From Owenia fusiformis (lineage: Eukaryota; Annelida; Polychaeta; Sabellida; Oweniidae), in assembly GCA_903813345.2 (NCBI GenBank), contig CAIIXF020000007.1, forward strand, positions 24,601,564 to 24,665,563: a stretch of DNA of 64,000 nucleotides. Reading direction: 5' to 3'. The notes under the pieces were generated by a model that was not told the DNA's origin, ran no database searches, and saw only the letters and a list, made by a program, of their open reading frames with translations. This document shows positions 1 through 64,000 of the stretch, piece by piece. Numbering within the stretch: position 1 is the first letter of the stretch; the number at the start of each line of letters is the position of its first letter. Made by a program: the position numbers and the translations under genes.

Positions 1-1313
1 TCCACGAAATGATTCATCAAAATACTTGTCTACTTAGAACAATCACACAGGTCGGTTGTATTCAATTGATTTTTGTTTGTAGTTAATACTTCCTCATGGA
101 TTCCAGTCTTAAGATAACAACATCATTTATAGTTTTCTAGAATAAGATACGATCTTCCTGGATTCTGTACTTAAGTTGAGTAGCATAACTCCCTCAGGTC
201 AGAGTAGCATAACTCCTTTGTAAACCAGCCTGGGAAAGAGTTTGTAACTCTCAGCTTTCTCTAACCAGTTATGTTATGCAATAAGGGGCTGCATCAAAAT
301 ATAAATGTCTGATGCGAGGGGGGGGGAGTTAACCCACATTTTAGTTTCCTATCCAACATTTTTCAACATTTCAATAATCCCAAACATGTAAATGAACCGC
401 TATCTACCTACCCCATTTAAATACTACAGTAGAACATAAAATAGCTCATTGTTATGTCTTATGATTTATACCAATTTATGATTTACACAAAAATATTTAA
501 AACAGTAAAAGTATTTAAAACAGAATCCAGGAAATCATAGTGAGAAGAGCAATGAATGTATCTCCAAAACAAAACATTTTACAAAGCCTTCACCAGAAAC
601 TTTTTGATTTCAACATTTGAGGTTTTTAGTTATTGGAGGGGGTGAAGTCAAAATGAATTTGGTTTCCTATCAGACATAGAAATTTTGAAGCTGCCTCTAA
701 AGTGAAAATGCATCAACAACAAATTGTGTCATGATTTGTATGAGCAGTTCAGATGCACACTGGAATTTCTATATTTGAAATTTTTATTCAGTCACTTTGT
801 TTTGGATCTTGTGTATGTAATCATACCTTTTCTGTCTTCATGATTGCATCTGTGTGGACTTAATTAAAGACAAAGAAGTTGCATAGTAAAAACTAAACTC
901 TCATGCATGGACATTACAATTGGAATTCTTTATTCCCCTTAAGTGAAGACTCTTTATAGACTTAGGTTATTGCTATGTTCTAAATAGAACAAAAATATAT
1001 ATATACAAGTTTGAAGTTTGATGCTTATAAGATTACGACCCTAAAAGTAGGTCCTCCTTTATAGGATTCTGAATAGGAAATTAATGCCAACTGCAGGGGT
1101 TTCGCTAGAATTTCTCACAACAGGCTAACAACAGGCAAAATTAGTGGAAATCATAAATGTAACATGGAAAAGCTGAAAAGTTTTGTGAAAACAACTGGTG
1201 AAAATCACCTGTTGCCTGATGCTAATCATTGAAACTCATAAAATTCTCTCACTACAATATCCTGATTATGCATATGTGTGGCTAAATTTTGATTGGTCTA
1301 TTCTGATTGGTTA
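1..1313. other. AT-rich non-coding stretch
   Basis: No exon, RNA gene or clear repeat was recognised here. The sequence is AT-rich with a short G run near 319 and no convincing splice-flanked open frame. It could be an intron of the gene whose exons appear at 3097 and 8749. Confidence 0.4.
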
Positions 1314-1988
1314 ATGGCCTAGTCACATAGCCCGGCCGATGTCCGGCATCGGTAGAGCTCGGTGGATTTTTTTGGTGCCACCGAGCTCTCCTCATCGGAA
1401 GCAGAGCTCGGTGACGTGAACGGACTCCGTCCGGACATCTTCAGGCGACCGACCGAACACCGGCCGGTGACCGTACAGAGTCTGTCTCAAAATGGTAGTT
1501 TTTTTCTGCCGAAGTGGCAGCAACTACCGGCCGGAGGTCGGCCGGACATCGGAAGGAATACGGCCGGTACCCGAGCAGGTAACAGGACACCGTGCGATCG
1601 CGGGCCGGGTTGTTAATGGGCTTTGAACAGTGACCGGCCGATGCTCTGTCCCACATCGGCCGGAGCTCGGTCGGAGCTCGGCCACTGTCCGTTAAAAAAC
1701 CTTGTCCTCTGGTTGTCTCAGATGCACGGGACACCGGCCAATACTCGGCCGTGCACTGGCCGACGTGTTTTCCGATGTGGTTACGATGGGGCTGCGATGA
1801 CATGATGAGGGAGCTCGGTGAGAGCCCGGTGAAATTTAACTCCGAAGTTAAAATTTCACCGAGCTACCACCGATGCGGTTTTAAGCAACAAACGCCACGG
1901 ATGTCCGGCCGGTGTTCGGCCGAGTTCGGTGAAAATTGCATCGCTGGCTCATCGTAACCTCATCGGCCGGGCTATGTGACTAGGCCAT
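1314..1988. mobile_element. GC-rich 675-bp inverted-repeat element
   Basis: The two ends are perfect inverted copies of 28 bp: 1314-1341 reads atggcctagtcacatagccc and onward, and 1961-1988 is its exact reverse complement. The interior is strikingly rich in CGGCCG, GAGCTCGG and ACCGGCC words and contains nested palindromes, for example around 1375-1385 and 1826-1862, in contrast to the AT-rich flanks. No transposase is encoded; the short open frames inside are by-products of the high GC content. A target-site duplication longer than 2 bp is not visible. It is best read as a non-autonomous foldback or MITE-type transposon. Confidence 0.8.
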
Positions 1989-3096
1989 AAGGCAATATCA
2001 AAGGAGTATCTGTCGTCCTAAGAGTTTATATGAAGCTATTAAGATCTTATAGAGAAGTAAAATAAAACTATTGGAGAGGTTTTTTCTTTGTATTAGAAAA
2101 GATTAGAATAAGAATAGTTCATATACCAGATGCTGTAAACATACATCAGTTTCTCTTATCTGCTTGGATTGGTTATTTAACAGTCTTCTAATCTCAATAT
2201 ATCTGTTTGTATAAGGAAATTACTTTGCAATATGTTGCTTTAATAATTACTTAAAATAATATAAATGATTGTGAACAAGAAATAAATTAACCAAGTTGTG
2301 CCTGTTTTCTCAGAAGTCTAGAGGCTTACCTCAATTTGTTAATGAATTGTGAGAAAGACGGAACATTGCTCTTTTAGAGGATTACATTGTTATCTTCAGG
2401 ATGCATGTAATATGCAGTTTAAGCCTCTGCTTATCTCATCTCAATACTTAGAGATAAACCAAGAGATGAGCCAATATTTCAATTGTTTAGCTCATATTAA
2501 CATCTTCTGCACAAGTCAACCTTTTTGTTTCATGCCTACCTAAGTATAAAGAAAAAGAGATAATGCAGAGACACCATACACTTTTAGAATTCATCCAAAT
2601 AAAAATTATTTTTCAGATTACTAAACACTGTGACAATATTTTCATATACTCTAAGGATTTTTAGGAAAATTCCAAACATTTATGATAATTGTACATTTTT
2701 ATTGAATGTCAGATTTGAGATATGTAGTACCAACATTTATATACTTTTTATTGAGTATTAAATGCTTTAGAGTTGATTTTGAAGGAAACTGCTTGCATTT
2801 TTTTGTTATATTGATATGAAATTCTTTCAATCAATTGTTCTTTAACCAATGATCATTTAAAGTCTTAACTCGTAATCTAACAGTAAGTGGATCATCTGTT
2901 GAATTGAATCAATAAAACCAGTTGTGATATTCTGATGTTTTCTGTTCTGCTTGTCTGTACCATTCGGATGATTGAATTTTCTAGACAGGGTAATTTTGAA
3001 AAACAATTGGCAACATTCTTGGGGAATCAGTCATACATTACTGATTACAAGGAAAGGTTGCAATGCCTGGTTGCAGCGTGGCCTTTTTCCAAGTAG
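1989..3096. other. AT-rich non-coding stretch
   Basis: I see no exon or repeat structure I can support. The last ~30 bp form a pyrimidine-containing tract leading to the AG at 3095-3096, used as the acceptor of the candidate exon that follows. Confidence 0.35.
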
Positions 3097-3266
3097 ATTC
3101 CAGGCTCCCATTGTGGGGTCCACAGCCTCTACTATCCATGGAATAGCACAAGCTTTAGAGATACTCTGATAATGCCACCCTCCGAAAACAGGCCTCCAGA
3201 ACTCACACCTCCTTCTAGAAGAAGGAACATTGTTGAAATGTCTGGAGCCCTGCGCTCGGGGGATGA
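3097..3266 (+). CDS. candidate internal exon, unknown Pro/Arg-containing protein
   Basis: A 170-bp open segment lies between an acceptor (gcctttttccaagtag|ATT) and a near-perfect donor (GA|gtaagt). It translates to 56 codons plus two bases, beginning IPGSHCGVHSLYYPWNSTSF, passing through PPSENRPPELTPPSRRRN and ending VEMSGALRSGDE. Base composition is more GC-rich than the flanks. It leaves two bases of a codon, and the candidate exon at 8749 supplies the missing base and continues the frame. I do not recognise the family. No upstream exon of this gene is visible in the window. Confidence 0.5.
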
Positions 3267-4730
3267 GTAAGTTATTCTGTTAGTGTGTGTTTCCCATCAA
3301 AATGAGATACGGGACAACGGACACTGTAGCACCATATGCCGTTGTTTTTGTAATTTATTCCAAATTCAGATTCCGTTGTCATTGACGATATCGAAGATGC
3401 TATATTATAGCGATTCACAACCCAATTTGATCGAAAATGGGATTTCATATGATACATCATCACAAGAGCTTAATACATGCACAGCATTAGCAACCCAATG
3501 AAAAAACCCATGAAATGAGAACCAAGTGATTAAAGAGTTGAATAGACGGCTATGTCCGCCATTTTTGACAACGGTATCTGACTTTTCCGTTGTCAGGCTA
3601 TTCCGGTATGATTATTGATGAATCTATGAATTCAGCATTTCTCATATACTGTAATAAAAAATTCTCATATACTGCAACTTACCAAAGATTTATAACCACT
3701 TTTTTTGTGTACCTGACTAATTCACAAATAAAAGTGTCGCATTTGGGCTATGAAAGTAGTTTTATAATTATATCTTAGAAGGAGAATTTTGATTGAAATT
3801 TTTTTTTTCGATTAAACATTTTCACAGAATTCTAATGAAACTCACCAGTGATGACTGAATGATGACCATAAAATGCTGAAAGTGTTTACAAATCTGGCAA
3901 AGTAATATCCGTTTTTCTTAGAAATCATTCTATGATGTTTCAATGACTGCTGTGGTTAATGAGCTAGTCAGTAATTCTTATCATTTTATAGTTGTCTTTA
4001 TGGAACATTTATTGTTTTCTGTGTCAGAGTGATCACACATTTCCTCTGCAAAGTGATAACAATCATACTCGCTTACCAGTTTGATTTTCAATTAATTGTG
4101 AAAACTTCATACTTGTTTGTTTTTGGATAGAAAAAGGTCTACTCATACCAGTTTGATTTTTAATCACACTTAAGTACCAGTAGACCTTTTTAGCTCACAT
4201 GGTGAGCTTTTGCATTCACTCACTTGTTCGTCTGTCTGTCTGTGCGTGCGTGCGTCCGTCCGTCAACAATAGTGGCACGTTTTAAAACCTCTGTCGATAG
4301 GATTCCTGTTTTAAGTTATTTCTGTTCAACATCAATACAGAAAACTCCCCTATGACTCCTGGTTCAAAAGCTCGCCTATTTTCAAAATGGCTGCCATTTT
4401 GTCTCGCAAAATTCACTTTTGACCCATTTCCTAGCTTAACAAATAATTTCAAGTGTCCTGCATTGTAAAAATTCATGTCAATGTGAAGAGTAGTTGTATG
4501 TAATAATTTTGTTACAAAAAATCAGCAAAAAATGATATCCAGTACCCACGGTACTATTTTATTTCCATTCGCAAAAACAAACAAATCGTCTGATTGGCGC
4601 ATGATAAATCGAGTATATTTTATCTAGGATCTCATCAGTACTATTCCATTCAGACTCCTTTTGAAAACTTCAAATGCCATTTGGTAACATAAACAATGTC
4701 AACATGAAGAAGGATGACATGAGACAAAAC
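3267..4730. other. probable intron with mollusc-type dispersed repeat
   Basis: Lies between the candidate exons at 3097 and 8749. At about 4125-4270 the sequence agacctttttagctcac is followed by gtgagctttt and then by a gtctgtctgt/gcgtgcgtgc/gtccgtccgtc tract and caaca. This arrangement resembles a repeat family widespread in bivalve genomes (recalled, not searched). The remainder shows nothing recognisable. Confidence 0.45.
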
Positions 4731-4734
4731 CAAC

Positions 4735-5195
4735 ATAAATGCTGACATGAACAGTGCTGAAATTATCAATGCTGACATGAACAAACATGACGTGGGTAAT
4801 GATGACATGAACAGTGCTGAAATGATCTAGCTGACACAAACAAACATGACATTGGTAACAATGACATGAACAGTGCTGAAATGACCAATGCTGACATGAA
4901 CAAACATGACATTGGTAACGATGACATGAACAGTGCTGAAGTGATCCATGCTGACATGAACAAACATGACATGGGTAATGATGACATGGACAGTGCTGAA
5001 ATGATCCATGCTGACATGAACAAACATGACATGGGTAATGATGACATGAACAGTGCTGAAGTGATCCATGCTGACATGAACAAACATGACATTGGTAACA
5101 ATGACATGAACAGTGCTGAAATGACCAATGCTGACATGAACAAACATGACATGTGTAATGATGACATGAACACTGCTGACATACAAAATGCATAA
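4735..5195. repeat. 60-bp minisatellite, about 7.5 copies
   Basis: Consecutive 60-bp units run from about 4741 to 5190, each built on gctgacatgaacaaacatga followed by ggtaa and atgacatgaacagtgctgaa. Copies differ at a few positions; one near 4830 has lost a base, and degenerate copies trail to about 5300. Because 60 is divisible by three, all copies keep the same frame and produce long spurious open frames on both strands (20-residue repeats such as ADMNKHD or CSCQHWSFQHC). I see no start context, splice sites or non-repetitive coding flank, so I treat it as a non-coding tandem repeat. Confidence 0.9.
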
Positions 5196-5199
5196 ATGG

Positions 5200-7498
5200 A
5201 CAATACCAACATGAAAACTGACATGAAAAATCCTGAAATAGATATTATCAAGGTGAATAGTCCTGACATGATCAAGGCTGACAGAGAAAATGCTGAAATG
5301 AACCAATGATGAATTACAGTTGACTTTCCAGATGAATGGAATAGAAATATAAAAACTTTGGTCTGATATATTTGAAGTATCCTGGTCCCCTGCAAATATC
5401 TTGGCTTTTGTCCCACGTCATGTTAGATCAAATACTATTAGGTAAATAAGTGCAAGTTTCATACTGTCAGATTGTGATAACCTACATGCTATATGATATA
5501 TCATGTTAGACAGGTGAAAAATTGGAAGGATAAGTGCTACTGAAAAGGTAGAAGAGAAAAATAAGGATAATGGCTGATTGAAATTAAGTTTGGAATGATC
5601 ATTCATAATGTATTGAGCTCACTAGATGATCATTCCGGTGTAACACGTGTTCTTTGATTGAATGTCTTGAACTGGAGAAATAGTTAATTTGAAGATATTA
5701 TGAACGGTCTATTGTTCAGTTCATATAGAACTAAAATACCCGTACCTGACAAGTGAAATCGGTCCCATTAATTGAGTTTTTAAAAAGTTATGACAATTTT
5801 TTTTAGATTTTTCATGGTTTTTGCGAATGTAAACAAAGGTTGCCTGGTCGCTAAGGCTTTAGGACCACTCTATCCCCAAGCATACAATTTGTACCTATAG
5901 AAAGTAGAATCAATTCTCTAGAGACTGGGCACTGTTGGATCGCAAGCAGAATTAACTGTGGAATACCATCTCCATTTCTGAGGGGTAAGGTCACCATTTT
6001 TACTGAAATTATCAGTTATATTCCGGAGTAATGTAAACACATAGTGCAGTGTCACTGCTGTGATCATATGTAAGGGGTGTTAAGCCTCAGTCACATTTGC
6101 TCTATGGCAAAATGTGCTCTGTAGCAAAAATATTTGGACATGAACTTTTCCCAAGCTGGAAAATTAACACAGGTGTGGAAATGTTAAAAACATTAAGTCT
6201 TATACACAGATAAATCAGTTAGTCAGAATAAAGTCCATCAGGAAATGCAAACCAATGAACAGTTAATGTATGTTGTGGCAGTTTTCCATGTAATTTGATG
6301 AATTTAATACAACAAAGGCTTAAATTGCTGTAGAATTCCTTGGGGATATCTTATATATTCTGGAATTATTTTATAGCTTCTATATTCTACAAGGAAGCTA
6401 AATAAAATTGTCACCCTTGTCATTCTTCATTTTTCTTTGGGCCTTCACTTCAATGCTAGAAACTTGCAATAGTCACTTAATTTCATGATTTATCAAAAAG
6501 TGATGGTTGAATCTGTCTAAAACTATTGGATGACCCTGACAATGTACCTGTTGGATTAATCATTGCATTGCATCAATAACACATCTCACTGATTTTGGAC
6601 GATTTACATATACCTGTATATAATTCATGAATGATTCCTAAATACCTGTGTTCTGTTCACGATGAATATTTTATGAGGAGTATTGTTTTGATTCCAGAAT
6701 TAGAAACCAGATATATATACACATCCAAGTTCAGAATAAACATTTTATCAGAATTATTTATATGGATGTTGTTATTTGCGTAAACTAAAATACTTTACAA
6801 TATTTCATAGATTGTTAATGGCTTGTGGTCTCTTATTATATGGTATAAATACTGATGCAGTCAAGCAGCTCTTTTTGCTTGAACAGTTTTGCAGTTTCTC
6901 TGTGTAAAAATGTTTTAGCATTTAATAAGTTTTGATTGATGATTGATGTTTATATACAATATAGAAGGCATTTTCTCTTCTCCCTGTTTGTTTAATAGGA
7001 ATTTTTTTGAATATTAAGATTATTGTCTAAAAATGAATAAGTGAGATTTTTCAGTGGTTATGAATGAATTAAGCATTAAACTGAGGTCATAGACACTGAT
7101 GGATCCCATTGGACAACAATTTCAATTGTTCTCAATTGTTTTTGATTAATTTTTGCAATTCAAATACTTAAACTTAGAGTTTGCTTTTCTTGCTGGGTTT
7201 CTCTAGGTTTTTAGTCTCTTCCCTTTGGGGCTTGTGCTTAGATATTTAGAATGTTTGAAATATGAAGAATGGACAAAAATGTCCCTGTTGTGTTGAGTTA
7301 TGCGTGACTTACAGTAGTAATGACATCAAAAACAGTTCATTGTTGTCTTATAATAAACTGCAAATAAGCATTCTGATGATTGGTTGAAAGTAATTAGCCA
7401 TTGATGAGTGTGCTTTTTGATAAAATTGTCATCATAAGAACAGTGTGTCTGACATGTCTGACAGGAACTAGATTGTGCACTTATAATGTTTAACAATT
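5200..7498. other. AT-rich non-coding stretch with one dispersed repeat copy
   Basis: About 5750-6045 resembles sequences near 41200-41340 and 42130-42190: shared words include gaatgtaaacaaa, ctatagaaagta and aaggtcaccattttt, so it is a diverged copy of a dispersed repeat. Nothing else in the stretch is recognisable as a gene. Confidence 0.45.
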
Positions 7499-8409
7499 AC
7501 CGTAGTCGCTCTATTAAGGGCCCACCCCTAATAAGCACCCACGCCACTTCACAGAGTTCAAGAAATATCGAGGAATGACCAAGTATTAATGAATATATCA
7601 GAAAAAATCAAATTTCCAAAGAAATATAGTGGGCGATAATAGAGTACTTACACTAAAATGCAGAAAACATGACGCATTTTGTAAATCGATGCATCCTCCT
7701 GATGAATATCTACCAGTGGATGCTTCCCACATCATACTAAGCTAATATTATCTCAAAATAGTCCATAATGAATGAAGGAAATGATCACATTTCAGAGTTT
7801 TGTTTCAACATTTTACTAACTCAGCGATCTTCAAGGTCATGTCAAGGTCGTGAACTTTCTTGTTTTTTTAAGATTTCTCGACTTTTACATGACTTTTACA
7901 CAAAAAATGATGATCTGTCATCAAATTAAAAAAATCTAACAGTGTACAGTGGAAATATTGAAGATAATCATAGAAAAATATTCCTTCACTTTGAGGGCTC
8001 TTCTGGGGAGTTTTTCAATTACTGTCAATATAGTTAGATTCTTGCTTTATTTTAGCAATCTTTACCGTATTCTAACGATACATATCATTATTGTAAAAAT
8101 ATGCTGTTACTTTCGTTGTAAATAAGGCATATTTGGAAAGAAAAATTCCCATACATGAAATTCCCCGGGGATTTTTGACTTCTCTCATATATCATCCTCC
8201 TAAGCAGGTGTCAAGAATCCGTACCTCCTTCTTCCCCCCTGCTATAACCAAGTTGGAAGCGCCTGATTCAACTGAATCACTTGATCTAATTATGCATTGA
8301 AGCCCTGTGATCGGAGGATGCTCATATATGGGCGCTCTTTGTAATGGGTTACAAGGGGAATTTCAATTTCAAAAGCGCCCTGAGCACTTATTACGGCGAA
8401 TACAGTAGC
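7499..8409. mobile_element. degenerate TIR element with a nested hairpin repeat
   Basis: The left end reads taccgtagtcgctctattaa and the right end is the degenerate inverse ending cggcgaatacagta. Both ends are followed inward by a 'gcgccc/taataagcac' type motif. At 8188-8323 sits a second short palindromic unit (atatcatcctcc ... ggaggatgctcatat) whose sister is at 62267-62312. No coding capacity is seen. Interpreted as an old MITE; superfamily not assigned. Confidence 0.5.
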
Positions 8410-8748
8410 TAAGTTGAACTGAGAATCTGATTATCTAGCCATCCTTTCACAGTTGATTTGTTAGACATGAAGTATCAGATATTTTCTAATGGAATTTAGG
8501 TCCCCTGAGTGGTTTTTCATTTGTGTGTTTTAATTGAGGATATTCATTGTATTATTCAATGAATAGCTTACTATTAAATAAACTTTGATTGAATCTCTCA
8601 GAGGGAATTCGTTTGTCATTATTTTCACTAATGAAATATTGCTGTCTAGGATTTCTGGTTTTTGCTTCTTTTGCTTTTTTTGCTTTACACATAACAATAT
8701 TTCCATTTATGATGACGTCTCATTTATGAACCATTTTTTCTTTTGAAG

Positions 8749-8827
8749 AAGTGCAATAGAACTGCTGAATGGGATGATTAGCGGAACTGATTCCTCATTA
8801 ATAGTTGCTTTGAAACAGGCATTTTGA
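8749..8827 (+). CDS. candidate last coding exon of the gene at 3097
   Basis: A pyrimidine tract (ccattttttcttttgaag) ends in an AG acceptor. The exon contributes one base that completes the split GA codon of the 3097-3266 exon, then reads SAIELLNGMISGTDSSLIVA followed by LKQAF and a TGA at 8825-8827. The composition is codon-like and the phase fits, but the family is not recognised and the two exons are 5.5 kb apart. A possible AATAAA poly-A signal lies at 9042-9047. Confidence 0.4.
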
Positions 8828-9998
8828 ACGGTGTCAAATGTTTAAATATTCATATTTTCACATAATAGCATAGAAATGTGAAGGTATAACACAACTAAAA
8901 CTAAAAGTCTAAAAAATCCATTCAGAGTTAGAGAACTGTCTTTCAATTTTTCAACAGGATACAAAAAGTCGCCAGTTTTGCTATAACACTTTGAAATAGT
9001 TAAAACTCCATTCCATTAATGAAGTAATCTCTGATCAAAAAATAAAAATCATTATATCAGACTCAATTCCTCCTATCAATTCCTAGTTTTTTTCAAAATA
9101 AATATCAAGAATTCTGGCAAGGATTTTATTACCATATAAAACGAAATCAACACCTGATATTTATTGAGTGTACTTGTATACCTGTACATATTAATGAGGA
9201 AATCATGTTAAACATTCACAAATATGTCTCAAGAGATTCTGTTTTCCATTTAGTCTATTTTACCATTACCATCATGAATGATTTACTATCTGAGAGACAA
9301 AAATGTTTGCATGTGAAATGTGAAAATAATGATCAATCTTTCCTTTTGTCATATGGTTGACAGGTGCTGTACAAGTTTGATTATAAGTCGCAACAAATGC
9401 GTCTGAAGGTTAGAACATTAGTTGATAGCTCAACATAGATGGTCATGGTCATGGGCATAGCCAGGGGGATGCAATAGGGGCGATCGCACATCCCACCCCC
9501 ACAATAAAAGAAAAAAAAACAATTTAGTTTGTTATGCTTAAAATGCACAATATACAATGTAATTTTTATTTTTTCCCAGTATTGAACCCTAAAAGGCTCG
9601 CTTTGCTCGCCATGATACAAACCCACGCACCCGCTGGCTATGGCCCTGCAGGTCATGACAAGTTACAACATGGATGACAATTTAATTTATAGATGGCATG
9701 TCCGCGCATATTGGACACATCACAATATAGATGGCACTTCATAAACATGGATGCATGACAGGATGATATAATATAAATATAGATCAGCAACTTATTTTAC
9801 CTTTTTTATCATCTTGCAAAATGATAGATTTTGTCATTATTAAACAAACAAACATAAGGATTGGAATCTGAAAGTGAAACATTATATATTACTAATTCGA
9901 ACATGACTGTATTCACGCCTTCTATAAACTGTAAACAAAGTCAACGTTTCACCCGGGATATATTCGCGATCAATACCCCTGGTAGTATGTGTAATGTG
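8828..9998. other. non-coding stretch with a G/C-rich MITE fragment
   Basis: About 9451-9650 has inverted ends (gggcatagccaggggg ... cccgctggctatggccc) typical of the 'gccataGCCAggggg' MITE group also found at 14850 and 16390. The rest is AT-rich with nothing recognised. Confidence 0.5.
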
Positions 9999-10006
9999 TG
10001 ACGTCA
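9999..10006. promoter_or_regulatory. CRE octamer TGACGTCA
   Basis: A perfect palindromic cAMP-response element lies 19 bp upstream of the candidate start codon at 10025, in a locally CpG-containing stretch. Further perfect octamers occur at 15370-15377 and 16207-16214, and a TGACGTCA also starts at 13528. Function is inferred from the motif only. Confidence 0.4.
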
Positions 10007-10024
10007 TAACGGTGGGTTGTAGTA

Positions 10025-10058
10025 ATGGCGGACCATGATGAATATTCGAAACATTTTG
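10025..10058 (+). CDS. candidate first coding exon (MADHDEYSKHF...)
   Basis: An ATG with good start context (gtaATGG) opens a frame MADHDEYSKHF and reaches a consensus donor TTTTG|GTGAGT at 10058/10059, leaving one base. A CRE and CpG-containing sequence precede it, which suits a promoter and first exon. An exon that starts with two bases, as required, is available at 15539. The protein family is not recognised and the exon is only 34 bp, so this is a suggestion rather than a firm call. Confidence 0.4.
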
Positions 10059-11670
10059 GTGAGTTTTCATGTTCGAATCGTAATATAGACCTCAGAGCAG
10101 GGGTGATCGGTCTATATTTCTTAATTCTTACATGATACGTGACATCACAATACAAGATTATGTGTCTATAATAATCATAATCAATAGGTATTGTATGATC
10201 GCTATTTTTCATGAATGCAAATATGGCAAATATATCATAACAAAGACCTTAATTCTATGATCTATGGCAAGTATCTGACCTCAGATATTATTCTGGCTAT
10301 TACCAAAGACCTCAATTGCAATTTTGATCTTTTAATTAACAATGGACAGAATGAAATTTTCTCTCATATATTGCGCTATAAATCATAGAATCTCAGTAGA
10401 TAAACACAAATTCCACTGAATGAACTAACAATGCTTCCTTAATGAAAACGTCATAGATTAGATATGGTGGGAGGATTTGTGTAATGTCTACCTGCCAATT
10501 TCCCATATAATACTGTTATACAAGGATATGTTAAAAAGAGGATATTGATATTAAACAAATACCAGTCAGAGTTAAATAAATCCATCTAAGTGATTAAACA
10601 CTTCATTAAGAACCTTATTCATGATGATTTTAAGCCTAAATGCTATTCTTTTACAAAATCAATTTCTAGTGATTGGAAATGTGTGTCTCTGAGTAATTAA
10701 GCTCAAAGCTAATGGAATCACACTTTTACACTGAGTCAATATTATTTTATTATTTTCTAGTCATCCTTTATTAATTGATCAAGGCATATGAGATACACTT
10801 AATAAGTGATTTAGTTGGAATATGACATGATTGAGTTATTTATTTAATTCTTATTGAGAGGGTTTCTATACAAGGATATCTAACGACAGTTTATCTTACA
10901 ACATATTACAACTAAATCACTTATTATGTTAGTTGTAATTAAGAATTGTATTGAGGGGTAGTTCCATTTTTTAAATAGAATTATATACAGTTAGTTATTT
11001 TCTCCTATGTCACATTTTTTTCAAAATAGTATAATGGCAAATTGAAAAGTTTGTAAAAATTAATATATTATATGATAGAAGTTTTTTATGTCAAAGTAAG
11101 ACCTTTCAAAAATTCAAAATGCTAAATCCTGGATGCTTAATATGTTCGTTTGTGAGAAACCACAAAGGTCAACATTTGAAACAAAACTGCATCTCCTTGC
11201 TAGCACCTTCTTAAACCAAAAGATGAAATCAAAAGTATCTTCAAACATTTGTTTCTATGTATCTGTTATATGGCGATTACTAGAGTGCTGCTAACTCGAT
11301 AAAAGGTTGGCGCTGGCTAGAATTGTCTATGGTTCTAGCCAGGATAAAGATACCAGTTCTTCAACTCGACAATGGGAAGAACTGCTCTACCTTAGTGACT
11401 AATATGTCATGATATGACATTTAAAGAGTCAATAAAAGATATATATATATAAACAAAGGTTTAATAAGAACCCACGACACCAGACTGGAATAAAAACAAC
11501 AGGCAATATTATCAGTAATATTATTCTCTATGTTGAAAGTTATAAAATTCTTTAAAACGTTAGTCAAACAATATATATGGGTAAACACAGAAAAACAAAA
11601 CAAATGAAGCCCCTGTTCACAATGATATTCCAAAATATAAACTTACATTTTTTTTTACATACTTGTACAT
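10059..11670. other. AT-rich non-coding stretch
   Basis: Nothing supportable beyond simple AT-rich sequence; an (AT) tract lies near 11437-11450. It separates the candidate first exon at 10025 from the GPCR. Confidence 0.4.
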
Positions 11671-11687
11671 GTGTTTATTTATTGTGT

Positions 11688-12686
11688 TCAATATTTAATG
11701 GTTTTCATAGCAATGCCATTGTTTGAGGCTGTTACACTAGGGTTCATGGAGGCATTGAAACTGGTCCTTTTGCTGCAATATACCCTCATGATAGTTTGTC
11801 TGAAGTCAGCATACCCCAGGCTATATATTATAGGGTTAATTGCAGAGTTACTCATTCCTAAGAAGACACTCACTACGAGCATCAGTTTGTTGATGGCCAC
11901 GCCATAATAGTCTAAAGTATATAATAACAGGTTAGGAATCCATGATATGAAGAGATAAAATGCGATGAATGATAAAAATATTGTCGTTTTTGTCTGACGT
12001 TTCATATGCCGCCTGACTCTCTGATTATTTGGATTTTCTATGAATGATGCTGACAGTCGTTGCTGTTCTATCTTCTGTGCTTGGTAACGCGCCACCCCCA
12101 GGATTCTTAGGTACAGCACAGCAACAACAAATGATAGTACCATGACAGTGATGAACGTCGTGAGTCCCTGAGCAAGCGGGATGACATGGGGGTAGCGACA
12201 CAGCGTAACTGGATGGTTTGGATGGTTCAAGTGATGGATGGGCGTGTAGAGAATAATCAAGGTGGCCCAGATATACATCCCGACAAGCGAAATGATCACA
12301 TTTCTCATACTAATCAAACGCTGGTACTTGAACGGATGTAGGATAGCAATGTAACGTTCAAGCGCTATGAGGAAAACTGTACCTTGGGATAACAACAGAA
12401 AAAACGTCAGCAGTAAATATGCGGGAACACATAGCTGGTACTTCCTGTCATACTGCGCGATCATTTGTAAGTTCAAGCCTACAGCTCCCGTCAGCAGGTC
12501 AGCCAGGGCCAAGTTGCTGAGTAAACAATACGTCGGGGTATGCATCTTCCTCGTTTTAATGACAACCATTATTACAAGTCCATTTCCTATGACTGCAATT
12601 AAGGCAATTGCGATTTCGATCCCCAACATTGTCCATTCGTAGAGGTTCAGAGGAGTTTTCTCAGCCTCTGCCGTTATATTATCCAT
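11688..12686 (-). CDS. class A (rhodopsin-like) G-protein-coupled receptor, intronless
   Basis: A single open frame of 332 residues with seven hydrophobic segments. Hallmarks: GN at 34-35 in TM1; LSNLALADLL with Asp63 in TM2; Cys86 at the top of TM3 and Cys163 in the second extracellular loop, the expected disulphide; ERY at 110-112; Trp140 in TM4; a TM6 SWIP (249-251) in place of the usual CWxP; NPIIY at 284-288 in TM7; and Cys304 as a likely palmitoylation site. The N-terminus is short with an NIT sequon and no signal peptide. The start is in good context (aagATGG). It should act at the plasma membrane through G proteins. The ligand cannot be assigned: overall shape suits the amine/adenosine/melanocortin-like groups, but TM3 lacks an aspartate at the amine-binding position, so a monoamine ligand is unlikely. 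Two overlapping AATAAA hexamers (as tttatt, 11674-11683) fall within 15 bases of the stop. Confidence 0.93.
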   Translation of the reverse strand: MDNITAEAEKTPLNLYEWTMLGIEIAIALIAVIGNGLVIMVVIKTRKMHTPTYCLLSNLALADLLTGAVGLNLQMIAQYDRKYQLCVPAYLLLTFFLLLSQGTVFLIALERYIAILHPFKYQRLISMRNVIISLVGMYIWATLIILYTPIHHLNHPNHPVTLCRYPHVIPLAQGLTTFITVMVLSFVVAVLYLRILGVARYQAQKIEQQRLSASFIENPNNQRVRRHMKRQTKTTIFLSFIAFYLFISWIPNLLLYTLDYYGVAINKLMLVVSVFLGMSNSAINPIIYSLGYADFRQTIMRVYCSKRTSFNASMNPSVTASNNGIAMKTIKY

Positions 12687-14849
12687 CTTAATTGGCTGAT
12701 TATAGCTGTTACAAGTCCCCCGAGGCTTGTTTCGTGCTAAAATATCTTATATCAAGCAATAATCTTTTACAATCTACTCACATCTAGTGGGTTGAAATTG
12801 GTATTTAACCTCTGGGGACGTCAATTTAAATTATCTGTAATGACTATAATTCTTTCATTAGATAATTCTTTAATAGGTAATTGGTCACAATAAGTCACAA
12901 TTATCAGATTATTTAGCACAATTTTCATCATAATGTCATGTTTCATTTATCCTTACTCTTTGTAGGTGATTTAGCATCCATGTATACCATTAACATTGTT
13001 TCTAGTTAGACGTATTTTTTAAATTGTGTATTATAGGCTAGCTTCCATATGCTCATATCCAATTATAACCGTTCTTTGTTCATAAAGTACTTCCGAGCAA
13101 TCATTGATTATATAACCAAAATAATAATTGCTCTAATTCACGATCCAGTGTGCTTTTTCATAATCAGTATTTTATTATGCCATGTCTGTAATTAGTTACC
13201 TTTCTCCCTGTACTTATATATTCTTTGATTGCTCTCTCATTGAAAGACCATTGATTTGGCTCAAGCAGGTCCTTTGGTTAATCTTAGTTAGTTAAAGACT
13301 TGTTCATTGTAGCAGTTCCTAATGCCCCTTTGTGCCGAGTTAAATGCTTGGCTTTGCAACCAAGAAATATTTCCTTTACTTACTGGTCAATCCTTATAAA
13401 TACCCCACATCTATATTTTGAATAATAATATTTTCACAGTCTTAAAGCACTGTAACTAATCTGCAGTATTTCATTCAATAGTTCAGGTTTAAATCTGATG
13501 TGATTTCCTCTAGATACGTAAGTGAGTTGACGTCAGTCCTGCTTTACTGGAACCTGATAACTATTTATCATAAAGTTTATGAATATTTAAAATATTTTGA
13601 AAACAGCAACTTGTGTAATTGTTACATCATACCTCCTTAGATAGAGCACTGAGTGTTTTAATATCTGCCCGAATCCTTTATATCTTACAACTGCAAAGCT
13701 CAGCTGACATTTAAAAACTGTTGTTCTGTGGTCATGTGGTTAATGCTTTGTTTATTCAGTATCTAATTTCACAAGTTGATGGCACATCATATGTTCTCTT
13801 AAGTTTATTATTGTTTAGAATATTTCCCTGGAGTTTTTATTTTGCTGAACTTGTAGAAGTTTACTACTATCCTGTCTGTGCAGACCCCGTACTGTATGTC
13901 AGATATCTTCTAATACTCTAATGCTTTGATAATTCACAGTAGCCTCTCTTTGTATATCAGCTGAACACGTTGATTGATCCCGTAGCCTCTAATTATTCTC
14001 ATTTTCCAATAAATGATGTGAAAGTAGTTTATTTCCTTGCATTTCTGTCCAATTTAGTTTTCTTAATTCTAACTTATAGTCAATTTTCATCCATTCAGTT
14101 TTCATTTTAATGTTATGTAATATTCTGAAATCTAATTACCACTGACATAAGTGAACCATAATAAAATATGAACGCTGGCAATGTTCCTATATAGCTGCAG
14201 TAATACCATTTTGCTATATGGGCATATTAGGGGTATAGGTTACTATATGATTGCACACAATCTCAAACATGAAAATTCTACAATGCCCCGTTGAAATTAT
14301 ATTTCAAATGTATATAGTATTTCTTCATTTGAAAATACATTGAGAAAATGAACTTAGTTCATAGCATACTTATGTTCAGATATTGCAGGTTATAACATTA
14401 GTACATTCAGAAATGAAGGTGCATTTAAATCTTAGCATTCAGGTATTTTAAGTAAATGTTAAACTTTCTGTAGGGGACAAGTAAACAATTCTAGAACAAT
14501 ACAATATTAATATAATCCTAGTACATTAAGTAAACAACAATATTCACACACCCTTTCATCAAATGATATTTTATTGCTCTCACATATTTTTCACTTTCTG
14601 CAATTTGTATCTTGTGTGTATATCTTATAATAAAAAGTTTCATTTTTGTTTTGTTTATGGTCTTCAATATTCTGTTGTGGAGATTTATGAGCCAATCAAG
14701 CTCTTTTGCAAACTTCAATGTCATAGAAAGTATAGGAGAAGCTGTCTTAACAAGCACTGATAATGATGGTGTTTGCACTCCCTGAGTATATATCAGCAAT
14801 GACTACTGTATAGGATCTAGATCTACAAGGAAGATTTATTGTGACAACT
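12687..14849. other. AT-rich non-coding stretch
   Basis: Upstream side of the GPCR. A TGACGTCA octamer lies at 13528-13535. A 93-codon minus-strand open frame at 14518-14799 is not supported by family resemblance. No repeat structure was noted. Confidence 0.35.
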
Positions 14850-15045
14850 CAGGCCCGTAGCCAGGGGGGGGGGGGGGGGGTTCGGGGGGAGGGTTCAATT
14901 TCTTTCAAAATCATGCAGTTTTTCACCATTCTGACTATTTAGTGATTTTTGGCCAAATTTGCCAAAGTGAACCCCCCCTAGAATTTTTTGAAAAGTAAAC
15001 CCTCCTTGGAAAATTCTGGCTAAGGGCCTGCAACTGGCCCAAAGG
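14850..15045. mobile_element. MITE of the 'ggcccgtagccaggggg' group
   Basis: The left end reads caggcccgtagccagg followed by a run of about 15 G, and the right end is the inverse, ttctggctaagggcctg. The interior holds ttcaatttctttcaaaatca and accattctga, both repeated in inverted form at 16395-16450. It is a short non-autonomous element with no coding content. Confidence 0.65.
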
Positions 15046-15538
15046 TTACAGATGAAAATGTAACTTACATGTATACGATAACAGCAATTTTGTTTCATTC
15101 ATAAATATGGGCTCAATGATGAAATAATACTCCTATTCGCGATAAGAGTTCAGGTGGTAATTTATATAAATATTTCCCATGATGCATTGCTTTGGAAGGG
15201 ACACATTTTCATTGGCCCGCCGAACGAGTCGAATACTCTGAACGTTTCTCAGCTTCTGATCTTCCATCAGCCCTCAAGCATAATTATATGATCCAATCGG
15301 AGATTCAAAGTAACATTATTTATATTTTTTCGATTTTCGATGAAGTCTGAGCAATTTCTGGGAAATCAGTGACGTCACTGGAATTGGACGGCATTTTCAA
15401 CTACGGATTTCTTCGGATTTGGGGATCTACAGTTCAAAAAGCCTTGTTATATATCTTAATTACATACATACCTATCATTTGTGCAAATGCAACTCTACAT
15501 AAATGTTTAATAGAGTCGCAGTGCGGCATTGAAAATAG

Positions 15539-15611
15539 CACCCCTGTCTAATCCAATGGGAAAGAACCCGGATGTAGACGAAGTTGTACCATACATTAGA
15601 GCTCTTCAAAC
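15539..15611 (+). CDS. candidate exon (NPMGKNPDVDEVVPYIRALQ)
   Basis: The frame reads APLSNP then MGKNPDVDEVVPYIRALQ and meets a donor AAAC|gtaagg. It can be read as an internal exon (AG acceptor at 15537-15538, two leading bases that complete the codon left by the 10025 exon) or as a first exon starting at the ATG 15556, with a CRE octamer at 15370. The acceptor has no good pyrimidine tract, so the second reading is also reasonable. It leaves two bases, which match the start phase of the exon at 31003. Family unknown. Confidence 0.35.
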
Positions 15612-17234
15612 GTAAGGTAACTAAACTGAACTAAACAAAACGTTATCGCGTATTGGTATATTAACCGTTAATTATTAAAATAATGGGATGTTTAAATAAT
15701 GGAATATAATGACCTGCATGATCCATGAAATGAAGAGAGGCTTAATTAATGAAATAATAGGATGTTAAATAATCAATGAAATTCTGAAGTACTTGCTGTT
15801 TTATTGGATCTAAAAACAATAATTTAATCCAAAGCTATTTCCTATTGAAAGCCCATGACCCAGTAAACATCCTTTCACTTTATCTGACACTCACAGACTA
15901 CAATTTCAACAATTGCATCAAATAAGAATTCCCAGGTGCCTTTTCAAGCTCTTCCACAAGCAGTATGAATAGTTAACTACATGTAGGGCTGTGCCTGTAT
16001 TTATTTATAAGTTTCCAGGTTGTCAGCCATTTCAGTGCCGTTTAATTAGATTTCTTCATTACTCAACATCACCTGGTGCCTGTAATTTCACCTCACATCT
16101 AATCTGATTACCAAATATGATTATTACCACCTTGCCGGGCCAGTTCTAGGGGTTTTAGTGCTAGTTTAGAAGGCATTCATTTTACTATATCGACCTGAGC
16201 AATATGTGACGTCATAGTGATGGTCAAGAATGCATAAATGATCGGTCTAGAATGCATTTAACAACCAGCAATTTTCCCCGGGAAATTAGATATCGTTCAG
16301 TGCGTAAGATTTTCTTGCTGTTTCAGTCCTGTTCATTAACGGTGGTAATAATACTAATAACGTCATTTCTGCCTTCGGCCAGATTCACTTAAAAAGTTCT
16401 CAGAATGGTGAAAACTGCATGATTTTGAAAGAAATTTTGGCCAGGGGGGGGGGTTCGCTCGAACCCATTGAAACCCCTTGGCTACAGGCCTGCATATTCA
16501 TGTTATGGAGAAGGACCACAGCAGTTATTGACCCCATTAATCCCGGATCTTGCCTTTTCCATACACCTTGATCATTATTAATTAATCAATTAATTAATTT
16601 ATGAGTCTGTATCATTTATAGTAGTTTCCCAATAAGGAAATGTAAATGTATGTTGCAATAGATAATTTACACCTTTTCAGGTTCTACTTTGGCTGGGTGC
16701 TCCAATTTTGCATTTTTGCAAAAAGTTTATGTGAGTTATATAGCTTGAATACATACATTACTGACTCTCAAAATGTCATAAGTGACAAACTAGAGTACAT
16801 GCAAAAAAATATAACAACCAACTATACTTCACTTCAACATCAAAGTGCAGTAAAACCTCCTTAATCTGAATGCTGTATGTACAAGCCAAAAGTGTTTGTA
16901 TTTGCAGGTGTTTTAACATGGAAATCTTTGGTATATTAAAGAAAAGTATTCACATCTAGAGATGTTCAGATTAGAGAGGCAAGCCCACTTGAAGAGGGGG
17001 GGGGGGGGTATTGGGGCGACCACCTTCCTTTTTAGAGACTTGTATTTAATGATGCAAATATGGCTCTCAGATATGCTCAGAATGTACTGGAGAGGGTCTA
17101 AATTTTTTCTGGACCCCCTAGCTTGCGGTGCTCCTCACCATTGACGCTTTGTGTGAGCGTGTCTGCAGTGCAACCCATCCGTATGTAGAAATCCTTTTGA
17201 CGGGCCTGGAGAGGTGTTTGTAAAAAAATTGTTT
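15612..17234. other. non-coding stretch with MITE fragments
   Basis: About 16380-16495 is a second fragment of the 'gtagccagggg' MITE group, ending gaaaccccttggctacaggcctgc. A CRE octamer is at 16207-16214 and a G run lies near 16997. The rest is AT-rich and unremarkable. Confidence 0.4.
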
Positions 17235-17244
17235 AAGTTTATGT

Positions 17245-17900
17245 TTTATTTATTTATTTTATAATACTAGTCAACATATAATTACAGGGCCTACACCGAA
17301 GCATTATTGGCCTTGATGGTTACAATGGTAAAACTACAATGCTACAATATTACAATGCAAATATGATAGATATAAAAAAATAGATATAATATATTTTGAT
17401 AAGAAATAATCATGAAAACTCGAAGACAGGGCAAAAATAAATATATATATTCCCGAAAATTGGACTATGTCGTGACTTCCTTGACAATAGAGTATAAAAA
17501 ATCAGCAGTAAGTTCAATAGCCTTCTTGTTTGTAATGGAGTCAACAGAGGAATCAGCAAAAAGTAAAAAGTCTACCCTGTCTTCCTGTTTTCTAAAGGTG
17601 TTTGTAAATGCTGGTTTCACTGTATGTAGAAAGCGAAGTTGAATTTTCTCATATGCATTTATACAAAATTCACATTTAAAATGATGAAGTGATATAATTG
17701 ACCCATTTTAATAGAAATGTCCACCAAAACATGACATGAAATAATGAAATTCCTTTCCTACATATTTTAGTACTTTAGATCTGCAAAAATTGTTGATAAA
17801 TTGAGGAATTAGCATAAATTTCAGGAGATGAAAGTTAAGAAATAGTAAAATTTTCACAAAACATGACTTCATGCATTCCAAATTGTTCATATTGACATGC
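17245..17900 (-). pseudogene. decayed non-LTR retrotransposon (LINE) 3' end
   Basis: Reading the minus strand, a broken frame starts near 17890 and has at least one stop around 17708. It continues with a zinc-knuckle-like HHFKCEFC, then YEKIQLRFLHTVKPAF and DRVDFLLFADSSVDSI, and ends KEVTT-stop near 17474. This is the usual layout of the C-terminal tail of a LINE ORF2. The 3' untranslated end carries an (AAAT)n tract, seen on the plus strand as tttatttatttatttta near 17245-17262. The frame is interrupted, so the copy is dead. Sequence to about 18650 may belong to the same element but cannot be aligned by eye. Confidence 0.6.
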
Positions 17901-18705
17901 AGATCAAAGAATTAGCATTTTTTTGCTTGATGAGGTCATAGGTCAAGGTTGGAGAATGTACAAATGGGAACATCTGTAACAATTGTTACAGTTTTCCAGT
18001 TGGAGACATGTTGTCATGGTAATCAGTTTCACGTGTACTATGAATTAAAAATTGAACATTCAAGTTGTCATTTGAATGAGAACCATAAGAACCGAGTATA
18101 ATATGCATATGTTTGAAAATAACCTGGTATACAATATTTGCAGAGTCTGATAGAAATCAAATTTTTAATGATACCAAATATTTCCTTTTTCAATTTGATA
18201 TGGGGAATTGGTGTGTAAAGTGTGGAAAAATCCCACATGGAAATACATTTATTTGGAAAGTATAAAAAGGAATTTAAACTGAGATAACTACATCCATATT
18301 AGTAGACTTTTCAGATTCATCTTTTTTTTACATTCTGCTAGGATGTTTGTATGTTCAAAGTATAAAACAAAATAGCATTATGTTTTAAAAAGTGTCTGAA
18401 AATGTTCATTTGTGTGATGCTTTATAACATCAACTGGTGATTTAATTTCCCAAAGCTAGTAAATAAAGCTCTTGTTTTGGGAAGGCAAATTAAGTGATAG
18501 CACAATATAGGATAAAGTTTCACACCAGGACAGTTATCTTTGCATCATTGTTCACAGTTCATATGTAAACACTTCTGGTCTGAACTTTAATCTAAATATT
18601 TATGAAATATCACTGACCTAAGAGATGGAGTTGGATTTGATTTCAACTCTCACTGTTTAATTGAATGGGTCTTGTTTTACAAGGCAAGAGTGTCTAATTG
18701 AGTGC
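17901..18705. other. AT-rich stretch, possible upstream part of the decayed LINE
   Basis: No intact frame. Position and composition would suit the 5' continuation of the minus-strand LINE remnant at 17245-17900, but no motif confirms it. Confidence 0.25.
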
Positions 18706-18708
18706 TTA

Positions 18709-19290
18709 CCCCCCTATCACACCAAACTCGTTCTCACCCGTTCTTGCCAGTCCTACGAAAACGTCATAAAACGGGCTCAATCTGGCTGTGGTCGGGAAAT
18801 ATGTCTAAAAAAATTAGCTACTTCGTTCATAAACAGTTTTCAATAAGTCCATCTCATTCGCAGTTTGTTCAGGTCGCACCACGTCGGTGTGCAACGTCTT
18901 ATAACGCGTCCCTTAGTCTAGAAGGTCATCATGACCTGATTACAGAACGGTATGGTCGCCATCGAATTTTGAATCAATTCAAAATTCTAAATCACATTCC
19001 CCGTCAGGGAAAGTCCATAAAGTTCGTAAACAGACCGTAGAACGTTGTAGCTACATTTATTCAGTTCGCACACAGTTTAAAACCGATTCGGCAACGTTTT
19101 GATGATCACCTGAAAATTTTGAGCATGCTTTTAGTTCTGGAGGACCTACTCGTTCTAGTAGTTTCATGAAGTTTGTAAACAGATCCCAAACGGTTCTTAG
19201 TGGGTTCTTAGTACGTCAAATCTGTTTGTGCACTAAGTTTAAGCCCGTTTTCGAGAACGTAGTGAGAACTAGTTTGGTGTGATAGTAGGG
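18709..19290. mobile_element. PIF/Harbinger-type MITE with TTA target duplication
   Basis: Inverted ends: left ctatcacaccaaactcgttc, right agtttggtgtgatagt with gggtta. The flanking trinucleotide TTA occurs at both edges (18706-18708 and 19291-19293). A three-base TWA duplication is the signature of PIF/Harbinger insertions (established knowledge). The interior is GC-richer than its surroundings. A 112-codon open frame starting at 18702 overlaps the element and shows no transposase motif. Confidence 0.75.
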
Positions 19291-19293
19291 TTA

Positions 19294-20385
19294 GGGTCTT
19301 GTTTAAATAAGTCTTATGTATATGTTTCCAGTCTTTAAGGAAATTGTCTCAAATTAGTCTTGCAACCAGTGATATGAGTCTTATAATTGTGTGATTATAT
19401 TGTTCAAAAGGGTCCTGGTTTAAATGAGCATGTTACTTTTATGGGTGTTTGAAAAAATTGATTGTTTTACTTTGGTTGAATAGGAAAATAGAGTTGAAAA
19501 TTGAGTCTAAATAAGGCCCATTTCTAGGTAAATAAATGCATTTAAAAGCAGGTTATCAGAATTTCTTGAGCATTATATATATTTCAATGAAGGTAAGTAC
19601 CGAAACAGTGGGATACATATTTAACAAGGCAACATAACTGAAATCAAATGTCCTCCTTTTGCATTCTCATACTTCATATTTTTCAGGAGTTTTTGTAAAC
19701 AAATAAATATTTTAGACTACAGAGCATGCCCCAGGAGTTCAAGTTAAATGAATGTACATATGTCCTATGTCTCGATAGGTTGCCTCATTACTAAAAAATA
19801 TTCTAACAAATATTTTCCAGTGTGTTTAAAGATGGAACTGGAAGTTTCTCTGATTAAACAGGCTGCCATCTATTCATAAGGACAGAATCTTTTGCCACAT
19901 TTGAAGCCTGGAATATCTATTCGATTCATTCTATGTTTTACTACTACAAGGACTTTAAAATGGATGGGAATGAAATTGTGATTGAATCAGTTTATTGAGA
20001 TTACCATTTAGAAAGTATGGTTCAAAGTATGGTTCAATTTACTTCTCAGATATGAGTAGTATAATTGCCTGTAGCATATCACATCCAACATTGTTTTGAT
20101 TGTCTATTTGAGCAACCATTGATCCCATTTGTTGTTTTCTCTGTTTGTCATTCCTTGGTTTTAATTGAGCCTTTGATAATAAGATTTATACAAGATTTGG
20201 TGTATACTAGAACATAATTACAATTTATTATATACAATTTACACATATAACATTATTAAATACACTCAAGCATAATACACATTTAGAAATATACAAAGAT
20301 AAGATGAGTGTCTGTTTTAGTTTAAGTTTCTCTAACATTTTCCCTCGATTTCCACATTGCACAGGCCCAAGGTTGATGCAAGGCA
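19294..20385. other. AT-rich non-coding stretch
   Basis: Nothing recognised beyond AT-rich sequence near 20205-20290. The right end borders the 3' untranslated region of the small minus-strand gene. Confidence 0.35.
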
Positions 20386-20391
20386 TTTATT
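20386..20391 (-). terminator. poly-A signal AATAAA of the small gene
   Basis: Read on the minus strand, AATAAA occurs 68 bases after the TAA of the gene at 20459-21504, a normal distance for a short 3' untranslated region. Confidence 0.5.
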
Positions 20392-20458
20392 CTCCATCTA
20401 GAGAACCAGGTCATATCAGCAATCTGATGGTCGATGGTCAGTGGATAAGTTAGTTGTG

Positions 20459-21504
20459 TTAAAATGTGGTAAAGCCGGAGTCATCCTTCTTCTTTTGATG
20501 GAAACCTTTTTCTTCGTTATTCAACTCCTCTGATTTTTTTATGAATACACCAGAAATAGCATATCTGGCCTCTCTTGCCTGGAAACAAAATGCTATATGG
20601 TTAAATGTCATTTTCTACTTAGGCCATAAGAAGTAGATTCTTTGTTTTGCGTCCCCTTGCTTGCACGATTTTGAGTAAATCAGAAAAAAACAAACACATC
20701 CAAATAGCAATCACAAGGGTCTGAAAGTACCATCACATTTCGTTCAGTCAGAATCAGATGAAATGGCAGAAAATTTGACATGCGTCAAAATTGACAGTGT
20801 TATTAATTAGTTTGGCATACATTGTGTTTTCTTATAAATTTACCCTTGAATGATAGCTATGTTTAAATGTATTGTATAAAATGTATAGATATGTGTTTGA
20901 AATCACAGCAAATTTCTCAGCAAACAAGTTTGTGTTTTTTCTTGAGTTTGTGTTTGTTTTCCTTGTACCCTTGCATGATTTGGATTTTGCCAGGACGCAA
21001 AACAATGAATCTACTTCTTTTGGCCTTAGTAACGTTTTTTATGTTTTTCATTTTTTATATTTGTTATTTGCTATTTTGTCATTTTATTTGTCAAATGTTA
21101 TCCTTTGTGCTTTATCATCCTTCAGGGATTACATGACCTCGCTGTTTAATTGTCAGTCATTGACATACGATTTTCACTATATTTTAGGAATATTCTAAGT
21201 TGCATCATACTCAATAATACTTACTCTCTTTCCCATTCTATGTAGGGCTCTTTGAAGAAGAGAACGCTTGTCTTTTTTTGTCACTTTCCTGTTTAGGGTT
21301 TGAAAAATCTGGATCATACAGTGGAGACATCTTTAAGATAGTTTCCATTGTGCAATCAGCCTTTGTGTAAAAGCCATTTTTGCCAAATGTTGCAAAGTCA
21401 ATCTCTGGCCATTCATATACATGTATGGCATCCAGGTCTATCACCATTATGTCATTTTCCACTTTCTCCTCATCTATGGAACAATGCGATTGCTTCGCCT
21501 CCAT
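20459..21504 (-). CDS. small two-exon gene, unknown ~132-residue protein, frame broken by one extra A
   Basis: Exon 1 (21504-21225) starts at an ATG in good context (gctATGG). It reads MEAKQSHCSIDEEKVENDI, later HVYEWPEIDFATFGKNGFYT, and then DPDFSNPKQESDKK. There a run of seven A (21272-21278) throws the frame. With six A it would continue DKRSLLQRALHRMGKR and reach a consensus donor AGA|gtaagt in phase 0. Exon 2 (20578-20459) has a good acceptor, starts in phase 0 with AREARYAISGVF and ends DDSGFTTF-TAA. Both exons, their phases and a downstream AATAAA agree, so I believe the gene is real and the extra A is a sequencing or assembly error, although a recent frameshift mutation is possible. 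The acidic and aromatic N-terminus and basic middle give no family I recognise; no signal peptide or membrane segment is seen. Confidence 0.65.
20620..21028. mobile_element. hairpin repeat in the intron of the small gene
   Basis: About 20620-20655 (aggccataagaagtagattc and ttgttttgcgtcc) is repeated inverted at about 20990-21028, and a second block (aaaacaaacac / gtgtttgtttt) extends the arms. The arms enclose a few hundred bases with no coding content. It occupies most of the intron between exons 1 and 2, so it is probably an inserted foldback MITE. Confidence 0.55.
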
Positions 21505-21957
21505 AGCTGTCTTGTTTCTTTTGATTTCCAAGTAGCAATTTTGCTCACGGCACTCCTAATCCTCTGGCTTCTATTTGGTTGTTTTTCCATCATCAAATAT
21601 TTATGTAATTTATGTCTGTAGATCAACTTTGAAGAATTTCTTTATCAGTTTTGTATTGCAATTGCTTTTGTTTGTGTTTACCATAGAAACAATATTTCTG
21701 TCACCAGGTAATTTTTATTGTGTTGTATGACATCACATGTCTTGTTGTTATAAAACATGAAGCCCATAGCAACCATTGCATTATTTGCTGTGTGACATCA
21801 CAATATCATTACTTAAAGTAACTTTCTATCATTTCATCTAAAAATTAAAACCCTTGGAAATACTAAATATGGTTTAAGTGCCATATATAAAAATTTATTT
21901 TAGAAATATTGTGGATCAAAATGAAAAAAAACAGAAATAAAGAATAAAAACATATTC
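21505..21957. other. upstream flank of the small gene
   Basis: Presumed promoter side of the 20459-21504 gene; an in-frame stop lies upstream of the ATG. No TATA box or other motif was convincing. Confidence 0.3.
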
Positions 21958-22041
21958 CACCCTTGGGATTTGAACCCAGATCTTTTGGAATAAAAAAGTC
22001 TAGATGAGCCCAAAGCTCTAACCATCACACCACAGTGCCAG
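21958..22041 (-). repeat. tRNA-derived SINE or tRNA pseudogene
   Basis: On the minus strand a box A-like tggtgtgatggttagag is followed about 45 bases later by a box B-like gggttcaaatccc, the spacing of an RNA polymerase III internal promoter. The T-arm pairs at four of five positions, but no proper anticodon stem or acceptor stem closes, so it is not a functional tRNA gene. Interpreted as the head of a tRNA-derived SINE; the body would run leftwards. Confidence 0.6.
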
Positions 22042-22367
22042 AGCTTTCTGAAGGAAGAAATTCTTTATGTATATAATCATGGACGAAAAAAGTCTTATTT
22101 ACATTCTTAAATTCTTAAAAATGATCAGCATTACTACTAATAATAACATTTTGCATGTCTGAGTAAGTATTTTGATGTACATTTAGGATAAATGTTGTTT
22201 TATTCAGTTTTCGTTTGGGTATGACTTCCTGTCAAAACAGTGTTAAAAATGCAGGGCTCAACAAAAATTTTCAATTAGAAAATGATATATATCCTTTGAT
22301 CAGCTGTTTTTGGCACCTGAACTCATCCTACTAGAAAGGTAAGAGCATTTTCTTGAGACATATGGCT
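22042..22367. other. AT-rich non-coding stretch
   Basis: No exon or repeat structure I can support lies between the tRNA-like unit and the MITE at 22368. Confidence 0.3.
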
Positions 22368-22688
22368 CGATTCTTCAATGATGTATAACATTCTAAAGTA
22401 TTGTTTTCCTGACCATATCACGCGATCCCGAGTCGGGAGACAGTGTAATTGACTTGTTATTTTCCATGTCGTCTAACCAGGAAGTCTTGCCAATGCGCAT
22501 GGGTGTAACCGGAAGCGGAAATCTCATGGCATGGGGGCGCATGCGCATTACCCAACTTCCTGAAAAGCCATCTTGAAAATGATCAACTCTTCAACATTTT
22601 TCGTCAATATATTTCCTATTCCACTACGGATAGCCTGATATGGTTTGAAAAACGATATTTTAGAATGTTATACATCATTGAAGAATCG
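22368..22688. mobile_element. 321-bp MITE with ~50-bp inverted ends
   Basis: The left end cgattcttcaatgatgtata continues with acattctaaa and is repeated inverted at the right end (tttagaatgttatacatcat, tgaagaatcg). The core has a second inverted pair around aggaagt...aatgcgcat and atgcgcatt...acttcct and is GC-richer than its flanks. There is no coding content. The superfamily is not clear because no convincing target duplication is visible. Confidence 0.75.
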
Positions 22689-23491
22689 TAAGTGTTTCCA
22701 AGATTTCTTACATTTTTACAAAATACCTTTATAAAGGACTGGGAATATCAAGTTTTCCATAGCCATCAATCTAAAGATGGCTATGTGCAAATATAGTAAA
22801 TCTCACCTATTATTCAGACGATTCTTATTGGCCACTCTGTACATGTAGAACAAATATGCTTTGTGGTAACAAGTGATGTAACATGGACAACTCTTATTAA
22901 CAATTTTACCCTAAAATAATAACCTGAAATCGAGAGGCTGAAGTAACATATCCTTTTTTGAGATGCGAATTCAAATTTTGTAAAGGGTAAAAACAAAGCC
23001 CTGGGTCATATATTTTGTCTATTAATTATGTATTTGTTCCCATGATTGACTTATGTACTTTTATCTATTATGTGCCAGTCAGTTACAGATCCTCACAATG
23101 CTATCATGCCTATATGTACTCAATGGAAAATATACTGGATTTTACTTTGTCTTTATAGAAGGATTACAAAACTCTCCTATTTGGATTTAATTATACACCA
23201 AAAAACAATAGAATGGTATCTTCATAAATAGATGGTACAAACCCCAATTGAAATGGATTTATGCAAGAAAAACACCAAAGTTCACAGATATACAATTATA
23301 ACAGAAAAAATAATTAAAAGAAAAAGTTTTGACCAACAGTGCAGTGACATCACTTTGTTATAGCTTAGTTTCAAACATGCCGACTTGTAATTGACAGTTT
23401 AACATCTTCAATATTTTTCTTTTTGGTTCAAAACCTCTATCTAACCCGAATATGTGAGGTTGTAAAACAGGTGTATTTTCTCCTCTGGGAT

Positions 23492-24207
23492 GATAGACTG
23501 TGGACTACTCTGATAATTGCAACTTCCATTTTTCATGGAAGGTCACACATTCCAACATATTTCAAACAGTCTGTATGATTATGCTAGGCACTTTCTGGGT
23601 AGTTGGACTTCATGTAGGGGTGGCAGACGGCCCTCAGGCCAATTCATACCCCCACCCTAAGAAAACCTTGGGGGTACTTTAATACCACCTGATAAAAAGA
23701 ATACTAATGCATGTCATATATTCATAGTTTTATAGTAGGCAGAGCATACCATGGTTAGTCAGTGCCAGAAATGTCCAATCTCTAACTTTTATGGTTACCA
23801 TGGAAACAGTATTTATATCTCAAAATCTTCTCAATTTGACCTCCTCCAAAATATGTCCCTTAGCCCTCAAAGTGAAATATTTGCAAATTTGTTTGGATTT
23901 TGTGGCTGCAACTGTGTCAAAAGTTGTATAAATATGTATATATTCACACTAAAGCACTAAAAAGTTGATATAATGCTCCAATAAATCAATAATATCTATC
24001 AAATATAGTCACACACAACTACTTTTAGGGAAAAGTGGGCGTGGCACTTTTTGGAACTTGTGTAATTGTTGCAGCATTAAGCAAAAAATACATATTACAC
24101 TAACAATAATTGACATTTAATTATCATTTACTAACATTGTGTAACATTGTAATATGTTCATTATCATTATTAGATACTTAAATTATTTTATGTAAGTGTT
24201 ATCATGA
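23492..24207 (+). repeat. left arm of a ~720-bp inverted duplication
   Basis: The whole stretch recurs in opposite orientation at 27001-27726 with many substitutions and small indels. Shared words include catggaaggtcacacattcc, gacttcatgtaggggtggca and aaaagtgggcgtggcac. The arms carry no open frame. Together with the 2.8-kb centre they could be the long terminal inverted repeats of a 4.2-kb element or an old inverted duplication. Confidence 0.85.
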
Positions 24208-27000
24208 TCTTTTCTTTTATGTGTCACTTAGTCTATTGATTTACCATATTCGTTCTGTTGGATTAAAGTAAAACTGCATTTGCATTGAATTTGATGATGT
24301 TCAGATTGTGTTTGAAACTTGATGATAATCAGAAGTGTTTGAAACTGGATGTTGTTCAGATTGTGTACACATGAACTTTAATAGGACCACTGAAACAATA
24401 AGTCAATGTTTAAGATTCTTTAAAATTATCTCAATGAGAATTTAGCCTGTTAACCTATAGTTAAACTACACTTCAGCAAGATTTCGAAGCTATATAACAA
24501 ATCTCATAATTTGCAACTTTTTCATTATTTGATAATTTAACCCATTATTCTTTATTGCTGATTTAAAAATTGCAAGGAATTCAAATGACCTAGGGAAGCC
24601 AGTGATATGAATTGGCCTTATTCATTGAGTTACATTAAAATGGAAAATTGTGAAGAAGGCTTCACAGGAAATATGGAAGCAAAGTCAACAAGGGATGTGG
24701 GAACTAGGCTGTTAACATATAGAGATTTAGAACTCTCCAGGGAAGTGTCTCTATTTGGTATAAAATACACAGGTCTATTCATGCACACCATTTTAAATAT
24801 GAATCAAAATTAGTGATATCCATGTTTCTGGTGAAAGCATTAATTGAAAGAGACAAACATCCTACCCCAATGGTATAAAATATAAGGAAGTTCGAAGCAG
24901 TAAAAAGGTATTACCATTTTAGATTTGATTGAACAAATTGAATCAGAGATGGGAGAATTAGCTGCATGTTAAAGGTGCCGCTGTGTTCAGTTTATAACAA
25001 GTTGATATTAAGCCCGAAACAGTAAGAAATGTTAAGCAAATATTTCATTCTATGGAGGGCAATACCTGTTCATCTTTCAATGATTTTTGCAATATGTATT
25101 GCCCGCAGCCCGTAGGGCGATGGTAATACATGTTGCAAAAATCATTTAAAGTGCAGTTGTCAGAATCCCCAGGCGGGCAATACGCTGGACAATACGTCTT
25201 TTAAATATGGAAATAATTCAGTGAGCTGTGAAATACGCTGGTATTTTTAGTCACATGGTTCTGAATTAGCCAATCAAATCACACGATTTATAGCAATGAT
25301 GCAATAATTAGTGCTACTTCCATGAACACCCGTTTTGTAGAATAAGATTCTGATTCTCGTATTTGGTATATATATGAATTAGACAAAGGAAAATCCAGTC
25401 GAACATCTTGTTGAGCATCAAACAAAGGTATAAGCTATATATCATTTCTCAAAATGGCCACTTTACTGAAGAAATTGTCAAAAGATTATATGTATCATGT
25501 TTTAATGTATTTACGTTTAAATATAGCTGTCTTAATAAGTACACATGATGAAAATACAGGCACAAACAAAATGCATACTTTCTGAAACCCTGCGTTTGGA
25601 TATTGATAAATTGAATGATATTGGCTAAAAACTTCTGTCAGAATTGAAACAATATTTCCCCAAGAAAAGTCAACATTTCAAAACAACAGCAATAGCTAGA
25701 ACTATCCTATTTAGATGTTTACTTGACAGTATGGAAAATTGGGGAAGCTTGACAGAGAATCATAACAGATAGAGGTAGAAAGATTTGATAAAGAAAATGG
25801 AGTTTTGGTGTGGGAGGGGGGGGGGCGTGTAATTGTATACTTGTTTATAAAATTGATAAAATGACATATTCTAGACAAGGATAGGCATTTGCCATAATAA
25901 ACTATGAGGGATAATGACTCATAAACTTACACAATGAAATTTGGGGTAGTAATATGGAACATACGTTATATGGAAACTGTAACCTTATAAGATCTTGTCC
26001 AGTATTTCAGTCATACCTGATTATAAAGGACCATTGATGTTACAGCATCAGGGCATATTACATATAATATTTAATCATGACCATCATTTCTACTGTGCCA
26101 AAATCATTCAACCAATTTTAAAATGGAATACGAGAACAAGATTTCTTATTTTAGGTTATATTCATATGTCTAATAATATTTGATATTAAACATATTAACT
26201 TTTATTGTTTTTATACACTAAACAGATTTGTTTAGATATTATTTTAAGTTTTAACATAACAAACCACTTTCCAGGTCGAAGGAATCACTAAAGGTACAGC
26301 ATTTCAGAAATGTGTAAATTGTTTATATTTCATTATTTTGTGAAATACTAAAAGGAGTTTTACCCGTACCTTGTTGACCATGAGTCAATGAATGCATTAT
26401 GTAATATCTGCAAAATGATGCACTATGCAATTCATACATGGAATAATTTATTTTGCCATATTGGAATCAAGTATTTTCGTTAATCCATTGGATAGATCAT
26501 GCATTACCTGATGTTGATAATAGAATCAGTTAGTCAATTGTAAGACACCATTTATCCGAGAAAATCTTAGTTATGTATTAAGGCAGGGCATAACATTTCA
26601 CATATCGTTTATTCATGTTTACTACATCTATGGTTCCAATGTCATTTAAGCCTGATTTGGTGCAAATGTCAAAGCATAACATCAACTCTAAAGTAGTTTA
26701 ATTCAATGAAAATTAAAAATATCAAAATCGACAATTACTGTCCGCCATCTTAGATGCGAAGGTTACGGCCGTTACCTTCACTTGGTACTGATCAGTGTCG
26801 GTCCATTACTTTTCAATTGCATAAAATGGCTCTAACCCTGACAAATGTATTAATCAATTTTAACTCATAGCTCTTGATCAATGAAACTATTTATATTCTA
26901 GCTTCAAGTCAATGAATACGACTTTGACAAGCTAAAAAGACTAAGGACCTCTAGGACTTAAAAGTTAATTTGACCATTAATGACCTATGATAGGGAAGGG
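24208..27000. other. centre of the inverted duplication, no gene recognised
   Basis: Between the two arms. A ~70-bp hairpin lies at 25078-25150 (gatttttgcaatatgtattg ... caatgta-type inverse around a gcccgtagggc loop). A start-like aagATGGCGGAC occurs on the minus strand at 26746-26751. No transposase-like frame was found in either strand. Confidence 0.4.
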
Positions 27001-27726
27001 TCATGATAACACTTATATAAAATATTTAAAGTATCTAATAATGATAATGAACATACTACAATGTTACACAATGTTAGTAGATGCTAATTTAATGTCAATT
27101 GTTGTTAGTGTAATAAGTATTTTTCATTTAATGCTGCAACAATTACACAAGTACCAAAAAGTGCCACGCCCACTTTTCCCTAAAAGCAGTTGTGTATGAC
27201 TACATTTGATAAATATTATTAATTTATGAGATCATTATATCAAGTTTTTAGTGCTTTCGTGTGAATACATACATATTAATTCAACTTTTGACAAAGTTGC
27301 AGCCACAAAATCCAAACAGATTTGCAAATATTTCACTTTGAGAACTTAAGGACACATTTGGGACGGTGTCAAATTGAGAAGATTGTGAGATATAAATACT
27401 GTTTCCATGGTAACCATATAAGTCAGAGATTGGAAATTCCTGGCACTGACTAACCATGGCATGCCCTACCCACTATAACACGATGAATATCTGATATGCA
27501 TTAGTATTATTTTTATTGGGTGGTATTAAAGTACCCCCAAGGTTTTGTTGGGGTAGGGGTATAAATTGGCCTGAGGGCCTTCTGCCACCCCTACATGAAG
27601 TCCAACTACCCAGAAAGTGTCTATTATAATCATACAAATTGTTTGAAATATGTTGGAATGTGTGACCTTCCATGAAAAGCGAGATCCATTTCTAGAGCAC
27701 TTCTACAGAATAGTCCGCAGTCTATG
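27001..27726 (-). repeat. right arm of the ~720-bp inverted duplication
   Basis: Inverted, diverged copy of 23492-24207; the order of all shared blocks is preserved in reverse, from tcatgataacact at the left edge to cgcagtctat at the right. Divergence looks larger than in the foldback at 47602, so this pair is older. Confidence 0.85.
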
Positions 27727-28797
27727 AGAGAGTATAAAATTTATTGTTTAACATGAGATAAATACTTTATTGTTTCAAACAATTCAGTATAATATAATTC
27801 AGTAATTGTGTTGAGGGCATTTGGTTTGATATCAAGTAAATTCTCGTACAGTTAGTTTCTCATATTTAATTGTTTTATTTCATTAGATGTTCTTATGACA
27901 AGCAATGTGATCATGAATATCTGAACATGTCAGTGTCCTTTCTTTAGTAATGATTACATTTTTCTTAATGAGTGTTAATTGTTTAAAGGTCTGTTGCATG
28001 CAAGTGTTTGTTACTTGTGATGTCATAGAATCCTTATGGATTTGATCTGTTTACTTTGTATAGAATACATTTTGATATGATAAAACCAAAACACACGCAC
28101 AGTGGCTCACTTGGATACCCCTTTTCAATGAAAGATATAGGGCCTATGGAACATTTCAATTTCTAGCAGACTTTAGATTACCAAACATATTCAAAATACA
28201 ATTGAAAAATACAAGAGTTCTGAATGGAGGCATTAGCAGTAAACATGAAATATTTAAAATGCTTCAATAAGAATAAGAGCTCTCATAGAAAATATGAAAT
28301 ATTTTTTAATTGCATTCAATTGCATTCAAGTTCAGCCCACACACCTGAATGTTAAGGATTGTGACTCTGCTACTTTGTTCGAGTAGTAACATATAGCTGA
28401 CATTAAGGCTGCATTTTTTATATGCTTTTTTGACTGCGAGCAAGATTTTAATCCTAAAAGTAGCAAGATTGTGGATATTCCAAGAGTAAAGAAACCCATA
28501 GATTTGCTTGAAATATGTAAAAGAACAATCAATTTATTATATAATTCTCCAGATTTTTCACCCTTAAAAGGTCAACTTAATCCCAGAGTCTAGTGAAATA
28601 CCTGTTTTACACCAAAACATTTCTGCCAAAGACAAATTACATCAATTTTATCATTTTTTGTTGTCATTGTGTCTTAGGTTTCAAAGTTGCTATGAATGAG
28701 ACTGCTCTATTACATATTATAAATTGTGGATATTAAAGCAACTTCATGACTGAGCTATGAGAATGGCAGATAATAGCCCAGGAAGACAGTCTAGGCC
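27727..28797. other. AT-rich non-coding stretch
   Basis: A minus-strand 66-codon open frame at 28332-28532 contains a hydrophobic segment (MGFFTLGISTILLLLGLKSC), but no splice or family evidence supports it. Nothing else recognised. Confidence 0.3.
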
Positions 28798-29640
28798 CAT
28801 TGATAAAGTAGATCCCAGGTACATATGTGATAAACTAGATCCTAGTTAAAGCTAGGTTTATGCAAGTGATAAAATATGTATTATAATAAACTAATATAAT
28901 CAATAAACTAGATCCTTTAAGTGCATGTGATAAACTGTAATCCTTTGGATTTTCTTGTGATAAACTAAATTCTATGTTCGTCCATGCGATGAACTAGATT
29001 CTAGGTTTGTGTTTGTGATTTACTAAATTCCATGTAGATGTATCTAATAAAGTGGGTTCTTGATATGCATGTGATAAACTGGATTCAAGGTATGTGCATG
29101 TGATAAACTGGATACAAGGTATGTGCATGTGATAAACTGGATTCAAGGTATGTGCATGTGATAAACTGGATTCAAGGTATGTGCATGTGATAAACTGTAT
29201 TCAAGGTATTTGCATGTGATAAACTGGATTCTTGGTACATGCATGTGATAAACTGGATTCTTCGTATACGCATGTGATAAACTGGATTCAAGGTATGTGC
29301 ATGTGATAAACTGGATTCAAGGTATGTGCATGTGATAAACTGGATTCTTGGTATGTGCATGTGATAAACTGGATTCAAGGTATGTGCATGTGATAAACTG
29401 GATTCAAGGTATGTGCATGTGATAAACTGGATTCAAGGTATGTACATGTGATAAACTAGATTCAAGGTATGCACATGTGATAAACTGGATTCAAGGTATG
29501 TGCATGTGATAAACTGGATTCAAGGTATGTGCATGTGATAAACTGGATTCAAGGTATATGCATGTGATAAACTGGATTCAAGGTATGTGCATGTGATGAA
29601 CTGGATTCAAGGTATGAGCATGTGACATAGCAAATCTTCA
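28798..29640. repeat. 29-bp minisatellite, about 19 good copies plus degenerate leader
   Basis: From about 29068 to 29620 the unit atgtgataaactggattcaa plus ggtatgtgc is repeated head to tail about 19 times with few changes. From 28798 to 29067 increasingly degenerate copies (gataaactagatcc, gatgaactagattc) lead into it, a gradient from old to recently homogenised. The unit length is not a multiple of three and no spacers are present, so it is neither coding nor a CRISPR-like array. Confidence 0.92.
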
Positions 29641-31002
29641 TAACAAATTCTTGATATGTGATAAATTTCAGAGTTACTGTAAACTTAATGTTAGGCATGT
29701 GATAAACTATATTTTATCAGTGGTAGATAGATCTGTGATGACTAACACTCTTAAACTGGTATGGTAATATTTGTTGATAATAAAGAAGTACCCTGGTATG
29801 TGGGGGGGGTACAAATAAATAGAGATTATAAATAAATTATTCAATGTTTTTTCAGTCAATGTAAATTAAATAGATCAAGGTCAAAGGATATTAAAGGAAC
29901 TGTCCAAAATGTAATTACAAAAATTATTGATTCATCAGTGAAAATCGTTTTAGGAATTATATTACATTTTTGTTTAGAATCCAGACATATTTGACTTATT
30001 AAAAATGTGTATCTATATCTAGTCAGTAGAATGGTAAATTAAATTGATTAAAAATAGAAAATGATACTTTTGACAGATTGACAGTCTCTGAATAGAAATG
30101 TTGGTGTAAATCACAATACTCCAGCTACAGGTTGATGTTGGTAAAGATCAAAAAGATACATGTCTGTATCATTAATAGTGACTTGATGTTTATTCAAAAT
30201 CACTTTATTCATATTCATTGGTCTTGATGAGGATATTAAATTCGGTTGTTGATAGACACATGTATTGCATACAGTAAAAGTGTGGATGTTTACAGGTGTC
30301 AGGTTATTTGGAATATATTTCTACAAAAATGAAATTGTCTCGTTTTATTTCAGTTCAGGTTTCCTCAGGTCCATATTATGTTGTATTTTAGAAAATATTG
30401 AACACCCCTCAGAAATCAAAAGAAAGTTTTTGACTCAAAGGATGACAATTTTTAATTTTCAATAGCTGAGGACTTTCATTTGCTTACTCAATAGACTTGC
30501 TGAATGAATATCTAATATATTTTCACAAGTTTTAAATGACTGCAGGTTAAGTATATATGTGACCCCAGAAGAGATCTCATGTTGGAGGTTGACATTACTG
30601 AAACAGAAACTATTTATCAATGAATAATCTTTTCATCAGAGTCAAGAAAATATGTTATAATTTATTTTATGTGGTTGTAATTTTGACTAAAAAACCTGTG
30701 TTGACAGCTGACTTGAAAGGTGAAATCGTATGTTTTTAATATGTCACTCTTATTCTGCTAAATTCATGCTGTTTTACTCAAGAATTTCGAAGGTATCTGT
30801 ATGATGTGTTTTTACCATAACTACATTCATAGCATAGTCTGCAATTTAATTACTTCAGTTTGTTAATTTAACTCTTTTCCACTCTATTTTGTGTTTTCAT
30901 TTATGTCCAGTTTATAATGTGATAAGTAAGTTATTTATGAGATTGTTTGGATGTGCTCTTCCTCATTATAAGACAGTAACATGAAAGTATTTGAAAGTTC
31001 AG
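29641..31002. other. AT-rich non-coding stretch
   Basis: Nothing supportable; a short G run lies near 29803. Confidence 0.3.
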
Positions 31003-31092
31003 GATGGGAGTAATGAATGAGGGAAATACCAATGCATTTGTTCAGCGTCAGTTAGTTATGGATCACGGCACATTTCTGCTAGGTTCACAAAG
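31003..31092 (+). CDS. candidate small exon (MGVMNEGNTNAFVQRQLVMD...)
   Basis: The frame reads MGVMNEGNTNAFVQRQLVMD then HGTFLLGSQ and meets a donor CAAAG|gtaaat, leaving two bases. It may be internal (AG at 31001-31002, one leading base, matching the exon at 15539) or a first exon, since the ATG at 31004 has A at -3 and G at +4. The long frame that follows can be entered with the right phase at an AG just after 33984. The composition is GC-richer than the surroundings. The protein family is unknown and the chain of exons is inference from phase only. Confidence 0.35.
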
Positions 31093-32124
31093 GTAAATCG
31101 CAGTTTCTTTTTTTAATAATCAAGAGTTCATTTTTTCTTTTGTCGATTTTTAGTTGAAATTATATATATTAGATGTAGAAACCCCAGCTGTCAAAGGAAT
31201 TCTGAAATGATAAAATAATTATTGGGTTCAGGTACAAGGTCAGGTGTGGCATTCAAACTGCTATTTAAGTATCAGTTTTACATTTTAAGGTTCTCTCAAA
31301 CAACAGGTAAGTTGAACATATGCATATTTATGATTAAACTCTAATTAATTAATTGAATTTTAATATTTTAATTACTGCATATCAATTATAGCAAACAGGA
31401 TTGTGACCAAATTGTTATTAATTGACCATAATGACCTGGTCAAGTCTTATAATAGTGTTTTCAAATAATGTTCGAAAAGCAAAATAAATGCAGGGGATTT
31501 CATTGTTTTTATAGCATTTTTCAATAAGGAAAAATGATATGTTTATTTTACCTGTTGATTGTATAGGAGAGTGTGATATTAATTAATTTAAGTCATATTT
31601 GCCTGAAGCAATACTGTGCTAAGTTCATAAATCATTTTGAGTAGAGGTATTATTATTTTTTGACATATGGCCAAATGAAAAGTGTACTGATTGTAACACA
31701 TGCAGTTAATATGTTAATATTGGAATGGAAACATACATTTGATGAAGTATCTTAGATCAGATATTAGTGACTGGTTACAAAAATATTAGATCATAGAAAT
31801 TACAGATTTGTGGAATTTAGTTCTTGTTTAGTCCCTTGTTTAGTCCAATCACTGGTTATTAGTTAGGACACTTCATTTAGTCCATACCAGATCCATTTAC
31901 AGGCATACTTTTGGTCAACTTTAGGTTCAACACTATAAGTTAGACTTTTATTGGATTATAGTATTTGATTAATTAAATCATAAACAGAACTACATGTATA
32001 TTATTGGTTGGATGACTACCTAACTTCAAAAAAGATATTATATTAATTGAAAATGGCCAACATCATCTTGGTCTCACAGATTTGGTTTAAAGTCACCACC
32101 TGAAGTGGGGACATATTGTTACAC
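31093..32124. other. AT-rich non-coding stretch
   Basis: No recognisable feature; presumed intron if the exons at 31003 and 33984 belong together. Confidence 0.3.
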
Positions 32125-32447
32125 TTGCTGGAATTACACCAGAAAAACCGCTAAAAGCGCTTTAGTGGAAAGTGCTTAACAAAATCGCCATCCTGATTAC
32201 ACCAACAATTCTAAACCACCTTAGGAATTTTATTTTGGAATTACAACTGTCATTTTTAAAACGCCTTTCGTGCACTTTTAACGATGTGCAGTATTACACT
32301 GCACTCCAAAAGCACCTAATGATTTAAGGCGTTTTTAGGAGTTTTGGGAAAGCACTTTTGTAAAACCGCAATCGTGATTACACCTATTTTTCAAACCGGG
32401 TTAAAACCTTAGGCACCTTTCTAAAATGCATGGTGTAATTCCAGCAA
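32125..32447. mobile_element. 323-bp MITE
   Basis: Ends are inverted copies: ttgctggaattacacca at 32125-32141 and tggtgtaattccagcaa at 32431-32447. Subterminal repeats (tgattacacc, aaagcgctt / aagcac, gattacacctat) are scattered inside. A three-base duplication ACT can be drawn if the ends are trimmed by one base. No coding content. Confidence 0.75.
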
Positions 32448-33983
32448 CTGTAGTCTCCAACTTTTTTTGTGGATGGCATTAATGGATGACATTTGACATC
32501 CAGTGGTCAGAGTTTTGCGTCTGTTACATTTGCATGTTGGTGAAATTTTGCCATGTGAATGCCTTGTATTTTGAATTGTCCTTTTGAAATGTAGGAAAAG
32601 GATGTCTGCCTGACTGTTTCACATTATATTCTACAAAATGCTCATTATTTTATTGTAATTTTAATGTACATACAGATTATAATATATGTGATGAGAAAAC
32701 AATAAATGAAGAAATGAAGCGCCCCTTGATTATACTGTTTTCCTTCAAACTACTACAATCGTTAAAGATGCAGTATCATACATTTGTCTCCCGAACAATC
32801 AGGTTATCCTATTATTATTGCTCATATATAATATCTTTCATACCTTGAATATATCTTGAGAATAACTTATGGGTATATTATTGCTGATGTATTGAATAAA
32901 TCATCAGAACAACCAACATTCATAATCAAACACAACTGATTCCATGGCCATCAAGGGGAATTCCTGTCGAGTCACACAAGCACCCAAATGCGCCTTGAAC
33001 CAGGCAGCCACTCATGTTCATGATGAACAAAGTTCAAGACCAATCAGATAACAGGGAAAATTTCCTGGTATATTCAAACTTCAGATTGAATTAATTACCG
33101 CGAAAATGATTTGATCGGTCAGTACAATCGCAAAATTAACACTGAAAGCAGGGGGATTTGGTACTTCTTTGTTTGTGAATAGATAGGTGAATATGTTGTA
33201 ACACTCGGTTTGCAAAAAGTCCAGAAGGGTCTTGATTGTGCTATAATACGGTATAGAGCCTCTTTAAATGTTAAAAGTAAGGTAGTTGGAAAATATGTCA
33301 AATATTATTTTGGAAAAGTTCAAAATCTGGGTCATATCTGATAATTTTTCATCATTTATTTTTGATTAAAGACATGATATGTTTTCTTTAAAAATAGCTA
33401 AATTAAATGTGTCTACTGTTTGATGGAATACTTGATGGGATTTGGTCCATCTGGCATATTTGACCAATTATAGTCAATGGCTCGTGTGAATGTCATATAC
33501 ATGTACAAGTACCAAATATATGTTGTTACTAGTTCCCTCCTGTCTGACCATTCTATTTTTCAGGCTCGTTATTTTATAAAATGAAATTAGACAAATATTT
33601 GGAGCGACAGATGTGTTAATTAATTGTATATTTAGCTTGACTCATCAAACATGTAAAATGTTACATCATTGGTGCAACATATGTCAATATGCTGGGCGGG
33701 TCACACTCTTACGTGCCATGTCCCAAATATTGTTTATTACATTTCATTATTTGAATCCACTAAAATATTGACAATTGTTTTAATAAAGATAAATATCGTA
33801 GCTGTATGACAAAGTTTAATTCTCCAATCAGACATTTTACAGAATTTGGATATGTTATAAAGAATTCTCAGGATTTTCCATCAATGATTGGATAACTAAC
33901 ACGTAGAAGGTCAATTATTCATCATTAAACAATTACTTAAATTGAAAATAATTAAGTTGTTATTGATAGCTTCATAATGACAA
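32448..33983. other. probable upstream region or intron before the long frame
   Basis: About 32940-33080 is GC-richer and contains a ccaatcagat CCAAT-type motif at about 33040, so it could be promoter sequence. The rest is AT-rich. A four-codon upstream frame (ATG at 33977, stop at 33989-33991) overlaps the ATG at 33984. Confidence 0.3.
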
Positions 33984-36142
33984 ATGAGTGATGTAAGAAA
34001 ATGTGAATCGTTTCCATCAACGACTAAAGAAAGCAGTGCTAATGGAATAAGCAAATTTTTAAAGAAATCTCAATTATGGAGAAAGAGAGAAGCTAAAAGT
34101 TCTGATGTGTCCCAACAAGCTGATCCTGTTGTTACAGCAAGCCTAGACAATAATGCCATAAGGGATCAGAAAGGCAATAAAGCTTTTAAACTACCAATGA
34201 TCATCAAAGCTAAACTGATTGAAAAGGGCTTTAGACAGAGTGCAAACAGCATAGACATACGAAGCCAACGTAAAAAAGATTCTAGGTTGTCTTGTTCTGA
34301 AAGTAGTGAAATAAGTGTTGAAACATCAAGTTCTGAATGTAAATCTAGCAATACAGGATTAAGAAGAACACAAAGTGAAAGAGGACTTGCCTTTGATAGA
34401 AACTCCCCAATTAGACATACCGTATCATCTTTAAACAAAATCAGAGAGAAATTCAGAGGACGAAGCATTAGCAGAGCTTTTGGATCTCATTTTACGAAGA
34501 AACCAAGTTTGGAATCAATATGTGAATCATCACACTGTTCGACCCCTAGATGTACAACTCCACGTTTTGTAAGTCGACAAGAGTTAACAAGTTTAAGAAA
34601 TAGTACATCAAATCAAAATATTTACCGCAGTCAACCAAATATTAGAAGATCATGGTACAATAAAAAAGATATTGAATTTATTGAAGATGATGCTTTAAAA
34701 CACCTCTCAACACCAAGAAAACAAGAACATGACATTGTCAAACATAAAAGAGAATTGATCAATGAGAAAATAAAACTCTCTAAATCTTGCCAGAATATTT
34801 CTTCAGAAAAACAACAAAAAACTGTATATAGACCCTTGACTCCACAACCAAAGCGTAAATCAAGCAGCACTTCGGGAACTCCATATCATTCCAGATCTTG
34901 TCATGATATAAAAACACAGGTTAAAAAACCTAAAGATGTAATCAACAATGCTAATATATCTAAAGCAACAGAAACAAAAGCTGAATTGTCTAGATCTTGC
35001 CATAATGTAACTTCATCTAAACGGCAAAATGAAAAATCAGAGAGGCCATTGACGCCATTAATGAAAATAAAACCAGAGACACCAGCAGAGAATCCATGTA
35101 CTAAATCTAGTCAAGCTATACAGCAAAATTCAGAAAATCATTCCAAGTTAAAAGTACTTCCCAAACCGACACCACCACCAAGACGCAAAAGATTAAAAAA
35201 CCAAACTGATGAATGTAGTGTTAATCAGGATATCAGTCCACCAGTATATAAAGAACACAATATCAAAGTCCCATCTCTACCTGTCCCCCTGAGAGGAAGT
35301 CTAAGAAAGGGGTCTCGGAAGAAAAACAAATCAGTTGTATTCAGAGATATTGAACGAAGCCGAAGTTGTGAGGAACTAGATTCCAATATCGAATTCATAT
35401 ATAAGCATATAAGTAGGTCAGCATCAAAGCAAAAAATTGATGACAATTGGGTCAGACCAACTACACCCATCCCCATATATAAGCCAACAGTCAAATCTTA
35501 TTCAACACAGACATTGAATTCAAGCTGTTCAAGTTTGCATAAAAGGAAATACTGAACTGAAGATTTGGTTTATGCATTCAATTGAAGCAGGTCCAAACTT
35601 CATAAAGAGACAAGTTTGGTTACATGGAGAGAGCAAACTTGTTGAAATACAGCATATACATGAAACAGTCAAGAACAGTGTAGTGTGCTCTATAAAAGTC
35701 ATTACTACTGATAACATGGAACAGGAAGATGAAAAACCAACTGTCCCAACAAGAAGAAGGAGACAGGGGCACCACATCCACCCAAAGAAGAAACTAACGA
35801 GACAGGAATCTTGGAGTTCCTCAACAACTGATTTAAGCGATAGCAGGCATGATGTCCAAGAATTGTCTAACCACACACTGACAAGACCTTCCTATGGGTC
35901 CCTCTTGGATCTAGATTCCAAGCCATTACAGAGCATTCTTAGGAGAACATCTGTTACAAAGATTGAAGCCCCTCTGCAGATATATAATGACAATGTAGAT
36001 ATTCCTCTGGATAACAGAACACCATTTGATGATGAAGACCAAGCAGATGGAGCAGGGATGGTAGATGCAAGAAGCCTTTCAATGTTGGACCTATCCACTC
36101 CTGAAACGCCTGTCATAAGCAAGCCACCAAAATTTACACGTT
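33984..36142 (+). CDS. long Ser/Lys/Arg-rich protein, frame split by one extra A and cut by the assembly gap
   Basis: Two overlapping open frames, 33984-35555 (523 residues) and 35518-36142 onward, share the same style: basic, Ser-rich and largely disordered. The first has a four-fold motif [S][RK]SC[HQE] (for example SRSCHD, SRSCHN, SRSCEE), a repeated RPLTP/RPTTP and a proline-rich PKPTPPPRRKR that suits SH3 binding. The second has PTVPTRRRRQG, RQESWSSSTTDLSDS and ends STPETPVISKPPKFTR at the Ns. Removing one A from the AAAA at 35541-35544 joins them into one uninterrupted frame of more than 700 residues, which suggests an assembly error. The start is either the ATG at 33984 (in-frame stop at 33978) or an acceptor just inside it. 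I do not recognise the family; a cytoskeletal or signalling scaffold is only a guess from composition. Confidence 0.6.
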
Positions 36143-36642
36143 NNNNNNNNNNNNNNNNNNNNNNNNNNNNNNNNNNNNNNNNNNNNNNNNNNNNNNNNNN
36201 NNNNNNNNNNNNNNNNNNNNNNNNNNNNNNNNNNNNNNNNNNNNNNNNNNNNNNNNNNNNNNNNNNNNNNNNNNNNNNNNNNNNNNNNNNNNNNNNNNNN
36301 NNNNNNNNNNNNNNNNNNNNNNNNNNNNNNNNNNNNNNNNNNNNNNNNNNNNNNNNNNNNNNNNNNNNNNNNNNNNNNNNNNNNNNNNNNNNNNNNNNNN
36401 NNNNNNNNNNNNNNNNNNNNNNNNNNNNNNNNNNNNNNNNNNNNNNNNNNNNNNNNNNNNNNNNNNNNNNNNNNNNNNNNNNNNNNNNNNNNNNNNNNNN
36501 NNNNNNNNNNNNNNNNNNNNNNNNNNNNNNNNNNNNNNNNNNNNNNNNNNNNNNNNNNNNNNNNNNNNNNNNNNNNNNNNNNNNNNNNNNNNNNNNNNNN
36601 NNNNNNNNNNNNNNNNNNNNNNNNNNNNNNNNNNNNNNNNNN
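36143..36642. other. assembly gap of exactly 500 N
   Basis: The run of N is exactly 500 bases, a conventional placeholder for a join of unknown size. On its left a plus-strand frame is cut in mid-codon. On its right lies a G-rich tandem array that may have defeated assembly. True distance, and even the adjacency of the two sides, are not established. Confidence 0.95.
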
Positions 36643-37760
36643 TGAAATTCAGATTATTTTCTTTTGTTTTTTGGGGGATGTGAGGGGTGGCGAACTCTCT
36701 TAGAAATTTTACAATTTAAAGATGATATTTGGTGCTTCTGGGCACTTTTAAAGTGTATTAGTCAATAAAAACATTGAAAAACAATCACAATTTTTTTCAA
36801 ATTTTGGGGGTGTCAAAGGGGGGGGGGGGTGCCAGAGGGGGAGGTGGGGCTGGGTTGCCAGAGGCTGAGCAAGTGTTTGTCCACCATATCAAAATTTACA
36901 ATATCAAAGTGCTATTCGATGAAGTTTGGGCACTTTAAAAGTGTCTGTGCCTAAAAGTGCCTATTTCCCAAGAAAATTTTACAATTTTAAGGTGCTATTT
37001 GGTTCTTTCTGGGCACTTTCAAAGGGGGTGTTAGGGGGGGGGGGGGTCTGCCAGAGGGGGAGGTGGAGTGGGGATGCCAGAGGGCGAGTAAGTGTTAGTC
37101 TTCCAGAATCATTAACTTTATCAAAGGAGCTATTTGATGATGTCTGGGCAATTTAAAAGTGTCAACACATAAAACAAATTCAGAACTTTTCGATTGTCTG
37201 TGTGTGAGGGGTGGCCCACTCCCCATAGAAAATTTTACAATTTTACGGCGCTATTTGGTGCTTTCTGGGCACTTTCAAAGTGTATGAGTCAATTAAAGAA
37301 TTTGAGAAAATCACAATTTTTTTTTTTGGGGGGAGTCAAGGGGGGGGGGGCGCCAGAGGGGGGGGGGTGCCAGACGGGGGGGAGCAAGAGGGGGGGGGTT
37401 ATGCAAGTGCAAGATGCAAGAGGGAGACAGAAACACTTACCATATCAAGGAGCTATTTGATGATGTCTGGGTACAATTTAAAAGTGTCTGAGACGAAACA
37501 CCAAAATAAATTTAGAACTTTTCCATTGTTTTCTGGGGGGGGGGGGGGGTGTGGCCAATGCCCCAAGAAAATTTTACAATTTTAAGATGCTATTTGGTGC
37601 TTTCTGGGTACTTTCAAAGTGTATGAGTCACTGAAAAAAAATTACAAAAAAATATTTTTCAGAAATTTTTTTTTTTTTCAGAAATTTTTTTTTTCAAATT
37701 TATTTTGGGGGGTGACAAAGGGGGGTGCGGTCGCACCCATCGCACCCCCCCATCTGACGG
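36643..37760. repeat. G-run-rich tandem array, unit ~260-340 bp
   Basis: The block gaaaattttacaattttaag with tgctatttggtgctttctgg recurs at about 36700, 36972, 37229 and 37567. A second block, gctatttgatgatgtctggg, alternates with it at about 36905, 37128 and 37450. Between them are runs of 6 to 13 G, often several close together (about 36816-36850, 37027-37070, 37325-37400, 37535). The array abuts the N gap, so more copies may be missing. The right edge ends in a ggggggtgc...gcaccccc palindrome. The open frames in it are artefacts of the repeats. Confidence 0.85.
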
Positions 37761-38234
37761 CCATGTACATCCCGGTGCTACTGAATATTTGTAATTGCAA
37801 ATCATCATCTTTTGCTGATTTTGCAGCCATTTTCACAAAAATAAAATTGACGCTGCCTGATGTCATCAACCAATATAGTTCGCTATGATACCATGAGTGA
37901 TGTCATGAATCAAAGAAATTTCAAATATGATTCATCATATGACATTGACATCATCTAGTGTTGACAGGGCAACATTAGCTTGTTTTGTATTTTCAAGGAT
38001 ACTTTAAAGAATGTTAAAGTTACCTCTAACCCATATTTTTATCAAGATTTTTCTTTTTCTCAATGCTGCTCTGCATACCCCGACTCGTGTTACTATACTA
38101 ATCATAATTATTTTTTTCTTCAAAGACCTACTCATTTTAATTCAGGATTCAAATGTATTAATAGTGTAGTGAGTGAAAATTGATTGAAAAACCCCAAAAT
38201 TACAGTACTTTTGCAAGAACTTTATGAACGCCCC
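37761..38234. other. non-coding stretch with a possible minus-strand first exon
   Basis: On the minus strand an ATG at 37830 (gaaaATGG) opens MAAKSAKDDDLQLQIFSSTG, preceded by ATTGG and a TGACATCA site. The frame runs straight into the G-rich repeat, and no donor could be fixed. Recorded as unproven. Confidence 0.25.
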
Positions 38235-38460
38235 GTATAATGTAAGAAAAGATGTTTCACTTTTTGTGATTTTATAACATGAGGACTATGGGGAATCTCC
38301 TCGAACTAGAAGTCACATTTTCAAGAAATTTAATTTAAAATTAAAAATTAAAAGTTGATAAAGAGTTTTTGAATACACATTTCTAGTTGTACTGTAAGAT
38401 CAAAATCATATTTATTCCAGGGGGATTTTTAACTTTTCATTTTTCAGCATATTTTTTGAG
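38235..38460 (-). mobile_element. partial copy of the ATGCGAGTAG MITE family
   Basis: Inverse of sequence in the copies at 45306 and 59349: shared words include aatgtgacttctag, gattccccata and aaatcacaaaaagtga. The outer ends are missing, so it is a fragment. Confidence 0.65.
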
Positions 38461-38587
38461 GTATAACTTATTTATAAATAACATTTTTACCTTTCCAATG
38501 GTCTATTCGAGACCCGAGGCAAATCAATAGGGCACTCAAACCAGTGCCTTATTTTACGCGGCCGGTAATCTCAAAATATATATTTAC

Positions 38588-41500
38588 CTTCGACTCATCA
38601 TGGGTCCTGGATCCAAATTTGAACGTGCATGTCTGCTCATCGTAAGGGTATAGTCTATAATCAAAATTACACTGTGTGGTGATTGTGACAATAGATGGAA
38701 CAAATACCACAGTTCCATCATTCAGAATACCAGCATTAATCGAATGTCCCTCGTCCCACATATTCTCCAGTCCTGCACCACTGTAGAAAACAATATCAGG
38801 TCTCCATATTTTCATTACAGGAATGCGAACCATATCAACATCAAATACAGATTGGTCCCACGCTAATGATTTGGCTTTCCATATCTGAAGAACAAAACGT
38901 TCTTTCATATTTTTGTGTCAAAACTGTATTCCGTGTGTAAAACTAAACACCGATCTTCGTTTAATGACTAATGAGGATGTTTGGGGTGTTCTTCCCTTAG
39001 ACAATTCAAGGTTATTTCAAAATAAAATAAAACTTGGCTACAAGAGCTTCAAGGGATTTATACATTTTAAACATGCTCTATACGAAGTATGGAGAGTTTA
39101 AATGTGCATATTTACGACAGGAATTTATTTTCTCAAATTGTTTCCATTCATCTGTGAGAAGAGAGCCCACCGACCACTGACCATGTAGACCCAATTGTGG
39201 AACGTAACTGGTCGGTGATCGGTGGTCGGTCTTTTTCGTAAGCCAACTAAAAGGAGGAGGGAAGTTATCGCAACAGATTTTGGACAGTCATATGTTTGAT
39301 TTTGGCCATTTCCTGGGGATTTAAACAGGTACATATGTTAGGCGAATGCATTACCTCCAGGAAAATCACTTCTAGAGTATCATTACTTTGATGTAGCTGT
39401 TAGCAATCTAGAACAAAAGTAATTGTTTTTAACAAAAAAACAGTTACTTACAAATCTTGGCAATACGCTTGCTCGTATAATGCTTGCAGCTTCGTCCTGT
39501 AATGGAAAACTAATTTTTTACACACTGAACATGATGAATATTTATATATTCAATCCGTATTAGTTCAAATTCCATATTCGTTCAAAGTGTGTATTAATCC
39601 TGAAATAGTCAAAATCCCGTATTCAGTCCAGTTTCCAGTTTACTGTTCTACAATTAGTATTTTTCGTCCGTTTTGAATCCTTTTATTAGTCTTGAAAGTT
39701 AACGACTTACAGTACTACAGACAGATGTATTCAGATTCCTTTAGCTTAACAGGGAGATATTATATTCGTGGAAGATTCTTACTGAAATAAGTTATTGATA
39801 TTCCGAGAGAAATGAGGATCAAATCACGATCGCGAGGACAATATGCAATGACCTAAAAAACATCGAGGGTTGAGGTAGATTATTGCAAACAATTTCATTT
39901 TTTGAAGATAATGACACTTATTTTTCAAATATTTATGAATTTGGACAGGTCTTAGTTGTTGTTTAATAAGCAACACAATGATATCTTACACGGGAAAAAT
40001 CATTTTAGCAATAGCCTAATATAGTCAAGGAAGAGCAATAAGTCCCTTTTTATTGATAATTGACTCCCGGTGATGACTTTCCGTATCTAAAAACGATTAC
40101 CGAAAAAATTCGTTTCCAGTTGATCTCCAGTGTTTATCAGACGTCCTGGAAATTGCATATCATGGACTAGCATTTGACTTACAATATCCAGTATCTGGAT
40201 CAGGGCCATTCCGATGGTCACAGTAACCGTGTCATTTGTAAACTTCACCGGTCTCACTAGAGTGTTGTGATTGGCCGTCAAGTTATTGATGAGATCTGCA
40301 AATGACAAGTTTAGTATATAATGGGTTATGACCATTCTGATTTATCAGAGCCCCTCTTTACCTAACGCTTTTGAGAGGTCAGTATCCCACAGTCTGAACT
40401 ATTCCAAAAGGATAGTAAAGGCTGTGGATCCCACAATGGGTTATAACAGTATACCTCAAACAGGCGAAATGGCAATGGCAAGGAGGATTAGCAGCCATTA
40501 TTCAAACTCGATATTCCGTTGCCTGGCGTGGAACAATTTGGAAAAAATATTTCTATAAGGTTAGTATTTCGTTGAAAGATGGAAATTACGAGTAAAATGG
40601 TAATATTCAAGCTTCCAGAACAAAAAGTTGAAAGAAAAACATTAAGCCTGAACAATAACAAGATCATTTCAACTTAATGAGGTCATATGGTCCATATGGC
40701 TCAAATTTTCTCATGTTAAAAATATCTTCTCTTCAGAAGCTTTCTTGCAAAACCTTTTGAACGACCCTAATTTATATAAACTGGGGATCAACTGGAAACG
40801 AGGACAGCGGGTTTTGTGTACATTAATACGGAATTTAAACATACCATTTATGAAAAATGGTGACCTTGTCCTTTGGGAATGGGGATTTTGTTTCATAGCA
40901 AGTTCGGAGGGCAATACTGCATAGAAAATGCTCAAGGGAGTTGATTCTACTTTCTATCGACACCAAATAAACCTCTGACGATAGAAGAATGAAAAGCCGA
41001 TGTAAAAGAAATTATGGTCCCCTGGGGATTATGGTCCCCTTTCTTAATGGCCCTTACTGGCCCTGATTGTGGATACGATAATAAGGGAAAGAGTTGTATT
41101 TAGGTCACAATATAAATTAATGGAAAGTAGGACCATAATTTGATAGGACCTCCTACCCTTTTACACCGGTTTTGATAATTGGAGTTTCAGAAATGATAAT
41201 TTTTCTAATTTTCACATTTTTGAGAATGTAAACAAATTAAAGGAGGTTGGGATCCTGAAGCTTTTTCATTCTTCTATCGTCAGAGGTGTATTTGGTGTCT
41301 ATAGAAAGTATCTAATTAGTTCCCTTAAGCATGTGCTCGACAATATCGCTATCCGAACTTGCTGGTAGAACTCTCCTTACTTTCTGTACCATTGAGATGC
41401 ATGTTAAATTGACAAAGTTCGAATTAGAATTTCTCAAATCGCAGCCCATCGATTTTCAAAGAATTTCAGAGAAATACAGCAAAGCATCTCACCTCCATGT

Positions 41501-42599
41501 CAAAAAAAGTTCAACAAACTATTCCACGAAAATCAAAAGTTCTGCTCTCTAACATAATACGAGTACCAAAACGTCATCATATTTATGTACATTGACCAAT
41601 TCACCACTTCCAATGTCATCCATCCGCAGAAAATAATCCCAAATATTTTACCGCCGTTCACTGTTATGATCACATGTTTCCCACTTGTTCTGGGCATTAT
41701 ATGTCAGCAAATGAGACTATTCTATCCAAATATGATGCTGCATAATACTATTGAAGTCCCCAGACAGGTTTCTAATAGAACTACTTTCCTCATACCACGA
41801 GATAAACAAACCGAGTAAGGATATTACACTCGCTGTGAAACAAAATCTCAACTTTTATAGCACAAGGCTGCGGCGGATCCAGGAACCAACAGGGGGGGGC
41901 CCAAATTTGAGGTCAGAAAAAAACCTACGGCCCTTGGGCCCCTAAAACCGAAAAGTGGGCCCAAATTTTGAAAATTTGAGGCCCATTTTCTTCAAAATTT
42001 GGCCTAAAATTGAAAAAATAAGGCCTTAGAAGGCCCAATAATGACCAAAAGGCTCACTTTTTTGGCCTAAAACTTTTTGGGGCTTTTTTCTAGGCCAACC
42101 TTGGGGGGGGGGGCGGATCCGCCATAGCAAGGTCACCATTTTTCAGATGGTATGTTATGTTTTATTCCGTATTAATGTAAACATAACCACTAATACGAAA
42201 TGATATATAAACACCACCGTACCCGTTTTAATATTCAACAACACAAAATAACAAAGTTGACTCTCCTTGAGGAACCACTGGGACTATGTATCATCATCCC
42301 AAAATCTGTCCTGATTTGATACATGCTATATTTAACTTGCTATCATCTACTTAAATGTAGCTACCAGATATTCTCCTGAAGGCAAAATATTAATCATGAA
42401 ATATCAGACCTGTTCTAGTTTCCAGTTGATCTCCAGAGAGATATTGTAGGATATTTGCGCAGACGCATTTAGGTAATTCTTACTTACCCTCATCCACACT
42501 CTGTAAAGCCCCTTCAACTGTTCGAATGTGCTGCATAGATAGTATAAAAGCAACAACACTAGCGAATACCCATGCCATTGTCTGGAAATATAGCTTCAT
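38588..42599 (-). CDS. Cys-loop ligand-gated ion channel subunit (nicotinic acetylcholine receptor-like), N-terminal 189 residues
   Basis: Four exons, all with consensus sites and agreeing phases: 42599-42488, 40295-40183, 39496-39452 (the 45-bp exon typical of nicotinic genes) and 38884-38588; 567 coding bases. Residues 1-30 are a signal peptide (MKLYFQTMAWVFASVVAFIL...). The mature part has the family pattern: DLINNLTANHNTLVRPVKF, IGMALIQILDI, a D-E pair at 76-77, KIWRPDIVFY (loop A, Tyr124), and the Cys-loop Cys162-Cys176 with 13 residues between. Sequons are at Asn42 and Asn58. Loop B reads GSRT where the family has GSWT, so the aromatic-cage tryptophan is arginine (183). The exon ends at AAG|gtaaat. 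Loop C and the four membrane segments are not in the 1.9 kb before the assembly gap, so the gene is incomplete here. An acetylcholine-binding protein is the other option. The role would be extracellular ligand sensing in a pentameric channel. Confidence 0.85.
40892..41362. mobile_element. diverged inverted-repeat element in intron 1 of the receptor gene
   Basis: About 40892-41000 (ccgaacttgct inverse, tttctatcgacaccaaataa, acctctgacgatagaagaat) is repeated inverted at about 41260-41362 (cattcttctatcgtcagagg, tatttggtgtctatagaaag, ccgaacttgct). Parts also match 5750-6045. Arms of roughly 105 bp enclose 260 bp with no coding content. Confidence 0.7.
41865..42130. mobile_element. MITE with ggcggatcc ends
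   Basis: Begins ggctgcggcggatccagg with a run of G and ends gggggggggcggatccgcca, an inverted pair. The interior is a series of ggcccaaattt/aaatttgaggccc palindromes. A short non-coding element in intron 1 of the Cys-loop gene. Confidence 0.6.
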
Positions 42600-44108
42600 C
42601 TTGAAGAAGGCCCATCGGAGAACACTCCGGTCTAATTCTCAGTTGTTGTGGTATCATATAACATAACCTCTGACTGTCTATATTGTTTTCTTTTGTTTCT
42701 GTTTGTATATTTCAAAATGTTTAGGGGGCCTTTCAAAAATGTCACAACAAAATGTACCTATAGCGTCTTTTTATAGCACTCCGAGACTGCCTCACAATAA
42801 GGTCTTTGCAGAATTGATTTCAATGTGAATAGTTACATGTATAAGCATATTGCACTATGGGATATAAGAGTGCGTGTTTCAGGGGGCAACGAGGCCTGTA
42901 GAGAGAAAATGGGAAAATTTTAACATTTTCTGAGCTATTAAGGCAACATTTGGCTTAACATCTTCTTTGACATACCTATTTTATTAAAATGTATGGATAA
43001 ACTATCAATTTCAGCATTAAGAAGTGTAAATTAAGTTCAAAGCTTCAAAAAGGGGAAATCCACTTTTATATTTTTAAGATCCACCATGTTTCGAAAGGAA
43101 TATCAGCTGAAATAATGTTTATCGAGGGGATTTCTTTGTAGAAAAAAATCCCGTATGTTTATAACTATAACGGGTGTGCACTACGCACACCTCTATATCA
43201 ATTCCAACGGAACCATCCTTAAAAAATGTTGTTTATATATAAGTAAGTGAATACTTATCTCGTTTAGACATAGTTATTGGATGAGAATCATTATATTATA
43301 TTTGACATAAAGTCATATAACTATTCAATCCACTTTATAAACAAGAAATTTGGAAGTGAGCATAATTTATTCTTGGTGAAAAAAAATATTAGAATTGATC
43401 GATGAAATATACATTTCTATAAGTATAAGTATATATAACGTATGGACCCTTTCTATTAAATATTTCAATCGAAAAGAAAAACAATATTTTATTTCTCTTT
43501 GCTTTTGATATTTTGACTTCAACCCTACTCCGAACCTTAACAAAAGACGTCATTAGGAAAAGGAAAATTATGTATTTTTGATATCTTAGTCTCTATCTTT
43601 ATCATAAATGTTACGTCTAATTTCAACCCATTACTTAGCAATACTTAAAGCAACAACTTCGGGTAATCGAACTACTAAACTTGTTCGTAGTACCCTTCCA
43701 AGTAAGAAAATGAGGTGTCATGAATTGACAATATGACCGATCAATTTCAGCGGAATTCCGACTACAACGCGTGAAATAAGGAAAAGGAAAATAGAAAAAT
43801 CGTACCATTTTGCTACCGAAACGATCCGTTTAGGTAACCTTTACCAGCGTAATTGAGTGGAGTACCAGTGCTCTAGAAACAATTATAATTATTTTTATGA
43901 GGCAGTGTTGAACATAAGCTTGAAACTTCATTTAAAAGCTCTTATTATTTTATTTTTAGGTATTCGTCTTCATTTTTGAAAAAAATAAAGCTCACATTTT
44001 ACAATAAATTGTTAATACTAATCCTAATGACAAAATATTTCTTTGTCCTGGCCTTATATCATCGACTGTAACATTCCGTTGATATCATCTTAATTGAGAA
44101 TGATAACG
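42600..44108. other. intergenic region between the divergent receptor and symporter genes
   Basis: Shared 5' flank of the minus-strand receptor gene and the plus-strand symporter gene. It holds a dispersed repeat copy at about 42881-43150 (agggggcaacgaggcctgta ... gaggggatttctttg) that recurs inverted at 62377-62650. No promoter motif was convincing. Confidence 0.5.
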
Positions 44109-47100
44109 ATGAAGGATAACGCACTTTTATTCACTGTGCTTTTTGGAGGTTTATTCAAAAGTGGAAACGCCGAACTAAATGGAACAAGGTAAGACAATAA
44201 GAAAAGTACATAGAGATTATCCTATATGAGGTTCAGGATATTGGGATTATCCAGAGGCCAATATAATATATTTGCCCGAGGGCCGCAGGTCCCGAGGGAA
44301 AATATATTATATTGGCCAAGGGATAATCCCAATATCCTGAAACGACTATAGGATAATATGTTTATCCCATACCAATCTTGGTCATTTGGTTAACATTGTT
44401 CAATCGTGGAAATATTCTGGAATATTCATGTCCAGTTTTGTTTTCTTGGCCGTGGACGGATTTTCCTGTTCTCTCAAATATTCCCGCATTTATTTTCTCA
44501 AATTTCTCATTGATTAAGTGGATGCTCCTTCTCTTTTTTAAACCATCAAACAGATCCCGATTGTCCGTGTATTCTCCATTGTCGTTTACAGTCATTACGC
44601 GAACGTTACAAATTATGAACAAATATGTGAGCGGCGATTATGACGTAGCGGGCAGATATACTATATCTGCCCGCTCGGAGCGGGACGTAAAGCTATATCT
44701 GCCCGCTGATGAAAATATAAGTTTTTACAAACCGGCTTTATGTACCTATAACACGTCCAAGTATGGGATAAAAGACTATATCCATCATATTCATTTGTCT
44801 CAACTCATTGTGGGAGCCATAGCCTGAAGAATTCCTTAGAGTACAAACTGTAGGATAAAGTCTGTATAGATATCTCTTCTAAGATTAAGATCCATAGGTA
44901 GACTTTCGTATAATAATGATTTCTAGGTATCTAAAATTAAAATGTGAAAACAATGAGAGAGTGACAATACAAAAAGGTAGCAAAAGGTGCCATATAAATA
45001 ACTGTTTTCTTTGGAATTCGAATGAATTTATCGAATAAAGTATTCAATGGGGAATAAAAATCCATTTTCTGAGGCAATAAATATTCGGACATAGATCAGG
45101 ATTCCTCTCAAGTGTTGGATGATGAGAGTCTGATAATCAGAATGATTTCAACGTGTTGCCGTGTCTGCAACAAGTATATATTTTCATGATTATATGTTTT
45201 CTCAATTTAAAACTTGACGTGTCTTTTTCTCCAATTTCGTATAATACGTGCAGAAAGCGCACGATCTCTGATTTCGCAGTGTTGTGTCATGATAATAGAC
45301 TAGATATGCGAGTAGATATAATCAAAAGTCATCAAAAATTCAATCAAACTGATGTCATATTTAGAATCTACATGTAGAATTGCATCTAGAAATGTGGTTT
45401 GGAAAAGAGTTTATCAACTTTGAAAATTTAATTTCCTTTGAAAATGTGACTTCTAGGTCGGGGAGATTCCCCATAGAGCCCATGTTGTAAAATCACAAAA
45501 AGTGAAATATCTTTTCTTGTGTAAGGCAGATAATATTTTCTTTTACTGGGCATATTTTAATTTGTATAACTATCAGATACAAAAGGGTAATATGAAAAGT
45601 GAACCACTAAAACTGATGAATATTCAAGTTTAAGGGAATTTTGTAATACCCTGCCATGTTATTTCCCCCGACTCAGCCACCCGGTTGCGAAACTGGTTAC
45701 TACCTACTCGCATCTGAGTAATTCGTATTCATAAGAGGAGAACCTATATATTTTAGTCTCCAAGCTGAATGAGAAAATAATATAAAAAGTAAAACATAAA
45801 TACAAATAACGATGTAAACAAATACAAAACGTCGACCTCACTTTTCAAGTTTTTTGTTTACGACGATGGATGTGCCTGGTGGATTCACAATAACCCCATC
45901 CCCCTTCAAGACGTTCAATAAGGGTTACGATAAACTTCCCGTATAAAAACAATATATCTGTATGGGTCGAGTCCATACGTTGTGCTAAATACGCAATTGG
46001 TACCGTAAATCTAGATATTTTTTCACACAAACATTTTTTAAACACAAATAGAAGATCCTGAAATTTCACCAATAAAATGTGAAATTGATTTGTCAATATA
46101 AAAATCTCCCTTTGATAAATCCGTGACGATCTATATTAAACATGTGGTCGGATAAACAGGCAGAGGTCATTACACAGTGACTTCCTGCCGGGATCGTGCC
46201 TTTTATACTAAACGGTGAGCATCACAATAAAGGAGCGTTCGATTTGCTAAACGATATGCATTACCCCTAATGACATGACATCTGCGCTCGCCTACAATTA
46301 TTGTTATTGCGGAATATGCCATATACCGCAGGTGAATATGACATATACCGCAGGTGAAAACGTGATACAGAAAGCCTTGATTTGATTGGTTGCGAGAATC
46401 GTCACTAAATGTAAAACTACGCTGGATTACCAATAAAGTTAGTGCGCCGAGTACTAATATATAAATCCTGGATTGATTGAGAAAGTTTATTACGCGAGAT
46501 TGGTGACTAATACTTCTGCTAAGTTAATATATTCGATACACAGTACTGTTGATTCAGTAATCATTATAATAATTTAAAACGTTTTACTTGTTCGTTCAAT
46601 CGATGCCATTGACAATTGCGTACTTCCGTATCGCGTTCTCATTGGTTAGTGTGTATGCCATATACCGCAGGTGAATCTGTCATACACCGCAAGTGAGTAT
46701 GCCATATTCGTAGCGGAATATGACATATTTTTGTATCGTATTTACCGCGTAACAATTATCGCTATTTCACTACTATATCTAACTCCTAGAAATGCATAAG
46801 ATACTGTTTGTCTAATTGTATTGTTTAGTATATTTTTGAAAGTACCTTATTAACATTTAACAGTCATCCGATAAACCATTGATAAGGAACAGACAAATAA
46901 AAACAAATAACACAATCACTACTAATTAATAAGCCAAATTGGTTGCCCATGAACACCAAATGAAGGTATAGTAGAGTGTATTTTTACAAGTCGTATGGGT
47001 CAATGCTGTAGTAGCACTTCAATGATCGACGTAGCAATTAGACAACCTGGCACACCGCAGTCATATCATGCCGCACCGTCAGACTGGCCACATGGTCCCC

Positions 47101-50100
47101 CTACGGCCTCCTTGTGTCTGGCTTGGGAGAGGGCTATCTGTCTCTACAAATTCAAAATACGCCGTGTGGCTTCAGTAGATGAGCGTAAGCTTACATATGT
47201 GCTGCGCCATTAATATTATATATTTTTTCTATTATTTTTCTCAAAATATCGGTTATTTTTTAGGGGTACAGGTGTGATTACTGGCGTAGAACCTACAATA
47301 GAATTACGAAATGCCATCCTACTTATTCTGGGCTTTGGACTATTCTCTGTACTCGTTGCAATCACGTTCCATCTGACCCGAAAGTACATCTTTCGAGATG
47401 CTTCGAACGTGGACACATCATTTGATGCAGGTGGAAAGGTTTCCGTTGGACTGACTGCGACTACTCTTGTGTCTCAGATGACATGGTCAGCTACTCTGCT
47501 CCAGTCTGTAACCGTTGCTGTAAAGGTATAGTAATTAACACACGAAATCTGTAAAAAAAACAAGTGGCTTGAAAAGAACACAGAACACGGGGGATAGATT
47601 TCACCCTTGGTATACGCAGCTAACGAAAATTGACCGGTACGGGTCAAAAGCTGGACCGGTACGGGTTAACGGTTTTATTTGAATTTAAAACAGCCATAAC
47701 TTGCTCAATATTGACTTCCTCGTGTCTAATTTGAAATATATGATGCCTCCCGATGCTTTTAAGTACCCCAATTTTTTACAGATTTTTAAACGGACCAAAA
47801 CTCTAAATGCGCATTTATGCTCTTTTCTCTCGAGAACGACTGTCTCATTTTCACGATAACTTTTATTTAGTACTTCTAACATATAAGATCTATTTTCCCC
47901 ATCAAGGTATGATGTAAATGCCATGCTATTTACATCTTGTGAGTTTCAATGACGCGCGTTTGATTTTATAAAAAATGCCAAACTTTGTGACAAAGAATTT
48001 CATCAGCTATTGCCCCGAACCGGTCCGTCTTCTCGCTGCAAGCAGATTGCCCCGAACCGGTCCGTCTTCTCGCTGCAAGCAGGATGAAATTCTTTGTTAC
48101 AAAGTTTGGCATTTTTTATAAAATCAAACGCGCGTCATTGAAACTCACAAGATGTAAATAGCATGTCATTTACATCATACCTTGATGGGGAAAAATAGAT
48201 CTTATATGTTAGAAGTACTAAATAAAAGTTATCGTGAAAATGAGACAGTCGTTCTCGAGAGAAAAGAGCATAAATGCGCATTTAGAGAGTTTTGGTCCGT
48301 TTAAAAATCTGTAAAAAATTGGGGTACTTAAAAGCATCGGGAGGCATCATATATATCAAATTAGACACGAGGAAGTCAATATTGAGCAAGTTATGGCTAT
48401 TTTAAATTCAAATAAAACCGTTAATCCGTACCGGTCCAGCTTTTGACCCGTACCGGTCAATTTTCGTTAGCTGCGTATACCAAGGGTGGATTTGTTGTAA
48501 AATGAAAAACAACTATAACTCTCTTTTTAAATTATTTTATCCACTGAACTTTAAAATAAGGCCAGATGCATACATTCATACCTTACACCCCAAGCTTTCC
48601 AGCCCCGGGTTTTCCAGCGGTATATATGGGAACTCGGGTAATTCGTGTTTATTACATCGTCGCATGAGAATAACTTTGTACTAACTGCCATTTTCAAAAA
48701 AATTGAGATAGACATGGAATTTTACTATTTGAAACACAGGCTTTCATCTCAGATACATGCCCCATCTCAATTCCCTCTCATTAAGCTAGAATTCAGTGTA
48801 AAATTGTACCATCTCCAGACAAACAGCTTATTTCTAATTTCAAATTGTCATATCTGATATCAACTGTTTTAACCAATCAATCTCTAAGAATTGGTCATGT
48901 GACTTGCAAAACTTGGAGTTATAACAATCTTATATTAAAACGAAGTATGCCAATATGCATGTTATTGTATCTAGAATGAAATAATGTTTTGTAACACAAT
49001 ACCATGCCAGTTTGCATGCCTGGCCTTTCATGTTTTAGTTTTAGAACTATTACAAGTAGATCAAAAAAATAAAATGATACAGTATGTGTAATCCCATGCA
49101 TATTCAAATTATATGCCCTCAATTACTCTTTGTATTATGGATGCTCATAGGATTATTCATGGCCACATGATATGAAATAGAATTACTAATTTCCTCGAAA
49201 ACCTAAGTCCTTGCTACCAGGGAAGATGAAAAGTACAAATGACCAGTTATCATGTGAGCAGTCAAAAGTACCCTTTATCTTCCCTGCTACCAGGTCTTAT
49301 GGGGGTTTGAATGGCCAAATGCAATAGAAATGCATATACGAAGCTGTCATCATTAAATGTTGAAAATGAAAGACTACTTATTTGTTTCTTCAAATAGAGT
49401 ACATAATAATAGGTTATATACTAGATAATAGTAATCAAAACAAATAGTAACTGTCATATTTTGCACTACATTGCTCAAAGGCAATCACTGTCTGTATACT
49501 ATTGAAATCTCTTTCAAAATGATGTTTTATAGTTTGTGGAAAAAAGCTAAATCTGTTTAAACTAGCTTTAACTTTTACTGACCATACACTATATCAATAA
49601 GGAGTTATCTTTATGTTAGTATAGTCCCTTAAAACACTTATTTTATTTTCTCTTCATCTATGATTTACTTTGCGCTTTCCACTGAACATCTGGGATCTTT
49701 TTAGTTATTTTATTACTAGTATGTTTTTCAGATTTGTCCTTTCTTTTGCATTTTTGGGAACATTGTTTTTAGATCATCTACATTTTATTTTGGAAAAGTA
49801 ACAAATTGGTTCAATTTCTTTACAAAGAGCCACTCTTAGTCTCCACTTCTACAATTGCTTCAATTCCCCATTGTACTCCACAGAGTAGCAAACAACAGAA
49901 AATGAATGGATAATGATAGCTGCATCCCAATGAACAAAATGTGATTACCTAAATCGAGGTTTCATCACTTTCATTAATCTAAAATGAATTAGAAATTATT
50001 TTTCTATTTTCAAATTTCTTCCATTTGCATGTAATAAAAATTGGTTATGTCTTAGGCCCTAAGGATCTGAAACCTGCTGGTCAAAATGGAATTACGGACC

Positions 50101-53100
50101 AGTTGCAATGTTATTCTCCTATACCCAGTGAAAAAATCAACTGGTCTGTATCAAAAATAACCTGATAATGACCAGCGGACCGGCCCTTAGGGGCTACATT
50201 GTAATGTGCTGGGAGGTGTAGGCTACAGGGTTTATACCGAGGGAAATATGTGGGGGACCGTATTGGCATCATTGGTTTCAATGCATTGTACTTCTGCCTT
50301 AGTTTCAAAGGCAATAAATTCTTTTTGAAGGGTGTCCTGAGATTCCAAAATTAAGAAATAATTGTACTTATTTGAGAAATTGATTTTAAAGTTTAATAAA
50401 TTGAATTTTCTTTATTTTATTAAATAATATTCTTTGGTTTTTGAAGATTTTTTTACAAAGCAAAACATTATTTTTCATTCTAGATACAATAACATGCATA
50501 TTGGCATACTTTGTTTTAATATAAGATTGTTATAACTCCAAGTTTTGCAAGTCACATGACCAATTCTTAGAGAGTTGATTGGTTGAAACAGTTGATATCA
50601 GATATGACAATTTGAAATTAGAAATAAGCTGTTATTCCGGTGGGAAATTGTATCAACTCCATTTCCATAGTTTTAAAAAAGGATCTTGTAAATTGTTTCA
50701 AGGTATGATATTTCATATAAGATATCTCTAGGGTGAGACCAGGTGACATACAAAAAATCAAGTTTCACATAGCAATACTAAGTAAGATACAGACCTCTAA
50801 ACGTTCAAACCTTGATTTCTCAGTTCCGTAAAAATGTGAGATAGTGTTATGCGGTAAACACGATACAAAAATATGTCATATTCCGCAACGAATATGGCAT
50901 ATTCACTTGCGGTGTATGACAGATTCACCTGCGGTATATGACATACACACTAACCAATGAGAACGCGATACGGAAGTACGCAATTGTTAATTGAACGAAT
51001 AAGTATACGTTATAAATTATTATAATGATTACTGAATCAATAGAACTGTGTACCGAATATATCAACTTAGCAGAAGTATCAGTCACCAATCTTGCGTAAT
51101 AAACTTTCTCAGTCAATCCAGGATTCATATATAAGTACTCGACGCACTAACTAGTCCAGCGTAGTTTTACATTTAGAGTCGATTCTCGCAACCAATCAAA
51201 TCAAGGCTTTCTGTATCACGTTTTCACCTGCGGTATATGTCATATTCACCTGCGGTATATGGCATATTCCGCAAGTGAGTATGACATATTCCGCAGGTGA
51301 GTATCGGGTATTCACTGAAATCAATGTATCGCATATTCACTGCGGAATATCGCATACTCACCTGCGGAATATGCCATATACCGCAGGTGAGTATGGCATA
51401 TTCACCCGTATCACAAATACCGCGCAACCATGAATGTATGCCATATACCGCGTAACAGATAGTACAAAGTTATTCTCATGCGACGACATGTTATATTTAT
51501 CAATGAGTTATTTTCTCAAGATATTTTTCAATGTTTAGTATGGTATAAGTGGACCACTTTGGTATGGAGCTGGAGCTACCGTACATCATTTCATCTTGGC
51601 TATCCTATCCATCCACCTAAAGACAAAGGCGCCAGGGGCGAAAACCTTCCTTCAGGTAACTCCATTTTATAGGGACACACGACCAATTGATTCTACCGCT
51701 GAAGTGGGGATAGATGACATTTTAAAATTAAAAACATAGTCCCGTTATTGTAATTACACCAGCATCACAAGTGGTTTGATTTTGGTAAGTCCATGAATGA
51801 AAAGGTGTATATTTGGATCAACTCTAACACATGATTTGATATGATATTTTCTCTGTAAAATTTTGACTTTTTTGACCTCCATCTGTCAAAATTCGAATGA
51901 ACATTTTTGACATTTTCTATATAGATGGCGTATTCAACAGGTGAGATATTTTGATTTTCATGGGGAGTTTTGATTCAAACTATTTTCACTGACAGAGGAC
52001 AAACTTGGGTATGATGACATGATAGCAAAACATGGCCACAAATCTTAATTTTCTCTCAAAGACAGATCATTTATATAGGGAAACCCATGTCATAGCATTT
52101 GGTTGTGTCATCCCATAGGGTGGAATAGTACCATCAGGGTTGATATTTGCAGAGGTAATTCAATAAATATCTGTAGATTCTTCTAATTTTATTAAAATCT
52201 TGATTTCTAAGGCAATAACGGTCATTTTATAAGTAAAATGGTTATTTCTACAGTTAGTTAGTCCACATCTTTTCTATTAGGTGATCCGTGCAAGGTTTGG
52301 AGCCCCATCACATATGATATTCTGTGTGTTCGCTGGCATAACCAATCTTATTACAACCATGAGTTTATTGCTGGCTGGCAGTGCTGTATTAACTAGTTTA
52401 ACATTGGATCTTTCCATTGAACTGACCTGTATGATACTTGCTGCTGTAATAGGTAGGTGTTCTATAATTCGATCCTCACCGTGTTGCTTTTAGAGAAAGA
52501 CTGACTTTGACGAATTATTACTCCCCAATATGATCTACAGACTTGCTTTTATAGGTTCCTATACTTTAATTGGTGGACTTGGTGCGACCTTCTACGTATC
52601 CTACTTCAACAGTACTCTCATCTTTTGTTTCCTCATTGTCATTGTAACCGAAATACTCTTAAAGCCTTCACTAGGAATAGACGGTTTGCCGTATGGGAGC
52701 TCAGACATTATGTATAGTTACATTCAGAATGCAACGGGACCAGATGGTAACCACAATGAAAGTTACTTGACGATTCTCTCATCCGGTGGTCTGATGTTTG
52801 GAGTTATCATCTTTGTAATGTCTTGCGCGTCACAGCTTGGGGATCAGTCATATTGGCAGAGTAGCATAGCAGCTAAACCTTTGCATGGCGTTTGGGGATT
52901 CATAGCCGGTGGCTTGACGTGGTTCGCCATACCTTTCACCTTTTCAACAACCATTGGATTGGTTTACATAGCCATGGAAAATTATCAAGGATCTTCTATT
53001 CTTTCTGAAACTGATATCCAAACAGGTATATTTTCGTGCAGGAAAAGTTCCTGATATGAATAGGAGATCTTACCCTTTGCATTCGTTTGACTTCACTTCT

Positions 53101-55652
53101 TAAAAGAGAGCTTCGTCTTCTTGTAGTTTAACTAGACTCTGCACGCAGGGTAAGGAGATCTAGATTGCAATTAAAATTCTAATTACAACTCTATTACGAG
53201 TGCTATTTATAGGATTGGCGGCACCAGTGGTTGCTCAAGTAGTACTCGGAAGAACAGGGGAGTACATGTTATTCCTTGCCATATTGATGGCGGTAATGTC
53301 AACAGGGTCAGCTGAGGTTATTGCTGTTGCATCGCTGATTGTGTATGATGTCTATCAGCCATACATAAATCCTTTCAGGTTTGATGTTTTGTACTCACGT
53401 CCTGGGCTTATATAGACAGCGTAATATTCATTCATTGCTCAAAAGCATTTACAAATTTAACATATTCCGTACACATTCCTTTATCTTGATGTGAAATAAC
53501 AAGTTATACTGTTCCAATGAATGTTAACATAATATGATTCGAAGCGTTTTTTAGAAAATTTAGAAACCACCATTGATTGAGTGACTTAATTTATCTGTTG
53601 ATCGGCGACGATGCCATCTTAATACACAATTACGTTATAGACGTATGTCATCTCTGAACTCCAGGGTTTCCCCCATCTTAACTAACACGATCAATGGATC
53701 GAGCTCTCCCGCAAAGTATAAACACATTCGTGGCAACTGTGTGGCTGCCTTGAGCAGAGGAGATTTCGAAAAATAGACTCATATATATGGAGCCGCCATA
53801 ATATAGGCTTTACACAACCCTTTATATATGTTACATCCCCTTTCACTAAGTGTGTTATTGTTCTTTAGAAAGAATCTGAAAGCTGGTGACTGTATACTCT
53901 GTGGTAAATCCTCCCGTCCTTCAAGTGATACTTCAAGTGGTACAAGTACGTACTACAAGGATCGTATTTTTGCCTCGGATACTAATTTAAGTAATAACGA
54001 GGGAACCACGACCACGTGCTCCTGTAAACCAGTAGTTGAATGCAATGAATGTGCGGAAGACAAGAAAATGAGATCATCTAAGAAGTTTACCATAGGAGTT
54101 AAAAAGCCATATACATGCAACGTCCACGGGTTGTACCGACAATACCAAGATGATTTGCTGAACTTTAAAAATTGGTGCATTCTTTGGGTCACGCTCTTCA
54201 CGATTCCACTGGTGTTGTTCTCAAATTGGGTCGGACTGAACCTAGGATGGGTTTTCTATTTCACTGGGGTGATGATAGGCGGAGTCATCATCCCAGTAGC
54301 ACTTAGCGTCCTCTGGAGCAGGGCAACGGCTGCTGGTATGATATCAGGTATGAGCTTTTAAAGAGAAAATGAAATCATTTAAGTCAAAACAACGCCACCG
54401 TACGGTCTTTTATTTCCATGGTCACATACAATCAAAGTTCCATGTCCTTCGGCAGCCGTACTGTATTTTAAATGTGAGGACAGAAAACCTTTGGTTTCCA
54501 AATGTGGCAAGTCTTGCTTTAAGGCATGACTTTAGTTTTTTTAATTTCCATGGCGGCCGTAGCGGGGTGAAAAACGAAATCTAATCAAGTGTTATTAGTT
54601 CAGTCATCAAACATTGGTTTAAAAGTCATAGTTGATACTTTTAAACATTGTTTAATGGTCTTTTTGTCATCTAAGTTTCATTGGTTTATACTTTATGGTC
54701 AAGATATTATGGCCATTTTACAAAACATTGCCTCTTTTGGCCCACCCTGTTAATCCCACGGCCTTCCATCTTCCTGTAAAAATGGAATAAGCCGAACTGT
54801 GACCTTGAGGGGACCGTACATTTTTTACGTTCGCCCTTGGTATTTCTCTATTTCGGGAAACTACAGTACGGCCATCATACGCTCGCCTGAGTGCAAAAAT
54901 GGTCTCATCATAGGTGGCATCATAACTTCATGACAAGACACAAAACCCATAAAATATCGAATTAATACTTTGAACCTTAAACCTATACCCACATCCGTTT
55001 GCAAGGACACGTTTGTTTTCAATTTACAGGTGTTCTATCTGGCTGCCTTTGTGGTATAACTTTATGGTTGGCGTTGGCTTCAACATATGAAGGTGGAGTG
55101 AATTTAAAGAACACCAGTAGGGATGTACCCACTCTTGTGGGCAGTGCCGTCTCATTAGGCTTGAGTGGAATTGTATGCATTATGGTTTCAATGTGCACAC
55201 TAGATAGAAAGAAGTTCAACGAGGAAGAAGAGTGGAACAAACTGAGAAACATAGAGAACCCGCTTCACCCCTGGGCAATTACATATGCACGTGACTTCGG
55301 TACAGTTCATGATTTAACGTCAAAGTTTGTGCGACCAACATACGCAGCAATGAAATCCCGCTTCCGAAGGTCTCGGATCACTGCAATGATTATTGGGTTG
55401 ACTCTATTTGTTGGATTCATGATTGTTTGGCCTTGCGCTATGATTCCCTTTAAAGTTTTTACCAGGAACGAATTCTACCACTGGACAACATTCTCCATAG
55501 CGTATGCATTCATAGCAGCTGCGTTCATTATCATCGTTCCTCTTGTGCAAGAAATTTATTTGATTTTTGGCAAAATTATGAACAGTAGAAAAATTCGGAA
55601 GATGAACAACCACGTGAACGCTAACTACATTCAAGATCAAATTAATAATTGA
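44109..55652 (+). CDS. DUR3: DUR3-like urea/solute symporter (sodium:solute symporter superfamily), complete, 8 exons
   Basis: Exons: 44109-44188, 47264-47525, 51539-51655, 52281-52452, 52555-53025, 53213-53378, 53869-54347, 55030-55652. All splice sites are GT/AG, all phases agree, and the 2370 coding bases give 789 residues plus stop. The N-terminus MKDNALLFTVLFGGLFKSGN looks like a signal peptide. The core then follows plant and fungal DUR3 closely: KVSVGLTATTLVSQMTWSAT, YGISGPLWYGAGATVHHFIL, HLKTKAPGAKTFLQ, GDQSYWQSSIAAKP, GGLTWFAIPF, MSTGSAEVIAVASLIVYDVY. About 14-15 membrane segments are expected. A cytoplasmic-type loop at 424-510 is unusually cysteine-rich (CILC, CSC, CNEC, CNVH), a possible zinc site. 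DUR3 proteins take up urea by H+ or Na+ coupling, and animal members are known from molluscs; the substrate here is inferred. Introns 1 and 2 (3.1 and 4.0 kb) are packed with inverted-repeat elements. Confidence 0.9.
44216..44360. mobile_element. long hairpin in symporter intron 1
   Basis: attatcctata at the left edge, then caggatattgggattatcc and ggccaatataatatatttgc, is mirrored by ttatattggccaagggataa, cccaatatcctga and actataggataat at the right edge. This forms a stem of roughly 60 bp around a cccgagggccgcaggtcccgaggg loop. A second palindromic patch, gcgggcagatata / tatatctgcccgc, follows at about 44650-44715 and may be the other part of the same element. Confidence 0.65.
44361..45305. 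other. symporter intron 1, unexplained segment
   Basis: Two opposed open frames (44378-44827 on plus, 44622-44362 on minus) overlap here. The minus one is hydrophilic (DNGEYTDNRDLFDGLKKRRS) and could be a decayed fragment of a mobile element, but no family is recognised. The rest shows nothing. Confidence 0.3.
45306..45713 (+). mobile_element. ATGCGAGTAG MITE, copy 1
   Basis: Ends atgcgagtag ... ctactcgcat are inverted. The interior (aatgtgacttctaggtcggg, gattccccatag, aaatcacaaaaagtgaaata, ttttcttttactgg) is shared with the copies at 59349-59734 and 38235-38460. Non-coding, 408 bp, in symporter intron 1. Confidence 0.75.
45714..46302. other. symporter intron 1, no feature recognised
   Basis: An 83-codon minus-strand frame at 45845-46096 has no recognised motif. 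Otherwise AT-rich. Confidence 0.3.
46303..46753 (+). mobile_element. element A built on 22-bp palindromic units
   Basis: Starts gttattgcggaatatgccat and ends tttaccgcgtaac; flanked by aattatt (46296-46302) and aattatc (46754-46760), an imperfect 7-bp target duplication. Both ends carry 22-bp units of the form ccatataccgcaggtgaata, and the ~330-bp centre is unique. An inverted, longer copy is at 50846-51456. No coding content. Confidence 0.8.
46754..47263. other. end of symporter intron 1
   Basis: GC-richer around 46995-47200. A 72-codon frame there begins MGQCCSS, which resembles an N-myristoylation/palmitoylation signal. Its splice phase does not fit the symporter and no family is recognised, so it is left uncalled. 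Confidence 0.3.
47602..48488. mobile_element. 887-bp near-perfect foldback element
   Basis: The left arm 47602-48004 and right arm 48083-48488 are inverted copies that differ at only about ten positions over ~400 bp. The ends read cacccttggtatacgcagct and its inverse. A 5-bp target duplication GATTT flanks the element (47597-47601 and 48489-48493). The 78-bp centre contains two tandem 37-bp copies of attgccccgaaccggtccgt and onward. It sits in symporter intron 2, so primary transcripts could form a ~400-bp double-stranded stem. No transposase is encoded; a 79-codon frame in the left arm is broken in the right arm. Confidence 0.93.
48822..50633. mobile_element. 1.8-kb element with ~170-bp terminal inverted repeats
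   Basis: Arms 48822-48991 and 50461-50633 are inverted copies at high identity: aacagcttatttctaatttc, gacttgcaaaacttggagtt and tatgccaatatgcatgttat all occur in inverse on the right. The 1.47-kb interior has no recognisable transposase, so this is probably a deletion derivative. No target duplication is visible. Located in symporter intron 2. Confidence 0.8.
50846..51456 (-). mobile_element. element B built on 22-bp palindromic units
   Basis: Inverted relative of 46303-46753. Starts gttatgcggtaaacacgata, ends ataccgcgtaac, and is flanked by a perfect 7-bp duplication AGATAGT (50839-50845 and 51457-51463). The right end has an expanded array of about eight 22-bp units such as cacctgcggtatatggcata, in both orientations, making a large cruciform-prone patch at 51222-51400. 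Lies just before symporter exon 3. Confidence 0.88.
51656..52280. other. symporter intron 3
   Basis: AT-rich intron between the exons at 51539-51655 and 52281-52452; no inserted element was seen. Confidence 0.6.
54348..55029. other. symporter intron 7
   Basis: A 682-bp intron with GTATGA donor and TTACAG acceptor. A gtacggtc/gccgtac-type inverted pair with catggtcaca occurs near 54400-54460; no coding content. Confidence 0.5.
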
Positions 55653-58156
55653 TCACTCACAAATAACATAAAGAATGTCACCAAGTAATAAGGATCTTGA
55701 TTTTTATATAAATCAATTAACTTGACTGGGGCATACTGACTAATTTTATATTAATCTTTTACCTAGACTTCTACATAAATAATTATTAGTATAGTCATTG
55801 AAATGGTACACTCCCCTCCATAAGTTTGGCAACCTTAGCTCCCCCTTGAACTACGTGTTAAAGCGTCTTTACGTTTGAATTTTTGTTTCCTTAACCTGCG
55901 ATGAAAATATTCATAATATTAATAGAAACGTAACTTGATTTTGTTTCCAATACCTCCAAATTTTCTCAATTTTAGTTAGTTCAATGGGGGAGCAAAGGTA
56001 TTGGTATTGGTCCATTGGTATAATAAATATATATGTGTCAATCGCCTATTTACGTGTGTTATGTATGGACATAAATATGTGACATTTTACCAAACACTGT
56101 CAGATACACATTTACGGCATATAATAAGTGCGTTAACCACATATACACAAATCAAATGTACTTGTGTAAAACATATAGAATTATTATAGTCGACATATTT
56201 CGAAACATGTATAATACATTTATTTGTTTTAATATTTACGCATCATTTATTTCGGTTTTTACCCCACCAATGCACACTACATTATATATTAAGTGCACAG
56301 AGTAGTTTTAGACAGTAATTTTAATAACCATAATGGACTAATGGGCTAATATTTATTTATTAGTTGCGATTGGCCCTACATCCTGTAAGTATGTCCGTTT
56401 ACTACATGATGACCTCCATATAATTTATGTACATTGATTTCTATAAAGGTCGCACACTCAAACATATGATCGACATCAATGTATCTCTAATAAATCTTAT
56501 TAACGTTTTTGTGACCAGCAGGGGTTCTGTTATAATATGACGACAATAAACAATGTTTTATGTTGATTTTTATGTCTATATTATACTTTGAAATATTTTA
56601 CACATGTACATCAAAATGGCTGACTATATCAGTAAAGATGGCGCTCGTGCATATGTCACGAAATAAACACAAGTAGTATCACGAAATAACACAATCAAAT
56701 ATGATCAATCAGATAATACAACAGCAAGATTTGGTGACATATTGTTACAGCAACCAATTCTAACCAGCATTCAGCATAAACTAAGGCTTTAAGTAGAGGC
56801 TTGGGAATACACAAGTTATAGTATTGAAATGGCGTTTTTAATTGTTTCATGTCGACCATTCATCCCTCTCTTTTGAGCTTTTTTATGTGCAAGTATGTGC
56901 ACTGCACTGACTACATATAGACAACTAGCACACTAGGGCACTTAAAAAATTATAACGTACCCCTCGGCCTTAGGTTTCAATGACTTTGGTTCATATTACA
57001 TATCATCTTTGACACGTTTAACATAGTCCTAGACAACAAAGCTTGTATTCGCGAATGCAACAGCTATCGGATTAACCTACTATTTTATGGGCAGCTCATT
57101 TATTTATGAATTGTACCTGCCGCGATTCCATTCATATCTAAATGAGGTTTTGATGAGCTTTATCGTTGGGTATCACCAAAAAGAACAACAAGCAACAAGT
57201 CGACAAAGTTGCCACAACGTAATAGGATAGTTTCTAAATAGCAGAAAAATCAATGAAATCTCGTGCTGCCATCTTTTATTCAGCTTTTAACTCTGGCTAG
57301 AGCTCCATTCACTTACATGCTAAAATCTTGGAAAGGTGGCTTAATTTCATGATTTATCAAAGTGTGTTTGTTGAATCTGTATAAAACTTGAATGATATAC
57401 CACATGATGACCCTGTTTATGAACATGTTGTGATTAAACATGCTAATGTTGATTGACATACAAATAATCCACGGTTTTAAAGAATTTTAGCATTGCATCT
57501 ATGGACATTTGGCCCAACATTTTTTAAATTGTCATAGAAAATTATTCAAATTACATAACTGTGTAAATCAAAGCTATTTTAGGAGAAAACATTCCACTGA
57601 ATTCAAATATACCATTTAAAAGAAGGTAATGTAAGTCATTAGAGGTCTAATATGCAAGTCTCTTAAAATCTCACGAAAAACGAGATTTAGCGAGATTTCA
57701 AAAGCTATATGGAAACTATACTATTAGCGGTTTAAGTGCGCTTGGGTGAACTGCATCTGCTGAAAACGTTTGAGCATGTAATTTGCAACGAATGGGCTCA
57801 TTGTCCTCTTTCGTGATACATAGGGGGAATACTTATTATGTAATGTATTATGCAATGCACTAGCCCGCGGGCAGTTCAAAAACGCAGCCTTAATAAATTT
57901 TTTCCCGGGGCTAATTTGCTAATTACATATGCATGAATGAGCTTAAAGCATCACTAAAATATGGTGACATCGGCTTAATCAAACTGATTTCCAGACGATT
58001 CTATTTGAAAAGTACAAACAATGTTCCATATACATCATAGCGTAGAGAGGTTTGCATAGTGTTATATGAAAGATTATGTCATTGTTCTTTAACTACATAC
58101 ACAAACAGAAACAACCATTTTGCGCCACATTGGCAACCAAATTGATGCTATTTTCT
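55653..58156. other. 3' region of the symporter and intergenic sequence
   Basis: A possible 3' untranslated region follows the TGA; an AATAAA lies at 56545-56550. The rest is AT-rich with no exon or repeat structure recognised. Confidence 0.4.
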
Positions 58157-60136
58157 TCATAGCTTTATTTCACAAATAAAATTATGTTCAAAGGAACATG
58201 TTAGGTCATGCCACAAATAGTAGTCTGGGGCATATAGGATATGGCAATAAGAAAATTGATTACTTCCTTCTCCACTTTGCCATGGTACATATTGCTGAAA
58301 GCTGAATGGGTACGCACCGCTCCATTGCCAGTTACCACTTTGGTCTGGTGGGACTTTCATCCCACCAGTGTAGAAAGAATCATCATTAAATCCAGGCCAT
58401 CTCATTCCTTTTCGTCTGATTTCAGCGCGAATGAAATCATCCTCTTTCTCCGATTCTATAGCAACTAGGTTCGCATTAATTGTGGCACAATGCGACAACG
58501 CTTCGGACCATGCTTTCTTGATTGTAACAAACATGTAGCATGAACTCATCTCTCCGTTGTAAGTGAAGAATTCGGGACACGCTTTAATAAACAAACAAGT
58601 GTTACGATTATAAAATAGAATAGAATTGAACAGAATATTGAAATATTGATAATTTTGAAGATCAGAGTGTAACATTTTTCAAGCTTATTTTCTCTTCGAT
58701 TGTTCATGGAATTAATCCCAGTTGATGGTATCGTATCGTTCCAATGCTCTGTTGGAGCAACTGAAATGATCCGAATGTACACTGTACATGGACTATTACT
58801 CGAATGGCGTACGACATGGAGGCATCAACAGGCAGTTTGCAATTGGGAATAACCAAAGAAAGCCCATGAAGACGCAAATAGTAATGCAGTAATGAAGTTT
58901 ATGTCAATGCTGTCATGTGACACCCTAAAATAAAAAGACAACGGAGAAAGGAAACGAAGAAATTACGATGGTCAATGTTGTGTAGGCGGCCCGTCACTTC
59001 TGTCCCACATCAGAAACCATAATCATAATCCCAAATTACAACCACACCATTAAATTCATGATAAAATCATACTGAAGAAATTCACTTACGAAACGTGCAA
59101 GTTAAACCATCAGCCTTAACATACCCATTTGGCGGGCAACTACAGACGAATGAGCCAAACGTGTTGGTACATATATCACTACAACCTCCGTTGTTTACAT
59201 GGCATTCATCTGTAAACATAAATAAAAGTATAATACCTGCTCGAGTTTTGACAGGTCATACAATATCAACAATTCATGAATTAATAGCTTTATTTTTTGT
59301 TACTCGAATATTTATATAGACTTCGAATAACTTGTTATAATAGACTACATGCGAGTAGAAATGATCTTGATTTACGTCATTAAATATTCAAAATTCAGTC
59401 AAAGTGATGTCATATTTGAAAATTGGTTACGAAATTTTTTTAATAACTTTGAAAATTTTTGAAAATGTGACTTCTAGTTCGGGTTGATTCCCCATAGACC
59501 CCATGTTACAAAATCACAAAAAGTGAATAATCTTATCTTGTATTGGACAGATAACATTTTCTTTTACTGGACATAGTTTAATTTGCATAACTATTCCATA
59601 CATAAGGGCTATATGAAAATTGAACCACTAAAACCTATGTAATTTAAGTTAAAGGGAACTTTCTACTATACCCGCCATGCTATCTGACCCGAGCGAGCCA
59701 CCTGGTGGTGAAACTGGTAACTACCTACTCGCATTTGCGTTATTATAACATAAAAACAAGTTATTCTAGATAGAAAGGTACACTAACCTCTGTCATAGTG
59801 ATCCCCATTGTCATACGCATCGGTTGGTGGAGTTGCACTTGGGCCATTAAGCTCACATACAGCTCGGTAAGTCCTATCTCCACTAAGTTTTCTTAAGTTG
59901 TACGACTTACATATGTCAGGACTTGCACTGCAGGTTGCTGCACATCGAGCATTTGTTACGACTTTGAACGACTTCCACGGGTTGTCCAATCGTTCTGCAT
60001 TGGGGAACTTTTCGTATTTCAGATTTGTAAGCTGGTGTTTGGAAACTTTTATTGCAATTTCAGCAACATGCGTTTCAATAAATGATACTACACAAGCAAA
60101 AGTCACTAGATAGATTTCAGTTTGCATTGCCATCAT
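58157..60136 (-). CDS. secreted PAN/apple-EGF-C-type lectin protein, complete, 3 exons
   Basis: Exons 60136-59788, 59209-59090 and 58581-58157 join in phase (1/2, 1/2) to give 297 residues. Residues 1-25 are a signal peptide ([20 protein letters not shown]). A PAN/apple-like module follows with Cys65, 69, 76 and 94 ([17 protein letters not shown]). Exon 2 is one calcium-binding EGF repeat, 115-154: [28 protein letters not shown]. Exon 3 is a C-type lectin domain, 158-296: [47 protein letters not shown]. The sugar-specifying EPN/QPD tripeptide is absent (GEGSNQ at that place) and the WND motif reads WHD, so classical calcium-dependent sugar binding is doubtful. Likely extracellular recognition, perhaps immune or mucosal. 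A LINE lies 255 bp upstream of the start codon. Confidence 0.92.
58582..59089. other. lectin intron 2
   Basis: Minus-strand GTAAGT donor at 59089 and AAAG acceptor at 58582. A frame near 58690-58765 ([18 protein letters not shown]) has an acceptor but no matching donor, so an extra exon is not supported. Confidence 0.6.
59349..59734 (+). mobile_element. ATGCGAGTAG MITE, copy 2
   Basis: Ends atgcgagtag ... ctactcgcat; the interior matches the 45306-45713 copy throughout, with substitutions and small gaps. It lies in intron 1 of the lectin gene. Confidence 0.75.
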
Positions 60137-60387
60137 CTTACTGCCTTTTTAAATATATTTATCCGTTAAAACTCGTCTGTTGTTCCTCTGTCTAATGCTT
60201 CTTGGACAAGAAATATACAATTTATACGTATACATCTGCGTGGATTTATACAGGTGTAATGTATATGGCTCTTTGATTAGTATAACAGGCAAAGTACCAT
60301 ATTTATAGTTTCTGATTTTGTAATATTGATGATTATAATTCACCGGTAAATGGAGTGATCTAAATCAGTACAATTAATGAGTATTGA

Positions 60388-60390
<3 letters not shown>

Positions 60391-60433
<43 letters not shown>

Positions 60434-61417
60434 TCATTATTTATTTCTCACACTATAAATTTACATACATGTGCATACATTGGTGATGGTAAAGACAATT
60501 TGATAATATAGAGTTAAGGCACATAACAGTTACATGGTCTCATTTCGAATAAAAAGCAAAAAAGATACACAGTACAGACAGCAAAAATAATAAAATACAG
60601 GTTTGTGCAACGATACATTGTTGTAATTAAAATGGTATGTCTAATTTATTCAGTATTGAGTTCCATTTCCCGATAAAAAGTTGCCGGTTTTTGTTTTCTG
60701 TAGATATTTTTAATTCATCTTTAATTTTGTTTCTTAAAGTATTTTTAAAACCGTTCACACTAATGTCGTAGTTTCCAATTTTGGAGTTGTGAATGTAGTT
60801 TTTCGCGTATAGCAAACAATAATTTAGAATTGTATCGCGATCGTCACGGTTGCCTATTTTTCCTAATAATATATCCCGGTCTCTCAAAAGTATATTGTCA
60901 AATAGAACGGATATTTCATTCCAAAAGTTCGCGACTGTCGCGCATTCTATATAGAAGTGTTGGGTGTCATCTACTGCACCACGATTGCATTTATCACATA
61001 GATTAGACTCTTTAATTTTTCTGTTGAACAGAAATAAGTTACAAGGGGTGAGGTTAAGTAGTAGTTTGTATTGGAAACTTTGGATCTTTGGCTCTCGCGC
61101 AACTTGAAAAGGTAGTCTAAAAATAGATTTCCACTCTTGTTCTGTCAGGTCAAATTTTTCATTGAAATATCGTTTTCCTACGGGTTCCTTAAATTTGTTT
61201 TGTACGATGTGCCAATATATTCTTTTGGTACTAATATGTTTGATATTTATAACTGAATTTTTGATTTGTAAGTCATCAACTCCTAGTGTATTGATATTAT
61301 CATTTTCATTTTTTAAGAGAGTTTTCCACGAGCGTGGAATTGCGTGTATTATGCCGTAGTATGTTACGAAGGGTGTCAAGATATCATATTTTAGGGTGAA
61401 TTCTTCGTATCCTAGAA
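60391..61417 (-). mobile_element. 5'-truncated LINE insertion (L1/Tx1-like) with 15-bp target duplication
   Basis: On the minus strand an open frame enters at the insertion edge (about 61416) and runs to the stop at 60627. It reads YEEFTLKYDILTPFVTYYGI, then AIPRSWK, then a reverse-transcriptase zinc-binding motif CDKCNRGAVDDTQHFYIEC with FWNEI, as at the C-terminus of L1/Tx1-type ORF2 proteins. A 3' untranslated stretch ends in a 39-base poly-A (poly-T at 60390-60428 on the plus strand). The 15-bp sequence aatgagtattgatct flanks the insert (60376-60390 and 61418-61432), the hallmark of target-primed reverse transcription. Truncation removes the endonuclease and most of the RT, so the copy is immobile. 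The open frame and intact duplication mean it is young. Family assignment is from recall. Confidence 0.92.
60627..61416 (-). CDS. LINE ORF2 C-terminal fragment (RT zinc-binding region)
   Basis: About 263 open codons, the only coding part of the insertion at 60391-61417. It has no start codon of its own because the 5' part was lost at insertion. Features in order: a loop with AIPRSWK, a basic segment NIKHISTKRIYWHI, LTEQEWKSIFRLPF, LLLNLTPCNLFLF, then the Cys-Cys-His-Cys zinc-binding motif and a hydrophobic WNEISVLF. It ends GKWNSILNKLDIPF. Not expected to be expressed as a functional protein. Confidence 0.85.
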
Positions 61418-61432
61418 AATGAGTATTGATCT

Positions 61433-62376
61433 GTGTGTCTACTTTAGTGGAATACTTTATATGAGTCCCATAATATTTGGGGTTTAATCAAATGCCTTAA
61501 AATAAATTTATTTAACAACACTTACTGAAACCCTCTCAGACATAAATAACCATCGTCGTTTCCCACGCTCAATCACTACGTCCGAAGCTTGATGAAGCAA
61601 GATAGAAATAACTAGTATACGCCATTTGACACCCTGGACGAAGTGATAAGCCTAGCGGAACAGGGAAAAGACGCCTATCAATTGTAAATAAAAGTACAAA
61701 AAATATTGTATTTGTGTAGACATAGAGACGTTTATGAAATTGTGTAACATCTGTAAATGGAAGATATCTAAGTACTCATTTCATGTGTTTTAATTGAATC
61801 AAACGAGCACTACTGACGTAACTATGTTAAGATTCAAATCTTCCGCTATAAAAACAAAACAGTGAAAGTATGAAATTTCATTGTTCAGCTTTGAATCTTT
61901 GTACATTGTTTTTTAAACTACCGGACCCTGGCTTTTGTTTGTTCTTGCTACTTTATGTTTGGAATGAAACGAAGCATCTTTACAAAAAAATAATATGTGT
62001 ATAGTTTTTTAGGAGGTATTACTGTATTTATCTTATTTTTACATACTTCTCATCTTTGTTCATAATATTATTGTAACAAGATCTTCAAAAATAATATTCC
62101 TTTCAAAGTAAGAAATAAAAAACAAGACCCGCGTTGCTAGACATATTTACATTTTACTTGTTTATTCAAAAATGTCTTATAGCAACATCATAAGGGGCAA
62201 TGTCTATAAATGCTTACGATCACCACTACTTAAAGGCGCAGCAATTAATTTAATTCAACGAATATCATCCTCCTATGCAGGTGAATTTTGAAGCCCTGTG
62301 ATCGGAGGATGACAAATCTGGACCAGTGTCAAAATATATTTAAGTTTGGATATTTTATCAAGACTAACATATATTT
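61433..62376. other. AT-rich intergenic stretch with a short palindromic repeat
   Basis: At 62267-62312 the pair atatcatcctcc ... ggaggatgac with gaagccctgtgatc inside is the sister of the unit nested at 8188-8323. Nothing else is recognised. Confidence 0.5.
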
Positions 62377-62650
62377 TATTATCTCCAAAGAAATCCCCTG
62401 GATGAACATTATTTCAGCTGATATTCCTCTTGAAACGTGTTGAATCTTCAAATCTATAAATGGGACTCCATTTATAGAACTGCTTTGGACTGAATTTACA
62501 CTTCTTAATGCTGATATTGATAGGCCAAGTTTATCCATACATTTTCAGTAATTATATATATCATAGAAGATATTAAGCCAAATGTTCCCCTGATAGCTCA
62601 AAAAGTAAGAATTTTCTAATTTTCTCTCTACAGGCCTTGTTGCCCCTTTA
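62377..62650 (-). repeat. dispersed repeat, inverted copy of 42881-43150
   Basis: Shared blocks in inverse order: ggggatttcttt, gaatatcagctgaaataatg, gtatggataaact, cagcattaagaagtgtaaatt, acatttggcttaa, aggcctgtagagagaaaat and ggggcaac. Similarity is clear but diverged. No open frame. Confidence 0.75.
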
Positions 62651-62689
62651 ATCATCAAAAGAAAGGACGTGGCGCAAATGAACTATAAA

Positions 62690-62860
62690 CTACAGTAATC
62701 AGTAACCAGTAAACAGAAATCAAACAAACATGTAAATCTATATGTAACAATTAATATGTACAAATGTAAACAATCTGTTAATGTGAATTGTCTGTAATTA
62801 TATGTAATGTTTAAATCTTCACCTATGTGGAGGAAATAAAGACACTGAACTGAACTATTG
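62690..62860 (+). repeat. LINE-type 3' tail fragment
   Basis: The stretch ends in gaaataaagacactgaactgaact, which has the AATAAAG-(A)CTGAACTGAACT form common at the 3' ends of CR1/Nimb-like LINEs (recalled). It is preceded by tgtaatgttt-type AT-rich sequence and has no coding remnant. Confidence 0.45.
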
Positions 62861-62926
62861 TAGATATGGCATACACAATATTGCATGTATTCCAAGTGTA
62901 GCAGCCATGTTACCCCCACATTTTCC

Positions 62927-63915
62927 TTAAACCATCTTAAGGTCTTTAATTGGTCCCCAAAATATGTTAGCGTTTTCCTCAGTATTGTAACAAAAGTCAA
63001 TACCCGCTTTTACAAAGTCCTGACGTGATATAATACCATCTTTATCCGCATCAATGTAGTCAAACTGGCGCTTTAAGTAATCGGGGTCAAGGCCATATGC
63101 ATCCCAGAAAACTTTGTACCCATTGAGGTCAATGGCATCATCTCTATCAGAATCTAGGATACTGAACCATTTTTCAAGGTATTCAGAGACTATGGGTGGG
63201 CTGTTCGGATCATTTCTAAAATCGATTTCGCCAATGATCCAATCAGTTAAGTTTGTCGCTGTGTTAAAGTACGGCGGCATATTTTCCCAGTACGTGTAGA
63301 CCTCCTCAGCTTTGGCTCCTTTGAGATTTCCTAAAATGCAAAATTATAGAAATTATATTGAACAGAGAAGACTTGTTTACAATACTTTTGCTCACGTCAT
63401 ATCATGCCTTGCTTATTTTCTAAAAGGACTGACAGCACCGTCCAATGTCTATCCCTTTTATGAATTTGTGTGCTGTTGTATGAATAGGTCACGGGGTTTA
63501 GCGTCCCCGTGTGGTCAATGGAGCTCAGAGTAGGCATGAGTAATGTCAGTGTCATCTAAAATGTAATGTCAGTGTCATCTAAAATGTCAATTGTCATATG
63601 CAAAGTATCACCCCCTGACATTTGTTACAGTCGCCGAACACCGAACATCAACCACGAAAAATTGAAGACTATAATATTATTATGTCACAAATTTTGGCTA
63701 CTCTTGAATAGTGACACTGTTGTTGTGGTGGTGACATAAAAAATCTTATATTCACCTATCTTGATCATCTTCTCAGCTGATTTCCTACAATCCTCCATAT
63801 CCCACACTCCATTCTTGTTGAAATCATTCATCATCACTTTGGTGACTGTCTTCTTCAGCCAGAATATTGCGACACCCTTTAATTGACTCATATCTAGTGC
63901 ATAAAGTGATGCCAT
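62927..63915 (-). CDS. sarcoplasmic calcium-binding/calexcitin-like EF-hand protein, complete, 2 exons
   Basis: Exons 63915-63756 and 63330-62927 join in phase (1/2) to give 187 residues, the usual size of this family. EF-hand loops: DFNKNGVWDMED at 31-42 and DADKDGIISRQD at 147-158 have canonical acidic positions. The loop DSDRDDAIDLNG at 113-124 has Gly in place of the final Glu/Asp, so its calcium affinity should be reduced. The second hand of the four-hand fold is degenerate (around 84-95). The stretch FWDAYGLDPDYLKRQFDYID and the C-terminal NANIFWGP match the SCP/calexcitin pattern (VF..YG ... GN.LFG). These are soluble cytosolic proteins that buffer or sense calcium in muscle and neurons. 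No signal peptide. The alternative label is luciferin-binding-protein-like, the same superfamily. Confidence 0.88.
63331..63755. other. intron of the EF-hand gene
   Basis: A 425-bp intron with donor ATAG|gtgaat and acceptor gcattttag on the minus strand. It contains a short direct duplication, taatgtcagtgtcatctaaaa, near 63540-63580. Confidence 0.7.
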
Positions 63916-64000
63916 GTTTAGGCTATGAAGGTTTGCCGTCTCCAGTTACTCTTTTTAAATCAAAAATGTATTTAAGTTATACTTAATAAAATTAATAATA

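Follow-up and report, generated by a model that had tools for sequence, protein, structure and literature searches.

What kind of mobile element left two related copies, in opposite orientation, on either side of a urea symporter-like frame in the annelid Owenia fusiformis? Within the window (the whole stretch of 64,000 nt analysed here), the original prediction had recognized two such relatives, here called A and B, and sequence comparison confirms their relationship, orientation and location. Their limits, however, had to be corrected (46302-46754 and 50845-51457), the terminal T and A being part of the element. As predicted, A and B flank an open frame matching DUR3, and each carries its own duplication (ATTAT and GATAG, respectively) from an independent insertion. 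A further downstream frame (52494-53054) is also urea symporter-like (E 1.6e-21), and a search for tRNAs in the window found none. The features are as follows.

46297..46301, no strand: left target duplication of A, ATTAT
46302..46754, plus strand: element A, 453 bp, TGTTATTGCGG...CCGCGTAACA; 440 of 453 aligned bases equal the consensus
46320..46356, minus strand: two half-units CACCTGCGGTATATG (46320-46334, 46342-46356), spacing 22 bp, left-end region of A
46659..46673, minus strand: single half-unit, right-end region of A
46755..46759, no strand: right target duplication of A, ATTAT
47214..47531, plus strand: open frame matching DUR3-like urea symporters (phmmer to DUR3 chains, best E 3.9e-7), between A and B and not part of the element
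50840..50844, no strand: target duplication of B, GATAG, low-coordinate side
50845..51457, minus strand: element B, 613 bp, nearly full-length, orientation opposite to A; 598 of 613 aligned bases equal the consensus
50926..50940, plus strand: half-unit, low-coordinate end of B
51225..51261, plus strand: two half-units (51225-51239, 51247-51261), spacing 22 bp, in B
51359..51389, no strand: 31-bp dyad CACCTGCGGAATATG-C-CATATACCGCAGGTG in B (half-units 51359-51373 plus, 51375-51389 minus)
51458..51462, no strand: target duplication of B, GATAG, high-coordinate side

The genome-wide search that had been proposed for the ends of these elements revealed a sizeable family, with 480 exact occurrences of the 13-base end in the 498-Mb genome and 14 of the reversed control. 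A full copy measures 631 bp and runs from 5'-TGTTACGCGGTA to TACCGCGTAACA-3' with consensus termini TGTTA...TAACA; among the 35 fully read copies, TG is found in 33/35 and CA in 34/35. The terminal inverted repeat is perfect over 12 bp and mostly unmatched beyond. Neither a frame of 100 codons nor an AATAAA or TATAAA motif was found in the consensus. A and B belong to the same family and are not separate subtypes, because A is a deletion copy: it lacks 178 bp after base 5, and the 5' junction of this deletion occurs at one place in the genome, at A itself. Element B differs from the consensus by deletions of 8, 1 and 9 bases. The family has spread recently, since 26 of the 35 read copies diverge from the consensus by only 1.0-3.0% in base changes (3.2-10.3% in the other 9). 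Insertions are also found in other repeats and in the family's own copies. Three further ends (L081, L070 and L074) resemble an older subfamily.

Short length, lack of coding capacity, terminal inverted repeats, duplications of fixed length and many similar copies are the hallmarks of MITE-like elements, and A and B are probably copies of a non-coding, non-autonomous DNA transposon family of this type, 631 bp long and of unassigned superfamily. The duplication produced on insertion is 5 bp long and not 7 bp, as had been claimed. It measures 5 bp in 27 of the 29 end pairs shorter than 700 bp (six in one pair, none in another), is exactly 5 bp in 28 of the 35 fully read copies, in none of which it is longer, and varies in sequence across many independent sites. 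The supposed 7-mer of B consists of GATAG plus the terminal base of the element on each side, paired with a chance base opposite, and the seventh base of A had already been flagged as unequal; the suggested check for copies lacking the 7-bp duplication thus spoke against that length. In addition, one host-repeat site also occurs uninserted, with the 5-bp target in one copy, at 63 places (control 0). These observations bear on a very improbable alternative, namely a decayed repeat that does not transpose by itself and is carried only inside other repeats. Five recurring flanks, such as a host with inverted repeats of ~506 bp (11 rows) and a larger repeat (8 rows), do account for 27 of the 100 right-end rows listed, but these 100 rows contain 78 different flanks, and the majority of the copies that were paired or read are each bounded by a 5-bp duplication of their own. 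Passive carriage is already contradicted by the end-pair duplications, the uninserted site and the 35 read copies.

The transposon-like family and its palindromic subterminal units, both part of the original prediction, are borne out by the data: 22-bp-spaced units near both ends and a unique centre are present in A and B, and the dyad units of the consensus are confined to the regions near its two ends, leaving the centre free. The arrays are far beyond chance: when 4 mismatches or fewer are allowed, the 631-bp consensus contains 8 half-units, whereas 1000 single-base shuffles averaged 0.11 and never exceeded 2. Together with the 12-bp inverted repeat, this placement of the units is what would be expected of binding sites for an enzyme that pairs the ends, and the units are candidates for this role. 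The exact unit was found outside its standard context twice in the genome (control 0), one match being plainly standard; the exact dyad had 0 matches in the viral and 0 in the prokaryote collection, and an Rfam scan gave 7 matches at 3 loci, all to microRNA families and all below gathering scores. The predicted CACCTG E-box cores are present in the units as part of the palindrome. By bringing inverted copies of these cores near an exon, the arrays could matter for regulation.

Base frequencies in the flanks are symmetric as well, roughly GTA-N5-TAC over 52 sites. Three bases out from the duplication, C is found in 40/78 right flanks and, at the mirror position, in 39/94 left flanks (background 14.5%). 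This symmetry is one of base frequencies, because individual sites are rarely palindromic, with mirrored positions matching in 19-44% of the 52 sites. Integrase-type enzymes generally yield ends and target symmetry of this kind. The combination of TG...CA ends, 5-bp stagger and symmetric target suggests an integrase-type enzyme such as those of Ginger or LTR elements. We propose that the enzyme would be a DDE transposase of the same type as retroviral integrases, provided in trans, and that it would bind the terminal repeats together with the GCGGTATATG-N-CATATACCGC dyads, then pair the two ends and join them to the target with a 5-bp stagger. An autonomous partner was not found by the routes tried, so that the type of enzyme is inferred. 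This result and the rarity of palindromic target sites count against a MITE-like family moved in this manner, as do the 12-bp inverted repeat, which falls below Ginger lengths, and the exact pattern of an excision footprint at one nested site, which had 0 matches.

It is doubtful, although conceivable, that movement depends on a transposase lineage outside the described groups, with TG...CA ends and a 5-bp stagger. Taken together, dyad units, an inverted repeat of 12 bp and a 5-bp duplication fit none of the published group descriptions in the parts compared, and a recently active integrase-type element of this genome (PF24764) has a different end; since integrase-type enzymes generally produce such ends and target symmetry, however, a new enzyme is not required. 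As a tentative extension that we hold to be equally doubtful, an undescribed integrase-type branch might bind the end dyads and prefer a symmetric GTA-N5-TAC target resembling the family's own units. Such a preference would fit the three self-insertions seen, two of which lie at one and the same position within a unit (GCGGAATATGN/CATA).

The main rival to a MITE-like family is that the copies are solo LTRs, left by recombination after reverse transcription and integrase-mediated insertion of an LTR retrotransposon. Solo LTRs have TG...CA ends and a 4-6 bp duplication, 5 bp being found in Gypsy, BEL and Copia groups, and the family shares both the ends and the 5-bp duplication. Integrase-bearing elements are also common in this genome (150 scored matches among 782 candidates, many with frames of more than 1300 codons), and the missing excision footprint agrees with this origin. 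We nevertheless consider it unlikely. The 5-bp duplication directly flanks 33 of the 35 copies (at most 1 mismatch), and no repeat-interior-repeat arrangement appears among 35 same-strand exact-end pairs within 20 kb on C1-C3: 29 are single copies shorter than 700 bp, and each of the six longer ones consists either of separate insertions or of standard copies that are nested or split. Each of the 33 scored integrase matches on C1 and C2 lies at least 14.9 kb from the nearest exact end among those listed. Both results refer to exact ends in a part of the genome. An LTR would not usually carry the same dyad units near its two ends or a perfect inverted repeat of 12 bp, the consensus has neither AATAAA nor TATAAA, and neither paired copies nor an internal region were seen among the ends examined.

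The full-length relative with a transposase that the original prediction called for was not found among the exact ends, longer copies, integrase matches and orphan ends searched. Copies of 6306, 2311 and 1060 bp with matching duplications, as well as L050, proved to be standard sequence split by inserts; the longest frames of the 6306- and 2311-bp copies are 124 and 143 codons, respectively. In a Pfam scan of eight frames (six from these two copies, two from L053), seven gave nothing at E 0.1 and the eighth a sub-threshold match to CAF20. The region C1:32289200-32294800 holds two copies of the standard form, of which one contains a nested insert, and L051 comprises a decayed relative as well as a split, standard-looking copy in whose flanks no matching duplication is seen. 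Of the left ends for which no right end was listed (20 in all), 13 do possess one; in two the 3' part has been lost, and the other five retain the 5' part alone (L069, L070, L074, L081, L084). No right end with the duplication was seen in the 8-10 kb around each of these five, whose frames were listed by eye. The PF24764 (rva_4) element, with 15 matches that have their score and a 309-codon frame in common and a close sixteenth match, was rejected as partner: its one visible end starts TACGAAGC, and the element shares only 13-base chance matches with the family. For the 12-base end in other contexts there were 3 matches (control 8), and all of them correspond to the same variant of the standard end. 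Literature searches returned two unrelated bacterial papers by sequence and nothing relevant by words.

Altogether, the boundaries and duplication length of this young repeat family are now corrected, and its ends, candidate binding sites and uninserted site are defined. If a partner enzyme with such ends were found, it would add one more cut-and-paste element using a retroviral-type integrase. Among known systems, CACTA/En-Spm elements also bear arrays of short motifs near both ends, which serve as subterminal enzyme-binding repeats, but they have CACTA ends and 3-bp duplications instead of TG...CA and 5 bp. Ginger2/TDD elements share the TGTNR termini; the 5-bp duplication agrees with TDD-4/5 and not with the 4 bp of metazoan Ginger2, and the RTATAY target differs from the GTA-N5-TAC-like frequencies seen here. 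These elements encode an H2C2 zinc finger and a DDE transposase; the present family is itself non-coding, and no partner was found among the regions searched. In the part of the description compared, inverted repeats span 40-270 bp in Ginger1 and 50-180 bp in Ginger2, against 12 bp here, and Ginger1, which also has TGTNR termini, duplicates 4-bp CCGG or CCGT where this family duplicates varied 5-bp targets (PMC2836005). IS3EU and GingerRoot belong to the integrase-related DDE group and are described, in the portion consulted, with TA...TA termini as a rule, occasionally TG...CA in GingerRoot, and 6-bp duplications, a length found in 1 of 29 pairs here (PMC10045372). On these descriptions, the observed TG and CA frequencies exclude IS3EU, and not every GingerRoot. 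The view that the family fits no group plainly holds in so far as the published Ginger and GingerRoot definitions, as compared, agree with it only in part; with TG...CA ends and a 5-bp duplication, however, it resembles elements moved by retroviral-integrase-type enzymes, which are of a known kind.

Elements A and B belong to a genuine transposon family, young and non-coding, whose ends are well defined and whose consensus measures 631 bp; the genome comprises 498 Mb in 525 contigs.

Features of the window (window coordinates)
4738-5179: 60-bp tandem repeat, contained in open frames of 181-218 codons that overlap one another
28954-29625: about 23 tandem copies of a 29-bp repeat, arranged with a higher-order period of 87 bp
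about 36.1-36.6 kb: run of N (read as X) that ends an otherwise open frame, either a gap or sequence that was withheld
46302-46754, plus strand: element A, 453 bp
47214-47531, between A and B: open frame matching the DUR3 urea symporter (best E 3.9e-7)
48009-48082, after the symporter frame and before B: perfect 37-bp tandem repeat, two copies
50845-51457, minus strand: element B, 613 bp
52494-53054, downstream of B: frame matching the DUR3 urea symporter (E 1.6e-21)

Element A matches the consensus at 440 of 453 aligned bases and carries a single 178-bp deletion after base 5; element B, in minus orientation relative to A, agrees at 598 of 613 and lacks 8, 1 and 9 bases in three deletions. The 5' deletion junction of A occurs at one genomic place, A itself, in an exact-pattern search that additionally required a non-G fifteen bases upstream. 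The remaining long matches to A start at its base 5 or later and therefore lack the junction too; the deletion is private to A. As DUR3-matching frames lie both upstream and downstream of B, we infer that B is situated in an intron of a DUR3-like gene; A may likewise be intronic or lie just upstream. Pfam returned no matches at 0.001 for the four frames taken as parts of this gene.

The ends of the family were defined on copies read with both ends, 36 in number, of which one (L026) was excluded because its flanks are identical to those of another (L025), whereas L041 and L042 were counted as two despite carrying the same insertion. Among these 35 copies the base preceding GTTAC is T in 34 and the base following GTAAC is A in all, while the base across the duplication is free: it agrees with the element's own A or T in no more than 15 and 9 copies. 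The near-constant T and A are therefore the first and last bases of the element, which ends in TG...CA (TG in 33/35, CA in 34/35). Given these ends, 28 of the 35 copies have a target duplication of exactly 5 bp and the others an imperfect one (one mismatch in five, three mismatches in two), and no exact match extends further; the 7-bp duplications that were the strongest oddity of the original prediction are not upheld. Pairs of ends less than 700 bp apart on three contigs (C1-C3), drawn from two end lists and overlapping the 35 read copies, gave 5 bp in 27 of 29 cases (2 of these 27 with identical flanks), 6 bp in one and no duplication in one. A right end was found for 13 of 20 additional left ends; the duplication is an exact 5 bp in 11 of the 13, and the other two show one mismatch (L080) or an offset by one base (L075).

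Uninserted sites are also present in the genome. In L041 and L042 the family copy is nested in a host repeat with inverted repeats of about 506 bp, and both host flanks around a single TAAAT were found at 63 genomic places (control, 0; up to 3 mismatches), reading TAAAT in 62 and TAAGT in one. Uninserted host copies read GGGCTAAT or similar and their inserted counterparts GGGATAAT, so the former are closely related to the latter without being the identical copies. The host repeat (C1:27914000-27922500 and C1:33159000-33167500) ends in CACAGGCTGG...CCAGCCTGTG and has multiplied together with its nested copy.

Target choice was profiled on 52 sites with exact duplications, 7 inexact ones having been set aside. 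Base frequencies show symmetry around the 5-bp centre: G, T, A leads up to the duplication and T, A, C follows it. Single sites are rarely palindromic (mirrored positions agree in 19-44%). In larger lists of flanks, against a 14.5% background taken from outer positions of left flanks, C stands at the third base outside the duplication in 40/78 right flanks (binomial p 2.5e-14) and at the mirrored position in 39/94 left flanks (p 2.1e-10); the left position is also T in 41%, and the preference is thus for a pyrimidine. Three copies are nested within other family copies (C2:14714584, C9:24446694, C2:30829308), two of them at one and the same position in a unit.

Internally, the terminal 12 bp are perfectly common to both ends, which diverge beyond. 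The consensus holds 8 half-units of CACCTGCGGTATATG (up to 4 mismatches), only at 69-233 and 536-572; 1000 single-base shuffles averaged 0.11 and never exceeded 2. Neighbours in the same direction are spaced 22 bp apart and opposed neighbours form dyads, the longest of 35 bp with 16/17 arm pairs. The folding energy of one copy as single-stranded DNA is -118.1 kcal/mol, where 20 dinucleotide shuffles average -68.2 (z -11.1). No stop-free stretch reaches 100 codons in the six frames of the consensus, and no Rfam family reached its gathering score at three loci.

The 13-base 3' end occurs exactly 480 times in the genome, compared with 14 for its reversed control, and a first look returned 1019 candidates for A and 1098 for B (40 scored for each), which puts the copy number at several hundred at least. 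Base changes from the consensus amount to 1.0-3.0% in 26 of the 35 copies and 3.2-10.3% in nine, in a sample biased to young copies by its choice on an exact 3' end, similarity to B or presence in larger pieces. Three 5' fragments (C1:26245205-26245986, C1:42680893-42681673, C3:20306888-20307668), 95-96% alike and about 80-91% similar to the standard family, probably represent an older subfamily.

Copies of this kind could also be solo LTRs, in which case some should be paired around an interior. The lack of an excision footprint at the one nested site tested counts against cut-and-paste and in favour of such an origin, which is nevertheless weakened by the recurring flanks. In 100 rows for each end these were AAATAGGG (11), ATATGTCC (8), CGTTGATG (4), AACCTTT (2) and GTATTAC (2) on the right and only ACAGTAAG (6) on the left. 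Read copies with AAATAGGG, CGTTGATG, GTATTAC and ACAGTAAG (L041, L017, L004, L045) have two-sided duplications, and for AACCTTT both end lists agree; all of these are insertions that are nested or have been duplicated rather than the interiors of retrotransposons. ATATGTCC comes from a larger repeat in which two shortened copies form a head-to-head composite with unmatched outer flanks. This composite (C1:32718500-32727000; also L001, L002, L005) has its copies 7 bp (TCGTATG) apart, and the larger repeat includes a fragment of reverse transcriptase and inverted arms separated by about 7 kb. Moreover, the 33 scored integrase matches on C1 and C2 (150 were scored out of 782 integrase candidates in the genome) lie at least 14.9 kb from any listed exact family end.

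No coding partner for the transposon family was found among the candidates listed: the longer copies whose duplications match are standard ones that inserts have split, neither the 12-base end nor the exact unit was found in truly different contexts in the genome, five left ends with the 5' part only show no matching right end within 8-10 kb, and a recently active element with an rva_4 frame has a different end. This last element (C1:25250766 onward; C10; C12) spans at least 11.7 kb, is 99.6-99.9% identical between the copies read, begins with TACGAAGC at its left end and carries a 309-codon integrase-type frame of rva_4 (PF24764) and, on the opposite strand farther along, a second frame that matches HECT (E 1.9e-10).

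Retroviral-integrase-type enzymes typically leave TG...CA ends and a symmetric target cut with a 5-bp stagger. Ginger2 elements share TGTNR ends with the present family but have inverted repeats of 50-180 bp, RTATAY targets and duplications of 4 bp in animals and 5 bp in TDD-4/5 (PMC2836005); the present family has 12 bp of perfect repeat, a G,T,A/T,A,C target and 5-bp duplications. GingerRoot and IS3EU duplicate 6 bp and end mostly in TA...TA (PMC10045372). Since no group compared is matched in full, the family is filed under none; it is ordinary in kind and unusual in its mix of features.
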